Source: Paraburkholderia caffeinitolerans (lineage in GTDB: Bacteria; Pseudomonadota; Gammaproteobacteria; Burkholderiales; Burkholderiaceae). From it: 64,000 nt of DNA. The notes below the pieces were generated by a model. The model saw nothing but the letters and a program-made list of their open reading frames with translations, was not told the DNA's origin and ran no database searches. Position 1 is the first letter of the stretch, and each line of letters starts with the position of its first letter. Position numbers and translations under genes: made by a program. The stretch covers positions 234,845-298,844 of the forward strand of contig NZ_CADIKL010000004.1 of NCBI RefSeq assembly GCF_902859945.1. The letters are read 5' to 3'. Positions 1-64,000 of this stretch are shown piece by piece.

Positions 1-810
1 GTCGCGGCGGGCGAGCACACCGGCAAGCTCGGCATCGTGCTCTCGCGCCTCGCCGACTACATCGAGCAGCGCAACGCGCTCAAGCAGAAGATCGTGCTGG
101 CCTTCACCTACCCGACGATCGTGACGATCATCGCGTTCGGCATCGTCACGTTCCTGCTGAGCTATGTGGTGCCGCAGGTCGTGAACGTGTTTGCGAGTAC
201 GAAGCAACAGTTGCCGTTCCTGACCATCATGATGATGGCGCTCTCGGGCTTCGTGCGGGAATGGTGGTGGGCCGTGCTGATTGCGGTGGCGATCGTCGCG
301 TGGATCGTGCGCGCGACCTTGCGCCGGCCCGGGCCGCGCCTCGCGTTCGACCGCTGGCTGCTCACGGCGCCGCTCGCGGGCAAGCTCGTGCGCGGCTACA
401 ACACGGTGCGCTTCGCGAGTACGCTCGGCATTTTGAGCGCGGCGGGCGTGCCGATCCTGCGCGCACTGCAAGCGGCCGGCGAAACGCTCTCGAACCGCGC
501 CATGCGCATGAATGTGGACGACGCCATCGTGCGCGTGCGCGAAGGCACGTCGCTCTCTCGCGCGCTCGGCAATACGAAGACGTTTCCGCCCGTGCTGGTG
601 CACCTGATTCGCTCGGGCGAGGCGACCGGCGACGTCACGACCATGCTCGATCGCGCCGCCGAGGGCGAGGCGCGCGAACTGGAGCGGCGCACGATGTTTC
701 TCACGAGCTTGCTCGAGCCGCTATTGATTCTGGCGATGGGGGGCGTGGTGCTGGTGATCGTGCTCGCGGTGATGCTGCCGATCATCGAGCTGAACAATCT
801 GGTGCAGTGA
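1..810 (+). CDS. gspF: Type II secretion inner-membrane platform protein GspF (5' truncated)
   Basis: The reading frame is open from base 1, so the gene begins upstream and only the last 269 residues are present. GspF is the polytopic platform protein of the type II secretion system and couples the GspE ATPase to pseudopilus assembly. The first visible residues (VAAGEHTGKLGIVLSRLADY) are typical of the T2SSF domain. Three hydrophobic segments follow: near residues 26-50, 80-98, and a C-terminal one ending in MLPIIELNNLVQ, the usual GspF end. gspD and gspE probably lie upstream outside the window. It converges with the inverted gspC gene; the 50-bp gap shows no clear terminator. Confidence 0.96.
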   Translation, partial: VAAGEHTGKLGIVLSRLADYIEQRNALKQKIVLAFTYPTIVTIIAFGIVTFLLSYVVPQVVNVFASTKQQLPFLTIMMMALSGFVREWWWAVLIAVAIVAWIVRATLRRPGPRLAFDRWLLTAPLAGKLVRGYNTVRFASTLGILSAAGVPILRALQAAGETLSNRAMRMNVDDAIVRVREGTSLSRALGNTKTFPPVLVHLIRSGEATGDVTTMLDRAAEGEARELERRTMFLTSLLEPLLILAMGGVVLVIVLAVMLPIIELNNLVQ

Positions 811-860
811 ATAGCACAGCGCGCCGCGCGTGCGCAAAGCAGCGCTGCGCGCGGAGTCGA

Positions 861-1274
861 TCAGCGCACGTAGATGGTGGGACCGGCCGCGTTGGCAGGC
901 AGGAAGACTTCGGAGTGCACGCCGTGGCGGTCGACGACGATCGAGCGGGCGCGCACTTCGGCAAGTGTTCCGTCCGGGCCGATCGGGCCGCCGAGCGCGA
1001 TGGCCTTGGCCGGGTCGCCGCCGAAGCTCACGATGGCCGCCGCGCCTTGCTTGAGCGCGAGGATGCCGAACAGGTGGATGTCTTGCGCGACGTTGTGCTC
1101 GAGCTTGCCGCCAAAGAGCGTGCCGGCCTCGGCAACCGAGATGGGCGCCTGGGCGGCGGCGGCCTGCACCGGAGCGGCGCGCGAGGCTGCGACTTCGAGC
1201 GTCCACCACGCAGCCGTGGCGCAGAACACCGCGAACGCGGCGAGTGACAGAAGGCGGATTTGCAGTGGGTTCAT
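861..1274 (-). CDS. gspC: Type II secretion protein GspC (short form)
   Basis: About 137 residues: an N-terminal membrane anchor (LLSLAAFAVFCATAAWWTLEV) followed by a homology-region-like periplasmic domain (LFGILALKQG, SFGGDPAKAIALGGPI, a final GVHSEVFLPAN strand). GspC links the inner-membrane platform to the GspD secretin. The protein stops where a full-length GspC would continue into a PDZ or coiled-coil domain, so this is a minimal form. It is the only gsp gene here on the minus strand, between gspF and gspG. The ATG at 1274 has GGAG only 3 bases upstream; an in-frame ATG at 1283 is the alternative start. The GspC call rests on the anchor, HR pattern and position. Confidence 0.8.
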   Translation of the reverse strand: MNPLQIRLLSLAAFAVFCATAAWWTLEVAASRAAPVQAAAAQAPISVAEAGTLFGGKLEHNVAQDIHLFGILALKQGAAAIVSFGGDPAKAIALGGPIGPDGTLAEVRARSIVVDRHGVHSEVFLPANAAGPTIYVR

Positions 1275-1362
1275 GCGCTCCATTGTACGGAGTATTGTGG
1301 ACGTTTTGATGGCGCACCTCGAGGCCGCGAACGCGGGTCTCAAAGGCGTCATCGTGTGACAT

Positions 1363-1368
1363 TACAAT
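1363..1368 (+). promoter_or_regulatory. Candidate -10 element (TACAAT) ahead of gspG
   Basis: A TACAAT hexamer lies in the 215-bp gap between divergent gspC and gspG, about 120 bases before the gspG start. No good -35 hexamer sits 16-18 bases upstream, so this is a weak suggestion that the gspG-N operon has its own promoter. Confidence 0.3.
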
Positions 1369-1489
1369 GACCCGTCATGGGCGCGCGAACCCGGTTTCGC
1401 GCGCAGAACGAAACAGGGCGCACCGGGGTGCGCCGCAACGATCACTCGTGACCATTCGCGAGCATCAATTGCCAGGAGGGAAGCAACTT

Positions 1490-1954
1490 ATGTCCATATG
1501 GACCCGCAGCCATGCCGAAATCGAGCGCCGACGCGCACGTCGCCAGCGCGGTTTTACGCTGATCGAAATCATGGTCGTGATTGCGATCCTCGGTATTCTC
1601 GCGGCGCTGATCGTGCCGAAGATCATGAGCCGTCCCGATGAAGCACGCCGTGTCGCCGCGCGCCAGGACATCGGCACGGTCATGCAGGCAATGAAGCTCT
1701 ACCGGCTCGACAATGGCCGCTATCCCACCCAGGACCAGGGCCTCCAGGCACTGGTGCAAAAGCCCACCACCGACCCGGTGCCGAACAACTGGAAGGACGG
1801 CGGCTATCTCGAGCGCCTGCCCAACGACCCGTGGGGCAATCCGTACCAGTATCTGAACCCGGGCGTGCACGGCGAAATCGACGTCTTTAGCTATGGCGCC
1901 GACGGCAAGCCCGGCGGCGAAGGCAACGACGCCGACATCGGGTCCTGGCAATAA
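1490..1954 (+). CDS. gspG: Major pseudopilin GspG
   Basis: This 154-residue protein forms the shaft of the type II secretion pseudopilus. After a basic leader comes the prepilin peptidase site RQRG/FTLIE, with cleavage after Gly21 and the conserved Glu at position 5 of the mature protein. The hydrophobic helix IMVVIAILGILAALIVPKIM follows, then the usual GspG fold with LYRLDNGRYPTQDQGL and the C-terminal calcium-loop region (SYGADGKPGGEGNDADIGSW). The frame stays open upstream, but ATG 1490 is preferred because a strong AGGAGG (1474-1479) lies 10 bases before it and the leader length is normal. First gene of the gspG-N set. Confidence 0.97.
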   Translation: MSIWTRSHAEIERRRARRQRGFTLIEIMVVIAILGILAALIVPKIMSRPDEARRVAARQDIGTVMQAMKLYRLDNGRYPTQDQGLQALVQKPTTDPVPNNWKDGGYLERLPNDPWGNPYQYLNPGVHGEIDVFSYGADGKPGGEGNDADIGSWQ

Positions 1955-2075
1955 GGTAACGAATAAACAACGGGAGCCAGCCGGGTTTATCGGGGCCCAC
2001 CGGGGCTCGATGGGGCTGGATGCAAACGCGCGGCCCCGATTCCCGTTCATCTCCAGCTTCACGTTCCTCATCGCC

Positions 2076-2594
2076 ATGCACTCCCGCCCCCTCCGCAGTC
2101 GCAACCGCACGCCGATGCGCACCCCGCACGCGGCGCGCGCACGCTCGGCGGGCTTCACGCTGCTGGAAATGCTGGTCGTGCTGATGATCGCGGGGCTGCT
2201 GGTGTCGCTCGCGTCGCTTTCGCTCACGCGCAATCCGCGCACCGATCTGAATGAAGAGGCGCAGCGTCTCGCGTTGTTGTTCGAATCCGCCGGCGACGAG
2301 GCGCAGGTGCGGGCGCGCCCTATCGCGTGGCAGCCGGTCGAGGGCGGATTTCGCTTTGACGTGCATACCGAGGACGGCTGGCGTCCGCTGCGCGATGACC
2401 TGCTAGGACCGCGCAAGTGGGAAGGCGGCGTGACGGGCGTATCGATCACCTACTCCGGCGACGACGACCTGCATGCGGACCGCCTCGTGTTCGGCACCGA
2501 GGCCGTCGAGCAGCCCGTTGAAATCACGCTGTTCTCGGCGGCGGGCCGCGCCACTATCGTTGGTACTGGCGCGGGCCGGTATGAGGTGCGCTGA
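2076..2594 (+). CDS. gspH: Minor pseudopilin GspH
   Basis: About 172 residues. A basic leader ends in RSAG/FTLLEMLVVLMI, a prepilin peptidase site with Glu at mature position 5, followed by one hydrophobic helix and a C-terminal globular domain (GWRPLRDDLLGPRKWEGGV, FSAAGRATIVG). GspH is a minor pseudopilin of the tip complex. The start is uncertain: ATGs at 2010, 2076 and 2115 are all in frame and none has a good RBS; 2076 gives a leader of 26 residues. It lies about 120 bases after gspG and is followed by gspI after a single base. Confidence 0.9.
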   Translation: MHSRPLRSRNRTPMRTPHAARARSAGFTLLEMLVVLMIAGLLVSLASLSLTRNPRTDLNEEAQRLALLFESAGDEAQVRARPIAWQPVEGGFRFDVHTEDGWRPLRDDLLGPRKWEGGVTGVSITYSGDDDLHADRLVFGTEAVEQPVEITLFSAAGRATIVGTGAGRYEVR

Positions 2595-2595
2595 G

Positions 2596-3021
2596 ATGCA
2601 CATGGCCACCCGCTTTGTTCCGCGTCGCGCGGCCCGCGCGAGCCGTGCCGCAACAGGCGGCTTCACGATGATCGAAGTGCTGGTCGCGCTTGCCATCGTG
2701 GCGATCGCGCTTGCTGCCTCGCTGCGCGCCGTGGGTAGCCTCGCGGCGAGCGAAAGCGATCTGCACCAGCGCCTGCTCGCGGGCTGGAGCGCCGACAATG
2801 CGCTCGCGCAACTGCGTCTCGCGCATGCGTGGCCCGAGGTCGGCGAGCTCAGCTTCGACTGCTCGCAAGGCAATCTGCAGCTGACCTGCACGCAGCACGT
2901 CACAGCCACGCCCAATCCCGTTTTCCGCCGCGTGGAGGTCTCGGTGGCCACACCGGGCCGCGACGGCAATCTCGCGCAACTCGTCACCGTGCTCGGCAAT
3001 GAAACGAACCGGTCGCTGTGA
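2596..3021 (+). CDS. gspI: Minor pseudopilin GspI
   Basis: 141 residues with the prepilin site ATGG/FTMIEVLVALAIVAIALA. GspI is a tip-complex minor pseudopilin that pairs with GspJ and GspK. The body contains two cysteines (FDCSQGNLQLTCTQ) and ends with the GspI-like LAQLVTVLGNE. ATG 2596 is one base after the gspH stop, which points to translational coupling; a second ATG follows at 2602. No strong Shine-Dalgarno is seen, consistent with coupling. Confidence 0.93.
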   Translation: MHMATRFVPRRAARASRAATGGFTMIEVLVALAIVAIALAASLRAVGSLAASESDLHQRLLAGWSADNALAQLRLAHAWPEVGELSFDCSQGNLQLTCTQHVTATPNPVFRRVEVSVATPGRDGNLAQLVTVLGNETNRSL

Positions 3022-3028
3022 TCGCGCG

Positions 3029-3754
3029 ATGCGCCGAAAGCGCGTTCCTCCGGGGCCGCTGCACGGGCGGCCGGCCGGGCACGCGGCTTCGCCCAGCGCT
3101 TTGCGCGCACGCCGCGCGGCCGGCTTCACGCTGATCGAACTACTCGTTGCCATCGCGATTCTCGCCGTGGTCGCGATCTTGTCGTGGCGCGGCCTCGATC
3201 AGATCGTGCGCGGCCGCGACGTCCTCACGCATTCGATGGCGGAAGAGCGTGTGTTCGCGCAGATGTTCGACCAGATGCGCATCGACGCGCGCCAGGCCGT
3301 CAGCGACGACGAAGCGGGCGCGCCCGCGGTCTCCGTCGACGGCGGCGCGCTGCAGATCGTGCGCGAGTTCGCCGTGCCGCCCGGCGCGCCGCCGCGTTTG
3401 CAGGTGGTGCGCTACCGCGTGAGCAACGGGAGTGTCGTACGCTACGCGTCGCCGCCGCTCGCCAACCTCGGCGACCTGCGGCGCGCGCTGCGTGGTGGCG
3501 AGAGTAGCGCATGGAGCGCGTTGCCGATGATGCAGGGCGTGGGCGCGATCGACGCGCGGCTCTACGTGGAGAAGGTGGGCTGGACCTCGGACATGAACCA
3601 GGTGCGCTCGCAGATCGCGACGAACAACAGCAGCGTGAAGGTGCCGCAACTCGGCAATGCACCCGTGCCGCGCGCGGTGACGGGGCTCCAGGTGAGCGTC
3701 AGTGCGCACTCGCTCGCGCGGCCGGTCACGCGCGTCTTTCTCGTGGGGGAATGA
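3029..3754 (+). CDS. gspJ: Minor pseudopilin GspJ
   Basis: About 241 residues with prepilin site RAAG/FTLIELLVAIAILAVVAILSW and the GspJ-typical continuation RGLDQIVRGRD and VFAQMFDQMRIDARQ. GspJ is a minor pseudopilin of the I-J-K tip complex. Two starts are possible: ATG 3029 just after gspI, or ATG 2999, which overlaps the end of gspI by 23 bases. Either gives an unusually long leader (more than 30 residues). The stop overlaps the gspK start in an ATGA arrangement. Confidence 0.92.
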   Translation: MRRKRVPPGPLHGRPAGHAASPSALRARRAAGFTLIELLVAIAILAVVAILSWRGLDQIVRGRDVLTHSMAEERVFAQMFDQMRIDARQAVSDDEAGAPAVSVDGGALQIVREFAVPPGAPPRLQVVRYRVSNGSVVRYASPPLANLGDLRRALRGGESSAWSALPMMQGVGAIDARLYVEKVGWTSDMNQVRSQIATNNSSVKVPQLGNAPVPRAVTGLQVSVSAHSLARPVTRVFLVGE

Positions 3755-4908
3755 GCATGCGACAGCATCGAATTCTCCGCTTCCCTGCTCGTAACGCAGC
3801 TTGTCCCGCTGTACGCGCCACCGCGTGCCGTCGTCGCCAGCGCGGCGCCGCGATCATCACCGCGCTGCTGGTGGTCGCGCTTGCCGCGATTCTCGTCTCG
3901 GGCATGCTGTGGCGTCAGCAGGTGCAGGTGCGGCGCATCGAAAATCAGCGGCTGCTCGCGCAGGGACAATGGATCGCGCGCGCCGCGCTCGACTGGACGC
4001 GCCTCGTGCTGCGTTCCGAGGGCGACACCTCGGCGGGCGTGACCTATCTGGGCGGCGCGTGGGGCATGCCGGTCGCGAAGACGCGCCTTTCCGACTTCCT
4101 GGGCCAGATTGGCCAAGCGCGCGCGGAACAGGGCGCCGACACCTGGCTTTCCGGCTCTATCGAAGACGCGCAGGCGCGCTTCAATCTGCGCAATCTCGTG
4201 TCTGCTTCCGCGCCCGGCGCGTTGCAGCTCAATCTCGCGCAGATCCAGGCGTTCGCGCACCTCTTGCAACTGCTTGGCATCGACGGCCAGCTCGCGAAGA
4301 ATGCAGCCGTCTATCTGCGCGCGGGTCTCGTCCACTCGATCACGCGCTTTCAGACTGGCGCCACGGCCTCGGGCAGCACCGGCACGGCCGGGAGCGCGCA
4401 GCAAGTCGAGGGCGGCACGGGAGGCGGTGCGAACTTCACCGACAACCCCGGCCTGTCCGATGCCGACTCCAACAGCGCCGTCGCGCCGCTGCTCATGACG
4501 AGCACCGATTCGCTGCTCGACGTGCCAGGCTTCACGCCCGACATCGTCGCGCGTCTGCGCCCGTTCGTGACGGTCCTGCCCACCACGACGCCCGTGAACA
4601 TGAATACGGCCAGCGCCGAGGTGATCGCGGCGATCGTGCCGGGCATGAGCCTCTCGAGCGCGCAGGCGTTCGTGGCGCGGCGCCAGACTGTGTTCTTCCA
4701 TAACCTCGCCGACGTGCAGCTCGCGCTGCAAGGCGCGGGGGCCGGACAAACCAGCGTCGACTCGACGCAATGCGACGTCAATACAAGCTATTTTGTGGTC
4801 CATGGACGTGTGCAGCACGAGCGCGCCGTGGTGGACCGCACCACGCTCGTGTGGCGCGACCCGCTTACCCATACGACGCGCATCGTGCGCGTGCGCGACG
4901 AACCATGA
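3751..4908 (+). CDS. gspK: Minor pseudopilin GspK
   Basis: 385 residues. The signal differs from other pseudopilins: RQRG/AAIITALLVVALAAILV, without the Glu at mature position 5, as is normal for GspK, which caps the pseudopilus tip. The body shows IEDAQARFNLRNL and two SAM-like helix-hairpin segments (DSLLDVPGFTPDIVARLRPF; NMNTASAEVIAAIV). A Gly/Ser/Thr-rich insert (residues about 208-230) interrupts the globular part. The start ATG overlaps the gspJ stop (ATGA) and is preceded by GGGGGA. Confidence 0.95.
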   Translation: MSMRQHRILRFPARNAACPAVRATACRRRQRGAAIITALLVVALAAILVSGMLWRQQVQVRRIENQRLLAQGQWIARAALDWTRLVLRSEGDTSAGVTYLGGAWGMPVAKTRLSDFLGQIGQARAEQGADTWLSGSIEDAQARFNLRNLVSASAPGALQLNLAQIQAFAHLLQLLGIDGQLAKNAAVYLRAGLVHSITRFQTGATASGSTGTAGSAQQVEGGTGGGANFTDNPGLSDADSNSAVAPLLMTSTDSLLDVPGFTPDIVARLRPFVTVLPTTTPVNMNTASAEVIAAIVPGMSLSSAQAFVARRQTVFFHNLADVQLALQGAGAGQTSVDSTQCDVNTSYFVVHGRVQHERAVVDRTTLVWRDPLTHTTRIVRVRDEP

Positions 4909-4942
4909 AACCGTACCCGTCCAACATCGAAAAGAGGTGCGT

Positions 4943-6388
4943 TTGAGCACGCTGATCGTCCTGATGCCGCCGCGCGATCCGGCGGTCCATTCGCAGGAAT
5001 GGCAACTGCCTGAACTGCCGTTCGTGCTGCTCGACAAAGCGGGCCAGACGCAGCGCGCAGGCCGGGCGGCGCTCGGCCTGTTGCCGAAGGCGTCGGCCAC
5101 CGTGCTGCTGATCGCCGCGCGCGATCTGCTCATGATTGCCGCCACCGTGCCGCCGCTCAAGGGGCCGCGGCTGCGCCAGGCGCTGCCGAACGTCGTCGAG
5201 GATCATCTGATTCAGGACGCGCAGACTTGCCATCTCGCGCTCGATCCCGCGCGCTTGCCCGGCGGGATGCAGACGGTCGCGGCGGTCGATCGCGGGTGGT
5301 TTCGCTTCCTCGTCGAAGGCTTTACCGGCTCGGGGCACCGCAACCTGCGTGCGGTGCCGGTGGCGCGCTGCCTGCCCGATGCGGCGAGCGTTGCCGGCGC
5401 TGCTGCTGCGCAAGCGCTGCAAGCGGACGCGCACGCAGGCGAGCCCTCCATGCCGGCCGACTCCACCGATTCCGCCGACCATGCCGAAGCCGCCGCCGGT
5501 GGCGCAGGCAGTGCCAACGGCGCCGATAGTGCGAGTGGCCCTGTAACGGCTTGCGTATTCGGCCCGGTCATGTCGACTGCGCCCGCGCTGCTGCCTGACG
5601 TGGGGACCGCTGTATCAAGCACCACCGCACGCGCATCTGGCGCGCTGCTCGAACTCACGATCGCGCGCGGCGCGACGGCTGAAGGCTTCGCAGTGCCGGC
5701 GGCGAGCCTTGCCGCGACTGTGGAGGCGCTGGCCGGCGATGCCCCCGTTACGCGCTACGTGCTGACGGGGGTGCCAGGCGAGCCCGCGAGCGCCGCCGAC
5801 AAAGCCGCACTCGCGGCTGCGCTGCCCGGCGCGCGGCCGCTCGGCTTCGAGACGCTCGCAAAGCGCGCGCTCGCGTGCAAATTCGACCTCTGCCAGTTCG
5901 AGTTCGCGGTGCAGCCGTGGAGTCTCGATCGCGCGACGCTGCGCCGGCTGCGCGTGCCCGTCGTGCTGGTAGCGGCCTCGCTCGTGGTGGCAATCATCGG
6001 TGCGAACGTGCAGTGGCTGATGTTTGCGCGTCAGCGCGATGCCATCAACACGCAGATGACCGAACTGCTGCTCAACGCTTTCCCGAAGACCACGGTGGTG
6101 CTCGATCCCGCCGGGCAGATGGCGCGCCAGCTTTCGCAACTGCGCGTGGCTGCGGGCGAGCCCTCGCCCGACGATTTCCTCGTGCTCGCCGACGGCTTTG
6201 CGCGCTCGCTCGGGCCGGTGCCCGCGAATGCAATTGCGGCGCTCGACTATCACGACCGGCGACTCGACGTGACCTTCAAGCCCGGCGTCAACGTCGACGC
6301 CGACTTGAACAAGCGTCTCGCGCGCAATGGTCTTGCGGCTACGCAGGACAGCAGTAGCGGCAAATGGACGATCAGGAGCGCATCGTGA
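4943..6388 (+). CDS. gspL: Type II secretion assembly protein GspL
   Basis: 481 residues. GspL binds the GspE ATPase in the cytoplasm through an actin-like domain and spans the membrane once. Visible parts are the N-terminal STLIVLMPPRDPAV, the cytoplasmic domain, one membrane segment (VPVVLVAASLVVAIIGANVQW, about residues 337-357), and a ferredoxin-like periplasmic domain. A low-complexity Ala/Asp/Gly insert at about residues 155-195 is an oddity. The start is TTG 4943, five bases after AGAGG (4933-4937); GTG 4937 is possible but would sit on the RBS. Overlaps gspM by four bases. Confidence 0.94.
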   Translation: MSTLIVLMPPRDPAVHSQEWQLPELPFVLLDKAGQTQRAGRAALGLLPKASATVLLIAARDLLMIAATVPPLKGPRLRQALPNVVEDHLIQDAQTCHLALDPARLPGGMQTVAAVDRGWFRFLVEGFTGSGHRNLRAVPVARCLPDAASVAGAAAAQALQADAHAGEPSMPADSTDSADHAEAAAGGAGSANGADSASGPVTACVFGPVMSTAPALLPDVGTAVSSTTARASGALLELTIARGATAEGFAVPAASLAATVEALAGDAPVTRYVLTGVPGEPASAADKAALAAALPGARPLGFETLAKRALACKFDLCQFEFAVQPWSLDRATLRRLRVPVVLVAASLVVAIIGANVQWLMFARQRDAINTQMTELLLNAFPKTTVVLDPAGQMARQLSQLRVAAGEPSPDDFLVLADGFARSLGPVPANAIAALDYHDRRLDVTFKPGVNVDADLNKRLARNGLAATQDSSSGKWTIRSAS

Positions 6389-6915
6389 AGACAACCGGTT
6401 CGAGCAGCGCATGGGCGCAGACCTTGAGCGACCAGTGGAGCAACTTTTGGGAAGTCCGCACCGCGCGCGAAAAAATGCTGCTGACGTGGGGTGGCGCGGT
6501 GCTGGCCGTGGCGATCGGCTATTCGGTGCTTTGGCAGCCGGCGGCGGCCGGCCGCGCGCGCCTGCGCGAGAACTTGCCCGCGATGCAGCGCCAGCTTGCG
6601 CAGATGACCGCGCAGGCCGACGAGGCGCGCGCGCTCGCAGGCGCTGCGGCGAGCGTCGCGCCGGGTGGCCAGGCGCTCAAGGATGCGCTCACTGCATCGC
6701 TCTCCGACCACGGCATGCCGGGCGCGCAGGTGCAATTGATCGGCACGACGGCGCAGGTGCAAATGAAGAATGCCTCGTTCCCGGCCTGGGCCGCCTGGCT
6801 CGACGACGTGCGCAAGCAGTACAAGGTGCAGGTGGTCGAGGCCCATATCACGGCGCTGAAAGCCGACGGCCAGGTCGATTTGACCGCGTCGCTGCAGCCG
6901 GCGAACACGCACTAA
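6385..6915 (+). CDS. gspM: Type II secretion protein GspM
   Basis: 176 residues: a short cytoplasmic N-terminus, one membrane segment (LLTWGGAVLAVAIGYSVLW), a periplasmic coiled region (LRENLPAMQRQLAQMTAQAD), and a small ferredoxin-like C-terminal domain. GspM stabilises GspL. GTG 6385 is chosen because it overlaps the gspL stop as GTGA and has AGGAG eight bases upstream; ATG 6364 is in frame but has no RBS. Confidence 0.92.
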   Translation: MKTTGSSSAWAQTLSDQWSNFWEVRTAREKMLLTWGGAVLAVAIGYSVLWQPAAAGRARLRENLPAMQRQLAQMTAQADEARALAGAAASVAPGGQALKDALTASLSDHGMPGAQVQLIGTTAQVQMKNASFPAWAAWLDDVRKQYKVQVVEAHITALKADGQVDLTASLQPANTH

Positions 6916-6939
6916 CGCGCGAAACGCGGTCGACCGCGA

Positions 6940-7080
6940 AGCATGGGAGCGCACTAGGCGCTTTGCTCCAAGTGCGATCGACAGCCTTGCATGGGACCAG
7001 AGTAAGAGCTTTGCATGGGGCAGGAGTAAGTGCTGAAGCACTAACTCCTGCCGACAGCTAAAGCACCAACTCTGGTCGAC
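6940..7080. repeat. Nested palindromic repeat cluster between gspM and gspN
   Basis: The inner hairpin spans 7019-7052: GGCAGGAGTAAGTGCT, loop GA, AGCACTAACTCCTGCC, 16-bp arms with one mismatch. It sits inside a larger inverted repeat, GACCAGAGT (6995-7003) with ACTCTGGTC (7069-7077), whose arms extend imperfectly to about 18 bases (15 matches). A third, weaker hairpin lies just upstream (CGCACTA...AAGTGCG, roughly 6950-6978). Each left arm begins with GCATGGG and each right arm ends with CGACAG, so this looks like three related units, two of them nested. There is no T-run, so it is not a simple terminator. Confidence 0.8.
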
Positions 7081-7094
7081 AGGAGATTCCTCGA

Positions 7095-7874
7095 ATGTCT
7101 TATTGGATGCGGCGCGCACGCGCCGTGTTGCCCTGGCTATTCGTAGCCGTGTTGTCCGTGGGCGCGGTGCTGCTCGTGCGGCTGCCCGCCGCGTGGATCG
7201 CGCCGCAGTTCGCGCGCGCGACCCAGGGCCACGTCAACCTCGTCGATCCGCAAGGCTCGCTCTGGCGCGGCTCGGCCACGCTCATGCTAGCTGCCGGCCA
7301 CGACGTGCAGGGCGCGACGCTCCTGCCGGGCCGCATCGAATGGAGCACGTCGTTCTGGGCGCTCCTCACGGGCCGCGTGCGCATGCAGATGCGCCAGACC
7401 GAGGCCATGCCCGACCCTGTCGACGTCGAAGCGACCTTGCGCGGCGCGACGGTCACGCCAGGCGCGATCGCGGTGCCCGCGTCGTTGCTCGCGGGCCTTG
7501 GCGCGCCGTTCAACACGCTCGATCTGGATGGCAATGTGCGGCTCGCGTGGAGCCCCTGGCGCGTATTCGGCACCGATGCGTTCGGGCGGCTGACCGTCAC
7601 GCTCGGCGACATGAGCTCGCGCGTCTCGCTGGTGAAGCCGCTGGGCTCGTACGAGGCGGTGCTGCAGGCGCAGGGCGCGTCGTCGACGCTCGATCTGAGC
7701 ACGCAGAAGGGGCCGTTGCTGCTCGACGGGCACGGCACGTTCTCGCGCACGTCGGCATCGTTCAACGGCACCGCGAGCGCGACGCCCGATCAGCGCGAGA
7801 ATCTGGCGGGGTTGCTGAACCTGCTGGGGCGGCCCACCGGGACCGGAGCCGTGGCGCTGACCTTCATGCGCTAA
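7095..7874 (+). CDS. gspN: Type II secretion protein GspN
   Basis: 259 residues: an N-terminal membrane segment (AVLPWLFVAVLSVGAVLLV) followed by a beta-rich periplasmic domain with GSLWRGSA, PGRIEWSTSFW and LDGNVRLAWSPWRVF, all usual in GspN (T2SSN family). GspN is an accessory inner-membrane protein present in some type II systems. AGGAG (7081-7085) precedes the ATG by nine bases. It is separated from gspM by the nested palindromes, so its expression relative to the upstream genes may differ. Last gene of the gsp locus; it converges with the efflux outer-membrane factor. Confidence 0.93.
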   Translation: MSYWMRRARAVLPWLFVAVLSVGAVLLVRLPAAWIAPQFARATQGHVNLVDPQGSLWRGSATLMLAAGHDVQGATLLPGRIEWSTSFWALLTGRVRMQMRQTEAMPDPVDVEATLRGATVTPGAIAVPASLLAGLGAPFNTLDLDGNVRLAWSPWRVFGTDAFGRLTVTLGDMSSRVSLVKPLGSYEAVLQAQGASSTLDLSTQKGPLLLDGHGTFSRTSASFNGTASATPDQRENLAGLLNLLGRPTGTGAVALTFMR

Positions 7875-7910
7875 CGCCCTGAATCGCCAGGGTGCATGGT
7901 GCAGCCGCGC

Positions 7911-9542
7911 TTACTGCGGCCGAGCGCCCTGCATCGCCGCGTCCTGCATGGCGCCATGCGAGGAAGGCGCGATGCCCTGCGCACCTGACGCAGCGGCATC
8001 TGACGCCGCGACGGGCGCGGGCGCCGCTACACCGCCGGTTTCCTGATCCATCTGCGAGACGTCCCAGCCGCCGCCGAGCGCCTTCACGAGCCCGACCGAC
8101 GACACCATGCGCTGCCCCGCGATGCTCGCGAGCTTTTGCTGCGCCGTGAACGCGGTGGTCTGCGACGACAGGACGTTCTGGTAATCGGTCGTCCCCGCCT
8201 TGTATTCGTTCGTGACGATCCGCAGCGCGTGCTGAGCCGATTCCACGGCCTGCTGCTGCACCACGATTTCCTGTGCGAGGATGCGCTGCGACGCGAGGTT
8301 GTCCTCGACGTCCTGGAACGCGGCCAGCACGGTCTGCCGGTAAGCCGCGACCTGCTGGTCATAGGCCGCGCGCGCCGCTTCGGTTTGTGCGCGGCGCAGG
8401 CCCGCGTCGAATACCGTGGCCGCAAGCGACGGCCCGAGCGTCCAGAAGCGCGACGGCATGGAAAGCAACTGCGAGAGCACCGAGCTTTCGAAGCCGCCGC
8501 TCGCCGAGAGCGTCAGCGTGGGAAAGAACGCGGAGATCGCTATGCCGATCTGCTCGTTCGCGGCCGCCGCCTTGCGCTCCGCCGAGGCGATGTCGGGGCG
8601 CCGTTCGAGCAGCGCCGAAGGCATCGTGACCGGCACCGTGGGCGGCGTGGCCGTAAGCGCAGACGCGGGGATCGAGAATGCCGAAGCTGGCTTGCCAACC
8701 AGTACGGCAATCGCGTGTTCGTCCTGCGCGCGTGCCACGCCGTTGTCGATGGCGGCGGCTTGCGCCGACTGCAATTGCGTTTGCGCCTGGATCACGTCGG
8801 CACGGCCCGCCACACCCTGCGCGTACTGGTTCTGCGTGAGCTGCAGCGACTTCTGATAAGCGGCGACGGTGTCGTCGAGCAGCTTTTGCTGAGCGTCGAG
8901 CGAGCGCAGCGCGAACCAGGTTTGCGCGAGCGTGGCCTGCGCCGAAAGGCGCGCGTTGGCCAGATCGGCGGCGGCGCCCTGCTGGCCGGCCTCCTGTGCG
9001 CTGACCGTGCGGCTCACTTTGCCCCAGAGATCCGGTTCCCAGGTCGCGTCGAGTCCGAGGTTGACGTTGTTCGAGATCGAGCCGCTGCCCGTAAAGCCGT
9101 TGCTATTGGAGTTCGAGACGCGCGCGGGGCTGCGCGCGCGCGAGCCCGAGAACGACGCGCTCACCACCGGGAAATACGCCGCGCGCGCCTCGCCCACCAG
9201 CGCGCGCGCCTGGCGATACGCGGCGGCGTATTGCGCGACAGTCTGGTTGCTGGCGTTGAGCTGGTCCATTAGCCCGTTGAGCTGCGCGTCGTCGTAAATG
9301 AGCCACCAGGGGCCGCGGTCAGCGGTGTCGGCGGGTTGCGCGGTCTTCCAGCCTTCGGGCGCTTCCTTGTAGGACTCGGGCACTGCCGCAGCCGGCTTGT
9401 GATAGTCGGGACCCACGGCGCAGCCGGTCAACTGGAACGTGAGCGCGGCCGCCGCGCACAGCAGGGCAAACCTGGGCGCCTGGCGCACGGCGCGGCTACG
9501 GCGAGAAACGTGATGGCCGGGAGGGACGAAACGGCAAGACAT
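7911..9542 (-). CDS. Outer-membrane efflux lipoprotein, NodT/OprM family
   Basis: 543 residues from ATG 9542, which follows AGGAA by eight bases; the frame stays open further upstream but only this start gives a normal signal. The signal peptide ends in a lipobox (LTFQLTGC) and mature AVGPDYHKPA is the classic NodT-family beginning. Two OEP repeats follow, with family motifs such as LLERRPDIASAERKAAAANE, FFPTLTLSASGGFES and QQVAAYRQTVLAAFQDVEDN. It forms the trimeric outer-membrane duct of a tripartite drug exporter. It is opposite in strand to the MarR/EmrB-like genes and no periplasmic adaptor gene is present. The C-terminal tail is Ala/Pro-rich. Confidence 0.93.
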   Translation of the reverse strand: MSCRFVPPGHHVSRRSRAVRQAPRFALLCAAAALTFQLTGCAVGPDYHKPAAAVPESYKEAPEGWKTAQPADTADRGPWWLIYDDAQLNGLMDQLNASNQTVAQYAAAYRQARALVGEARAAYFPVVSASFSGSRARSPARVSNSNSNGFTGSGSISNNVNLGLDATWEPDLWGKVSRTVSAQEAGQQGAAADLANARLSAQATLAQTWFALRSLDAQQKLLDDTVAAYQKSLQLTQNQYAQGVAGRADVIQAQTQLQSAQAAAIDNGVARAQDEHAIAVLVGKPASAFSIPASALTATPPTVPVTMPSALLERRPDIASAERKAAAANEQIGIAISAFFPTLTLSASGGFESSVLSQLLSMPSRFWTLGPSLAATVFDAGLRRAQTEAARAAYDQQVAAYRQTVLAAFQDVEDNLASQRILAQEIVVQQQAVESAQHALRIVTNEYKAGTTDYQNVLSSQTTAFTAQQKLASIAGQRMVSSVGLVKALGGGWDVSQMDQETGGVAAPAPVAASDAAASGAQGIAPSSHGAMQDAAMQGARPQ

Positions 9543-9766
9543 GCAAGGAATTCCTGTCGATGCGGCTGGCGAACCGGGCAAACGTCGCGCATAGCCGATG
9601 CGCGAACACGCGCGGCGTGGTGCGTCCTGCAGCAATGCGATGGGCCGGCCCGGTTCGAAGGGCTGGCAAGCTGCGGCAATGGTAGCGCACGCGCCGCGCG
9701 CAGCGCGGAACCTGCAAGGGTAAGCCGGGAATGGGCGGGGATGTGTTACCGCGCGCCGATCGCAAA

Positions 9767-10189
9767 TTACGCGTCGTTACGGCGCCAGCGACTCAGCGCG
9801 TGAACGGCGTGCAGCGCGGCTCTGCCCGCGCGCGTGCGCGCGCCACGCGTGGTGTTGGCGCGGCACGCAACCTGGACGCCGGAACAGGCGGCTTTGGCTG
9901 CCGCCGTGGTCGCCGCCGCTGCTTGCATGGCGGCCGCGACTGGGCTCGTTGCGGGCGGCGTGACACCGCTCGCCACCATGGACGTGCCAGCCCCGTCTCG
10001 CTGAGCGCGGCGCCGGTCAGCCCACACCATCAGCGCGACGGCAATCGAGCCGCCAGGCAGCACGAACATCGCTGCATAGAGTGCGAACTTGCGCCAACGC
10101 GCCGCGCCGCCGGTTTGCATGAAAGCAAGCCGCGCAGTGCAGGAGACCGAGCGGCCGATGCCGCCGAGCGCGTTTTTGAGGTACAGCAT
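9767..10189 (-). CDS. Small membrane protein of unknown function
   Basis: About 140 residues from ATG 10189 (MLYLKNALGGIGRS). It has one clear hydrophobic segment (FALYAAMFVLPGGSIAVALMVW) followed by a basic stop-transfer (ADRRR) and an Ala/Thr-rich, then Arg-rich tail that looks low-complexity. No RBS is evident, and the last 70 residues may be a frame extension rather than conserved protein. It lies between the outer-membrane factor and the divergent marR-like gene, so a link to the efflux region is possible but unproven. Confidence 0.5.
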   Translation of the reverse strand: MLYLKNALGGIGRSVSCTARLAFMQTGGAARWRKFALYAAMFVLPGGSIAVALMVWADRRRAQRDGAGTSMVASGVTPPATSPVAAAMQAAAATTAAAKAACSGVQVACRANTTRGARTRAGRAALHAVHALSRWRRNDA

Positions 10190-10240
10190 GGCGCAATCAA
10201 CAGGAGAATTGGGGAATACGAGGGGATGAAGTGCTTGCCT

Positions 10241-10366
10241 GTCATAATATTGACTATGCAATCAAACCACAACACACTTTGCATTGCGTCAAATGTGCTG
10301 TTGTTTTTATGCTGCGATGGCGATAAATCGACGGCTGATGCGTCACCTAATTTGCCTGCCCAGGCA
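10241..10366. promoter_or_regulatory. Divergent control region with inverted repeats ahead of the MarR gene
   Basis: Three inverted repeats lie in this AT-rich stretch: GTCATAATATTGAC (10241-10254), an imperfect one from ACAACACACTTTG (10269-10281) to CAAATGTGCTGTTGT (10290-10304), and TGCCTG-CC-CAGGCA (10353-10366). MarR proteins bind short palindromes near their own promoters, so these are candidate operators for the gene starting at 10423. Which one is used cannot be told from the sequence. Confidence 0.45.
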
Positions 10367-10422
10367 GACATATAACGGGCTAGAATTCGCCTGTCTTCGA
10401 GATGCATGAGAGCGACTTTCCC

Positions 10423-10953
10423 ATGAGCGACGGTACCTATGTGCCAGGCAAGGTCGGTGTGGTGCCGAGCCTCGGCTATTTCCTGTCGACGGCCCGTAAC
10501 GTGCTGGCCGCGCGGATGGACCGCGCCGTCGCGCCGCTGGGGCTGACCTCGTCGCAGATCGGCGTGATTTTGCTGCTGTGGTTCGAGCATGCCCGTACGC
10601 CCAATGAAATGTCGCGCGTGCTGTCGTACGACACCGGGTCGATGACCCGCATGCTCGACCGGCTGGAGAAAAAAGGCTTTCTCGTACGCCAGCGCAGTCA
10701 TGCGGACCGTCGTGTGGTCGAACTGGCGCTCACGCCGCTCGGGCGTGACGCCGCGCAGCAATTGCCGGATCTGATCGCCTCGGTGATGAACGACCAGCTA
10801 CGCGGTTTTTCTGCCGACGAAGTGACCACGCTCGTCAGCCTGCTGCAACGTTTCATCGCGAACGATGCGGACACTTCGATGGTGTGCAGCCATGTCGAAG
10901 GCGGCGCGGACGTGCCATCCAAAGCATCTGACGAAGATCACGAGAAGGTATGA
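10423..10953 (+). CDS. MarR-family transcriptional regulator
   Basis: 176 residues with a winged helix-turn-helix: LTSSQIGVILLLWFEHARTPNEMSR, the recognition helix LSYDTGSMTRMLDRLEKKGF and the wing VRQRSHADRRVVELALT (DRR motif). Proteins of this type repress multidrug efflux operons and release DNA on binding phenolic or drug ligands. ATG 10423 (MSDGTYVPGKVG) is preferred over ATG 10402 on family resemblance; neither has a strong RBS. The EmrB-like exporter gene follows after 156 bases on the same strand, and inverted repeats lie upstream. Confidence 0.92.
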   Translation: MSDGTYVPGKVGVVPSLGYFLSTARNVLAARMDRAVAPLGLTSSQIGVILLLWFEHARTPNEMSRVLSYDTGSMTRMLDRLEKKGFLVRQRSHADRRVVELALTPLGRDAAQQLPDLIASVMNDQLRGFSADEVTTLVSLLQRFIANDADTSMVCSHVEGGADVPSKASDEDHEKV

Positions 10954-11109
10954 GGCGGATGTCGTGGCGTCTTGGCGCCGGATAAATTTCACCTCGACCG
11001 CGTCGTATTGCGGATAAATAGCTGTCTGGGCAGTCAATGCCTCGACATGAACTTGCGGACTGCCGCCTGAACCGGAAACCTCGGCAGACGCCGAGCAAGG
11101 ACCCTGAAA

Positions 11110-12690
11110 ATGGACGCCTCCACCGCCGCGCCTGCCTCTCCCGCACCCCCCGCTCCTGCCAGCGCGGAGCCCGCGCCGTTCTCAGGCGGCAAGCTCGCGC
11201 TGCTGACCGTGGGCCTCGCGCTCGGCACCTTCATGGAGGTGCTCGATACCTCGATCGCCAACGTCGCCGTGCCGACCATCTCCGGCACGCTCGGCGTCGC
11301 CAACAGCGAAGGCACGTGGGTGATCTCCTCGTATTCGGTCGCCTCGGCAATTGCCGTGCCGCTCACAGGCTGGCTCGCGCGGCGGGTGGGCGAAGTGAGG
11401 CTGTTCACGCTTTCGGTGATCCTGTTCACGATCGCCTCGGCGGCCTGCGGTTTCGCTTCCAATTTCGAGACGCTGATCGCCTTCCGTCTTGTGCAGGGCC
11501 TTGTTTCCGGCCCGATGGTGCCGCTCTCGCAAACGATCCTCATGCGCTCCTACCCGCCCGAGAAGCGCGGGCTCGCGCTGGGACTCTGGGCCATGACAGT
11601 GATCGTCGCGCCCATCTTCGGCCCGGTCATGGGCGGCTGGATCACGGACAACTACACATGGCCGTGGATCTTCTACATCAACGTGCCGATCGGGCTCTTC
11701 TCGGGTGCTTGCGCATTCCTGCTGCTGCGCGGGCGCGAAACGAAGACCACGAAGCAGCGCATCGACGCCGTGGGCCTCGCGCTGCTCGTGATCGGCGTGT
11801 CGTGTCTGCAGATGATGCTCGACCTCGGCAAGGACCGCGACTGGTTCAACTCGAAGTTCATCGTCGCGCTCGCAATCATCGCGGCGGTATCGCTGGCGTT
11901 CATGCTCGCGTGGGAAGCCACCGAGAAGGAGCCGGTCGTCGATCTCTCGCTCTTTCGCGACCGCAACTTCGCGCTCGGCGCGTTGATCATCTCGTTCGGC
12001 TTCATGGCGTTCTTCGGCTCGGTCGTGATCTTCCCGCTCTGGCTGCAAACGGTGATGGGCTACACGGCTGGCGTCGCGGGTCTCGCGACAGCGCCGGTGG
12101 GCCTGCTCGCGCTCGTGCTCTCGCCACTGATCGGCCGCAATATGCACAAACTCGATCTGCGCATGGTGGCAAGCTTCGCGTTCATCGTGTTCGCCGGCGT
12201 ATCGCTATGGAACGCCACGTTCACGCTCGACGTGCCGTTCAGCCAGGTGATCTTGCCGCGTCTCGTGCAGGGCATCGGCGTGGCGTGCTTCTTCGTGCCG
12301 ATGACGACCATCACGCTGTCGAGCATCTCCGATGAGCGCCTCGCGAGCGCTTCGGGGCTGTCCAACTTCTTGCGCACGCTATCGGGCGCGATTGGAACGG
12401 CAGCGAGCACGACGTTCTGGGAGAACTCCGCGATCTATCACCACGCGGTGCTTTCGGAGTCGGTGAGTGTGTACTCGCCCAACACCAGCGCGTACAGCGA
12501 TGCGTTGACGAGTCTCGGCTACGCGGGGCCGAGCCTGACCGCGAAGCTCAATGAAGTGGTAACGGCCCAGGGCTACATGATGGCGACCAACGACTTCTTC
12601 CGCATCTCATGCGCGATGTTCGTCGTGCTTGCGGCGCTGGTCTGGATTACGAAGCCCAGAAAGGGAGCGGGACCGGCAATGGGCCACTGA
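11110..12690 (+). CDS. MFS drug exporter, DHA2/EmrB family
   Basis: 526 residues with about 14 hydrophobic segments, as in DHA2 drug:proton antiporters. Recognisable motifs are the segment 1 signature LDTSIANVAVPTI, GWLARRVGEVRLF (motif A) and the motif C-like stretch IFGPVMGGWITDNYTW with WIFYINVPIGL. The N-terminus is Ala/Pro-rich. EmrB proteins normally work with an EmrA adaptor and an outer-membrane factor; the factor is nearby at 7911-9542 but no adaptor is encoded between marR and this gene. The start ATG lacks a strong RBS (AAGGACCCTGAAA precedes it). Confidence 0.92.
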   Translation: MDASTAAPASPAPPAPASAEPAPFSGGKLALLTVGLALGTFMEVLDTSIANVAVPTISGTLGVANSEGTWVISSYSVASAIAVPLTGWLARRVGEVRLFTLSVILFTIASAACGFASNFETLIAFRLVQGLVSGPMVPLSQTILMRSYPPEKRGLALGLWAMTVIVAPIFGPVMGGWITDNYTWPWIFYINVPIGLFSGACAFLLLRGRETKTTKQRIDAVGLALLVIGVSCLQMMLDLGKDRDWFNSKFIVALAIIAAVSLAFMLAWEATEKEPVVDLSLFRDRNFALGALIISFGFMAFFGSVVIFPLWLQTVMGYTAGVAGLATAPVGLLALVLSPLIGRNMHKLDLRMVASFAFIVFAGVSLWNATFTLDVPFSQVILPRLVQGIGVACFFVPMTTITLSSISDERLASASGLSNFLRTLSGAIGTAASTTFWENSAIYHHAVLSESVSVYSPNTSAYSDALTSLGYAGPSLTAKLNEVVTAQGYMMATNDFFRISCAMFVVLAALVWITKPRKGAGPAMGH

Positions 12691-12781
12691 TGGCCCACAG
12701 ACGATCCCGTGAAGACCGCCCGCGATAAACGCGGGCGTGTGCAGTTGCTGCCGTGATGAGCGTGACGCTCGACGTGGTGTC

Positions 12782-13489
12782 TTAGCGTGCGGTGACACCG
12801 CTCGTCTGAATTTCGACGCGGCGATTTTGCGCGCGGCCTGCAGCCGTTGCGTTCGAGGCGACGGGCTTCGTGGCCGCATAGCCGTGAACCTGGTACTGGC
12901 CGGCATGCAATCCATGCGACTGCAGATAGTTGCGCACGGTTTCCGCGCGGCGCAGCGAGAGGCGGTCGTTCAGTGCCTTCGAGCCCGTGGAGTCCGTATG
13001 GCCGTCGATCACGACCGTGCCGATGTTCACGCCGTCGCTATCTGCGATGAACTTGTCGAGTGCCTGCTTGCCTGCCGGCAGCAGGTTGTACTTGTTGATT
13101 TCAAAGTTCGCGTCGGCGTTCAGCGTGACGGTGCGCGGTTGCGTGTCGACAACCGGCGGCGGGGGCGGCGGCGGTGCCTGGACAACGGGCTGCGGCGCCT
13201 GGCAAACGAACATGATTTCGCGCGGGTCGTTTTCGGGCTTGAATCCGGACGCGGCGCGGTCGGTCGAGGAGACTCGCAGCGGTTCCTTGTTGCCGCAAAT
13301 CTCGGTGACCTTCTTCATACAGGCCATCGAGCTTTCCAGCAGGCCCAGACACTGTACGCGGTACGCCTGCGAGCCGTTGGCGAGCGTCACAATGTCGAGG
13401 TTGTAGGTCGGGCCTGACGCGGTCGTGCAACCAGCCGCGACGACGATAAGGGCAGCCAGTGCGCTGGCTGGCAGAAGTCGCATTTTCAT
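12782..13489 (-). CDS. OmpA-family peptidoglycan-binding lipoprotein
   Basis: 235 residues. The N-terminus MKMRLLPASALAALIVVAAGC has a lipobox (VAAGC). The middle has several cysteines (CLGLLESSMACMKKVTEICG) and a run of seven prolines acting as a linker. The C-terminal OmpA-like domain has LNADANFEINKYNLLPAG, IDGHTDSTGSKALND and LSLRRAETVRNYLQSHG, the residues that bind diaminopimelate in peptidoglycan. It probably tethers the outer membrane to the wall. ATG 13489 is chosen for the signal peptide; ATG 13483 also fits. Confidence 0.9.
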   Translation of the reverse strand: MKMRLLPASALAALIVVAAGCTTASGPTYNLDIVTLANGSQAYRVQCLGLLESSMACMKKVTEICGNKEPLRVSSTDRAASGFKPENDPREIMFVCQAPQPVVQAPPPPPPPVVDTQPRTVTLNADANFEINKYNLLPAGKQALDKFIADSDGVNIGTVVIDGHTDSTGSKALNDRLSLRRAETVRNYLQSHGLHAGQYQVHGYAATKPVASNATAAGRAQNRRVEIQTSGVTAR

Positions 13490-13656
13490 TTTCTGATTCG
13501 AAGGATGGAAGAGGAATGTACTGTCGTCCGGCGCACGCCGAAGCAGAGCCACAATACGACCCCTCGACACGTCACCCAATCAGATAATGCTTAAATGCAC
13601 AATCGAAGTGATTCGATTCGGAATATGTCCAACCACGCGGTGCGAGCGAGTCGAGC

Positions 13657-14151
13657 TCACTTGGCTTCATTCGCCGCGCGCGCCCCAACCGACGATGCAG
13701 CGCCCGTGTCCGCAGCCTCCGCGTCAGGGTTGTCCGCGTCGTTGCCCGTTCCCTGGATCGGCTGTTCGATGCCCGTGCGCACGTACTGCTTGAACGCCGC
13801 GCCGGCCGCCCAAGGATCGGGCTTGCAGCCGAGCGAACTGTCGCAATGGGCCGCGAAGCCGATGGTGGTCGTGCCGTCGCTGTTGTGAGTCCGCGTGATT
13901 TCGTAGGCGAGCGCGCGCTTGCCGCCGCCGGGGCCGGCGGTCTGGATCAGCGTGTCGGTTACGGTTTGCACTTCGTACTTCGAATGGTCGCGCACCCAGT
14001 CCTGGGCACGTTGCCACCAGATGTCGCACTGCGGCTTGTCGCTGCAGGTGAGCGGCGCGGTGGCGATCTGCATGACGTCGGGGTTGACCTGGCCGCGCGG
14101 CGCGCAGGCCGCTAGCGCTGCGCAGAACAGAATCGGCAGGATTCGTTTCAT
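13657..14151 (-). CDS. Lipoprotein of unknown function
   Basis: 164 residues from ATG 14151, preceded by GGGAGG nine bases upstream. The signal MKRILPILFCAALAACAPRG has a lipobox (LAAC). The mature part contains a cysteine pair (CSDKPQCDIWWQRAQDWV), FAAHCDSSLGCKPDPW, and an acidic, Ala-rich tail. I do not recognise a functional family. It lies downstream of gshA on the same strand with a 172-base gap, and upstream of the OmpA-like lipoprotein. Confidence 0.8.
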   Translation of the reverse strand: MKRILPILFCAALAACAPRGQVNPDVMQIATAPLTCSDKPQCDIWWQRAQDWVRDHSKYEVQTVTDTLIQTAGPGGGKRALAYEITRTHNSDGTTTIGFAAHCDSSLGCKPDPWAAGAAFKQYVRTGIEQPIQGTGNDADNPDAEAADTGAASSVGARAANEAK

Positions 14152-14323
14152 CGTGTGGTTCCTCCCTGTATGGGCTCGCGTCATGCGCGGCCCGGTTATC
14201 TTGTGGTTGGCATGCGGGGGCGTCGGCGGATGCCGGGACGTACTGCCCATGCATCGTTGGACCACGCCCGCACGCCGGTGTTTCGAGCAAGTGGAATGCC
14301 CGAAACACTCCACAAGCACAGGG

Positions 14324-15946
14324 TTAAACGCTGTAGCGGTTGAGCGTGAAGGCGCGATACGCGGTCACGAAGGCGTCGAACGAGCCCACTTCTTCACGCT
14401 CGAGCTTCGCCTGTTCTTCCAGCGACTCGCGCGCGAGCGCCTCGAATTGTGCCATCGCCTGGGGAGCAAGCGGGCGCGAGAGGAAATGCGCCGCATGGCG
14501 CTCGCTTTGCGCGAGCGCAAATTGCAGGAAGGATTGCTGATTGCCGCGCATCGTTTCCAGCACGCGCGCGGAGGGCGTGAGCGATGCATCGGCGAGTTTC
14601 GCGCGCTGTGCCGCGACTGAGCGTGCATGCTCGTCGCCACCGCGCAGCGCGTCCAGCACGGCGGCGCTGCGCTCGATCTTCGAAAGCAGCTCGGCGGCCC
14701 AATCCTGCATCGAGACCGTGTCGTTGCCACGCTTGAGCTCGAGGCCCGGGCGGCGCCCTTCCTTCGTGACGAGGCCGAAATTCTCGTTCGCCTGTGCGTA
14801 GTCGGCTGCGGGCAACGGCGGGCTTTCTTCGAGCGCGCAGGTGAGCAGGTAGGCGTCGAGAAAACGCGCGGCTTCGAGCGAAATGCCGGTGGGCTCGAAC
14901 GGATCGATGTCCATGCAGCGCACCTCGACGTATTGCACGCCGCGCGCGGCGAGCGCATGCAGCGGCCGCTCGCCCGGATACGTGACGCGCTTCGGGCGGA
15001 TCGTCGAATAGAACTCGTTTTCGATCTGCAACACGTTGGTGTTGATCTGCACCCACTCGCCGTCGCGATGCGTGCCAATGGCTTCATATGGCGGATACGG
15101 TTGGCTCACCGCCTGCGTGAGCGCGTCGAGGTAGCCCGGCAGCGTGTCGTAGTCGGCGTGCAGCGCGGCCTGGCCCGTGGTGTTCGAGTAGCCGAGGTCG
15201 CTCATGCGCAGGCTCGTCGCGTAAGGCAGATAGAGCGTGTCGGCGTCGAAGGTGTCGAGCGCGTGCGCGCGGCCGCGCAGGAAGCGCGCATCGAGCGCCG
15301 GCGAGGCGCCGAACAGATACATCAGCAGCCAGCTCGTACGGCGGAAGTTGCGGATCAGCGCGAGGTAGCGCTCCGACTGATAGTCGGTCGGCGTGGCCGC
15401 AGACTGCTCGTGCGCGTGCAGCGCGCGCCACACGTCTTCGTCAAGCGAATAGTTGTAGTGGATGCCCGCAATGCACTGCATGGTGCGGCCGTAACGCAGT
15501 GCGAGCCCCATGCGGTAGACGTACTTGAGGCGGCCGATGTTCGAGCTGCCGTAGTGGGCGATGGGAATGCCGTCGTCGGTGGCGGGCAGGAGGCCCGGCA
15601 TCGACTCGTTCCACAGCATCTCGCCGTCGCGCGCGAGCGTCGCGTAGACAAAGCGATGGAGCTCGTCGAGCTTCTCGAGCGTGATGGACGCGTCGCGCTC
15701 GGCGGGCGTGATGATCTCGACCAGCGCTTCCGAATAGTCGGTCGTGAGCGACGGATGCGTGAGCGCAGAGCCAAGCGCCGCCGAATGCGGCGTCGTGGCG
15801 AGCTTGCCATCGCGCGTCACCCGCAGGCTTTCTTTTTCGATGCCGCGCAGACCGCGCGTGAGCGCGTCGCGATGCGGCCCGGCGCTCAGCACGGAAAGGC
15901 GCTGCGTGAGAACGTCGTTCGTGCGTGTAGAGGTCGTGTCTGGCAT
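14324..15946 (-). CDS. gshA: Glutamate-cysteine ligase
   Basis: 540 residues. Catalyses ATP-dependent formation of gamma-glutamylcysteine, the first step of glutathione synthesis. Family motifs of the gamma/beta-proteobacterial type I enzyme are clear: [21 protein letters not shown] near the N-terminus, [72 protein letters not shown] and [19 protein letters not shown] 15946 ([11 protein letters not shown]) is preferred; the frame runs further upstream without a better start. Confidence 0.97.
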
Positions 15947-16084
15947 TGAAGGGCGGGTCGGGCTCTGGGCGACGACGCGGTGCTGCACGCGCCGCCGACA
16001 AGGGATTTTCGGTAGCGGGCACTTTAACATCTCGCTGAAAGACCTGCTTCGGGCCCCTTCGGGCGGTGCTTTGCGGCCGGCCCG

Positions 16085-17158
16085 CTAGCCGCCGCGCGCC
16101 GCGCCGGCCCGATCGGCGATCTCATTCCACAGGTGCATCGCGGCGTAGGCGCGCCACGGTCGCCAGGCGTCGGTGCGCGCGCGCTGCTGCGTCGCGCGCA
16201 CGAGCGCGGGGTCGCGCGCGGCGATGGCCTGCATCAGCACGAGGTCGGTGGCGGGCCACGCATCGGCGTCGCGCCAGGCGCGCATTGCCACGTACTCAAC
16301 CGTCCAGGGGCCGATGCCAGGCAGTGCGAGCAATCCGGCGCGCATGGCGTCGAGGGCGGCGCGCTGGGCGGCGGGATCATTAGCGGGATCACCTTCGGGC
16401 TCGTCATGGCGATTGCGCCGCTTGCCGGCGTTACGAGGCGAGGCATCGTGCGCAGGCGCGAGCTCCGGTGCACGTTCCGTGGGACGTTCGATAACGAGCG
16501 CCTCGCTCGCCACGGCCGCCGCGAATCCCTGTAGCGCGGCCACCCGTTTGCCCGGCATGCCGATCCCGGCAAGGTCGGCGGCGGCCAGCGCGGCAGGCGT
16601 GGGAAAGCGCCATGCGGTGCGCGCATGCGCGTGACCCTCGATGCGCTTGCCCACACGCTCGACGAGTCGCCCCACGATGGTCGTCGCGGCCTTCACGCTC
16701 ACCTGCTGACCGACGATCGCGCGCACCACGAGTTCGAAGCCCGACCACGCTCCCGGCACGCGCAGCCCCGGCGCGGCGGCGACGAGCGGCGCGAGCCACG
16801 GATCAGTGGTAAGGCCCGCGCCTATCGTGGCCGGATTGGCTTGCACGTCGAAGATGCGCGCCAGCGGCGCGGCCAGTGCGGCTGCATGGGCGCTCACCGG
16901 CCCATCGACTTCGACAACGAGGCAGTGCTTGCGCGCATGGCGGCGCACGGCGAGCGTGCCGCTCGCGCCATTGAGGTCGATCGCGCGCAGCCACGCGCCG
17001 TCCTCCACGGCTTCGACGCCCGGCGTCGCGCGTCCCGCCAGAAAGCGCAGCATGCGTGGCCAGTCGTAGGGTGCGCGAAACGGCAGTTCGAAGGTAGCGC
17101 CTGGCTCCGGGCCGTCGCTTCGCGGTTGTTGTGGTTCGTTCGGCAGGACGGCGCTCAA
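16085..17158 (-). CDS. alkA: DNA-3-methyladenine glycosylase II (AlkA)
   Basis: 357 residues. AlkA excises alkylated bases such as 3-methyladenine. The N-terminal AlkA domain begins at FELPFRAPYDWPRMLRFL; the glycosylase core has GFELVVRAIVGQQVSVKAA and a helix-hairpin-helix, LPGIGPWTVEYVAMRAW, followed by the catalytic aspartate in DAWPATDLVLMQ. A charged insert (about residues 236-270, NAGKRRNRHDEPEGD) is unusual. There is no ATG: the start is TTG 17158, overlapping the ada stop as TTGA with GGAG eight bases upstream, so it is probably translationally coupled to ada. The same frame runs open upstream through ada, but only this part is AlkA. Confidence 0.93.
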   Translation of the reverse strand: MSAVLPNEPQQPRSDGPEPGATFELPFRAPYDWPRMLRFLAGRATPGVEAVEDGAWLRAIDLNGASGTLAVRRHARKHCLVVEVDGPVSAHAAALAAPLARIFDVQANPATIGAGLTTDPWLAPLVAAAPGLRVPGAWSGFELVVRAIVGQQVSVKAATTIVGRLVERVGKRIEGHAHARTAWRFPTPAALAAADLAGIGMPGKRVAALQGFAAAVASEALVIERPTERAPELAPAHDASPRNAGKRRNRHDEPEGDPANDPAAQRAALDAMRAGLLALPGIGPWTVEYVAMRAWRDADAWPATDLVLMQAIAARDPALVRATQQRARTDAWRPWRAYAAMHLWNEIADRAGAARGG

Positions 17159-18384
17159 GCGGTGGTCTCCGGCGTCGCGGCACGGCCGCGCTTCGAGTCC
17201 CGTTTCGAGTCCCGTTTTGCACCTGGCTTCGTTTCGTGCGATAGCGGGTCGCCGGCCTGTCCTGTGGCCGCGACGTGGACTTCGCCCGCGCGCGCTTCGG
17301 CGTCGATCAGCGCCGCCTTGCGCGCGAGCCCCCAGCGGTAGCCGGCGAGCGCCCCGCCCTTTTGCACGACGCGGTGACAGGGAATCGCCAGCGCCACCGG
17401 GTTCGATGCGCACGCGCTTGCCACGGCGCGTACCGCGCGCGGCGCGCCGAGCGTTTCGGCGATCTGCGTGTAGCTGCGCGTTTCGCCGTACGGAATACGC
17501 TGGAGCGCGTCCCAGACCCGCTGCTGGAATGCCGTCGCGGCGATGTCGAGCGGTAGCTCGATGTGCTCGCTGCGGCCATGCAGATAGGCGTCGATCTGCG
17601 CGACGAAAGGCGCGAGTCCCGCCGCGTCCTCGATGCAACGTGCGTTCGAAAAGTCGGCCACTAGATTTGTGCTCAACTCGCCGGGATCGTCGCCGAATGC
17701 GATCCGGCAGATGCCCTTGTCCGTTGCCGCGACGAGCACGCGCCCGAGCGGCGTGGCGGCACCCGCATAGCGGATCGTGAGGCCCGCACCTTTCCGGCGG
17801 AACGCCGACGGCGCCATGCCCAGCTCTCCCGCCACGCTCTCGTAGAGCCGCGACGACGAGTTGAAGCCCGCGTCGGCGCTCGCGCGCGTGACGTCGGCGC
17901 CTTGCGCGAGCGCTTCGCGCAGCACGGCGCCTCGGCGCGCCGCCTGGTATTGGCGCGGTGAGACGCCCAGCACGCGCTTGAAAAGGCGCTGCAGATGGAA
18001 CGGACTCAGGTGCACGGCCTCGCCGAGCTGCGCGAGTGTGAGACGCGCCTGGGGATCGGCGTCGAGGGCGGTGCAGGCGCGCCGCACGATCTCGAGCTCG
18101 CGCGGCAGACCGCCGGGGCGGCAACGCTTGCACTCGCGGTAGCCGGCCGCGCGAGCGGCGTCGGCATCGACGAAGAACTCGACGTTCTCGCGGCGCGGCA
18201 GGCGCGATGCGCAGGACGGACGGCAAAACACCCCGGTCGTGCGCACGGCGTAGAAGAACTGGCCGTCGGCGCGCGCGTCGCGCGCCGTGATGGCGGCCCA
18301 GCGCTCGCTATCGGTGGTCAATGCGGGGACGGACCCGAAGACAGCGGCGAGCTCGCCGCGAGCGGCGGTCGGAATGGCGTTCAT
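17155..18384 (-). CDS. ada: Bifunctional Ada regulator and O6-methylguanine-DNA methyltransferase
   Basis: 409 residues. The N-terminal zinc domain has the four cysteines (VFCRPSCAS and ECKRCRPGG) that accept methyl groups from phosphotriesters; an AraC-type DNA-binding region follows (LSPFHLQRLFKRVLGVSPRQYQ); the C-terminal methyltransferase carries the acceptor cysteine in AIPCHRVV. Ada becomes an activator of alkylation-repair genes when methylated, and it is coupled here to alkA. ATG 18384 follows GGGAG by eight bases. A basic tail of about 55 residues ends the protein and includes a short internal repeat (RDSKRDSKR) encoded by a duplicated 12-base unit near 17190-17218. Confidence 0.95.
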   Translation of the reverse strand: MNAIPTAARGELAAVFGSVPALTTDSERWAAITARDARADGQFFYAVRTTGVFCRPSCASRLPRRENVEFFVDADAARAAGYRECKRCRPGGLPRELEIVRRACTALDADPQARLTLAQLGEAVHLSPFHLQRLFKRVLGVSPRQYQAARRGAVLREALAQGADVTRASADAGFNSSSRLYESVAGELGMAPSAFRRKGAGLTIRYAGAATPLGRVLVAATDKGICRIAFGDDPGELSTNLVADFSNARCIEDAAGLAPFVAQIDAYLHGRSEHIELPLDIAATAFQQRVWDALQRIPYGETRSYTQIAETLGAPRAVRAVASACASNPVALAIPCHRVVQKGGALAGYRWGLARKAALIDAEARAGEVHVAATGQAGDPLSHETKPGAKRDSKRDSKRGRAATPETTA

Positions 18385-18587
18385 TTCGTGGCTCCCGGAA
18401 ATGGCGGATTCGATGGTCCCACTGTAACGGCTCGTACACATGCCGGCCTGCCGGATCTTGCGCTGTCGTTCAGATGATCTGGCCCGACGACCAGGCGGCT
18501 GATGCCCGGCCAGCAATCGCCTGCCATAAAAGCGAGGTGGCGACTGCGACAATTTCGCCCAATTGCGGGTTTTCCCTTAAAAACTTG

Positions 18588-18616
18588 TTGCGCCGCGTCA
18601 GGTCGCTGTGTATAGT
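18588..18616 (+). promoter_or_regulatory. Sigma-70-like promoter of a candidate sRNA
   Basis: TTGCGC (18588-18593) and TATAGT (18611-18616) are separated by exactly 17 bases. A start near 18623 would place the RNA directly in front of the CU-rich repeats and terminator. There is no ORF between this promoter and the terminator. Confidence 0.6.
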
Positions 18617-18622
18617 GATTCC

Positions 18623-18684
18623 TGTCTCCTCCATGTCTCCTCCTGATATGGATTAAGCCCGCTCACAGTAGCGGGCTTTTTTTC
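18623..18684 (+). ncRNA. Candidate short sRNA with two anti-Shine-Dalgarno repeats
   Basis: The predicted transcript is about 60 nucleotides. Its 5' part holds two exact copies of TGTCTCCTCC (18623-18632 and 18634-18643) separated by one A, giving two unpaired CUCCUCC stretches able to pair with ribosome binding sites. Its 3' part is a strong rho-independent terminator (18656-18684). The pattern of a CU-rich 5' region plus terminator hairpin resembles Hfq-dependent sRNAs that block translation initiation, such as alphaproteobacterial RNAs with CCUCC loops. Family membership is not claimed; function is inferred. Confidence 0.6.
18656..18684 (+). terminator. Rho-independent terminator of the sRNA candidate
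   Basis: AGCCCGCT (18656-18663), loop CACAGT, AGCGGGCT (18670-18677), then a run of T on the plus strand. The minus strand has no T-run, so it terminates plus-strand transcription only. No protein gene lies upstream on that strand. Confidence 0.88.
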
Positions 18685-18805
18685 GTCCCGCGGTTTCGTC
18701 GCCCTTCCCCGCCGCCCGGCGTACGCTCGCTTCGCCATTTTCCGCCTGATTTCCCTCCCCTACACTGTGTGGATCGCGCCCACGTGCGCCGCTTCGGGGA
18801 GAACC

Positions 18806-19216
18806 ATGCTTATCCAGATTCGCGAAATCGATCACGTTGTCATTCGCGCGGCCGATCTCGCCGCCATGACGCGCTTCTATTGCGACGTGCTGGGCTGCCG
18901 CGTCGAGCGTGAGGAGAAAAAATTGGGGCTCGTGCAATTGCGCGCAGGCCGCTCGCTGGTTGATCTCGCCGCGATCGGCGGTGCGCTCGACCGCGACGGC
19001 GGCGCGGCGCCATCAGGCGCTGCCGGCAACATGGATCATCTATGCCTGCGCGTGGAACCGTTCGATGGCGACGCGCTCAAGGCTTGGCTCACGCAGATGG
19101 GCGCGCGCCCGGGTGAAGTGGTCGAGCGTTTTGGCGCGGAAGGCTACGGGCCGTCGCTTTATCTGTTCGATCCCGAGGGCAATATGGTCGAGTTGAAAGG
19201 GCCCCCGGCACGTTGA
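18806..19216 (+). CDS. VOC (glyoxalase/bleomycin resistance) family protein
   Basis: 136 residues, one vicinal-oxygen-chelate module: IDHVVIRAADLAAMTRFYCDVLGCRVE at the start, MDHLCLRVEPFDGDAL in the middle and GPSLYLFDPEGNMVELKGP at the end. The metal-ligand positions (His in DHVV, His in MDHLCL, Glu in MVELKG) are kept, so a metal-dependent lyase, dioxygenase or resistance function is possible; the substrate is unknown. ATG 18806 follows GGGGAGA. It stands alone, downstream of the sRNA terminator. Confidence 0.88.
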   Translation: MLIQIREIDHVVIRAADLAAMTRFYCDVLGCRVEREEKKLGLVQLRAGRSLVDLAAIGGALDRDGGAAPSGAAGNMDHLCLRVEPFDGDALKAWLTQMGARPGEVVERFGAEGYGPSLYLFDPEGNMVELKGPPAR

Positions 19217-19262
19217 TTGCGACACGGGCGGCCCGTAAGCACCGGCGGGAGCGCCCGCCAGA

Positions 19263-19817
19263 TCAGACGTTCTCAGGCGCCTTGAAGACGGTCCATTCGA
19301 CCGCAACGGGCTCGCTCGTGGTATTGCCGATCCATGCAGTGCGGTCCTGCACGGTGCACTGAAGGCGCATCGTCCGTTCCGCCAGAGCTCCGAGCGACGC
19401 CGCCACGCCCTCGCCCAGCGACCAGACGGTCACGTTGCGCAGCCGCTCCACCTTGCTGCGCACGCCCTGCCACCAGATATCCGAGGTCCGCCCGCCGTAG
19501 GCGATCACGATCACCTCCTCGGCACGCCCGCTCGCTTTGGCGATGCGGCGCTCGTCGGGCTGCCCCACTTCGATCCAGGTCTGCACCGCGCCGGTGTAGT
19601 CCTTGCACCAGAGCGAGGGCTCATCGGTGTCCGACAGGCCCTTGCTGAATTCGAGACGATCGCTGGCGAACAGCGCGAACGCGGCGATGCGCACCATCAT
19701 CCGCTCGTCGGTTTCGGACGGATGACATGCGATGGTGAGCGCATGGTCGGCGTAGTAATGCCGGTCCATGTCCGCGATCTGCAGTTCTGCCTTGTAGATG
19801 GTCGATTTGAGTGCCAT
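19263..19817 (-). CDS. yaeQ: YaeQ family protein
   Basis: 184 residues from ATG 19817 (MALKSTIYKAELQIADMDRH). YaeQ proteins have a PD-(D/E)XK nuclease-like fold and an unclear role; in E. coli YaeQ was once linked to suppression of RfaH loss. Family motifs include HPSETDERMMVRIAAFALFA, LSDTDEPSLWCKDYTG, WIEVGQPDERRIAKASGRAE and IWWQGVRSKVERLRNV. No strong RBS is seen before the ATG. Converges with the VOC gene over a 46-base gap. Confidence 0.92.
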   Translation of the reverse strand: MALKSTIYKAELQIADMDRHYYADHALTIACHPSETDERMMVRIAAFALFASDRLEFSKGLSDTDEPSLWCKDYTGAVQTWIEVGQPDERRIAKASGRAEEVIVIAYGGRTSDIWWQGVRSKVERLRNVTVWSLGEGVAASLGALAERTMRLQCTVQDRTAWIGNTTSEPVAVEWTVFKAPENV

Positions 19818-20004
19818 ATCGGATAGGCGCGAATCCCGTGTGAATTCCGCGCCGCGCAAAAGCCGCACATGATAGCGAGTTTCCAGCAGATCCTGTGCCG
19901 GATTCATCGGATAGCGACGTACCGGATCATCGCGATGGTCAGTCGCGAAAATGACGGCGCAATGACGGGGGTGAGGCGGATGGGCCGATGATGAGTCGGT
20001 TAAA

Positions 20005-20026
20005 GGCGTACGACCGGCGTACGACC
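20005..20026. repeat. Tandem 11-bp direct repeat
   Basis: GGCGTACGACC occurs twice without spacer (20005-20015, 20016-20026) in the gap between yaeQ and the next minus-strand gene. Function unknown; it may be simple slippage. Confidence 0.7.
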
Positions 20027-20053
20027 GACTGGATTGAAGGCCCGGTCGGGGCG

Positions 20054-20082
20054 CGCGAGCCGCCCATGGCGGGCGGCTCGCG
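20054..20082 (-). terminator. GC-rich hairpin after the 20094 gene
   Basis: CGCGAGCCGCCC (20054-20065) and GGGCGGCTCGCG (20071-20082) form a perfect 12-bp stem with a 5-base loop, 12 bases after the stop of the minus-strand gene. It lacks a T-run, so it may slow transcription or protect the mRNA end rather than terminate by itself. Confidence 0.5.
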
Positions 20083-20093
20083 GGTACTACGCA

Positions 20094-20435
20094 TTACTGC
20101 TTGATGAAGCGGTCGGTGGTCCAGAGGCCTTGGTCGTCGGTGTTCGCCGCATTGACGAACTCGACGTCGTGGCCCACCACGCGCACTATGCGGAACGACT
20201 GGTTCTCGGGCGTCGAGAGGCAGCGATAATCGGCGAAATATTCCTGCATTTGCTGGTGCTCGCCAGCCTGCTCGTGCAGGGACACGGCGTCGAGCTTGTC
20301 CTTCGAGAGGCAGCCATACGAGCCGGGCTTGAGCTGAACGGTTTGCTGCGGCTTCAATGCGGAATCCTGCGCTTGAGCGGAAACGGCACAAAAGAGACCG
20401 GCGGTGAATGCGGTCATCGCGAATAGCATTTTCAT
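20094..20435 (-). CDS. Small exported protein of unknown function
   Basis: 113 residues from ATG 20435, after AGGAGA. A Sec signal peptide (MKMLFAMTAFTAGLFCAVSAQAQ) ends in an AQA site. The mature protein has two cysteines (SYGCLSKDKLD and DYRCLSTPENQ) that could form a disulfide, and the ending DDQGLWTTDRFIKQ. Probably periplasmic. I do not recognise a functional family. Confidence 0.82.
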   Translation of the reverse strand: MKMLFAMTAFTAGLFCAVSAQAQDSALKPQQTVQLKPGSYGCLSKDKLDAVSLHEQAGEHQQMQEYFADYRCLSTPENQSFRIVRVVGHDVEFVNAANTDDQGLWTTDRFIKQ

Positions 20436-20880
20436 GGTTGTCTCCTGTCTTATCAGAGTTGGCACTTTACGGATTACTCCGATTCCGTACAGAGCCGCAG
20501 GCTTATACTCAGGTTAGCTATGTATTTAACTTCTACGCAAGACACACTTTTTTAAATCTAGAAGACCGCAAAAGGACTGCAAGAAGAACTTGTGTGCGAG
20601 TGCAGCAGTAACGCGCCAAGCTTGACCCAACGCCGATGCAAAATGCGCGAATCCGCCGTTTTCATCCGATTTTCAGCCGCATGACGCGGCGCACATAAAG
20701 TCGAGGCGCGGATACCTGGGCGCAAGGCCATTTAGTCAGCGGATGCAGAATAAAAACGATGCCAGCGTCGCGCGGAATGCGTGGTTTTCCCTCGCACCCG
20801 GCGCGTAAAGCGCGCCCTCTCCTTCGCTTGCATCGCCGCGATCTTCGTGGATAAATCGGGCTTCCCCACTGGAGAAACCC
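20436..20880. other. 445-bp intergenic region without a gene
   Basis: The gap lies between the divergent exported-protein gene and the LysE-type gene. It is AT-richer near 20510-20580, where promoters are most likely, and has a small inverted repeat ACGGA-TTACTCCGAT-TCCGT (around 20469-20489). Nothing else is recognised. Confidence 0.5.
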
Positions 20881-21507
20881 ATGTCCCTCGCTCACTGGTT
20901 GCCGTTCGCAATTGCGTCGGCCATTCTCGTCGCCATTCCCGGGCCCACGGTCTTGCTCGTCGTCTCCTACGCGCTTGGCCACGGGCGTCGTTACGCGCTG
21001 GCGACGACCGCAGGTGTCGCGCTCGGCGACTTCACCGCCATGACGGCGTCCATGCTCGGCCTCGGCGTGATCCTTGCCGCCTCGGCTGCGCTGTTTTCGA
21101 TGCTCAAGTGGGTCGGCGCCGCCTATCTGATTTATCTGGGCATCAAGCTCTGGCGCGCCCCCATTGCCGCCGCCGACGCGCCCGATACCTCCGAAACCCG
21201 TACGGGCCGAATCTTCGCGCATGCTTACGCGGTCACCGCGCTCAACCCGAAGAGCATCATTTTCTTCGTCGCGTTCGTGCCGCAATTCATCGACCCGCAT
21301 ACGGCCGCGATGCCGCAGATCGTCATATTCGAGGCCACGTTCCTCGCGCTCGCCACGCTCAACGCGTTCGGCTACGCGCTGCTCGCGGCGGCCGCGCGCA
21401 AGGCGGTGCGCAGCCCGCGCGTACAGCGCCTCGTCAATCGTACTGGCGGCTCGTTGCTGATTGGCGCGGGGCTTTTCGCGGCCGTCTGGAAGAAGTCGGC
21501 GGCCTGA
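20881..21507 (+). CDS. LysE/RhtB family amino-acid exporter
   Basis: 208 residues with six predicted membrane segments. The signature near the N-terminus, AIPGPTVLLVVSYALGHGRR, and the NPKSIIFFVAFVPQFIDP motif place it in the RhtB branch of the LysE superfamily, which exports homoserine, threonine or related amino acids. The substrate is unknown. ATG 20881 is preceded by GGAGAAACCC. A second, distinct family member occurs at 57142-57786. Confidence 0.93.
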   Translation: MSLAHWLPFAIASAILVAIPGPTVLLVVSYALGHGRRYALATTAGVALGDFTAMTASMLGLGVILAASAALFSMLKWVGAAYLIYLGIKLWRAPIAAADAPDTSETRTGRIFAHAYAVTALNPKSIIFFVAFVPQFIDPHTAAMPQIVIFEATFLALATLNAFGYALLAAAARKAVRSPRVQRLVNRTGGSLLIGAGLFAAVWKKSAA

Positions 21508-21618
21508 GTACGTGCGGCGGCCCACCTTCGCTCACGGGAATCGATCACCACCTGTCGCGCAAACTGTAGCTTTCCGGCTACAATGAAATTGCAACCGCTT
21601 GACAACCGGGAGGTTATC

Positions 21619-21780
21619 GTGATCGAACACGTAATTCTGGGCGCGTTTCTGGTTATTCCCCTCGTCATTGTCGTTTTCCTGTTTTCGGACGAAATCCTCG
21701 AGGAGCATAGGCAGCGCGTGCAAGCGGGGGCTCCTCATATCGATTGGCGTCATCCGCTGCGCAGTATCCTGCACCACTGA
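21619..21780 (+). CDS. Single-pass small membrane protein
   Basis: 53 residues from GTG 21619, five bases after GGGAGG; an in-frame ATG at 21583 lacks an RBS. The protein has one hydrophobic helix (VILGAFLVIPLVIVVFLF) followed by an acidic-basic stretch (SDEILEEHRQRVQ) and a His-rich end (HIDWRHPLRSILHH). No family is recognised. The strong RBS and clean membrane-tail design suggest a real micro-protein. Confidence 0.65.
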   Translation: MIEHVILGAFLVIPLVIVVFLFSDEILEEHRQRVQAGAPHIDWRHPLRSILHH

Positions 21781-22073
21781 GCCCCAGTGGCAGGACTACC
21801 ACCCGGGCTGAATCCCGGGCAAATCGCTCGCGCGCCACGCGGCTGGCGTCGCTTGCCCCAACCCGCTTGCCCCAACTCATGGCAGACCTGGTGCATGTCG
21901 CGATGAATCGATCGCTGCGCGTGCCTGCGCCTGCTGCCAACCCTCGCAATCTGCACGCGTATCCGCGTCATTCATCGCGGACGTAATGCGTCGTTACCAC
22001 TTGCAGCACCTGTATCCGCGCTTCGCACCCACAATCGCTCGCATGTTTTCGAACGGTTCTCAAGGAGAACGAC

Positions 22074-22436
22074 ATGCGAAAGATTGCAGCGGTACTACTG
22101 GTAACGGCGGGCTGCCTGGCAGTGACTGGCCCGGCCAGCGCGCACGACCGGGGCGGTGACGTGGTGGGGGCGCTGGTTGGCGGCGCGCTGATCGGCGCGG
22201 TGGTAGGCGCCGCGATGACCAGCGCGCCGGCAGTCGTGTATGGGCCGCCGCCGGTCTACGCCGAGCCGGTTCAGGTTGCCGCGCCGGTCTACGCCCAGCC
22301 GGCTCCCGTCTATTCCGCCGCGCCGGCGCCCAGCAGCTGTTATGACCAATACTCGGGACGCTATGTGCCGTGCGCGCCGCCGCAACCGGCGCCTCCTCCA
22401 TACTATGGCGGCTACGGGCAGTCCGACGGCTGGTAA
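22074..22436 (+). CDS. Exported glycine-zipper, Pro/Tyr-rich protein
   Basis: 120 residues from ATG 22074 with AAGGAG upstream. Signal peptide MRKIAAVLLVTAGCLAVTGPASAHD, then a glycine zipper (GALVGGALIGAVVGAA) and a Pro/Ala/Tyr-rich tail with repeats of VYA-P type and a cysteine pair (SSCYDQYSGRYVPCAPP). Such proteins are usually envelope-associated and of unknown function; a lipobox is not convincing. Confidence 0.82.
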   Translation: MRKIAAVLLVTAGCLAVTGPASAHDRGGDVVGALVGGALIGAVVGAAMTSAPAVVYGPPPVYAEPVQVAAPVYAQPAPVYSAAPAPSSCYDQYSGRYVPCAPPQPAPPPYYGGYGQSDGW

Positions 22437-22497
22437 GCCATATAATTCGGCATGCCAATTAATTACGCTGCCGCGTTTTCCGGCAGCGGCCTCTCGC

Positions 22498-23526
22498 TTA
22501 CACCAGAACCGCCGGTTCGACGGGCGTGATCTTTAGATTCAACTTTTGAGTGAGGCGAATCACCGTGAATTCGGCCTCGCGCCCGATGCGCGAAGCGTCG
22601 AGTAAGCGCTGCAGCGCGTCGATTCCATCGACGGCCATGCCATCGATCGCAACGATCATATCGTCCACCCGCAGGCCACCGAGCGCCGCCGGGCTTCCCT
22701 TGACGATTTCCATCACACGCACGCCGCTGGTCGTCTGGAGCTCGAAATAACGCTGCACCTTGCGCGCGATCGGAACCGAGGTCCCGGCAACGCCGACGTG
22801 TGCGCGCCGCACGCGCCCGTGAGCAAACAGTTGCGTGATGACCCATTTCGCGGTGTCGATCGCCGTAGCGAAGCAGATGGCCTGCGCGCCGGGAATGATC
22901 GCTGTGTTCACGCCGATCACCTGGCCCGCCGAGTTCACGAGCGGTCCGCCGGAATTGCCGGGATTGAGCGCGGCGTCAGTCTGAATCACGTCGTAGATCA
23001 TGCGGCCCGAGTTCGAGCGCAACGAGCGGCCGAGCGCGGAGACCACGCCGGTGGTGACGGTTTGCGCCAAGCCCAACGGACTGCCCACGGCAATTGCGAT
23101 CTGCCCGACACGCAACTTCGCCGACTCGCCGAGTTCCGCGTGCGGGAGGACCTCGGACGCACCGATGCGCAGCACGGCGAGGTCGGTGCTTGGGTCGTCG
23201 CCGACAAGGTCGGCAGTGTAGGTCGAACCATCGGCAAGCGTGACGCGCAGCGTGCTTGCGCCGTGCACGACGTGGCTGTTGGTCAGCAGATAGCCATCGG
23301 GCGTGAATAAAAAACCCGAGCCGCTGCCACCGCGGGCGGCGTCACTGCCGGGTGCCCGGCGCTCGACGGCGATATGGGCAACGGATTGCTGGACGCGCTC
23401 GAGCGCGCCGATGACGGTTCGCGAATAGGCGTCGAGCAGGGCGTCGTCGCCTTGGGCGCGGGGAGAGGCGCTGTCAGGCGAAAGGTCGCGAGCGAGATCG
23501 TCGATGAAGGAGGGGCGGCTTCCCAC
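22498..23526 (-). CDS. HtrA/DegP-like serine protease without signal peptide
   Basis: 342 residues. The trypsin-like domain has the full triad: His in LLTNSHVV, Asp in STDLAVLRIG and Ser in NPGNSGGPLV. One PDZ domain follows (ELQTTSGVRVMEIVKGSPAA, GLRVDDMIVAIDGMAVDG). DegP/DegQ/DegS enzymes carry a signal peptide or anchor, but this protein begins with soluble GSRPSFIDDLARDLS, so a cytoplasmic location is inferred. The start is GTG 23526 with GGAG ten bases upstream. Degradation of misfolded proteins is the family role. Confidence 0.9.
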   Translation of the reverse strand: MGSRPSFIDDLARDLSPDSASPRAQGDDALLDAYSRTVIGALERVQQSVAHIAVERRAPGSDAARGGSGSGFLFTPDGYLLTNSHVVHGASTLRVTLADGSTYTADLVGDDPSTDLAVLRIGASEVLPHAELGESAKLRVGQIAIAVGSPLGLAQTVTTGVVSALGRSLRSNSGRMIYDVIQTDAALNPGNSGGPLVNSAGQVIGVNTAIIPGAQAICFATAIDTAKWVITQLFAHGRVRRAHVGVAGTSVPIARKVQRYFELQTTSGVRVMEIVKGSPAALGGLRVDDMIVAIDGMAVDGIDALQRLLDASRIGREAEFTVIRLTQKLNLKITPVEPAVLV

Positions 23527-23772
23527 GATCAGAATTCTCCGATGAAAGTGGGCCTACATGCAGGTAACAAGAAGCAATTTCAAGATCCCCGCCGAATGCA
23601 AAAGCTGGCGGGAAAATACGTATCGAGGGTCGGAAGTTCTTGCCGGCACGAACGTTAACGATTGTCAGATCGACCGCGTAATCATTGATGGCCTCCGGGC
23701 GACCCGCGACAATGATTTGGCGGCGACGTCCCCTCGCGCCGTGTAGTTGTAGTTAGTAGTGGCAAGCTCTTG

Positions 23773-23800
23773 GCCGCGGCTCCTGCCGCGGCATTTTTTT
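23773..23800 (+). terminator. Rho-independent terminator with no ORF upstream
   Basis: GCCGCGGC (23773-23780), TCCT loop, GCCGCGGC (23785-23792), then A and seven T. No plus-strand gene precedes it between 23527 and 23772, so it may end a small RNA or a 5'-unannotated transcript. No convincing promoter was found upstream. Confidence 0.75.
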
Positions 23801-23847
23801 GTCTGCGAATTTATGTGGGGATCGTCGCGGCGCGTGTAAAAAGAAAA

Positions 23848-23867
23848 AGCCCGCTTCTTGGCGGGCT
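23848..23867 (-). terminator. Terminator of the small minus-strand gene at 23963
   Basis: AGCCCGC (23848-23854), loop TTCTTG, GCGGGCT (23861-23867); on the minus strand the stem is followed by TTTTTCTTTTT. It lies about 95 bases after the stop of the 71-residue gene. Confidence 0.8.
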
Positions 23868-23962
23868 AATCCATGCTCGGGTTACATGGCGAGGTCAATT
23901 GGTGATGCCAGAGCGCAGCGAAGGCGGCTAGCAGGTTTGGCCGGGTAGGTAAGGCGGACGAC

Positions 23963-24178
23963 TCAGGCTGCAGCGTTGGATGCCTGAAGGCGTTCAAGTT
24001 GCGTCATGAGCGAGTCGACCGTACGAAACTGGGCATGTGAGAGCTGAGCCGTGTCGAGCAGGTTCGAAAGGCGCTTGTGCCAATAGTCAAACGACAGAAT
24101 GGGGACCGTGCCCTCCAAAAGCAGAGTCGGCACCATGACGCGCATGATGTGCGCGATTTCCTGATCGATGAATTTCAC
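23963..24178 (-). CDS. Small conserved protein, paralogue of the 43702 gene
   Basis: 71 residues: MKFIDQEIAHIMRVMVPTLL at the start, FDYWHKRLSNLLDTAQLSHA in the middle and TVDSLMTQLERLQ at the end. It aligns over nearly its whole length with the gene at 43702-43977 (shared F[IV][DE]QEIAHI.RVM, YW..RL..LL, L[ST]HAQ..TVD.L..QL). No signal or membrane segment. Function unknown. The RBS is weak; a TATAGA element on the minus strand at 24199-24204 could be a -10. Confidence 0.75.
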   Translation of the reverse strand: MKFIDQEIAHIMRVMVPTLLLEGTVPILSFDYWHKRLSNLLDTAQLSHAQFRTVDSLMTQLERLQASNAAA

Positions 24179-24391
24179 TTTGCGCCCCCGCAGAACCGTC
24201 TATATCTAGTTTTTGGCTACGTGTTGCCACTCTAGTGCGCCGGCGAAGGGTGAACAGCTATCACAATGGATAGGGGCGGAGAGGCCCGCGCAGCCGGTTC
24301 GCCGAGCCCTTGCCAGCAGGCGTGTCTAGCCTTCGCGATGACTCATCAGCAGGCTTGAGTCGGGACATATCCTGGTGCCGCGCGGGCGCGC

Positions 24392-24592
24392 TTAGTGTCG
24401 CCAGCCGTGGCCATAGTAGCCGCCGAAGCCGACCCCAATACCGACTGACGGAGCCGCATAGTAGCCGGGCGCATAGCCATATCCGTAAGCCGGCGCCGGT
24501 GCGTAGGCATAAGGCGGGGCGACAATGCAGCCGGAGAGGCTTGCGAGCGCCATGGCCAGCGCGATTGCGCAGCAGAGTCGGATTGTCTTCAT
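24392..24592 (-). CDS. Small Tyr/Gly-rich lipoprotein
   Basis: 66 residues. Signal peptide MKTIRLCCAIALAMALASLSGC ends in a lipobox (LSGC); the mature part is Tyr/Ala/Pro/Gly-rich (YAPAPAYGYGYAPGYYAAP) and ends GGYYGHGWRH. GGGAG precedes the ATG by about seven bases. Short proteins of this kind are common in Burkholderiaceae; function unknown. Confidence 0.75.
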   Translation of the reverse strand: MKTIRLCCAIALAMALASLSGCIVAPPYAYAPAPAYGYGYAPGYYAAPSVGIGVGFGGYYGHGWRH

Positions 24593-24792
24593 CGTTTTCT
24601 CCCAATGCCCGTATTGTCGGTGGGCGTCTCGTTGGAAAACGAAACGAGTTGTGACGGGAGGTTACGAAGCCACACGCCCCACGTGGCGGGAGCTCCGGGC
24701 GGACGGTTTCTGTGCGCGCCGCATAGTTATGCCTGTTGCTTACACTTGCTTTCGATTCCTTACGCTTGTGGATTTTGTGGGAACCTACGATG

Positions 24793-24840
24793 CGCTATTT
24801 CCTGCGCGGTTTTGGCGAAATAGCGTGTCTTGTTTTTAGT
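24793..24840 (+). terminator. Hairpin with following T-rich stretch
   Basis: CGCTATTTC (24793-24801) and GAAATAGCG (24817-24825) form a perfect 9-bp stem with a 15-base loop, followed by TGTCTTGTTTTTAG. It lies in a gene-free, AT-rich gap before the PAP2 gene, so it may end an unannotated transcript or act as a leader structure. Confidence 0.45.
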
Positions 24841-24887
24841 GACAGACCGCATTCATATGATTAAATCTGCGGAATGGCCCACAAAAA

Positions 24888-25580
24888 ATGAATTCTTTTG
24901 ACTTAGTCATTCTGACTTTTCTCACACAAATACACCTTCCGCCAATTGCCGATCACGCAATACGGGTGATTGCAGGGCTTTATACCTTCAAAGGCTTTTT
25001 ACTGATCCCATTACTGTGGTGGATCTGGTTTCAGCCTGGCGAGCGCCGCGAATGGCGGCGCGAGATGGTACTCGCGACGGTGGCAAGCGGCTTGATTTCG
25101 CTTGCGGTTGGCCGTTCCATGGCGCATTTTCTGCCGTTCAGGGAACGACCGATCTTCAATCAGGATTTACACCTGCATTTCGCCATGGAATCGCTGCGCG
25201 ATAGCGGACTGACCGGCTTCAGTGCTTTTCCGAGCGACCACGCCATGCTATGGGCAGCAATCGCCATGGGGATTTTTCTGGTTTGGCGCACCGTGGGCGT
25301 ATTGGCGCTTTTATATACGGCGATCTTTATCTGCCTGCCGCGTGCGTATCTCGGCTTTCACCATCCGACTGACCTGCTGGCCGGCGCCGCGATTGGCATT
25401 GTCATTACGTGGATCTTGACGCGGGACTCCGTGCGCGAGCGTACCGCCGCACCGGTGCTGCGCTGGGTTATGCGTTTTCCGGGGCCAGCTTCGGTGCTCG
25501 GGTTTCTCGTGTGCTTCGAGTTGGTTACGCAGTTCAACGATCTGTTGATGCTCGCCCATTCGGTCGCGAAAGTGATATGA
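24888..25580 (+). CDS. PAP2-family membrane phosphatase
   Basis: 230 residues with several membrane segments and the three PAP2 catalytic motifs: GRSMAHFLPFRERP (motif 1), FPSDHAML (motif 2) and RAYLGFHHPTDLLAG (motif 3, catalytic His). Enzymes of this family dephosphorylate undecaprenyl pyrophosphate or phosphatidic acid derivatives. The first 60 bases are AT-rich compared with the rest. ATG 24888 lacks a good RBS, so the exact start is uncertain. Confidence 0.92.
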   Translation: MNSFDLVILTFLTQIHLPPIADHAIRVIAGLYTFKGFLLIPLLWWIWFQPGERREWRREMVLATVASGLISLAVGRSMAHFLPFRERPIFNQDLHLHFAMESLRDSGLTGFSAFPSDHAMLWAAIAMGIFLVWRTVGVLALLYTAIFICLPRAYLGFHHPTDLLAGAAIGIVITWILTRDSVRERTAAPVLRWVMRFPGPASVLGFLVCFELVTQFNDLLMLAHSVAKVI

Positions 25581-25616
25581 GCGGCGAGGAGGGGCGTTGG
25601 CGAGCCGGCGCGGCGC

Positions 25617-26027
25617 TCATTCCTCGCAGCGAACGTCCTGTTTGCGTACGACGATGATCACCGGATAGGTCCCGCGTTCGAGTTCCACGCGCGTGACCAC
25701 CGACATCGTTGTGTCACCACTGTCGTCGTACACGCTCACGCGCTCGTTGCGAAGGCTGACCACGCCAACGCAGCCGGACGTGCGTCCTTCCTCGGAAACC
25801 TGGCACTGGATGGGATTGTCGGCCAGGTAGCGATATTTGTTGTCGCTCGACTGATATTCGCGAAAGCTTTGCGCCGATCCGCCGATGCCGGTGACGTAGC
25901 CGATCGCGCACGACTCCTTCGGGGCGTCACTGGTCGTGGACGTTCCTGCCACTGCGAATGCACTCGTGACTGCAATGGCCACGGAAAATAGCGATGCGAC
26001 AAAGCGTTTCACTGAGCCGTGTTTCAT
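25617..26027 (-). CDS. Exported protein of unknown function
   Basis: 136 residues from ATG 26027. After a basic start (MKHGSVKRF) comes a signal peptide (VASLFSVAIAVTSAFAVAG). The mature protein carries cysteines in ESCAIGYV, IQCQVSEE and SGCVGVV and ends KQDVRCEE. Probably periplasmic; no family recognised. It lies between the convergent PAP2 gene and mnmE. Confidence 0.75.
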   Translation of the reverse strand: MKHGSVKRFVASLFSVAIAVTSAFAVAGTSTTSDAPKESCAIGYVTGIGGSAQSFREYQSSDNKYRYLADNPIQCQVSEEGRTSGCVGVVSLRNERVSVYDDSGDTTMSVVTRVELERGTYPVIIVVRKQDVRCEE

Positions 26028-26059
26028 GGTGTCGACCTTGGGCAACGGGAGACGAGCGG

Positions 26060-27460
26060 TTACTTGCCGATACAAAATCGGCTGAAAATCACCCCAAGCA
26101 AATCATCGGATGTGAATTCGCCGGTGATCGAATTGAGCGACTCCTGCGCGAGCCGTAGCTCTTCGGCAAAGAGATCGAGCGCCTGAGCGTTCTGATCCGC
26201 GTGTGCCGCGGCCTGCGCAAGATGTTCACGCGCCGTGCGCAGTGCGATCAGATGGCGCTCGCGCGCGAGATAGACGCTCTGCGCATCCGCCTGCCAGCCC
26301 GCGATGCGCAGCAGTTCGGCGCGCAAGAGCGCAACCCCGTCGCCTTGCTTCGCCGATAGGCGCACCTCGCACACCTCATCGGCATCACTCACCTTGCGTT
26401 GGGCGACCTCGGGCGCAACGCCGGTCAGATCCGTCTTGTTGAGCACGCGCACGACTGGCACACCCGCGGGAAAGCGCCCGGCAATCGTGTCGTCTTCGGC
26501 GGTCATGCCAACCCGCGCGTCGAGCAGGTGCAGCACGACGTCCGCTCGACCGATCTCGTTCCAGGTGCGCTCGATGCCGATCTTCTCGACTTCGTCCTCG
26601 GTGTCGCGCAGGCCCGCCGTATCGATCACGTGCAGCGGAATGCCTTCGATCTGGATCGTCTGCGAAATCTTGTCCCGTGTGGTGCCGGCAACGGGCGTGA
26701 CGATCGCGAGCTCCGCTCCCGCTAGCGCGTTGAGCAGCGACGACTTGCCCACGTTCGGCTGCCCCGCGAGCACGACCGCGAGCCCTTCGCGCAACAGCGC
26801 GCCCTGACGCGCCTCCGAAAGCACGTGATCGAGCTGCGCGCGAATCTTCGAGAGCTTGCCGCGCGCGTCGGCGGCCTCCAGGAAATCGATCTCTTCCTCG
26901 GGGAAGTCGAGCGTCGCTTCCACGAGCATGCGCAGCGTGACGACGTCGTCCACGAGCGCGTGGATGTCGCGCGAGAACGCACCGTCGAGCGAGCGGCCCG
27001 CCGAGCGGGCGGCAGCCTCGGTGCTGGCTTCGATCAAATCGGCAACGGCTTCGGCCTGCGCCAGATCGAGCTTGTCGTTGAGGAACGCGCGGCGCGTGAA
27101 CTCACCGGGCTCGGCGAGGCGCAGGCCGAACGCGCGGCCCGCGTCGATACAGCGCTGCAGAACAAGTTGCAGCACGATCGGGCCGCCGTGGCCCTGCAAT
27201 TCGAGCACATGTTCGCCCGTGTACGAATGCGGCGCCGGGAAGTAGAGCGCAATGCCGCGGTCGAGCACCGTGCCCGCGCCGTCAAGGAACGGCACATAGC
27301 TCGCATGGCGCGCGCTTAAAGTTTGGCCGGTCAGCGCCTGCATCAACATTTCGGCGGCCGCGGCGCCCGCGCGGCCCGCCGAGATGCGCACCACGCCAAT
27401 CCCGCCGCGTCCGGGCGCGGTGGCAATGGCGACTATGGGATCGGTATCGGTGGCGAGCAT
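26060..27460 (-). CDS. mnmE: tRNA uridine-5-carboxymethylaminomethyl modification GTPase MnmE
   Basis: 466 residues. MnmE works with MnmG to modify the wobble uridine of several tRNAs. The N-terminal formyl-THF-binding domain has [20 protein letters not shown] sequence and [20 protein letters not shown]. The GTPase domain has G1 [10 protein letters not shown]2 GTTRD, G3 DTAG and G4 NKTD. The C-terminus FSRFCIGK contains the essential CIGK. ATG 27460 ([10 protein letters not shown]) is preferred; a TTG at 27475 also fits the frame. Confidence 0.98.
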
Positions 27461-27654
27461 GGCGGACTGGTTCAACGTAATTCGACGAGGTTAGGTGCGG
27501 CCGGCGAGGTGTGACCGGCGAGGGCGGCCGACTGGCGAAGTGTCGCGGAAAGCGGCGTACCGACGCTGCGCGGCCTCGCCCGCAAAAGTGCGTGGATTGT
27601 AACGCGAGGCACACACGCACTTCCCTTGCGTGTTACGCCAAGATCTATCCACAT

Positions 27655-27725
27655 TTATCTCAATTTAGATAAGATTTGTCTTGAACTAAGTTGAGCATAT
27701 TGAGAATAAAAACCCTTGAGGTTGG
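27655..27725. promoter_or_regulatory. AT-rich control region with TTGA repeats
   Basis: TTATCT-CAATTT-AGATAA (27655-27672) is a perfect inverted repeat. It is followed by TTGA at 27681, 27691, 27700 and 27716, three of them spaced about one helical turn. The stretch lies in the divergent gap between mnmE and the XRE-type regulator and is much more AT-rich than its surroundings, so it is a good candidate promoter/operator region. Confidence 0.4.
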
Positions 27726-27789
27726 CAAAAACTCCAATTGGAATGGGCATCTAACGATGCCGCAACATTCTTGCGCTGCCTGCATCTTC

Positions 27790-27825
27790 AGGCGATACAT
27801 AGCTTTTATAAGCTATGTATCGCCT
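27790..27825. promoter_or_regulatory. Perfect 36-bp palindrome upstream of the XRE-type regulator
   Basis: AGGCGATACATAGCTT (27790-27805), loop TTAT, AAGCTATGTATCGCCT (27810-27825): 16-bp arms without a mismatch, ending 45 bases before the regulator start. There is no T-run after it, so it is not a typical terminator. It could be an autoregulatory operator or an RNA hairpin in the leader. Confidence 0.8.
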
Positions 27826-27870
27826 AATTGGTTGCTAACTTCGGTGAAAGCTGGTTGCACAATTTGAAAC

Positions 27871-28293
27871 ATGCCGACCATCGAAGAAAAAGCCGCTTTT
27901 TCCGAACGTCTCAAGTTCGCCATGAAGCGCGCCCCTGAAAAGCTGCGTGGCAGCACCGACCTCGCGAACAAGTTCAACCTGCGCCATCACGGCGAGCTGC
28001 CTGTATCTCCACAAACTGCTCACAAGTGGCTGAGCGGCCGCACCATTCCCACCAGTGACAAACTGGACACGCTTGCGAAGTGGTTCGACGTGGATGTGCA
28101 TTGGCTCCATTACGGACCGTCGCCGGGTAACGTCACGGGTGCCGTTCCCTCGCCACGCAAGCCCGACGAAAAATATCCGCTTTCCGAGGAAACACTCGAA
28201 CTGGCTTCGAAGATCGAGGCGTTGAGCGTGCATCACCGTTATCTGGTTGAAGAGCTGGTTTCGCAGTTCTACGGCACCGGCAAGAAGCTCTAG
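27871..28293 (+). CDS. XRE/CI-type helix-turn-helix regulator
   Basis: 140 residues. The N-terminal half has a lambda-repressor-like HTH: FSERLKFAMKRAPEKLRGST, LANKFNL, SPQTAHKWLSGRTIPTSDKL (recognition helix) and LDTLAKWFDVDVHWLHYG. The C-terminal half (EETLELASKIEALSVHHRYLV) may form a dimerisation helix. It probably binds the AT-rich, palindromic upstream region. It stands alone and ends at a bidirectional terminator shared with yidC. Target genes are unknown. Confidence 0.85.
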   Translation: MPTIEEKAAFSERLKFAMKRAPEKLRGSTDLANKFNLRHHGELPVSPQTAHKWLSGRTIPTSDKLDTLAKWFDVDVHWLHYGPSPGNVTGAVPSPRKPDEKYPLSEETLELASKIEALSVHHRYLVEELVSQFYGTGKKL

Positions 28294-28380
28294 CTACCAG
28301 TATCGCCTGATCGCGCTTTGGCGCGGCAAGCGGACAAAACGCCGCATGCGAGAGGCGCTTTCGCAGCGCAAGCAACAAAA

Positions 28381-28415
28381 AAGCCGCCCGGTTTGAGCCG
28401 GGCGGCTTTATTTTT
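28381..28415. terminator. Bidirectional terminator between the XRE regulator and yidC
   Basis: AAGCCGCCCGG (28381-28391), loop TTTGAG, CCGGGCGGCTT (28398-28408), then TTATTTTTT on the plus strand; the minus strand reads into TTTTTTGTTG. It can serve both convergent genes. Confidence 0.9.
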
Positions 28416-28466
28416 TGCACGCCTCGTTAAGAGGCGAGGGCGGCAAGTTCAGCGCCGCCACAATGA

Positions 28467-30155
28467 TCAGGCAGCGTCCTTCTTCGGAGCGGCCTTGTTC
28501 TTGCCCATCATGCGCGTGATGTAGTACTGCTGTGCGATCGACAGCACGTTGTTCACGACGTAGTAGAGCACGAGGCCGGCCGGGAAGAAGAAGAACATGA
28601 CCGAGAACGCGATCGGCATGAACATCATCATCTTGGCCTGGACCGGGTCCGGCGGCGTCGGGTTCAGCTTGGTCTGCACGAACATCGAAACGGCCATCAG
28701 GACCGGCAGGATGAAGAACGGATCCTGCTGCGAGAGGTCGTGAATCCAGAGAATCCACGGCGCGCCACGCATTTCCACCGACGAGAGCAGCACCCAGTAC
28801 AGCGAGATGAACACCGGAATCTGGATCACCACCGGCAGACAGCCGCCGAACGGATTCACCTTCTCGGTCTTGTAGAGCTCCATGAGCGCCGCATTCATCT
28901 TCTGCGGGTCGCTCTTGAAGCGCTCGCGCAACGCCTGCATGCGCGGCGTGATCTCCTTCATGCGCGCCATCGACTTGTAGCTCGCGGCGGAGAGCGGGAA
29001 GAACACGGCCTTGATGAGCAGCGTGAGCAGCACGATTGCCCAGCCCCAGTTGCCCACGTAGCTGTGGATCTTCTCGAGCAGCCAGAACAGCGGCTTGGCG
29101 ATGATCGTCACCCAGCCGTAGTCCTTCACGAGTTCCAGACCCGGCGCGATGCTTTCGAGCATGCGCTCCTCTTCCGGACCCGCAAAGAGGCGTGCCTGCA
29201 CGTTGTCGGTCGCGCCCGGCGCGATCGTGCCGAGCGGCTGCTTCACGCCAACGCGGTAGAGGTTCGTGTCGAACTTCTCGACGTAGATGTCACGCTTGGC
29301 GCCTTGCTGCGGAATCCACGCGGTCGCGAAGTAGTGCTGCACCATGCCGATCCAGCCGTTGTCGGCCTTGTTGACGTAGTCAGCCTTGTTCTTGTCGATG
29401 TCGCTAAACGAGATTTTCTGGAAGTGATGCTCGTTCGAGTACACCGCCGGGCCAATGAAGGTATGCGAGAAACGCGGCGTTTCCACCGGCTCACTGTCGC
29501 GCACGAGCTCCATGTAGAGCGTGGGCGAAACGGGCGTGCCGCCGACGTTCTGCACCTTCGTGTCCACGCCGATCACATAGCTGCCCTTCGTGAACGTGTA
29601 GGTCTTGGTGACCTTCACGCCGCCCTTTTCAGGCGACTCGAGGCTGATCTGGAACGAGTTGGCGTCGCCGCTCAGCTCGCGCGGGCCGTTGACGGCCGTG
29701 TACACGTCGTTGTGATTCGGGAAGTCGCCACCCAGCAGGCCCGTACGCGCGAGGTACGTGTGGTCCTTGGTGTGGTCGAACAGCGTCATGTACTGATCGG
29801 GGCTCTTGCCGTCGGCGCTTTCCTTCACGAGCGAAAGCTTCGTGAGCGTGCCGCCGCGCGTGTCGATCTCGCCGTCATAGACGTCGGTGCGGAAGTGCAC
29901 GAGCTGTGCGGCTGCTTCGGCAGGCTGGGCCGTGGTCGCGGGCGCCTGGCCTGCGCTCGTTGCCGGCAGGTCGGAGGCGGCGTTAGCTGCGTTGGCCGAA
30001 CTAGTCGGCGAGGCGCCGCTGGCTGCGTTCTGCTGGGTTTGCGTCGCGCTCGGGAAGAACATCGACTGGCGTCCATGGTCGCGCTGCCAGTTGTCGAACA
30101 GCATGACCGCTGACATGAAGAAGATGACCCATAGGACGGTGCGTTTGATATCCAT
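28467..30155 (-). CDS. yidC: Membrane protein insertase YidC
   Basis: 562 residues. YidC inserts and folds inner-membrane proteins, alone or with Sec. It starts [20 protein letters not shown] (first membrane segment), continues with a large periplasmic beta domain after a Ser/Ala-rich linker, then the conserved core: [40 protein letters not shown] (C1 coiled loop) and [18 protein letters not shown]. The C-terminus is Lys-rich ([12 protein letters not shown]). Order rpmH-rnpA-yidD-yidC is conserved in proteobacteria. Confidence 0.98.
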
Positions 30156-30185
30156 GCGTTGTCTCAGTGTCGATGGAGTGGCGCG

Positions 30186-30416
30186 TCAGCGCTTTTTCGG
30201 GGGTGCAGGGGGAACCAGGTCGACGCCGCCCGCTGAAAACGGGTGGCAGCGGCACAGCCGCTTCGCGGCAAGGTAAGTCCCACGCGCGGCGCCATGATAC
30301 TGGATTGCCTCGCGCGCGTAATCCGAACAGGAAGGGTAAAAGCGGCACCGGTTGCCGAGCAGAGGACTCACGGCAAGCTTGTAGAAGCGCAGTAAAGCGA
30401 TCAGTACCGTTTGCAT
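30186..30416 (-). CDS. yidD: Membrane protein insertion efficiency factor YidD
   Basis: 76 residues from ATG 30416 ([21 protein letters not shown]). YidD is a small membrane-associated helper of YidC-dependent insertion. Family motifs [17 protein letters not shown] and [18 protein letters not shown] with the conserved cysteines are intact. The frame is open back to ATG 30518, which overlaps the rnpA stop as ATGA; that start would add 34 residues and couple translation to rnpA, but the family normally starts at MQTV. Confidence 0.95.
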
Positions 30417-30514
30417 GGCGTGGCGGCCGGACAGCTCCGCATGGGAATACGAACCTCGGGCCGTGCCGTCGGGCGCGGTCCGCACAGCGGGACTGCCGGG
30501 TTCGTGCACCGTGC

Positions 30515-30991
30515 TCATGAGCCGGCGGGCCGATCAGGCACCTGCGGCCCGGACTCATGCATGCGGCGCTTCCCGGCTTCACGAGCCGCCTTCTCGAGCA
30601 AAGCCTCGATTTCGGTGCGGCACAACGCCTTGAGCGGCGGCGACGAGGCACCCGGCATGGCCTTGCGATCGAATTTCGTGTGCAGGCGCAGCAGCAGGTC
30701 GAAACCTTCGAACTGCGCGCGGCGCACGCGAAACGCCTCGCGGGCGATGCGGCGCACCAGGTTGCGCGTGACCGCGCGCGGCGCGTACTTCTTGCCGATC
30801 ACGAGTCCAAGCCGCGCGTCCTTGCCGGTGGGCCGTCCGTACACGACGAAGTGCTCGGTGCGGCGCCAGGGGCGCAAACGAAAAACGGATGAGAACTCAT
30901 CCGTTTTCAGTAGCCTTGCGGCTTTCGGGAAAGCGGTCTGCGTTCGCAACAAGGTGGTGCGCGCGTCGTCCGCTTGTTCCGACAGTTTCAC
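30515..30991 (-). CDS. rnpA: Ribonuclease P protein component
   Basis: About 158 residues if started at GTG 30991. RnpA binds the RNA subunit that removes 5' leaders from pre-tRNAs. Motifs are [36 protein letters not shown] and the RNR region [15 protein letters not shown]. The start is uncertain: the frame is open from inside rpmH (31099), there is no ATG, and GTG 30991 or TTG near 30949 are the likely starts. A basic C-terminal extension ends overlapping the ATG of the long yidD frame. Confidence 0.93.
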
Positions 30992-31067
30992 GTCAGGCCC
31001 GCTATCTTCGATGGTGGTCGATTCTGCTGATAGCGGTGCTATCGACAAAACTGGAAAGCAGCACGCC

Positions 31068-31202
31068 TTAGATGGCGAGGCGCTTGCGGCCCTTCGCACG
31101 GCGCGCGTTGATCACTTTGCGGCCACCGGCGGTCTTCATACGCACGCGGAAGCCATGGGTACGCTTGCGACGGGTAACGGAAGGTTGGTAAGTACGTTTC
31201 AT
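31068..31202 (-). CDS. rpmH: 50S ribosomal protein L34
   Basis: 44 residues, the usual length: starts [20 protein letters not shown], continues with [20 protein letters not shown] and ends RLAI. L34 is a small basic protein of the large subunit. It heads the conserved rpmH-rnpA-yidD-yidC set and is divergent from dnaA. A GAGAGC sequence precedes the ATG at 31202. Confidence 0.98.
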
Positions 31203-31294
31203 GTTGCTCTCACTTGTTGAGAATTGACCGCGGCGAGCATCGCGGAAAAAGCAATGGCCGGTGGTACAAGGGATTGGTTTTCGCGGAACCCGCT

Positions 31295-31323
31295 ATTTAA
31301 TCCCGATTTTCGTTGGCCGTCAA
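31295..31323 (-). promoter_or_regulatory. Promoter of rpmH-rnpA-yidD-yidC
   Basis: Read on the minus strand: TTGACG (31323-31318), a 17-base spacer, and TTAAAT (31300-31295), about 93 bases before the rpmH start. A good sigma-70 match in the right place. Confidence 0.65.
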
Positions 31324-31412
31324 TAGGTTAGAGCATCGCGACGTTCGAATTCCCCTTGGCGGTGTTCTGTCGCCAAATGAGCGGACCACTGCGCGCTGCG
31401 TTGATCCGTCCC

Positions 31413-31421
31413 TGTGGATAA
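31413..31421 (-). promoter_or_regulatory. Consensus DnaA box upstream of dnaA
   Basis: TGTGGATAA on the plus strand (TTATCCACA on the minus strand) is a perfect DnaA box. It is the only one I find in the 422-bp rpmH-dnaA gap, which is otherwise GC-rich. A TAGAAT -10-like element follows at 31447-31452. The box fits autoregulation of dnaA better than an origin. Confidence 0.6.
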
Positions 31422-31624
31422 CTTCCAGGGAAGGGGATTTCGGCGTTAGAATCTCGGCTATCCCAAGAATCCTGCATGCCGCTCTGGCCCGCCTGCTTGC
31501 CGCAAAACCCTTGCCGCGCGGGCGTCCGGAGCATTTGTTGTCGTCCCGTCAGGGCCTCGTTGCATTTGTGCGACATGAACGGCGCGGCAGCAATGTATGC
31601 AAACAAAACGACCACAGCAACTCG

Positions 31625-33208
31625 ATGAACGAATTCTGGCAACACTGTTCCGCACTACTGGAGCGCGAGCTGACGCCCCAGCAGTACGTGACGTGGATTA
31701 AACCGTTGGCCCCGGTTGCCTTCGATGCTGCGGCAAACACGCTGCAGATCGCCGCCCCGAACCGATTCAAGCTCGACTGGGTCAAGAGCCAGTTTTCGGG
31801 CCGCATCACTGATATGGCCCGCGATTTCTGGCAGGCTCCCGTCGACGTGCAGTTCGTCCTCGACCCGAAGGCAGGCATGCGCGCGCCGCTGGCGACCAGC
31901 GCACCGGCACCGCGCGCGCCGCTGGCGGCCGCCATGCAGACTGAAGCCGCCCATGTCGTCGGTCGCGCCGCTCAAGCCGCCATGTCCCAGGCAAGCCCGG
32001 GCGCGGCGACTTTGGCGGGTCTCTCCGGCATGTCGCACGCTGCCGCGCAAAGCGCCGAAGACGCAGCCGACCTCGATCTGCCGAGCCTCGACGCCAACGA
32101 AGCCGCCGCAGGCCGCCGTGGCTGGCGGCCCGGCCAAAGTGCGGCTGCCGCGGCTGCATCGAATGGTGAGCCCGACCCCACTTATGAGCGCTCGAAGCTC
32201 AATCCGGTGCTCACGTTCGACAATTTCGTGACGGGTAAGGCAAACCAGCTCGCACGTGCGGCGGCCATCCAGGTGGCCGACAACCCCGGCATCTCGTACA
32301 ACCCGCTGTTTCTTTACGGCGGCGTGGGCCTCGGCAAGACTCACTTGATCCACGCGATCGGCAACCAGCTCCTGATCGACAAGCCGGGCGCGCGCATCCG
32401 CTACATCCACGCGGAGCAGTACGTCTCCGACGTGGTGAAGGCGTACCAGCGCAAGGCATTCGACGACTTCAAGCGCTACTACCATTCGCTCGACCTGCTG
32501 CTGATCGACGATATTCAGTTCTTCTCGGGCAAGTCGCGCACGCAGGAAGAGTTTTTCTATGCGTTCGAGGCGCTGGTCGCCAACAAGGCGCAGGTGATCA
32601 TCACGAGCGACACGTATCCGAAGGAAATCTCGGGTATCGACGACCGCCTGATCTCGCGCTTCGACTCGGGCCTGACCGTGGCGATCGAGCCGCCCGAGCT
32701 GGAAATGCGCGTGGCCATCCTGATGCGCAAGGCGCAGTCGGAAGGCGTGAGCCTGAACGAGGACGTGGCGTTCTTCGTCGCCAAGCACCTGCGCTCGAAC
32801 GTGCGCGAACTCGAAGGCGCGCTGCGCAAGATCCTCGCGTACTCGAAGTTCCATGGCCGCGAAATTTCCATCGAGCTGACCAAGGAAGCGCTCAAGGACC
32901 TGCTGACGGTGCAGAACCGCCAGATTTCGGTGGAAAACATCCAGAAGACGGTGGCCGACTTCTACAGCATCAAAGTCGCGGACATGTACTCGAAAAAGCG
33001 CCCCGCGAACATCGCGCGGCCGCGCCAGATCGCCATGTACCTGGCCAAGGAGCTCACGCAGAAGAGCCTGCCGGAAATTGGCGAGCTGTTCGGCGGACGC
33101 GACCACACGACGGTGCTGCACGCCGTGCGCAAGATTGCCGATGAGCGCACCAAGGACGCCCAGCTCAACCACGAGCTGCACGTGCTCGAGCAGACCCTCA
33201 AGGGCTGA
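31625..33208 (+). CDS. dnaA: Chromosomal replication initiator DnaA
   Basis: 527 residues from ATG 31625 ([20 protein letters not shown]). DnaA binds DnaA boxes and opens the origin. Domain I is at residues 1-80; an Ala-rich linker of about 100 residues (domain II) is much longer than in E. coli (467 residues in total); the AAA+ domain has Walker [10 protein letters not shown] (about 232-240) and Walker [11 protein letters not shown] (about 291-300); domain IV has the signature [15 protein letters not shown]. The frame extends upstream, but this start matches the family. Confidence 0.98.
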
Positions 33209-33262
33209 CGGGCCGGGGCCACCGGCACGGCTCGACCTCGGCGGCGCGACCTGTTTATTTCG

Positions 33263-33297
33263 CGGATCGCCCCCAATTTAGGGGAGCGGTCCGTTTT
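33263..33297 (+). terminator. Hairpin between dnaA and dnaN
   Basis: CGGATCGCCCCC (33263-33274) pairs imperfectly with GGGGAGCGGTCCG (33281-33293) and is followed by TTTT. It may partly end dnaA transcription; dnaN lies 170 bases further. Confidence 0.55.
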
Positions 33298-33469
33298 CAG
33301 GCACAATATGGGTTTATCCGCGCGGCGGCGAGGCCGTCGCGCGGCTTTCACGCCGCGGCCTGCGCTGCAGGGCGGCTCCAGGGTTTGTGGCACCGGGTGA
33401 ACACCAAGTGAACGCCGGATGCCGACCCTGGGCGGGGTGCGCAGACCGTCACATCAACGAAGGAACTCT

Positions 33470-34573
33470 ATGCAACTGGTCAAGACCGAACGCGATAACC
33501 TGCTGAGGCCGCTACAAACGGTGAGCGGCATTGTCGAACGCCGCCACACGTTGCCGATCCTCGCCAATCTGCTGATCACCAAAACCGGTTCCGACGTCTC
33601 GTTCCTGTCGACCGACCTCGAGTTGCAGATCACCACGACCGCCGACTTCGGCGTCGGCAACGACCAGGTGGCCACTACCGTCGCCGCGCGCAAGCTGCTC
33701 GACATCCTGCGCGCGATGCCCGACGGCCAGGTCACGCTCACGCTCGCCGACAAGCGCCTCACGGTGCAGTCGGGCAAGAGCCGCTTCGCCCTGCAAACGC
33801 TCGCCGCGGACGAGTTCCCCACGGTGGCGCAGGCCAAGGACTTCGGCGCGAACCTCTCGGTGCCGCAGAAAACCTTCCGCCAACTGCTCGGCATGGTCTA
33901 CTTCGCCATGGCGCAGCAGGACATCCGCTACTACCTGAACGGCATGCTGCTGGTGGTGGACGGCGACCAGCTCATGGCCGTGGCCACCGACGGCCACCGC
34001 CTCGCGTTCTCGTCGATGAAGATCGAAGGTTCGTTCGCGCGCCAGGAAGTCATCATCCCGCGCAAGACCATTCTCGAACTCCAGCGCCTGCTCGAAGACA
34101 TCGACGATTCGCTGAAGATCGACATCGGCTCGACGCAGGTGAAGTTCACGTTCGGTCAGGTCGAACTCGTCTCGAAGCTCGTGGAAGGCAAGTTCCCCGA
34201 CTTCCAGCGCGTGATTCCGAAGGCGCACAAGAACACCTTCCAGATCGGCCGCGAAGAACTGCAACGCTCGCTGCAACGCGCGGCGATTCTAACGTCCGAC
34301 AAGTTCAAGGGCGTGCGCTGCATCATCGAGCCGGGCCAGCTCAAGATCATGTCGACCAACGCTGACCAGGAAGAGGCGCAGGAAGAGCTGGAAATCGCCT
34401 ACCAGGGCGACACCATCGACATCGGGTTCAACGTCACGTATCTGCTCGACGTCCTTGCGAACCTGAAGGTCGACACGCTGGAAGTGAGCCTCGGCGACGC
34501 CAGCTCCAGCGCGCTCATCACGATTCCCGAAAACGAGGAATTCAAATACGTCGTGATGCCGATGCGCATCTAA
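33470..34573 (+). CDS. dnaN: DNA polymerase III sliding clamp (beta subunit)
   Basis: 367 residues, the standard length. DnaN encircles DNA and tethers polymerase III and other proteins. It starts MQLVKTERDNLLRPLQTVSG, with ERRHTLPILANLLI in domain 1, YYLNGMLLVVDGDQLMAVAT and DGHRLAFSS in domain 2, and the clamp ending EFKYVVMPMRI. ATG 33470 has AAGGA upstream. Order dnaA-dnaN-gyrB is conserved. Confidence 0.98.
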   Translation: MQLVKTERDNLLRPLQTVSGIVERRHTLPILANLLITKTGSDVSFLSTDLELQITTTADFGVGNDQVATTVAARKLLDILRAMPDGQVTLTLADKRLTVQSGKSRFALQTLAADEFPTVAQAKDFGANLSVPQKTFRQLLGMVYFAMAQQDIRYYLNGMLLVVDGDQLMAVATDGHRLAFSSMKIEGSFARQEVIIPRKTILELQRLLEDIDDSLKIDIGSTQVKFTFGQVELVSKLVEGKFPDFQRVIPKAHKNTFQIGREELQRSLQRAAILTSDKFKGVRCIIEPGQLKIMSTNADQEEAQEELEIAYQGDTIDIGFNVTYLLDVLANLKVDTLEVSLGDASSSALITIPENEEFKYVVMPMRI

Positions 34574-37162
<2,589 letters not shown>

Positions 37163-37197
37163 TCGGTTGTGTTGATCGACGCATAAGCTGAGAATCG

Positions 37198-37239
37198 AAG
37201 ACCCATAGGTTGAAAAACTTATGGGTCTTTTTCTTTTTT
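37198..37239 (+). terminator. Terminator of gyrB
   Basis: AAGACCCATAGGTT (37198-37211), GAAA loop, AACTTATGGGTCTT (37216-37229; one G-U pair), followed by TTTTCTTTTTT. It starts 36 bases after the gyrB stop and runs to the stop of the convergent gene. Confidence 0.9.
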
Positions 37240-39472
37240 AGTCCTCGCCTGGCGAGCGTTTGAAGCGGGCATCCTCACACCATGCCGTCCACATACTCCG
37301 ATACGCCGCCTCGATATTCCGCGCGAAGCGCGCTCCGTCCATGAGCGGCGAACCTTGCATGCGCTCGCGCAAACCCGCGCGCAGCGCGGCGAGCCGCGGC
37401 AGATCGCGTGCGAGCGCTATCACGATAGCGACGTAGTCAACATCGCTCTGCGCAGCAAGCTCCGATAAACCCAGATTGGCGAGCAGGCAGAGCCCCGCAC
37501 GGCTTACCGCCGAGCGTCCATAACGCGTAGGCACCGGTACGCCCATCCAGAAGGCATCCAGACTCGTGGTATGGCCGTTGGCCGGAAACGTGTCGAGCGC
37601 GATATCGATCTGGTGGTAGGTGCGCAAATAGTCCTCGCGCAACTGAAAGCCGACGAAGCGCACGCGGGCAGCGTCGATGCCATGGGCCGCAAGACGCGTC
37701 TCCAGCCGTTCGCGCGCGCTGCCGGGCGGCGCCATCAGGATGAGACGCGCATGGGGCAGCGCGGCGAACACCCCGGACCAGAGCGCCAGCGTTGCGTCGG
37801 TGAGTTTGCAGGGGTTGTTCAGACATCCGAACGTGATGTGCCCAGCCGAATGCGCCGAAAGTACCGGTAGCGCCCCCGGATCCAGCTCCGGAGCAAGTGC
37901 GTCGTAGCACCAGAACGCATCGGGCAGGCGCAGTGACCGTTCGGTGTACTGGTCGTCGACGTGCGGCATGTCCACAGGATCGAGCCACGGGTCGGTGAGC
38001 CGCCATCCGATCGACGGGCTGCCCGTCGTCCCAGGGTAGGCGAGCCACGCGACCTGCACCGGCGCGGGCCGCCGCGCGAACACCAGGCGCCGCGCACCCC
38101 CCATGTGCATCGTGAGGTCGACGAGTATGTCGATCCGATCGTCGCGAATCTGCTGTGCAAGGCGCGCGTCGTCGAATTCACGCACGTCGCGCCATATGTC
38201 CGCGTGCTTCATCAGGCGCTCGGTCACGTCGTCGCGCTGTGCGCTCAACGCATAGCAGACGACCTCGAACGCCGTGTGATCGTGATGACGCAATAGCGGT
38301 GTCGTGAAGAGCGACTGGCAATGGTTGCGAAAATCGGGCGAGACATAGCCAATTCGCAGCGGTCGGTCCGGCTCCGGCGCATTCGCATGGTGTACGTGCG
38401 CACTCGCGGCGAGCAGCGCAGCCTCGTGCCGCGCGGAGAACTTCTCTGCCTCCGCGCGAACTGCGTGAGCGTCGTCGGCTGCGAACATCAGTGCGAATAG
38501 CAGGTTGCTGTTCGCGCCGATATTGGCGGGATCGCACGCCATCGCCCGGCGATAGCACGCGATGGACGCCTCGATACTGCCGCTCTTGCTCATGGCGTTG
38601 CCGAGATTGATGTGCGCGTCAGCGAAATCGGGCTTCAGTTCGATGGCGCGGGAAAACGCCGCCCGTGCTTCGTCGATGCGGCCGCGGCTCATGAAGACGT
38701 TGCCGAGGTTGTTCCATGCGGACACCCGGTGCGGGTCAAGCTCGAGCGCGCGTTCGAGTGTCGACTTCGCCTCGTCGATATGGCCCGCTCCCCACAAGAC
38801 ACAGCCCAGATTCGTGAGCACTTCGACCGAGTCCGGCGCGAGCAGGCGCGCGTGCTCCAGAACGACCCGCGCTTCGGTGTTGCGATTCATCGCCAGCAGG
38901 GCTTTGGCAAGGTTGTTCCAGGCATTCGCGTGAGTCGGCGCGATTTCAACTGTGCGTCGCAGCACCGCTTCGGCGCGCGCCGGTTCACCCGCGTTCAACA
39001 GCATGGCCCCGTAGTTGAAGTGGATGCCCGCATGATCGGGCGCCAGCTCAATCGCGCGTTCGAACAGTCGCGACGCCTGAGCAGCGTCTCCCTGCTCTCC
39101 GTAAAGGTGACCGAGATTGTTCAGCGCGATGGGGAAATCCGGCCTCAACTCGATCGCGCGGCCCAACGCGCGGATCGCAATGCTGCGCTCGGCAGCGGAC
39201 TGGCAAGTCAGGGCCAGGCTCACGAGAAAAAGCGGACTCTCGCGCACTGCGAGCGCGCGGCTAATCAATGCACGGGCCGCTGAACGGTCCCGGCCCAGTT
39301 CGAGCAGGCCGGCGAGATGCAGGGCATTGGCATCGTCAGGATTCGCGGCAACAAGCCGCTCGCACATGGCGCGTGCGGCTTCGGTCTCGCCGCGATGCCA
39401 GGCGGCCTCGGCGGTTGCGAACGTGTCGCCGGGGAGAAGCGCGCCGGACGCCCCGGTGTTGGAGGTTGCCAT
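37238..39472 (-). CDS. TPR protein with O-GlcNAc-transferase-like (SPINDLY) domain
   Basis: 744 residues. The N-terminal half is about ten TPR units, recognisable as ALNNLGHLYGEQGDAAQASR, AWNNLAKALLAMNRNTEARV, AWNNLGNVFMSRGRIDEARA and AHINLGNAMSKSGSIEASI. The C-terminal half is a Glyco_transf_41 domain: RIGYVSPDFRNH, PVQVAWLAYPGTTGSPSIGW, FGCLNNPCKLTD, DIALDTFPANGHTTSLDAFW and MGVPVPTRYG. Proteins of this architecture transfer a sugar from a nucleotide donor to protein Ser/Thr or to glycans; substrate unknown here. ATG 39472 is chosen; the frame extends upstream into the DnaA-box region without a better start. Confidence 0.92.
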   Translation of the reverse strand: MATSNTGASGALLPGDTFATAEAAWHRGETEAARAMCERLVAANPDDANALHLAGLLELGRDRSAARALISRALAVRESPLFLVSLALTCQSAAERSIAIRALGRAIELRPDFPIALNNLGHLYGEQGDAAQASRLFERAIELAPDHAGIHFNYGAMLLNAGEPARAEAVLRRTVEIAPTHANAWNNLAKALLAMNRNTEARVVLEHARLLAPDSVEVLTNLGCVLWGAGHIDEAKSTLERALELDPHRVSAWNNLGNVFMSRGRIDEARAAFSRAIELKPDFADAHINLGNAMSKSGSIEASIACYRRAMACDPANIGANSNLLFALMFAADDAHAVRAEAEKFSARHEAALLAASAHVHHANAPEPDRPLRIGYVSPDFRNHCQSLFTTPLLRHHDHTAFEVVCYALSAQRDDVTERLMKHADIWRDVREFDDARLAQQIRDDRIDILVDLTMHMGGARRLVFARRPAPVQVAWLAYPGTTGSPSIGWRLTDPWLDPVDMPHVDDQYTERSLRLPDAFWCYDALAPELDPGALPVLSAHSAGHITFGCLNNPCKLTDATLALWSGVFAALPHARLILMAPPGSARERLETRLAAHGIDAARVRFVGFQLREDYLRTYHQIDIALDTFPANGHTTSLDAFWMGVPVPTRYGRSAVSRAGLCLLANLGLSELAAQSDVDYVAIVIALARDLPRLAALRAGLRERMQGSPLMDGARFARNIEAAYRSMWTAWCEDARFKRSPGED

Positions 39473-39629
39473 GGTTGGAAACGCCGTTGCGCTCCGGCTG
39501 GCGATGCAGGTCCGGCACGATGAGGCGTGAAGATGCGGAGCCGCACATTGTCGCGGCGTCGCGGCGCTCTCGAATTGATTTTGAACAAGCGGCCTACGCG
39601 CGGGGAGCCGGTCGTGTCTCCCACGGCAA

Positions 39630-39895
39630 CTATCCACAGACCTCTGCGGATAACCCAAGGAAAAGCCCTGGAAATCACTGTGCACGAATCGGGGATAACT
39701 TTGCCGCGCGGAAAAACGGGGAAAAGTTGTTAGCAGCAGTCCGGCGTTGTCCTTGAAACGCCCGCAGGGTTATGAATTTCCCACAACCTTGTTTACTCAA
39801 TAGTTTTTCCCGGTTATCCACAGGAAACCCAGGGGCTTGTTAACTATTACTACGTTTACGTATACATAAATTAAAAAAACCTTAGAACCGTCGCG
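39630..39895. other. DnaA-box cluster beside an AT-rich stretch; candidate oriC
   Basis: Boxes: CTATCCACA (39630-39638, one mismatch), TGCGGATAA (39645-39653, minus orientation, one mismatch), CGGGGATAA (39690-39698, minus, two mismatches), TTTCCCACA (39777-39785, near-consensus) and a perfect TTATCCACA (39814-39822). Immediately after, 39837-39892 is very AT-rich (TTGTTAACTATTACTACG onward, ending in TTAAAAAAACC), as expected of a DNA-unwinding element. The rpmH-dnaA gap has only one box. This makes the site the better origin candidate of the two, but GC skew was not computed. Confidence 0.6.
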
Positions 39896-39947
39896 CCAGA
39901 AGCTGCAGGAGCCGCTGGAATGGACCAGCGGCGTCGAGCGAAGCCGA

Positions 39948-40427
39948 TCAAATCAGACGGATATACAACTCCGTACGCAAATCTTCGGGCGCAGCTTCAT
40001 CCGGCGTATTCAAATAGATTTCGACCGAGGGCATCGAAAAATCGGCTTTGCGCCCGGACTTCGGCAGCCAGTCGTTGTAGAACCACATCCACGCGTCGCC
40101 GAGACCCTCATACGGCCCCTTGTGCAGCAGCATCGCGTGCTCGCCGCCACGCAGATGGATTTTCTCGACGGGCGCGATGACGTCGACGTCCGTCGGCTGC
40201 TCCAGATGAATGGCCGCTTTCGAACGCAGCTTCGATGCTTCGACCTGGTTGGGATCGTCGTAGAACATGCCGACCATGCGCGCACCCGAGGTGCGCACCT
40301 GACGTTCGCCGAGCCATTGCGCGAGCGTATAGAACGCGTCGCCAATCTTCATGTACGGACCCACGTGGCTGACGGCAAGCAGGTCTAGCTGATCGAGGGT
40401 GAGGATTTTTACTTCGCGGTGTTGCAT
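39948..40427 (-). CDS. GyrI-like effector-binding protein
   Basis: 159 residues: MQHREVKILTLDQLDLLAVSHVGPYMKIGDAF, MVGMFYDDPNQV, LHKGPYEGLGDAWMWFYNDW and SVEIYLNTPDEAAPEDLRTELYIRL. This is the GyrI/SbmC-like fold also found at the end of AraC-type regulators; family members bind small molecules or protect gyrase. Without the DNA-binding half it is a stand-alone domain. GGAGACG precedes the ATG. The gyrase-inhibitor function is only suggested by family. Confidence 0.88.
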   Translation of the reverse strand: MQHREVKILTLDQLDLLAVSHVGPYMKIGDAFYTLAQWLGERQVRTSGARMVGMFYDDPNQVEASKLRSKAAIHLEQPTDVDVIAPVEKIHLRGGEHAMLLHKGPYEGLGDAWMWFYNDWLPKSGRKADFSMPSVEIYLNTPDEAAPEDLRTELYIRLI

Positions 40428-40560
40428 GATGGCGTCTCCAGGTTCGACGGCCGCGCCGGCCGCGCAGGTTCATCCGCTTCAAGATAGCACTGCGTTTCGA
40501 GAGACGTTCTTTCCCGGATCAGGCACGCCAGATGCAGGCGTCGTTAGAGTTCGCGGAGGT

Positions 40561-40941
40561 TCACAGGCCGACCCGCCTCACCGGATGCGTGTCGAGCCAC
40601 GCGCGCTCGTCATCGTCGTAAAGCCGCGAACGCGTGAGAAAGCGCAGCCCGGTGGGCCGCTCCAGCGAGAACATGCCGCCGTTGCCCGGCACCGCGTCGA
40701 TGATGAGCTGCGTATGCTGCCAGTACTCGAACTGCGCTTCGGTCATATAGAACGGCATTCCGCCGATCTCGCCGAGTTGCACGTCGGCGCTGCCGACCAT
40801 GAACTCGCCGACGGGAAAGCACATGGGCGCGCTGCCATCACAGCAGCCACCCGATTGATGAAACAGCAGGGAGCCGTGCTCGCGTTCAAGCTGTGCGATC
40901 AAGGCGAGCGCGGCTGCTGTTGCGGTAACGCGTGCAACCAT
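40561..40941 (-). CDS. DUF779 protein, partner of the aldehyde dehydrogenase
   Basis: 126 residues from ATG 40941, preceded by AGGAG. It has a Cys pair motif GGCCDGSAPMCF and a conserved block FMVGSADVQLGEIGGMPFYM. DUF779 genes sit beside acetaldehyde/aldehyde dehydrogenases of the ExaC type; biochemical role not established. It is encoded 99 bases downstream of the dehydrogenase, same strand, most likely in one operon. Confidence 0.88.
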   Translation of the reverse strand: MVARVTATAAALALIAQLEREHGSLLFHQSGGCCDGSAPMCFPVGEFMVGSADVQLGEIGGMPFYMTEAQFEYWQHTQLIIDAVPGNGGMFSLERPTGLRFLTRSRLYDDDERAWLDTHPVRRVGL

Positions 40942-41040
40942 ATGACGGTTCTCCTTGCTTCGGAGCCAGGCCGGGCGGGAAGGCTGCTCACTCAAGTCGG
41001 CCTGGCTGCCCGGCGATCGTGATCGCGATCAGAATCAGAA

Positions 41041-42561
<1,521 letters not shown>

Positions 42562-42752
42562 CTGCGTGCTCCTCGCTTGTCTCTATCGATATGGAAGGGC
42601 GCGGGTCTCGATGGTGCTGACCGCCGCGCAACCGGAGCGCATTAACGCCAGAACCATGCCAGCGAGCACGCAATCACGGTGCGGCGGGCGTTTGAGGGAT
42701 CGTCGGGGCGAAAAAACGGCTTCAGGCGCTGCTTCGCGATTCGAGCGCGCAT

Positions 42753-42766
42753 GCGTTTGTTGTGCC
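42753..42766 (-). promoter_or_regulatory. Sigma-54-like (-24/-12) promoter of the aldehyde dehydrogenase operon
   Basis: Read on the minus strand as GGCACAACAAACGC: GG (42766-42765), ten bases, GC (42754-42753), matching the invariant GG-N10-GC of sigma-54 promoters with GGCAC at -24. The -12 part is a weaker match (ACGC instead of TTGC). The leader to the start codon would be about 180 bases. Confidence 0.45.
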
Positions 42767-42790
42767 GCGGCGGAACAGCACGGCGCAACG

Positions 42791-42809
42791 CTGTTCAGAA
42801 AATGAACAG
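42791..42809. promoter_or_regulatory. Palindrome upstream of the sigma-54-like site
   Basis: CTGTTCA (42791-42797), GAAAA, TGAACAG (42803-42809) is a perfect 7-bp inverted repeat about 25-45 bases upstream of the -24 element. Related GAACA half-sites flank it (near 42772 and 42814). It could be an enhancer site for an AcoR-like activator of the aldehyde dehydrogenase genes. Confidence 0.5.
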
Positions 42810-42915
42810 TAGAGGAACAACAGGGCCGCCCTGGGGGGATCAGCGTGCGGAAAAATGCGGCGCGCACGGCGCGCATGCTGTAGGCTTTGCACCCGTAACA
42901 GCAAGGAGAGTTTGC

Positions 42916-43110
42916 ATGTCGAGCACATTCGTCTGCCGCAATCAGTCGTGCGGCACCCCGTGGGAGCAAAGCGAGGTGGTGATCAAGAACGAGGGCCAAG
43001 GGCCCCTGTTCCGGTGTCCGCTGTGCGGCGCCCGTAATTACCTCGAGCAGTTTGAAGACGACGACGGCAACGCCGTCTACGAGCAGGTGGACGGCAAGCC
43101 GTTTCTCTAA
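42916..43110 (+). CDS. Small zinc-ribbon-like protein
   Basis: 64 residues from ATG 42916, after AAGGAGAG. Two cysteine pairs (FVCRNQSCGTP and RCPLCGARN) suggest a zinc ribbon; the tail is acidic (EQFEDDDGNAVYEQVDGKPF). No catalytic family is recognised. It is divergent from the aldehyde dehydrogenase operon. Confidence 0.8.
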   Translation: MSSTFVCRNQSCGTPWEQSEVVIKNEGQGPLFRCPLCGARNYLEQFEDDDGNAVYEQVDGKPFL

Positions 43111-43135
43111 GCCGGGCGCGCGCCCGCGCGCGGCG

Positions 43136-43453
43136 TCAGAGGATTTCGGAAGCGAGCGAGATTCCGAAGATCAGGCCGCCAACCAGCCCGAGCGCGCGGC
43201 CGACGAGCAGCAGATTCAGGTCTTCGTCGAGCATGCCGGCGTCGCGCCGCTCGCGCAGCACCGTCCGGTGCAGTAGCGGGCGCGGGAACAACAGACACGC
43301 CGAAATCAGGGCCGGGACGGCTAGCCGGACGAGTGCGCCGTAATGGCGATCAGACGGGAAATCGGCCCAGACCAGCAGCACAACGAGAAGCGCGGTGATG
43401 ATTGCGCCGACGATTGCGCCGGCGACGAGTTTGTCGGTGGGATGCCCGTGCAT
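43136..43453 (-). CDS. Small membrane protein of unknown function
   Basis: 105 residues with probably three hydrophobic segments (KLVAGAIVGAIITALLVVLLVW; LVRLAVPALISACLLF; LGLVGGLIFGISLA) and a basic loop (RPLLHRTVLRERRDAG). No family recognised. The start ATG 43453 lacks a clear RBS. It converges with the small zinc-ribbon gene. Confidence 0.65.
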   Translation of the reverse strand: MHGHPTDKLVAGAIVGAIITALLVVLLVWADFPSDRHYGALVRLAVPALISACLLFPRPLLHRTVLRERRDAGMLDEDLNLLLVGRALGLVGGLIFGISLASEIL

Positions 43454-43701
43454 GACAACTGCCCAAGAGTGTTTTTGATGGCACCATCATCTGATGTATG
43501 TCAGAAAGACCCCATCGGAGCAGTCCTAAAACACTTGCACAACGGTTGTCGCGGCGCATAAGCAATAAGCATGGCGTGTGCCAGCACACGCATTTTTCGA
43601 AGGATTTGCACCTATCCGTTCGAGTAGGCTGGCGTCGCTCCTCCGTCGTCCTACAGTACCGTCATACGAAAAGAAACGCTGTCGTCTACACGGGGAGCAC
43701 C

Positions 43702-43977
43702 ATGACATTCGTCGAACAAGAAATCGCGCACATTGCACGCGTGATGCCGCTCTCGCTCGCGGGCGACTTCGAAGAGCCGGTCATGGGCGTCGAGTACTGG
43801 CGCAATCGGCTGCACACCCTGCTCAAGCAGAATCACCTCACTCACGCTCAGCTTGCGACCGTCGACACGCTTTTGCGTCAGCTCGACGATTTCGAGGCGC
43901 TCGGCCGCTGGCTGCCGCAACCGAGGAAGATGGTGGCCCGCTTCCCGGTGCGGATGGGCCGTTTGGCGGTGGTTTGA
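43702..43977 (+). CDS. Small conserved protein, paralogue of the 23963 gene
   Basis: 91 residues from ATG 43702, preceded by GGGGAG. MTFVEQEIAHIARVMPLSLA, VEYWRNRLHTLLKQNHLTHA and TVDTLLRQLDDFEAL correspond to the 71-residue protein at 23963-24178; this copy has an additional basic tail (RKMVARFPVRMGRLAVV). Soluble and of unknown function. Located before a bidirectional terminator and a tRNA gene. Confidence 0.75.
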   Translation: MTFVEQEIAHIARVMPLSLAGDFEEPVMGVEYWRNRLHTLLKQNHLTHAQLATVDTLLRQLDDFEALGRWLPQPRKMVARFPVRMGRLAVV

Positions 43978-44008
43978 ATCGAGCGCCATGAACTTGGCGC
44001 AGAAAAGC

Positions 44009-44037
44009 AAAAAGCCCGGTCAGAGACCGGGCTTTTT
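44009..44037. terminator. Bidirectional terminator between the small gene and tRNA-Lys
   Basis: AAAAAGCCCGGT (44009-44020), loop CAGAG, ACCGGGCTTTTT (44026-44037). T-runs exist on both strands, so it can end the 43702 gene and the minus-strand tRNA. Confidence 0.92.
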
Positions 44038-44049
44038 ACATGAATTCGC

Positions 44050-44125
44050 TGGTGGGGCGTGAGTGACTCGAACACTCGACCTACGGATTAAGAGTCCGCT
44101 GCTCTACCAACTGAGCTAACGCCCC
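44050..44125 (-). tRNA. tRNA-Lys (anticodon CUU)
   Basis: 76 bases on the minus strand including an encoded CCA. Acceptor GGGGCGT pairs with ACGCCCC; D-arm TTAGCTCAGTTGGTAGAGC; anticodon stem GCGGA/TCCGT with loop CTCTTAA, giving anticodon CTT (Lys, codon AAG); T-arm GTTCGAGTC. All standard features are present. Confidence 0.96.
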
Positions 44126-44138
44126 CAACAGAAGAAAG

Positions 44139-44167
44139 ATTATGCATGGCTTTTTGAGAGTTGGCAA
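44139..44167 (-). promoter_or_regulatory. Promoter of tRNA-Lys
   Basis: On the minus strand: TTGCCA (44167-44162), 17-base spacer, CATAAT (44144-44139), about 14 bases before the tRNA 5' end. A good sigma-70 match in a correct position. Confidence 0.7.
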
Positions 44168-44432
44168 GCCCTTTTCGCAAAATTCCTGAAAAGTAGTCGT
44201 TGGGCCGGTGGCGCTTTCGCCGGCGAAGAGCGGGCGCGGCCCTGGCATCGTGTCGGAATTATGTCGCGTTGAGCCATCTGCGATGCCTCCCGGTATGATG
44301 TCGCCACGTCGCGTTGATTCCCAGCCGGCGAGCCGCGTCGCGCTACCCGATCCCGCTGTCCGATCCGCCCAGTGGACCCGATCGGGCGACCTTGCCGCGC
44401 GGCATGAACTCCAGACCAGAAGGCATAAGACG

Positions 44433-44837
44433 ATGGACGAAAAGGCAATCGACGCGCTGCTCGATCGCGTGCTGGCGCCGTGGGTGAAAGCGCTCAGGAT
44501 GAGGCCGGTCGAGGTCACGGAGGAGAGCGCCACGATGCGTCTGCCGTTTTCCGGCGAGTTGCGCCATTCGGGCGGCGGGATCTGCGGCCAGGTGTTCATG
44601 GCGGCCGCGGATACGGCCATGATCGTCGCCATTACCGCCGCGCTCGGCGAGTTCAAGCCCATGACCACCGTTGCGCTCAACACCAATTTCATGCGCGCGG
44701 TGCGCAAGGGCGACGTGACGATCACCGCACGCGTGCTGCGCATGGGCCGCAATCTGGTGTTCGGCGAAATAGAACTCTACGACGAAGAAGGCCGTATGGC
44801 CGTCCACGCGACCTCGACTTACGCGCTCCTCGACTAA
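44433..44837 (+). CDS. Hotdog-fold thioesterase (PaaI-like)
   Basis: 134 residues from ATG 44433 (MDEKAIDALLDRVLAPWVKA). The hotdog core is visible: LRHSGGGICGQVFMAAADTAM, ALNTNFMRAVRKGDVTITARV, GRNLVFGEIELYDEEGRMAVHATSTYALL. Family members hydrolyse acyl-CoA or aryl-CoA thioesters; substrate unknown. The patatin-like gene follows after 38 bases, so both may act on acyl groups. Confidence 0.9.
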   Translation: MDEKAIDALLDRVLAPWVKALRMRPVEVTEESATMRLPFSGELRHSGGGICGQVFMAAADTAMIVAITAALGEFKPMTTVALNTNFMRAVRKGDVTITARVLRMGRNLVFGEIELYDEEGRMAVHATSTYALLD

Positions 44838-44875
44838 GCTCTAGCCTTCGGCACGATCTGAAAGGTAGAGGGCGC

Positions 44876-45772
44876 ATGTTCGATCAAGTGGTCTTTGCTG
44901 GCGGCGGCAATCGTTGCTGGTGGCAGGCGGGGTTCTGGGACGTCGTACAGCCCGAGCTGCGGATTCGCCCGCGCGTGATTACGGGCATTTCGGCGGGCGC
45001 GGCCACCGCCTGCATGCTTTACGTGCGCGACTCACAGTGGGTCATGCGCTATTACGCGCAGGCGCTCAAGCACAACACGCGCAACGCCTATTGGGGCAAC
45101 CTGCTGCGCGGCGAGTCGGTGTTTCCGCACTACCGCATCTATCGTCAGGCGCTGCTCGACATCTACGGCCCGCACTTCGCGAAGCTGCAGGACGCGCCCG
45201 AGATCCGCATCGGCGTTTCGCATCTGCCGCGCTGGCTCGGCGCGCGCAGTGCTGTCGCGGCGGGGCTCATTGCGTACAACATCGAAAAGCACATCCGCAA
45301 GACGCTGCATCCCACGCTCGGGCGCAAGCTCGGCTTTCATCCGGAGTTCGTGATCGCGCAGGATTGCGAGCGCGTGGACGATCTCGCCGATCTGGTGCTG
45401 CAGTCCTCCTGCACGCCGCCCTTCACGCCGGTTCTGCGCCGCAATGGCCGGCCGGTGCTCGATGGCGGCATGGTCGACAATGTGCCCGTGGGCGCGCTCG
45501 ACGACACGCCGGGCCGCGTGCTCGTGATGGTGACGCGTCTTTATCCGCGTCCGCCGATGTTCGTTGTGAAACACCGCACGCGAGGGGCGGGCGGTGAAGC
45601 CGGCGGCGAGCAGCAGCGTCTGTATGTGCAGCCTTCGGCCAGGGTGCCGATTTCGAGCTGGGACTACACGAGCCCGCAGCAGATGCAGCACGCCTACAAC
45701 CTCGGCGCCGAGGACGGCGAGCGTTTCCTCGAACGTCTGCCCGAGGTGTTCGAGGCCGCCGCGCACGCGTGA
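44876..45772 (+). CDS. Patatin-like phospholipase
   Basis: 298 residues. Motifs: oxyanion loop FAGGGNRCWW, nucleophile elbow GISAGAATA (GxSxG, Ser) and the dyad Asp in LDGGMVDNVPVGAL. Patatin-like proteins hydrolyse lipid acyl esters. A membrane anchor or signal is not evident, so a cytoplasmic or secreted-by-other-route location is possible. The RBS before ATG 44876 is GGTAGAGG. Confidence 0.93.
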   Translation: MFDQVVFAGGGNRCWWQAGFWDVVQPELRIRPRVITGISAGAATACMLYVRDSQWVMRYYAQALKHNTRNAYWGNLLRGESVFPHYRIYRQALLDIYGPHFAKLQDAPEIRIGVSHLPRWLGARSAVAAGLIAYNIEKHIRKTLHPTLGRKLGFHPEFVIAQDCERVDDLADLVLQSSCTPPFTPVLRRNGRPVLDGGMVDNVPVGALDDTPGRVLVMVTRLYPRPPMFVVKHRTRGAGGEAGGEQQRLYVQPSARVPISSWDYTSPQQMQHAYNLGAEDGERFLERLPEVFEAAAHA

Positions 45773-45799
45773 AGGCGCGAAGGTTGCGCGCACCATGAA

Positions 45800-45824
45800 A
45801 AAAGGCGGCCGGGGCCGCCTTTTT
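45800..45824. terminator. Bidirectional terminator after the patatin gene
   Basis: AGGCGGC (45803-45809), loop CGGG, GCCGCCT (45814-45820), flanked by A and T runs on each side. It separates the patatin gene and the convergent dehydrogenase. Confidence 0.85.
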
Positions 45825-45849
45825 CGTTCTTTCGCCGATGATTGTGTGA

Positions 45850-46863
45850 CTAGCGGCGGCGCACGCCCTGCAACGCCTCGGGATTCGCGACGTGCGAGTA
45901 ATCGCCCGCATCGAACGCGAGGATGTTGCGGAACGCCGCGCCGAAGTAGAGCTCGTAGCTCTCGCGTTCCACATAGCCGATGTGCGGCGTGCAGATCACG
46001 TTTTCCATGCGCAGCAGGCTGTAGCCCTGGAGGATCGGCTCGCTCTCGAACACGTCGATGGCCACCATGCCCGGCCGGTTTTGCGAGAGCGCGCCGAGCA
46101 GCGCGTTTTCTTCCAGCAGCTCCGCACGGCTGGTATTGACGAGCAGCGCAGTCGGTTTCATGCGCAACAGGTCTTCCTGCTTGACGATGCCGCGCGTGTC
46201 GTCGTGCAGGCGCAGGTGCAGCGAGAGGACGTCGCTTTCCTCGAACAGCGCTTCACGGCTCGCGGCTGCTTCGTAGCCGTCGGCGCGCGCGGCTTCGAGC
46301 GAGTGCTCGCGGCCCCACACGACCACGCGCATGCCGAACGCCTTGCCGTAGCCGGCCACGAGGCGCCCGATCTTGCCGTAGCCCCAAATGCCGAGCGTCT
46401 GGCCGCACAGCACCTGGCCCAGGCCGAAATTGGGCGGCATCGCCGAGGTCTTGAGGCCCGACTGCTGCCACGCGCCTTGCTTGAGGTTGGCCACGTACTG
46501 CGGAATGCGCCGCTGCGCGGCCATGATGAGCGCCCACGTGAGTTCGGCGGGCGCGACCGGTGAGCCAGTGCCTTCGAGCACGGCGATGCCGCGCTCGCTG
46601 CACGCGGCAAGGTCGATGTGCGGGCCGGCTTTGCCCGTCTGGCTGATCATGCGCAGATGCGGGAGCTTGTCGAGCAGTTGCGAGGGGATGCGCGTGCGTT
46701 CGCGGATCAGCACGAGTGCGTCGACTTCCGCGAGGCGGCTCGCGAGTTGGCCGAGACCGCGCACGGTGTTGTTGAAGACCTTGACATCGTGATCGGCAAG
46801 CAATTGAAAGCAGTCGAGCTTGCGGACGGCGTCCTGGTAATCGTCAAGGATGGCAATTTTCAT
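45850..46863 (-). CDS. D-2-hydroxyacid dehydrogenase family protein
   Basis: 337 residues from ATG 46863 (MKIAILDDYQDAVRKLDCF). NAD-binding GYGKIGRLVAGYGKAFGMRV, and the catalytic residues Arg in LVNTSRAELLEENAL, Glu in VFESEPILQG and His in CTPHIGYVERES. Enzymes of this family reduce 2-keto acids or oxidise D-2-hydroxyacids; substrate not deducible. The RBS is weak. Confidence 0.93.
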   Translation of the reverse strand: MKIAILDDYQDAVRKLDCFQLLADHDVKVFNNTVRGLGQLASRLAEVDALVLIRERTRIPSQLLDKLPHLRMISQTGKAGPHIDLAACSERGIAVLEGTGSPVAPAELTWALIMAAQRRIPQYVANLKQGAWQQSGLKTSAMPPNFGLGQVLCGQTLGIWGYGKIGRLVAGYGKAFGMRVVVWGREHSLEAARADGYEAAASREALFEESDVLSLHLRLHDDTRGIVKQEDLLRMKPTALLVNTSRAELLEENALLGALSQNRPGMVAIDVFESEPILQGYSLLRMENVICTPHIGYVERESYELYFGAAFRNILAFDAGDYSHVANPEALQGVRRR

Positions 46864-47263
46864 GGCAGCTTGGGTGGTAGTGGCGCACATCTCGGTGCGA
46901 CTCGATGTTTATCTGGTGGTTATCCCACTATGCAGCGCGCGGAAGGCTGGTATGAATACTAGGGTGCCTTCCGGCACGCGGAACGGAACAGGCGGGTATT
47001 CCATTTGCTATTCCCTGCTGATGTTTCAGGCAATAGCGCCCGGTACAGCCAGATCGGGTTTGAGTGAGAATTTTCTCCCCTTTTATCAGCTTGAAGGGTT
47101 CTGACGCAAGCCGCTTTACAGACGGTTGCGAACCCTCGCTGTCAGGGTCTTGACGACCTGCCTGGCTGCGCGAATGAAGGTGGTGGTTAGCGCGGCCGTG
47201 CCTCTCGCATGCAGCGTCGAAAGGGCCTGAATCGATTTTTATAAGCCCCATGGAGACTTATCG
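46864..47263. other. 400-bp region upstream of pckG
   Basis: No gene is seen. The leader holds mutually exclusive hairpin options: AGGGTT (47095-47100) can pair with AACCCT (47131-47136), and the same ACCCT can pair with AGGGT (47144-47148). No T-run follows, so it is not a standard attenuator. TTGACG at 47150-47155 is a possible -35. Confidence 0.4.
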
Positions 47264-49114
47264 ATGAATCATCCTGACTTCCCCGCTCAGGCTGCGGTAC
47301 AAGCGCCGGCTTGGGTTCGGCACCGGAAACTGGTCGAGTGGGTTCAGAGGGTTGCCGCCCATACCCAACCCGAGCGCATCGTCTGGTGCGACGGTTCGCA
47401 GGAGGAGTACGACCGTCTGTGTCAGCAGATGGTCGACGCGGGCACGATGCGCCGCCTCAATCCGCAAAAGCGCCCGAACTCGTATCTGGCCTGCTCCACC
47501 CCGTCAGACGTGGCGCGCGTGGAGGATCGCACCTTCATTTGCTGCGAGAAGAAGGAAGATGCCGGCCCGACCAACAACTGGATGGCGCCCGCCGAGATGC
47601 GTGCGACCCTCGACGGCCTGTTCGCCGGCTCCATGCGCGGTCGCACGATGTACGTCGTGCCGTTCTCGATGGGGCCGCTCGGCTCGCCCATCGCGCATAT
47701 CGGCGTCGAGCTTTCGGATAGCCCATACGTGGCCGTGAACATGCGCATCATGACGCGCATGGGCCGCGCCGTGTACGACGTGCTTGGCGAGGACGGCACG
47801 TTCGTGCCGTGCGTGCATAGCGTAGGCGCGCCGCTGGCGACGGGCGACAAAGACGTGCCGTGGCCGTGTAACGAGACGAAATACATCGTCCATTTCCCGG
47901 AAACGCGCGAGATCTGGAGCTACGGTTCGGGCTACGGCGGCAACGCGCTGCTCGGCAAGAAATGCTTTGCGTTGCGCATCGCCTCGACGATGGGCCGCAA
48001 CGAAGGCTGGCTCGCCGAGCACATGCTGATTCTCGGCGTTCGCTCGCCCGAAGGGCGCAAGTATCACGTTGCGGCGGCGTTCCCTTCGGCGTGCGGCAAG
48101 ACCAACTTCGCCATGCTGATTCCGCCGGCCGCAATGAACGGCTGGGAAATCACCACGATCGGCGACGATATTGCCTGGATCAAGCCCAGCGCCGACGGCC
48201 GTCTCTATGCGATCAACCCGGAGGCCGGCTATTTCGGCGTTGCGCCGGGCACGAGCGAAAAGACCAACTTCAACGCTATGGCGACGCTCAAGGAGAACGT
48301 GATCTTCACGAACGTCGCGCTCACCGACGACGGCGACGTCTGGTGGGAAGGCATGACCGACGAGCCGCCCGCGCACCTGATCGACTGGCAGGGCAACGAC
48401 TGGACGCCGGCCATTGGCAAGGAGACGGGCCGCAAGGCTGCGCATCCGAACGCGCGCTTTACAGCGCCGGCCTCGCAGTGCCCGTCGATCGATCCCGCCT
48501 GGGAGGATCCGAAGGGCGTGGCCATTGACGCCTTCCTGTTCGGCGGCCGCCGCTCGACCACCGTGCCGCTCGTGACCGAGGCGCGCGACTGGACCGAGGG
48601 CGTGTACATGGCCGCGACCATGGGCTCCGAGACCACGGCGGCGGCGGCGGGGCAGCAGGGCGTGGTGCGGCGCGATCCGTTCGCGATGCTGCCGTTCTGC
48701 GGCTACAACATGGCCGATTACTTTGGCCACTGGCTCAAAGTGGGCGAGCGCCTTTCGAAGCTGGGCGCGACGCAGCCGCGCATTTTCTGCGTGAACTGGT
48801 TCCGCAAGGGCGAGGACGGCAAGTTCGTCTGGCCGGGTTTCGGCGAAAACATGCGCGTGCTCGAATGGATGGTGCGCCGTATCGAGGGCAAGGCCGAGGG
48901 CGCAGGCCATGCGTTCGGCATCTCGCCGCGTTACGACGATCTGAACTGGCATGGCCTGAATTTCACGCCTGCGCAGTACGAGCAGGTGAGCTCGGTCGAT
49001 GCCGAGGCGTGGCGCGCCGAACTCGCGCTGCACGCCGAGCTTTTCGCCAAGCTCGCCCACGGCTTGCCGCAGGCACTGAGCGACGCGCGTACGGCGCTGG
49101 AGGCTCGTCTTTGA
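47264..49114 (+). CDS. pckG: Phosphoenolpyruvate carboxykinase (GTP)
   Basis: 616 residues, the length of the GTP-dependent enzyme. It converts oxaloacetate to PEP in gluconeogenesis. Motifs: [16 protein letters not shown] (kinase-1a/P-loop), [11 protein letters not shown] (kinase-2), [20 protein letters not shown], and [19 protein letters not shown]. The Cys in the P-loop is the reactive cysteine of GTP-type PEPCK. TGGAGA precedes the ATG. A LysR-type gene follows after 217 bases and could regulate it, but no link is visible. Confidence 0.97.
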
Positions 49115-49331
49115 GCGTTCAGGCGAAGGGAGGGTGAGTGCTCACTAGCGGCGTTGTTTCAATTCTGGAAACAATCGCCGCTGTAACAATGCGTAATGAG
49201 TGACAGTCGCGAAAATCGCAAAGAAATTCCGACAATCTTAGGCAACTTCTGCACGAATTCTCATGTCGTAGGAGAATTCGCGGTTTCCGCTGCCGTCTTT
49301 TGGCAGACAAGTAACAGGCAGGAGTTGTCAC

Positions 49332-50432
49332 ATGGATCATTTGCAGTCGATGCGAGTATTCGTCAAGGTGGCCGACCTCGGCAGTTTTGCCCGGGCGGCT
49401 TCCGCGATGGATATTTCCAATGCGGTTGCAACGCGTCACGTCGCCGACCTCGAAGGGCGTCTCGGCACGCGTTTGCTCAACCGCACGACCCGCAGCCTTT
49501 CCCTCACCGAATCGGGCCAAGTCTATCTCGAACGGGCTCGCCAGATTCTCGACGAGCTCGAAGACGTCGAGCAGATGGTGGTGGCGCGCAATCATGAGCC
49601 GGTCGGCACGCTGCGCATCGTGGCGCCGGTGGTTTTCGGGCTGCACAATCTCGCGCCCGTGCTGCAGACGTACACGCAGCGCTACCCGCAGGTCGTCCCC
49701 GACGTCACGCTGGTCGACCGTCAGGTGGATCTGGTCGAAGAAGGCTTCGACCTGGGCGTCGTGACCGCGCGCCAGATGCGCAGCGCGAGCATCGTCACGC
49801 GACGTCTCACCACGGGCTGCATGACCGTATGCGCTACGCCCGCTTATCTGGAGAAGCACGGCACGCCCACGCGCCCCGAGCACCTGATGGAGCATCCGTC
49901 GCTGTCTCTGCCCTCGGAGTACTGGGGCGACGAGCGGGTCTTCACGGGGCCGGATGGCGAAGTGCGGGTGCGCCCGAGCAACGTGATCATCGCGAACAAC
50001 ACCGAGATGCTGCGCCAGTTCGCGCTGCTCGGCATGGGCATCACGATCCTGCCGAGCTACCTGATCGGGCGCGACATGACGCGCGGGCGTCTCGTGCGCC
50101 TGCTCGGCGAATATCGCTTGCCGCAGGTCGAGATCAACGTCGCGTACCCTAGCCGCCGCCACCTGCCGGCGAAGGTGCGTACATTCATCGATCACCTTGT
50201 TGAGCACTTCAGCCAGACGCCGAACAGCCAACTTGGTGAGCAATGGGTCAAGGACGGGCTCTCCCGCCCGGTGAGCGGTGCAGCGCACCCGACGGTGCCC
50301 GAGGCATTCGACGGGTCGGAGCCGATTTCCGATTTGCTCGACAGCGAGCTTCATAGTGCGCAAAGCGAGCGTGCCTCGAAGGCGCCGCGCGCGGCGGCGC
50401 GCACACGACCGTCGGCGTTGTCGCCGCTATAA
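49332..50432 (+). CDS. LysR-type transcriptional regulator
   Basis: 366 residues. N-terminal HTH: MDHLQSMRVFVKVADLGSF, ARAASAMDISNAVATRHVAD, LEGRLGTRLLNRTTRSLSLT; then the periplasmic-binding-like effector domain (PVGTLRIVAPVVFGLHNL, GFDLGVVTARQM, LGMGITILPSYLIGRD). A tail of about 60 residues, rich in Ala/Arg/Ser, extends beyond the normal 300. AGGAG precedes the ATG. No divergent partner gene, so the target is unclear. Confidence 0.95.
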   Translation: MDHLQSMRVFVKVADLGSFARAASAMDISNAVATRHVADLEGRLGTRLLNRTTRSLSLTESGQVYLERARQILDELEDVEQMVVARNHEPVGTLRIVAPVVFGLHNLAPVLQTYTQRYPQVVPDVTLVDRQVDLVEEGFDLGVVTARQMRSASIVTRRLTTGCMTVCATPAYLEKHGTPTRPEHLMEHPSLSLPSEYWGDERVFTGPDGEVRVRPSNVIIANNTEMLRQFALLGMGITILPSYLIGRDMTRGRLVRLLGEYRLPQVEINVAYPSRRHLPAKVRTFIDHLVEHFSQTPNSQLGEQWVKDGLSRPVSGAAHPTVPEAFDGSEPISDLLDSELHSAQSERASKAPRAAARTRPSALSPL

Positions 50433-50493
50433 GCGTGTTACTTCGCTTATCAAGCGCCTGATTGGTCGCTTTGGTTTGCTTTGGGATGGAAAT

Positions 50494-50529
50494 AAAAAAG
50501 CGCAGCTTCGTGAGAAGCTGCGCTTTTTT
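50494..50529. terminator. Bidirectional terminator between the LysR gene and topB
   Basis: AAAAAAGCGCAGCTTC (50494-50509), loop GTGA, GAAGCTGCGCTTTTTT (50514-50529): a 16-bp stem with T-runs for both strands. Confidence 0.95.
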
Positions 50530-50570
50530 TGCTGGTGCGCGCCGCAGCACGCAACCGCAGGACCGTGCGA

Positions 50571-53219
50571 TTACGAACCGGTCTTGCGCGCTGCCGTTTT
50601 GCGAGCGGCCGTCTTTTTCGCAGGCGCGGTCTTGGCGGCAGCCGTCTTGCGCGCCGGTTTCGCGGTTGCTTCAGCGGCGTCGTTCTCGCTGGCCGCGTCG
50701 TTTGCGGCTTCGTCCGCCCCAGCCTTGGCCGTGGACTTCTTCGCAGCGGTTTTGGCGCTCGGCTCTTTCTTCTCGAACTCGAAGCCGATCTTGCCGTCAG
50801 ACTGCTTCACCAAAAATGCCTTGAAGTTGCGGCCCGTACGCGACGACTTGAAGTTCGTCAGCAAGTCCGTGCGCCCTTCCGACAGCAGCTTTGCCATCTG
50901 CTCGCGCGCGATCTCCTGTTGCAGGATCACCTTGCCCGAGCGGAAGTCACAGGTCTTCGGATTCGCGACCGAGTTTTCGCAGACGTAGCTCATGCCATGC
51001 TCGAACACGCGGGCCTTGCACTTCGGGCACGCACCCACGGGCTCCTGCTGCGAGAAGTCGGGTGCTTCGCCGTCCTCGCTGCCGGTGTCCTGGCCGAAGT
51101 CGAACTCGAGCTTGAAGTTCTTGATCTCGTCGTCGAAGGAGAGCTTGAGGATCGCCGAGAACGGCCGGCCCATCTTGCTGCGGAAGCCCGACAGCGGGCC
51201 GATGGTCTTGTTCTGCAGCAGCTCTTCCACTTCCGGGATTTCGAACTGGCGGCCGCCCGGAATCTTCGAGATCGAAAATTCGCACTTCGTGCACGCAAAG
51301 CGGCGGTAGTTTTCCTTAACCTGGCCGCCGCAGTTGGGGCACGGCGTTTCCAGCGTCGCGTAGTCGCCGGGAATGGTGTCGGAGTCGTACTCTTTCGCGC
51401 GCTTCACGATGGTCTGCGTCATGCGGGCGATTTCCTGCATGAACGCGTCGCGCGGAAGCTTGCCGCGCTCCATTTGTGAAAGCTTGTATTCCCACTCGCC
51501 GGTCAATTCCGGCGCGGTGAGTTCCTTCACGTCGAGGCCGCGCAACAGCGTCATGAGCTGGAACGCCTTGGCCGTGGGAATCAGTTCGCGGCCTTCGCGC
51601 ACGAGATACTTTTCGCCCAGCAGGCCTTCAATGATCGCCGCGCGCGTGGCCGGCGTGCCCAAGCCCTTGGCGGCCATCGCCTCGCGCAGTTCCTCGTCGT
51701 CCACGAGCTTGCCAGCGCCTTCCATGGCCGAGAGCAGCGTCGCTTCGTTGTAACGCGCCGGCGGCTTGGTTACGAGCTGATGCGCCGCGATCTTGTCGGT
51801 CTTGACCTTCTCATTCTTCTGCACCGGCACGAGGTTGGCGTCGTCGCCGCCCGCGTCGCGGCCGTAGACCTGCAGCCAGCCCGGCTCGACCAGCACCTTG
51901 CCCTCGGTCTTGAAGTGATGGCCGGCCACTTCCGTGATACGCGTGGTCACGCGGTATTCCGCCGCCGGGAAGAACACGGCGAGGAAGCGCTTTACCACGA
52001 GGTCGTAGAGCTTCTGCTCGGGCTCCGAGAGCGACTTCGGGGCCTGCAGCGTGGGGATGATGGCGAAGTGGTCGCTGATCTTCGAGTTATCGAAGATGCG
52101 CTTGTTCGGCTTCACCCAGCCCTTGTCGAGCACCTGCTTGGCGTGCGGCAGGTAGTTGTTGCTCTCCTTGAGCATCTCGAGCGTCTCTTTCACGGTGCCC
52201 ATGTAATCCTCGGGCAGCGCGCGCGAATCGGTACGCGGGTAAGTGAGCACCTTGTGCTTTTCGTACAGCGCCTGGGCGAGACCGAGCGTGTTCTTGGCCG
52301 AAAAGCCGAAGCGACCGTTGGCTTCGCGCTGCAGGCTCGTCAGGTCGAAGAGCGCGGGCGAGAGCTGGGTGGACGGCTTCGATTCTTCGCTAACCGTGCC
52401 TTCGCGGCCGTGGCAGGCGGCCACGATGGTCTCGGCGGCCGGCAGGCTCCAGAGGCGCGAGTCGCGCTTTTCCGGATCGAACTCGTCCTTCTTGAATTTC
52501 GGGTCGTACCAGCGGCCTTCGTAGAAACCGCCCGCGCAGACGAACTCCGCACGCACTTCCCAATAATCGCGCGGCACGAAACGGCGAATTTTCTCTTCGC
52601 GTTCGACGACGATCGACAAAGTTGGCGTCTGAACACGGCCAACCGTGGTCAGGAAGAAGCCGCCGCCCTTGCTGTTGAAGGCGGTCATCGCGCGCGTGCC
52701 GTTGATGCCCACGAGCCAGTCGGCTTCCGAGCGGCAGCGGGCCGCGTCGGCGAGCGGCTGCATGTCGGCGTCGCTGCGCAGATTCGCGAAGCCGTCGCGG
52801 ATCGACTGCGGCGTCATCGACTGGAGCCACAGGCGCTGGACCGGCTGCTTCGCCTTCGCGTGCTGCGCGATCAGTCGGAAAATCAGCTCGCCCTCGCGCC
52901 CCGCGTCGCAAGCGTTGATGAGTTGCGTGACGTCCTTGCGCTTCATCAGCTTGTTGAGCACCTTGAGCCGCGATTCGCTCTTGGCGATCGGATTCAGGTC
53001 GAAGTGCGGTGGAATCACGGGCAGGTTGGCGAAGCTCCATTTGCCTCGCTTGACTTCGTACTCTTCGGGCGCGGCGATTTCCAGCAGGTGGCCAACCGCC
53101 GAGGAAAGCACGTAGTCGTCGCTTTCGAAGTACTCGTCATGCTTGGTAAATCCGCCCAAAGCGCGCGCGATGTCGTTCGCGACAGATGGCTTCTCGGCGA
53201 TGATCAGGGCTTTGGACAT
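50571..53219 (-). CDS. topB: DNA topoisomerase III
   Basis: 882 residues, type IA topoisomerase. TOPRIM start MSKALIIAEKPSVANDIARA and INACDAGREGELIFRL; GRVQTPTLSIVVERE; the active-site Tyr region KHKVLTYPRTDSRALPEDY; LGTPATRAAIIEGLLGEKY. C-terminal zinc-ribbon-like cysteines follow (CPNCGGQVKENYRRFACTKC; CPKCKARVFE), then an Ala/Lys-rich tail ending in KTAARKTAARKTGS that resembles histone H1-like tails. Topo III resolves single-stranded catenanes at replication forks. Confidence 0.97.
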   Translation of the reverse strand: MSKALIIAEKPSVANDIARALGGFTKHDEYFESDDYVLSSAVGHLLEIAAPEEYEVKRGKWSFANLPVIPPHFDLNPIAKSESRLKVLNKLMKRKDVTQLINACDAGREGELIFRLIAQHAKAKQPVQRLWLQSMTPQSIRDGFANLRSDADMQPLADAARCRSEADWLVGINGTRAMTAFNSKGGGFFLTTVGRVQTPTLSIVVEREEKIRRFVPRDYWEVRAEFVCAGGFYEGRWYDPKFKKDEFDPEKRDSRLWSLPAAETIVAACHGREGTVSEESKPSTQLSPALFDLTSLQREANGRFGFSAKNTLGLAQALYEKHKVLTYPRTDSRALPEDYMGTVKETLEMLKESNNYLPHAKQVLDKGWVKPNKRIFDNSKISDHFAIIPTLQAPKSLSEPEQKLYDLVVKRFLAVFFPAAEYRVTTRITEVAGHHFKTEGKVLVEPGWLQVYGRDAGGDDANLVPVQKNEKVKTDKIAAHQLVTKPPARYNEATLLSAMEGAGKLVDDEELREAMAAKGLGTPATRAAIIEGLLGEKYLVREGRELIPTAKAFQLMTLLRGLDVKELTAPELTGEWEYKLSQMERGKLPRDAFMQEIARMTQTIVKRAKEYDSDTIPGDYATLETPCPNCGGQVKENYRRFACTKCEFSISKIPGGRQFEIPEVEELLQNKTIGPLSGFRSKMGRPFSAILKLSFDDEIKNFKLEFDFGQDTGSEDGEAPDFSQQEPVGACPKCKARVFEHGMSYVCENSVANPKTCDFRSGKVILQQEIAREQMAKLLSEGRTDLLTNFKSSRTGRNFKAFLVKQSDGKIGFEFEKKEPSAKTAAKKSTAKAGADEAANDAASENDAAEATAKPARKTAAAKTAPAKKTAARKTAARKTGS

Positions 53220-53392
53220 GACTGGCTGTGTGTGGTTGATCCGGGCTTTGGGTTTGATTCGCGCCCCGCGGCTAGACGGTCTGAATCTGCTGCGTGGCCG
53301 GCGCGGCGCGTTTCGCCTCTCGCTTAACGACCGCTTTATAGCACATGGCGCGCTGACGGCGATTTTCTTGTCATCGGAGCGATGTCGCTTGC

Positions 53393-53428
53393 ATGGGGCC
53401 CTCGGGGTGTCTCCGGGGGCCCATCATA
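53393..53428. repeat. Large GC-rich hairpin between topB and the thioredoxin gene
   Basis: ATGGGGCCCTCGG (53393-53405) pairs with CCGGGGGCCCAT (around 53413-53424), nearly perfect, with a short loop. It sits downstream of the minus-strand thioredoxin gene and upstream of topB; no T-run. Confidence 0.5.
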
Positions 53429-53492
53429 AGGGCGCGGCGCGGTGACGGGCAAGCGCGGGGCCAGAACGAGTGCAGGGCGCACTGATCGCGCG

Positions 53493-53870
53493 TTACGCCT
53501 CGGCCAGCGCGGGCCGCAGCTTCGGTGCATCGGCGACGCCCGGCAGGGCCGTGAGATCGGCGAGCATGCGCTCGACCACGGCGGCGTGCGGCAGCACCGT
53601 GCCGAAAAACCGCGTGGCCTTGCTGTCCTCGATCAGGATGGTCGGGAAGTTTTCCACGTCGAGGTCGTCGAAGCGGTCGGCGTGCGTTTCGATATCGATC
53701 CAGGCAAAGCAGATCTCGGGATGGCCCTCGGCGATACGGTCGAACGTGGCCCGATACTCGCGACAAGTGCCGCACCATTCCGCGCACAGACACGCGACGA
53801 ACAACGTTTCGCGGTCGGTGACGCGCTCGGCGATCTGGTCGGCGTCGGTGTCGAGGTCAAGCGCGGGCAT
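53493..53870 (-). CDS. Thioredoxin-like protein
   Basis: 125 residues from ATG 53870, preceded by AAGGAACG. The redox active site is WCGTC in CAEWCGTCREYRATF; FPTILIEDSKA is the cis-Pro region. No signal peptide, so cytoplasmic. The C-terminus is Ala-rich (LTALPGVADAPKLRPALAEA). Partner proteins unknown. It lies between topB and dprA on the same strand. Confidence 0.9.
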   Translation of the reverse strand: MPALDLDTDADQIAERVTDRETLFVACLCAEWCGTCREYRATFDRIAEGHPEICFAWIDIETHADRFDDLDVENFPTILIEDSKATRFFGTVLPHAAVVERMLADLTALPGVADAPKLRPALAEA

Positions 53871-53948
53871 GATCGTTCCTTGCGTTCTCTTATATATAGA
53901 GTGTGGACGTTGGGCGGGTATTTGGCGCGAATGTAACACGGCGGCGGG

Positions 53949-55202
53949 CTAGCAGTGGGACGCCCGCATAAACCGGCCGCCGGGCAGCGTGCTGATGTGT
54001 CCGGCCAGTTCGAGCCGCAGCAGCGTGGCCTGCAGCAGCGCTTCGGACATGTCGGTGCGCTGCGCGAGGATTTCAAGCGTAGCCGGAGCATGGCCGAGCG
54101 CGGCGAGCACTGAGGAGGCCTCGGGCCCGAGCGTGGCGGCCTTCGTGGCCTTGGCAGGCTTCGCTTCGGCTGGCGGACTGACTGGGGCGCGGTCTTGCGC
54201 GAGGCCGTCAAGCTGCGCTTCGAATTCCAGCGGGAGCGTCGCGGCGCATGTTGGAGTTTGCTTGCGTGATGCCTTGGCGCCACGTTGTGCGCGCGGCGCT
54301 GGTTGCGTGAAGCGCAGCGCTTCGAGCACTTCCTCCGGCGTCTCGACCAGCTGCGCGCCTTCCTTGATCAGCCGATGGCAGCCGCGCGAAAGCGGTGCGT
54401 GGACCGAGCCGGGCAGCGCGAACACGTCGCGTCCCATTTCATTGGCGAGACGCGCGGTGATGAGCGAACCCGAGCGCATGGCGGCTTCGACCACGATCAC
54501 GCCCTCCACGAGCGCCGCGATCACGCGGTTGCGCTGCGGAAAATTCGCGGAGCGCGCGGGCGTGCCGAGCGGCCATTCGGTGACGATCGCGCCACGTTCG
54601 GCGATCTGGGCCGCGAGCGCGTGATGCGCGACGGGATACACGAGGTCGGCGCCCGTGCCGGTGACGGCGACGGTGCCGCCGGGCTCGTCGAGCGCGCCCC
54701 GGTGCGCCGCGCCATCGACGCCAAGCGCGAGGCCCGAGACGACCGTTACGCCCGTTGTAGCGAGCGTGCGCGCGAAGCGCGCGGCGTCTTCGAGCGCTTG
54801 CGGCGTGGCGCTGCGGCTACCCACCACGGCCACGCTGCGCGCATGCAGCAGATCGAGCCGCCCTGTCACGTAGAGGAGCGGCGGCGGGTCAGGCATCGTC
54901 AGGAGGCGCGGTGGATACGCAGGATCGGCGAGCGTGACGAGCGCGTTGCCCGGCCGCGCGCACCACGCGGTCACGGCGGCGACTTGTTGCGCAAAGCCGG
55001 CTGCCGGCGGTGTAAGCACAGCGCGGGCCGCTTCGCTGCCCGCAGCGGCCGCAAGCGTTCCGAACGGCTGCGCGAGCACGCGCTGAGGGAGCCCGAACGC
55101 GCCAAGTAGCGCACGTAGCGCGGCGGGTTTCAGGCCTCGTGCGTTCGCGAGGCGTAGCCAGGCGCTGAGTTCGTCGGCCCCGAGCGGCAAGGTGGCGAGC
55201 AT
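53949..55202 (-). CDS. dprA: DNA-processing protein DprA
   Basis: 417 residues from ATG 55202 (MLATLPLGADELSAWLRLAN). DprA loads RecA on incoming single strands during natural transformation. Rossmann-like core: VVGSRSATPQALEDAARFA, VVSGLALGVDGAAHRGALD, FPQRNRVIAALVEGVIVVEA, AMRSGSLITARLANEMGRDV. A C-terminal winged-helix domain is present (LEILAQRTDMSEALLQATLL). Divergent from def. GGAG precedes the start. Confidence 0.95.
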   Translation of the reverse strand: MLATLPLGADELSAWLRLANARGLKPAALRALLGAFGLPQRVLAQPFGTLAAAAGSEAARAVLTPPAAGFAQQVAAVTAWCARPGNALVTLADPAYPPRLLTMPDPPPLLYVTGRLDLLHARSVAVVGSRSATPQALEDAARFARTLATTGVTVVSGLALGVDGAAHRGALDEPGGTVAVTGTGADLVYPVAHHALAAQIAERGAIVTEWPLGTPARSANFPQRNRVIAALVEGVIVVEAAMRSGSLITARLANEMGRDVFALPGSVHAPLSRGCHRLIKEGAQLVETPEEVLEALRFTQPAPRAQRGAKASRKQTPTCAATLPLEFEAQLDGLAQDRAPVSPPAEAKPAKATKAATLGPEASSVLAALGHAPATLEILAQRTDMSEALLQATLLRLELAGHISTLPGGRFMRASHC

Positions 55203-55453
55203 CGGCGATTCTCCGTCGGCGGGCGAACCCAGGCCCGCCGTGTTAAAATTTTCACCATCCGAAATATATTTGCGGCGCTGTGACGCATCGTCACGGCGTG
55301 CTGCTGGCACCGCGCTTTTTGCCAGCCGCGATTGGTCCGCACTCCGATCTGACCGTCTATCTTCTGTATTCCGCGAGGGGCGCACTAGTTGGCCGAACGG
55401 CCAGTGCGCGCGAGCGCGCGGCCCGCGGCGCCCAACAAGGAACCTGTCAAACC

Positions 55454-55957
55454 ATGGCTCTACTGAACATTCTTCATTACCCGGACAAACGCCTGCACAA
55501 GATCGCCAAGCCCGTCGAGGTGGTCAACGACCGTATCCGCAAGCTCGTCGCCGACATGGCCGAGACCATGTACGCCGCACCTGGCGTGGGTCTTGCCGCG
55601 ACTCAGGTCGACGTGCACGAGCGCGTCGTCGTAATCGACGTCTCCGACTCGCACGACGAGTTGCTCGTGTTTATCAACCCGGAAATCGTCTGGGCGAGCA
55701 ATGAGCGGGAAGTGCACGAAGAGGGCTGCCTCTCGGTGCCGGGCATCTACGACGAAGTCGAGCGCGCCGAAAAGGTGCGCGTGCGGGCGCTCAACGAAAA
55801 GGGCGAGACCTGGGAGGTCGACTGCGAAGGCCTGCTCGCCGTGTGCATCCAGCACGAAATGGATCACCTGATGGGCAAGGTGTTCGTCGAATACCTCTCA
55901 TCGCTCAAGCAGACGCGCATTAAGAACAAGATGAAGAAGCTCGAGCGCGCGATGTAA
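55454..55957 (+). CDS. def: Peptide deformylase
   Basis: 167 residues. Removes the formyl group from N-terminal methionine. Three family motifs are intact: [10 protein letters not shown] (motif 1), [11 protein letters not shown] (motif 2, metal Cys) and [12 protein letters not shown] (motif 3, HExxH). AAGGAACCTG lies about 12 bases before ATG 55454. fmt follows 54 bases downstream, the usual def-fmt arrangement. Confidence 0.98.
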
Positions 55958-56011
55958 GGCTCGCGCGTCGCACTGTTCCTTTTTTCATTTGCCGATCTCC
56001 TTCCAGCGTCC

Positions 56012-57028
56012 ATGAGCCATTCTCTTCGCGTGATTTTTGCCGGTACGCCGGACTTCGCCGCCGCCGCGCTTGCGGCGATCCACGAGGCAGGGTTTGCCGT
56101 GCCACTCGTGCTGACCCAGCCCGACCGGCCTGCCGGACGCGGGATGAAGCTCCAGGCGAGCCCGGTTAAACGCTACGCGCAGGAGCATGGGATCGCCGTG
56201 GCGCAGCCGCCTTCGCTGCGGCGCGCGGGCAAGTACCCCGAGGAAGCGGCCGAGGCGCTGGAACTGCTGCGGGCGACGCCGCACGACGTGATGGTGGTGG
56301 CCGCCTATGGCCTGCTGCTGCCGCAGGAAGTGCTCGACATCCCACCGCGCGGCTGCATCAACATTCACGGGTCGATCTTGCCGCGCTGGCGCGGCGCCGC
56401 GCCGATCCACCGCGCGATCGAGGCCGGCGACGCCGAGACCGGCATCACCCTCATGCAGATGGACGCGGGCCTCGACACCGGCCCGATGATCTCGGAAGTG
56501 CGCACGCCCATCGCGTCCACGGACACGACCGCGACGCTGCACGACCGCCTCGCGAAACTGGGCGCGGTACTCGTGGTGGACGGGCTGATCTCGCTCGAAC
56601 GCGACGGCGTTCTGCCTGCGGTTCCGCAACCCGTAGAGGGCGTCACCTATGCCGAGAAAATCGGCAAGCAGGAGGCCGCGCTCGACTTCCGTCGTTCGGC
56701 CGAGGCGCTGGCACGGCAGATTCGTGCGTTCGATCCGTTCCCGGGCGGCGCGGCCACGCTGGACGGGGCGCTGCTCAAGCTGTGGTCGGCCGGGCCGGCC
56801 GACGGTTTCAAGGTACCCGCTGGAGCCGTGCCGGGCCAGATTCTCGAAGCCTCGTCCGCAGGCGTCGTGGTGGCGTGCGGCGAGGGCGCGCTGCGCGTGA
56901 CGCAACTGCAGAAACCGGGCGGAAAACGCTTGCCCGCGCGTGAATTCCTCGCCGGCATGCCGCTCGCGGCTGGCCAGTGCTTTGCGCTGACTGACACCGA
57001 CGCCGGGGCCGTCCAGGCTCCAACCTGA
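56012..57028 (+). CDS. fmt: Methionyl-tRNA formyltransferase
   Basis: 338 residues. Formylates initiator Met-tRNA with 10-formyl-THF. Motifs: [74 protein letters not shown] (catalytic Asn, His) and [20 protein letters not shown] with the catalytic Asp. The C-terminal OB-like domain includes [10 protein letters not shown]. Works with def. Confidence 0.98.
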
Positions 57029-57141
57029 AGGCGAGGCGATACACGCGCCGCTATGCGCGTTAGAATTCAGGAGCTTCGTCGAGACGGCTGCACAGGACGG
57101 CTCGAACCCTTTTTCCGAGTCGTTTTTGCAGGAAAAGCGTC

Positions 57142-57786
57142 ATGTTTGGCATTACTCATTTTGGTTTCTTCCTCGTCGCCGTTTTTCTCCTGAACGTCAC
57201 GCCCGGTCCCGATACGGCCTATATCGTCGGGCGCAGCGTCGCGCAAGGCCGCAGCGCCGGGCTCGTGTCGGCACTGGGCATTTCCGCGGGCTGCTGCGTG
57301 CATGCGCTGGCCTGCGCGTTTGGGCTGACCGCGCTGCTCGCGGCCTCGGCCACGGCATTCACGGTCATCAAGCTCGTGGGCGCGTGCTACCTCGTGTATC
57401 TCGGCGTGCGCCTGATCTTCGCGAAGCAAAGCACCCCGGCGAGCACCACGGAATCCGCCGAGCGCGGCGTTGCGCCTCGTTCGCTGCGCCAGCTTTTCCT
57501 CTCGGGTTTCTGGACCAATGTGCTCAACCCGAAAGTCGTGCTGTTCTTCGTGTCGTTCTTCCCGCAATTCGTGAGCGTGACGAGCCCGCACAAGGTGCTC
57601 GCGTTCCTCGCGCTCGGCGTCGTGTTCGTTGTCATGAGCACGATCTGGAACAGCTTCGTCGCCTGGATTGCTGGTAGCGTGACGCAGCGCTTTTCCGGCA
57701 AGCCCGGCATTAAAAAGTGGCTCGACCGCACGGTGGGCTCGGCGTTCGTCGGCCTTGGCCTGAGGCTCGCCGCAGCCACGCGCTGA
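57142..57786 (+). CDS. LysE/RhtB family amino-acid exporter
   Basis: 214 residues with about six membrane segments. Signature LNVTPGPDTAYIVGRSVAQG near the N-terminus and LNPKVVLFFVSFFPQFV in the middle place it in the RhtB branch; substrate unknown. It is only distantly similar to the gene at 20881. AGGAAAAGCG precedes the ATG. It lies between fmt and htpX. Confidence 0.92.
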   Translation: MFGITHFGFFLVAVFLLNVTPGPDTAYIVGRSVAQGRSAGLVSALGISAGCCVHALACAFGLTALLAASATAFTVIKLVGACYLVYLGVRLIFAKQSTPASTTESAERGVAPRSLRQLFLSGFWTNVLNPKVVLFFVSFFPQFVSVTSPHKVLAFLALGVVFVVMSTIWNSFVAWIAGSVTQRFSGKPGIKKWLDRTVGSAFVGLGLRLAAATR

Positions 57787-57911
57787 GATTGAATTTTTCC
57801 GATCCGCCCATATCTAACAAATCGCTTACAATGCGCTCGCCAGCCGCTGCTGGCGGGCGTCTGACGATTTGATTCCCGAATTGATTCCCATTGGGTGAAG
57901 GAGCACAGCAC

Positions 57912-58769
57912 ATGTTCAACTGGGTCAAGACCGCGATGTTGATGGCCGCGATTACGGCCCTTTTCATCGTGATTGGCGGAATGATGGGCGGGCAGCGCGG
58001 CATGATGCTCGCGCTCATGTTCGCGCTCGCCATGAACTTCTTCTCGTACTGGTTCTCGGACAAGATGGTCCTGCGCATGTACAACGCGCAGGAAGTGGAC
58101 GAGACCACGGCGCCGCAGTTCTATCGCATGGTCCGCGAACTGGCCACGCGCGCGAACATTCCGATGCCGCGTGTCTACCTGATCAACGAAGACGCGCCCA
58201 ACGCGTTCGCCACGGGCCGCAATCCCGAACACGCGGCCGTGGCCGCCACCACCGGCATCCTGCGCGTGCTCTCCGAGCGCGAGATGCGCGGCGTGATGGC
58301 CCACGAGCTCGCGCACGTGAAGCACCGCGACATCCTTATTTCGACGATCACGGCCACCATGGCCGGCGCGATCTCGGCGCTCGCCAATTTCGCGATGATC
58401 TTCGGCGGCCGGGACGAGAACGGCCGCCCCGCGAATCCCATCGCCAGCATTGCCGTCGCGCTGCTTGCGCCGATTGCGGGCGCGCTCATCCAGATGGCTA
58501 TTTCGCGGGCGCGCGAGTTCGAGGCCGATCGCGGCGGTGCGCAGATTTCGGGCGACCCGCAGGCGCTGGCTTCGGCGCTCGACAAGATCCATCGCTACGC
58601 GCAGGGCATTCCATTCCCGGCGGCCGAGCAGCATCCGTCCACGGCGCAGATGATGATCATGAATCCGCTTTCGGGCGGCGCCATTGCGAATCTGTTCTCG
58701 ACTCACCCTGCCACCGAGGAGCGCATCGCGCGCCTCATGGAGATGGCGCGTACCGGCCGCTTCGACTGA
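57912..58769 (+). CDS. htpX: Membrane protease HtpX
   Basis: 285 residues. HtpX is an inner-membrane zinc metalloprotease of membrane protein quality control. Two N-terminal membrane segments; the zinc motif HELAH in [14 protein letters not shown]; and [16 protein letters not shown] with the third metal ligand. It ends in [20 protein letters not shown] 57912 follows AAGGAG by nine bases. Confidence 0.97.
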
Positions 58770-58799
58770 AACAGCGGCGCGCGCGGGCGGAGGTCCGAG

Positions 58800-58828
58800 A
58801 AAGGCAGACCCCACGGTCTGCCTTTTTT
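58800..58828 (+). terminator. Terminator of htpX
   Basis: AAAGGCAGACC (58800-58810), CCAC loop, GGTCTGCCTTT (58815-58825), then further T residues, about 30 bases after the htpX stop. Confidence 0.92.
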
Positions 58829-58979
58829 ATTGGTACGTGGCCGGCGCGCAGCAGCGCTGCGCTTTGCCGATTCCTCCCGGCGAGCGGCGTTGCGTCCGCG
58901 CCACGCTACAATGGCTCGCTTGTAGTTTGCTTTTTGCACGATTCGCTGCGTCTTGGCGCGGCTCGCTTCCGGTTTTTTC

Positions 58980-60563
58980 ATGACATCCAGCTCCTCTCGC
59001 CGTCCGTCCGGTTCATCGTCGTCTGCCCAGTCACGCGCCAAGCGTGCCGGGCGTCCCGCCTCGTCGGGCCGGGCCGGGCAGAGCAAGGCAGCCCCGCATC
59101 ACGCGATCCATCTGGCACCCGAATCGCTCGGCTTCGCGCTCGACACAGCGGCGCATATCGTGGGTTCGGTGCGCGCGGGCGCGGCTTTGCCGGCGGCGCT
59201 CACGAGCACCTTCGCCGCGCTGCCGCACGAGTTCGCGGCGACGGCGCGTGGCGCCGTGCAGGACATCGCGTACCGCACGATGCGGCGTCTCGGCACCGTG
59301 GACTGGCTGATCAAGCAGCGCGTGAGCAAGGCGCCGCCGCCGCTCGTGACGAATCTCCTTGCTTGTGCGCTGGCGCTGCTCGTTGACGACGAAGCGCACG
59401 CCGCTTACACGCCATTTACCGTCGTCGATCAGGCCGTGCGCGCAATCGGGGCGCGACGCGACATCGCTTTCGCGAAAGGCCTCGTGAATGCGGTGCTGCG
59501 CGGTTTCCTGCGCGAGCGCGAGAGCGCGCTGGCCGCCGCCCAGGCCGATGAAGTCGCGCGCTGGAATTATCCGCAATGGTGGATCGACGCGATCCGCAAG
59601 GCGTGGCCCGAACGTTGGCAGGCGATTCTCGAAGCGGGCAACACGCAAGGGCCGCTCACGTTGCGCGTGAACGCACGCCGCGCGAGCACCACCGACTATC
59701 TGCAACGTCTGGCCGATGAAAACATCGCCGCGACGCAGATCGGCGATCACGCCGTGCGTCTTGCCGCGCCACTGCCGGTCGACCGCATTCCCGGCTTCAT
59801 GGCCGGCGACGCCTCGGTGCAGGACGCCGGTGCGCAAATCGCCGCGCAAATCTTGGGCGTGCGCGACGGCATGCGCGTGCTCGATGCGTGCGCGGCGCCC
59901 GGCGGCAAGAGCGGCCATCTGCTCGAACTCGCCGACATCGACTTGGTCGCGCTGGAAAGCGACGCCGCGCGCGCGGCGCGCATCGGCGAGAACTTTACGC
60001 GTCTTGGTTTTGCGGCTGCTGAGGCGAACGACGACGCCGACGACGAAGTCGATCACGATGCGCCACAACCCGCATGGCGCGCGCGCGTCGTGATCGGCGA
60101 CGCGGGTGCGCCCGAGCGCTGGTTCGACGGCGCGCCGTTCGACCGCATTCTCGCGGATGTGCCGTGCTCGGCCTCGGGCATCGTGCGGCGTCATCCCGAC
60201 ATTCGCTGGCTACGCCGTCAAAGCGACATCGGCGCGCTGGTGCAGGAGCAGCGGCGCATCGTCGAGGCGCTGTGGGCCTTGCTCAAGCCGGGCGGCGAGC
60301 TGCTTTACGTGACGTGCTCGATCTTCCCCGAGGAAGGCGAGGCGCAGGCGAGCTGGTTTGAAAGCACCCACGCGGATGCGGTACGATTGGACGCGCCGGG
60401 GCAACTGCTGCCGGCGACCGGCGGCGCGCCGGCCGGGGGGGCACAGAGTGGCGCAGCCAGCGTGGCGCGGCGCGATGCGCAAATGCAGAACGACGCCCGC
60501 CCCGTTCCCGATCGCACCGCGGATCACGATGGCTTCTTCTACGCGCGCTTTCAGAAACGGTGA
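58980..60563 (+). CDS. rsmB: 16S rRNA (cytosine-967-C5)-methyltransferase
   Basis: 527 residues. NusB-like N-terminal domain (VVDQAVRAIGARRDIAFAKG, VNAVLRGFLRERES) and a SAM methyltransferase with DACAAPGGKSGHLLEL, FDRILADVPCSASGIVRRHP (catalytic Cys) and LLYVTCSIFPEEGE (second Cys). An acidic insert (AEANDDADDEVDHD) follows the SAM loop. ATG 58980 is chosen; the N-terminus is Ser/Arg-rich and no RBS is clear. The stop overlaps the next gene (GTGA). Confidence 0.95.
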   Translation: MTSSSSRRPSGSSSSAQSRAKRAGRPASSGRAGQSKAAPHHAIHLAPESLGFALDTAAHIVGSVRAGAALPAALTSTFAALPHEFAATARGAVQDIAYRTMRRLGTVDWLIKQRVSKAPPPLVTNLLACALALLVDDEAHAAYTPFTVVDQAVRAIGARRDIAFAKGLVNAVLRGFLRERESALAAAQADEVARWNYPQWWIDAIRKAWPERWQAILEAGNTQGPLTLRVNARRASTTDYLQRLADENIAATQIGDHAVRLAAPLPVDRIPGFMAGDASVQDAGAQIAAQILGVRDGMRVLDACAAPGGKSGHLLELADIDLVALESDAARAARIGENFTRLGFAAAEANDDADDEVDHDAPQPAWRARVVIGDAGAPERWFDGAPFDRILADVPCSASGIVRRHPDIRWLRRQSDIGALVQEQRRIVEALWALLKPGGELLYVTCSIFPEEGEAQASWFESTHADAVRLDAPGQLLPATGGAPAGGAQSGAASVARRDAQMQNDARPVPDRTADHDGFFYARFQKR

Positions 60564-61150
60564 TCATCAAACGCTTCTTCCCGCTACGCTTCGCGACCCT
60601 GATCGGGATCGTGCTGGCTTTCGGCTTGCTGGCCGTCAAGCCGGCGCGCGCAGATTCGATCTCGGTGCAACGGGCGTCGCTGCAGGCCGACGGCTCCGGC
60701 TGGAGCCTCGATGCGCGCTTCGACTTCGAGCTCAATAGCAGCCTGGAAGATGCGGTCAACAAGGGCATTCCGCTCTACTTCACCACCGACTTCGAACTCA
60801 CGCGCCCGCGCTGGTACTGGTTCGATGAGCAGCCCGTGAGCGTCTCGCAAAGCATTCGTCTCTCATTTCAGCCGCTCACGCGCGAGTACCGCGTGTCGAG
60901 CGGCGGGCTGCAGCTCGGCTTTTCGACGCTCGCGGATGCGCTCGCCGTCATCAAGCACGTCACGTCGTGGCACGTGATCGACAACAAGCAGGTGCATGCG
61001 GGCGAGACCTATACGGCTTCGGTGCGCATGCAACTCGACGTCGCGCTCATGCCCAAGCCCTTCCAGATCGACGCGGTCAACAACCGCGATTGGAATCTCG
61101 CTTCCGACTGGAAGCGCTTTAACTTCACGGTGACCGAACGTGCTAAATAA
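60560..61150 (+). CDS. DUF4390 exported protein
   Basis: 196 residues from GTG 60560, overlapping the rsmB stop as GTGA. It has a signal peptide (RFATLIGIVLAFGLLAVKPARA) and then a beta-rich domain (LDARFDFELNSSLEDAVNKG, FTTDFELTRPRWYWFDEQ, YRVSSGGLQLGFSTLADAL). DUF4390 genes regularly lie between rsmB and ntrY in beta-proteobacteria; function unknown. It overlaps ntrY by 11 bases. Confidence 0.92.
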   Translation: MIIKRFFPLRFATLIGIVLAFGLLAVKPARADSISVQRASLQADGSGWSLDARFDFELNSSLEDAVNKGIPLYFTTDFELTRPRWYWFDEQPVSVSQSIRLSFQPLTREYRVSSGGLQLGFSTLADALAVIKHVTSWHVIDNKQVHAGETYTASVRMQLDVALMPKPFQIDAVNNRDWNLASDWKRFNFTVTERAK

Positions 61151-63593
61151 AGTGCGCCGCGCCACCAGTGTCAGCGGCATTGTCATCAGGCTGCTCGTGT
61201 CCACCGTCGCGCTTACCGCGACGCTGCTGCTCGTGCTGCTTGCCGCCGCGAGCGCGAACACCGAGTTCTTCGACCGCTACTACGGCTGGCTCTACGCGGC
61301 CAACATCGGCGTCGCGCTGATCTTCCTCTCGGTGGTCACGGCGCTCGTGATCGTGATCGTCGTGCGCTTGCGGCGCGGCAAGTTCGGCACGCGCTTGCTG
61401 GCCAAGCTCGCGTTTTTCTTCGCGCTCGTGGGGGTGGTGCCGGGCGGCATCATCTACGTCGTTTCGTATCAGTTCGTCTCGCGCTCGATCGAGTCGTGGT
61501 TCGACGTGAACGTGGAGACCGCGCTCACGGCGGGCCTGAATCTCGGGCGCGGCATGCTCGACGCCTCGCTCTCCGATCTGCAAACCAAGGGCCGCCTGAT
61601 GGCCGAGCAGATCGCGAACGGCCAGGCCGCAGGCACCACGCTCACGCTGCTGCGCGCGCGCGACCAGTTCGGCGTGCAGGACGCCAACATCGTCGAGCCG
61701 GTGCGCAGCATGTCGGGCGCGGCGCCGGAGATGCACGTGGTCGCGCAGGCTTCGAGCAACTTCTCCTCGCTGATGCCGGCCGATCTGCCTACTCCGCTCA
61801 TGATCGATCAGGCGCGCGGGCGCGGCTACGCGGCGATCGAAGGCGAAGTCGATGGCGACCCGAAGCTGCACGGGCCAAAGGGCGCGCTGCGTCTGCGCGT
61901 CGTCACGCGCATTCCCGATGCGAACACCACCGACCTGCAGCCCGTCGAGCGCTTCCTGCAACTGGAGCAGCCGGTGCCCGCCGCGCTCGCGCGCAACGCC
62001 GACGCCGTGCAGCGCGCCTATCGCGAGTACCAGGAAAAGGCGCTGGGCCGCACGGGCTTACGCAAGATGTACATCGGCACGCTCACGCTCGCGCTCTTTC
62101 TCGCCACCTTCGTTGCGATGATGCTGGCGCTCGCGCTCGGCAACCAGTTGGCAAGACCGCTGTTCCTGCTCGCGCAGGGCACCAAGGAAGTGACCGAGGG
62201 CGACTACACGCCCAAGCGCGAGATCAAGTCGCGCGACGAGCTGGGCTTCCTCACGCAGTCGTTCAACGCCATGACGCGCCAGCTCTCCGAAGCGCGCCAG
62301 GCCGTGGAAAAGAACCGCGTCGCGCTCGAGCATTCGAAGGCGTATCTTGAGAGCATCCTCGCGAATCTCACAGCGGGCGTGTTCGTGTTCGACCGCCAGT
62401 TCCGGCTGACGACGGCGAACCCGGGCGCAGAGCGCATCTTCCGTCATCCGTTCCAGGCGCAACTGGGCTTGCCCATCGATCATGTAGCGGCGCTCGGCGA
62501 TTTCGCGGCGATGGTGCGCAAGGCCTTCGCCGACCAGGAAGCCTCGCGCACCGATCGCGAAGTCGGCGACGTGAATCACGGCCACTGGCAGCAGCAGTTC
62601 TCGGTGCCGGTGGCGGGCGAGACCGATCCGCTCACGCTGCTCGTGCGCGGCGCGCGCCTTGTTTCCGACACAGGCCGCGATGCCGGCGACATGCAGACCT
62701 CGGGCTACGTGGTGGTGTTCGACGACATCTCCGACGTGATCTCGGCGCAGCGCTCGGTGGCGTGGGGCGAAGTCGCGCGGCGTCTCGCGCACGAGATCAA
62801 GAATCCGCTCACGCCGATCCAGCTTTCCGCCGAGCGCTTGCAGATGAAGCTCACCGACAAGCTCGCTCCTTCGGACGCTGAGGTGCTCAAACGCGGCGCG
62901 ACCACCATCGTCAACCAGGTCGCGGCGATGAAGCAGATGGTCGACAATTTCCGCGACTACGCGCGCACGCCGCCGGCGGTGCTCGCGAGCCTGCAATTGA
63001 ACGATCTCGTGAGCGAAGTGCTCACGCTATACGGCGCGGAAGAAGGCAAGAGCACGATCAAGGTCGAGCTTTCCACGTTGCCGGTCATCCGCGGCGACGC
63101 AACGCAATTGCGCCAGGTGATCCACAACCTCTTGCAAAATGCGCAAGACGCGGTGGCCGATGTCGAGACGCCGCGCGTGACACTGGAGACGCGGGCCGTA
63201 GAATACGGCGATCCGGACGCGGACGGTCACACGCGCGTCGCGGTGCGGCTCACGGTGTCGGACAACGGGCCCGGTTTCCCGGCGCGCATTCTCACGCGTG
63301 CATTCGAACCCTATGTGACAACCAAGGCCAAAGGAACAGGACTCGGGCTTGCGATGGTCAAGAAGATCATCGACGAGCACGGCGCGCGCATCGACATCCG
63401 CAATCGCATGAAAGCGGGCGATGCGATAGAGGGCGCGCAGATCTCGATCCTCTTTCTCCAACTGGCGGATGACGCCAACCCGGACATCCACCCGGGCGCA
63501 ACGCCTGATGCCGCCACGCGCGGCACCGCAAAGGCGGTGCGCGCGGCAACGGAGCAGGGATCAAAAGCAACAGTGCAGACAAGGGCAGCGTAA
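61140..63593 (+). CDS. ntrY: Sensor histidine kinase NtrY
   Basis: 817 residues from GTG 61140. Domain order: two to three N-terminal membrane segments (VIRLLVSTVALTATLLLVLL; VALIFLSVVTALVIVIVVRL), a periplasmic sensor, another membrane segment (LALFLATFVAMMLALAL), HAMP (NQLARPLFLLAQGTKEV), PAS (LESILANLTAGVFVFDRQFR), the HisKA phosphorylation site RRLAHEIKNPLTPIQLSAER, and the ATPase (LRQVIHNLLQNAQDAV, VSDNGPGFP, TKAKGTGLGLAMVKKI). NtrY senses nitrogen or redox status and phosphorylates NtrX. Confidence 0.96.
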   Translation: MLNKVRRATSVSGIVIRLLVSTVALTATLLLVLLAAASANTEFFDRYYGWLYAANIGVALIFLSVVTALVIVIVVRLRRGKFGTRLLAKLAFFFALVGVVPGGIIYVVSYQFVSRSIESWFDVNVETALTAGLNLGRGMLDASLSDLQTKGRLMAEQIANGQAAGTTLTLLRARDQFGVQDANIVEPVRSMSGAAPEMHVVAQASSNFSSLMPADLPTPLMIDQARGRGYAAIEGEVDGDPKLHGPKGALRLRVVTRIPDANTTDLQPVERFLQLEQPVPAALARNADAVQRAYREYQEKALGRTGLRKMYIGTLTLALFLATFVAMMLALALGNQLARPLFLLAQGTKEVTEGDYTPKREIKSRDELGFLTQSFNAMTRQLSEARQAVEKNRVALEHSKAYLESILANLTAGVFVFDRQFRLTTANPGAERIFRHPFQAQLGLPIDHVAALGDFAAMVRKAFADQEASRTDREVGDVNHGHWQQQFSVPVAGETDPLTLLVRGARLVSDTGRDAGDMQTSGYVVVFDDISDVISAQRSVAWGEVARRLAHEIKNPLTPIQLSAERLQMKLTDKLAPSDAEVLKRGATTIVNQVAAMKQMVDNFRDYARTPPAVLASLQLNDLVSEVLTLYGAEEGKSTIKVELSTLPVIRGDATQLRQVIHNLLQNAQDAVADVETPRVTLETRAVEYGDPDADGHTRVAVRLTVSDNGPGFPARILTRAFEPYVTTKAKGTGLGLAMVKKIIDEHGARIDIRNRMKAGDAIEGAQISILFLQLADDANPDIHPGATPDAATRGTAKAVRAATEQGSKATVQTRAA

Positions 63594-64000
63594 ATGGCAA
63601 CCATCCTGGTGGTAGACGATGAAATGGGCATCCGGGAATTGCTCTCGGAGATCCTCAGCGACGAAGGACATGTCGTGGAGCTTGCGGAGGACGCGCAGGA
63701 GGCGCGCGAATTCCGTCAGCGCCAGGTGCCGGACCTGGTGCTGCTCGATATCTGGATGCCGGACACCGATGGCGTGACGCTGCTCAAGGAGTGGGCCGCG
63801 CAGGGTCAGTTGACGATGCCCGTCATCATGATGTCGGGGCATGCGACGATCGACACGGCGGTCGAGGCAACCAAGATCGGCGCGCTCAACTTCCTCGAAA
63901 AACCGATTGCGCTGCAAAAGCTGCTGAAGGCGGTCGAGCAGGGGCTCGCGCGCGGCACCGCCGCGCCCGTGCCGGCGACGGCGGCCGGCGCGGCGAAGCC
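63594..64000 (+). CDS. ntrX: Response regulator NtrX (3' truncated by the window)
   Basis: The frame is open to the end of the window, giving the first 135 residues. The receiver domain starts MATILVVDDEMGIRELLSEI, with the phospho-acceptor Asp in LVLLDIWMPDTDGV, the Thr/Ser in VIMMSGHATIDTAVEA and Lys in NFLEKPIALQKLL. A sigma-54 activator domain should follow outside the window. It is directly downstream of ntrY; AAGGG precedes ATG 63594 by seven bases. Confidence 0.95.
   Translation, partial: MATILVVDDEMGIRELLSEILSDEGHVVELAEDAQEAREFRQRQVPDLVLLDIWMPDTDGVTLLKEWAAQGQLTMPVIMMSGHATIDTAVEATKIGALNFLEKPIALQKLLKAVEQGLARGTAAPVPATAAGAAK

Follow-up and report, generated by a model that had tools for sequence, protein, structure and literature searches.

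In Burkholderia cenocepacia J2315, four RNAs of the Rfam family RF02278 (ncS03, ncS05, ncS27 and ncS62) have been seen by dRNA-seq and are described as 'double-hairpin RNAs' with reverse complements of ribosome binding sites (RBSs) in their unpaired regions; RBS pairing has already been proposed for them, by prediction (PMC4603805, PMC5688073). Overexpression of ncS27 slows planktonic growth and its silencing speeds it, neither treatment has a significant effect on biofilm, and in glucose medium ncS03 is up 8.0-fold and ncS05 6.9-fold (PMC5688073). According to both papers, which cite Kimelman 2012 on this point, RF02278 relatives inhibit the growth of E. coli, and three of the four B. cenocepacia copies have a 'common upstream motif' (PMC4603805, PMC5688073). 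The regulation of sRNA accumulation was called unknown in 2017 (PMC5688073).

Herbaspirillum has four RF02278 members (PMC7011215), and in Bordetella pertussis the RNA S17 represses a target through RBS sites in an Hfq-dependent manner (PMC11722255). S17 resembles RF02278 RNAs in its 5' end (bdhR1 is 2 nt different there), in the pairing of its Sites 1 and 2 at RBSs, in its dependence on Hfq and in the many transporter genes among those affected; it differs in being raised in the Bvg+ mode, in having a 190-nt form and in its processing by RNase E (PMC11722255).

PhaR is a PHB-binding repressor (PMC12849132, PMC3206438). Its operator is YTKNTGCRNYGCANMAR in Ralstonia eutropha (PMC12849132), the footprinted operator of Herbaspirillum is TG[N]TGC[N]3GCAA (PMC3206438), and the motif in S. 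meliloti has the core YGCRNYGCR (PMC12542648). S. meliloti also provides a precedent for an sRNA under PhaR: MmgR is PhaR-controlled, and PhaR shifts the mmgR promoter in gel assays (PMC12542648). MmgR is alphaproteobacterial and its reported role is in phasin levels and the amount of PHB, which sets it apart from the system proposed here (PMC12542648, PMC8401924).

We analyzed a 64,000-nucleotide stretch of the Paraburkholderia caffeinitolerans genome (the window), in which a compact promoter-repeat-terminator unit had been predicted to encode an sRNA. Our data place this RNA in RF02278. We predict that it pairs with the RBSs of mRNAs for nutrient uptake and catabolism and so blocks their translation, and that it likely answers to PhaR, a reading to which we assign a probability of roughly 0.6. 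The PhaR link is the new part, which we infer from comparative data.

An RF02278 sRNA gene between ada and a VOC gene

The unit and the sequences directly upstream of it comprise the following features.

18567-18583, no strand: conserved element GGGTTTTCCCTTAAAAA (conservation in syntenic loci)
18585-18601, no strand: palindrome TTGTTGCGCCGCGTCAG, resembling the PhaR operator and overlying the -35 box; GCG in place of GCA is its 1 mismatch to YTKNTGCRNYGCANMAR
18588-18593, + strand: -35 box TTGCGC (sequence)
18611-18616, + strand: -10 box TATAGT, 17-base spacer from TTGCGC (sequence)
18588-18616, + strand: predicted sigma-70 type promoter TTGCGC-17-TATAGT (sequence; conserved in syntenic loci)
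18623-18684, + strand: sRNA gene of about 62 nt, RF02278 member (cmscan; conservation upstream of VOC)
18623-18632, + strand: anti-Shine-Dalgarno box 1, TGTCTCCTCC (sequence, fold)
18634-18643, + strand: anti-Shine-Dalgarno box 2, TGTCTCCTCC (sequence, fold, antisense of a Shine-Dalgarno (SD) plus ATG pattern)
18630-18652, + strand: hairpin 1, 8 pairs (fold; Rfam structure line; limited covariation)
18655-18683, + strand: intrinsic terminator with a 9-pair stem, AAGCCCGCT/AGCGGGCTT, at 18655-18678 and a T-run to 18683 (sequence, fold)

The original prediction had named the TTGCGC/TATAGT promoter with its 17-bp spacing, the two exact copies of TGTCTCCTCC behind it and a terminator with a T-run, and each can be read directly from the sequence at the expected place. 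A consensus promoter scan at its thresholds returned 0 promoters, and the -35 hexamer is poor; we consider the promoter credible because it is conserved. A mechanically called 111-aa ORF (18321-18656, +) extends into the unit. We take this ORF as spurious, since part of it is antisense to the start of ada and its end lies inside the RNA. We also rejected a reading of the hairpins as the terminator of a neighboring gene: ada points away from the unit, and VOC begins downstream of it.

In a cmscan search, 18623-18684 matched RF02278 ('Betaproteobacteria toxic sRNA') over the full model (1-64 of 64) with 76.8 bits against a cut-off of 50 and E = 8.5e-14 over the window. The Rfam search proposed with the original prediction therefore identifies the RNA as a member of a known family. 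Other matches in the stretch (NmsR, anti-hemB, BjrC1505, GcvB and further families) all fall below their own cut-offs; the sole other gathering match in the window is a tRNA gene at 44053-44125 (-). NmsR of Neisseria (RF02877) shares with the unit the paired UCUCCU boxes and the terminator, but the match to it is weak (24.7 bits, cut-off 52) and we do not count the unit as a member. Two weak RF02278 matches from two genomes of one family (L375, L376) resemble the Neisseria NmsRb consensus TTTCTCCTCTATTTCTCC...GTAGACTTGGCGCA, a likeness suggesting that RF02278 and RF02877 may be related.

The RNA is predicted to fold into two hairpins, the second being the terminator with its T-run, at a minimum free energy of -25.6 kcal/mol (z = -5.78; 0 of 200 shuffles equally stable). 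By sequence and predicted fold, the two anti-SD boxes lie in the 5' tail and in a loop: box 1 is mostly in the free tail, with its first 7 nt unpaired, and box 2 presents UCCUCCU in the loop of hairpin 1. Box 2 preceded by CA is the exact complement of GGAGGAGACATG, an SD followed by ATG. Across 47 diverse members, double-sided changes occur at 10 of 14 consensus pairs; the terminator accounts for 7 of its 8 consensus pairs, each changed in some of the sequences, and covariation in hairpin 1 is limited to 3 of 6 consensus pairs with 2 sequences each.

Copies and conservation of the sRNA

The genome that contains the window has four RF02278 copies above the cut-off and one weak copy. Matches with E <= 0.001 were found in 49 of 59 genomes searched (its own included), among them all 35 of the genus, which have 3 to 9 matches each. 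A 141-base promoter-plus-sRNA query gave matches in all 117 sampled genus genomes (117/117, its own included). Genome G041 (L262-L269) has 9 RF02278 matches, of which two are separated by 0.4 kb, and G172 has 8.

A search with the VOC protein returned at least 80 named loci, and the synteny counts given here rest on the 80 listed. Among the matches listed, the VOC protein has its nearest named relative in Paraburkholderia sacchari, at 97%. Of these 80 loci, 73 have the sRNA upstream of VOC, without a single difference among them in its first 32 bases. On the other side of the sRNA, ada is present in 72 of the 73, the remaining locus being truncated at its end; the 7 loci that lack the sRNA also lack ada, and some of them are contig ends.

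For each region, we averaged the identity to the window across an alignment of 72 syntenic loci. The first 32 bases of the sRNA score 1.00 and the terminator 0.877. Upstream, the GGGTTTTCCCTTAAAA element reaches 0.974, the -10 region 0.756 and the spacer between -35 and -10 0.637; the PhaR-like site with the -35 box has 0.752, far below the neighboring GGGTTTTCCC element and about equal to the -10 region. The VOC coding sequence scores 0.668, the intergenic flanks 0.41 and 0.38, and the start of ada 0.36. The comparison with the neighboring genes that had been proposed as a refuting test of the repeats and hairpin thus came out in their favor: no part of the locus is more conserved than these first 32 bases.

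This pattern bears on whether the window copy is a silent relic, or a terminator only, from which no RNA is made. The poor -35 match would fit such a reading, which we regard as very improbable in the face of 32 identical leading nucleotides in every sRNA-bearing locus listed, against about 40% identity in the spacers, and of the transcription of four homologs in B. cenocepacia (PMC4603805, PMC5688073). The window unit and the B. cenocepacia ncS RNAs have in common their sequence family, two hairpins, anti-RBS boxes and several intergenic copies per genome (PMC4603805, PMC5688073). The window copy, flanked by ada and VOC, is probably the ortholog of ncS05, because the relative gene orientations are the same and the RNA in locus L141 has the 67-nt length of ncS05. 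Within its known sRNA family, the window unit is an ordinary member, though a very well conserved one. The expectation of a trans-acting sRNA with two anti-SD boxes agrees with the family match, the conservation and the published work on relatives; the RNA itself is not new, and both its family and its several copies per genome had been missed.

A PhaR-operator-like palindrome over the -35 box

The original prediction had also overlooked an operator-like sequence on the promoter. In the window's genome, TTGCGTCGCACCAA lies over the -35 box upstream of the paralogs, and sequences closely resembling it stand upstream of two phasin genes, each of which has two PhaR-like sites. In three of the four above-cut-off copies, the -35 box is overlaid by a sequence at most 1 mismatch from the Ralstonia PhaR operator. 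For the 'common upstream motif' of three of four B. cenocepacia copies, the text names no regulator, whereas here the palindrome on three of four copies could be matched to the PhaR operator. PhaR is absent from the main texts of both B. cenocepacia papers (PMC4603805, PMC5688073), and the main text of the S17 paper makes no mention of PhaR, PHB or phasins (PMC11722255). In the main texts of the papers searched, we found no statement of a link between PhaR and RF02278.

We surveyed the promoters of 154 loci, leaving out 9 in which no sRNA was found or the sequence was cut and merging identical promoters, which gave 126; the 110 bases upstream were scanned with the Ralstonia pattern at up to 1 mismatch. 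A site was found in 73 of 83 promoters of class 1 (the window type), 14 of 19 of class 2 and 16 of 19 of class 4, compared with 11 of 3989 control windows. Class 3, to which the fourth copy (L003) belongs, had one in only 1 of 5. Of the sites with up to 2 mismatches, those of class 1 (76 of 78) and class 2 (17 of 18) begin at -38. The 17 sites of class 4 begin at -66 to -70, where the -35 box of its longer transcript is presumed to lie.

Taken alone, the PhaR-like pattern is unspecific, with 116 sites in the genome at up to 1 mismatch compared with 70 for the reversed pattern. Five genome sites have zero mismatches, 2 of them at one phasin gene; judged by eye, the ORFs around the other 3 include no PHB gene. 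The window site reads GCG in place of the GCA of the Ralstonia palindrome, a form (TGC...GCG) shared by 30 of 83 class-1 promoters and, in a comparison of patterns, allowed by the S. meliloti motif YGCRNYGCR. Because GCG replaces GCA, the window copy may bind PhaR less well than the copies L002 and L004.

Next to the palindrome, the GGGTTTTCCC box contains a dyad, GGG-N4-CCC (18567-18576 in the window), present at -56 in 80 of 83 class-1 promoters (at -55 in one of them) and in 9 of 19 of class 2, and in 0 of 19 of class 4, compared with 33 of 2868 control windows (L145-L184 being among the promoters). All five class-3 promoters (5/5) have it at -21 or -22, inside the spacer between -35 and -10 (at -21 in L003). 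We considered whether the GGGTTTTCCC box might be bound by a common regulator and identified no binder for it.

These observations raise the question of whether TTGCGTCGCA is a conserved -35 box, or the site of another regulator, inherited through duplication, in which case the sRNA would act as described but outside PhaR control. The paralogs may owe their common promoters to descent, the second conserved triplet of the window copy deviates from the Ralstonia pattern, and another, better conserved element adjoins the site. We nevertheless consider this reading rather unlikely: the conserved sequence reaches well past the hexamer and matches a palindrome that was defined elsewhere, on phasin promoters (PMC12849132), and the site is common to the two phasin genes of the genome. 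The distribution of the site relative to PhaR also argues against it, as does the presence of RF02278-like elements beside phaR.

The site tracks PhaR in a sample of the order

Of 160 sampled genomes of the order, 104 have RF02278 matches, 61 of them above the cut-off. We compared upstream sites with the presence of PhaR (scored by PF07879) at 73 loci from 62 genomes, mostly above the cut-off, which L330 and L331 narrowly miss; L259, whose best site has 4 mismatches, and some of the listed matches were left out. Within 150 upstream bases, a site with up to 2 mismatches was present at 35 of 55 loci from PhaR-positive genomes and at 3 of 18 from PhaR-negative ones (p = 5.5e-4; all p-values in this comparison are optimistic and serve as guides only, because the genomes have common ancestry and we applied three thresholds). 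The reversed pattern at the same threshold was found at 1 of 55 and 0 of 18 loci, respectively, and control windows of the same loci gave 9 of 65 and 0 of 20.

With only the first locus of each genome counted, the site was present in 31 of 44 PhaR-positive and 3 of 18 PhaR-negative genomes (p = 1.3e-4), or 30 of 43 and 1 of 15 at a completeness of at least 90 (p = 2.1e-5). The contrast was weak at up to 1 mismatch (10 of 44 and 1 of 18; p = 0.10); at up to 3, the counts were 41 of 44 and 4 of 18 (p = 5.6e-8). When the best locus was taken by family and PhaR state, again at a completeness of at least 90, the counts were 17 of 20 and 1 of 8 (p = 7.1e-4).

There are exceptions on both sides. Among PhaR-positive loci that lack a close site, the best match has 3 mismatches in 13 of 55 and 4 in 7 of 55, G204 and most G041 copies being the main cases. 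Three PhaR-negative genomes have a site: two are less than 90% complete, and the third, G159, is a plain exception, with a 2-mismatch site and no PhaR match. What would mark a member of the PhaR regulon, an operator-like palindrome conserved among relatives and paralogs and tracking PhaR, was found here, with these exceptions.

RF02278-like elements in pha clusters

In six genomes from two other families, a weak RF02278-like element directly follows a phasin-like gene beside phaR. In the first, G056, phaR and a phasin gene (PF09361, 6e-19) are divergent, and a match of 33.1 bits comes immediately behind the phasin gene. The same order of phaR, divergent phasin-like ORF and GTCTCCTCC-hairpin-terminator is seen in G185, G229, G191, G234 and G273. 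The phasins were identified by Pfam in G056, G185 and G229 and by tblastn in G234 and G273; the one in G191 has a Pfam match below the cut-off (23.4 bits, cut-off 24.9). At the level of loci, L327, L362, L363, L372, L382 and L383 are GTCTCCTCC double hairpins after phasin-like genes, and L374/L384 diverge from phaR. In the seventh genome, G244, the element itself diverges from phaR, and we found no phasin between the two.

All five of the elements that we folded form two hairpins. Five phaR-adjacent spacers were scanned, and each has two or three PhaR-like sites at up to 2 mismatches; the reversed pattern gave none in the four spacers counted. We call these elements RF02278-like only, because their scores of 32-40 bits lie under the Rfam cut-off. 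Among 20 weak RF02278 matches that we inspected, 3 lie behind a phasin-like ORF and 1 beside phaR, and the other 16 have neither a phasin-like ORF nor phaR within 2.5-3 kb. The phaR-adjacent cases are not a random sample, since L327 prompted the search and L382 and L383 were chosen because a genome of their family had the arrangement.

Uptake genes among the predicted pairing partners

The pattern GGAGGAGA-N(1-9)-ATG occurs at 44 sites in the genome, compared with 4 for the reversed pattern. Because GGAGGAGA ahead of an ATG is also simply a good SD, this count is no proof of regulation. Three of the 44 sites are the antisense strands of sRNA copies. We assigned loci to 30 of the 44 and set aside the three sRNA copies together with one duplicate and a 46-aa ORF, which left 25 ORFs. 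Twelve of the 25, a raw count and no measure of enrichment, encode transporters, solute-binding proteins or a porin: four MFS proteins, five extracytoplasmic solute-binding proteins (one of the OpuAC type), a BCCT carrier, a lactate permease and a porin. Other ORFs of the set encode a GlcD-like oxidase, an enoyl-CoA hydratase, a mannitol dehydrogenase, a LigB-type ring-opening dioxygenase, an IclR regulator and a phasin-family protein, and two had no Pfam match at 1e-8. For one of the 25, L340 (window 44519-44537), the start codon looks internal to a longer ORF. The phasin-family gene, L346 (G000 C11:119665), has AGGAGGAGA ahead of the start codon, which makes a storage protein a possible target too.

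The predicted targets fit the published target lists. They also bear on a broader possibility, that the RNA is a general growth brake whose two anti-SD boxes titrate RBSs wholesale, which would account for the toxicity that papers citing Kimelman 2012 report for relatives in E. coli (PMC4603805, PMC5688073). CUCCUCC is indeed a generic anti-SD. We judge this explanation unlikely: pairing is predicted to extend into an AGACA spacer, at -20.5 kcal/mol compared with -10.0 for a 16S tail (with an assumed tail sequence and one made-up target), and both reported and predicted targets lean to transport.

A proposed link between PHB storage and carbon uptake

In our preferred reading, an RF02278 sRNA that likely answers to PhaR, one box (in the 5' tail) or the other (in the hairpin loop) would pair with GGAGGAGA before start codons and keep the ribosome off. 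With little PHB in the cell, PhaR would sit on the -35 box and the RNA would be kept low. As PHB granules form, PhaR would be drawn away and the RNA would rise, turning down the uptake of further carbon and amino acids.

In a wider form of this model, to which we give about even odds, the RF02278 anti-SD RNAs would be the RNA arm of the betaproteobacterial PHB circuit, their level set by whether PhaR is free or captured on granules, so that a full carbon store shuts out more carbon. In two families, the sister element would be the 3' end of a phasin mRNA and would couple granule coating to the shut-down of uptake.

The PhaR link, if true, would explain the rise of RF02278 RNAs in glucose medium, and would connect an RNA family that is widespread in Betaproteobacteria with the physiology of the storage polymer. 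Since PHB producers also serve as industrial strains, an sRNA brake on their uptake, if true, would be worth knowing.
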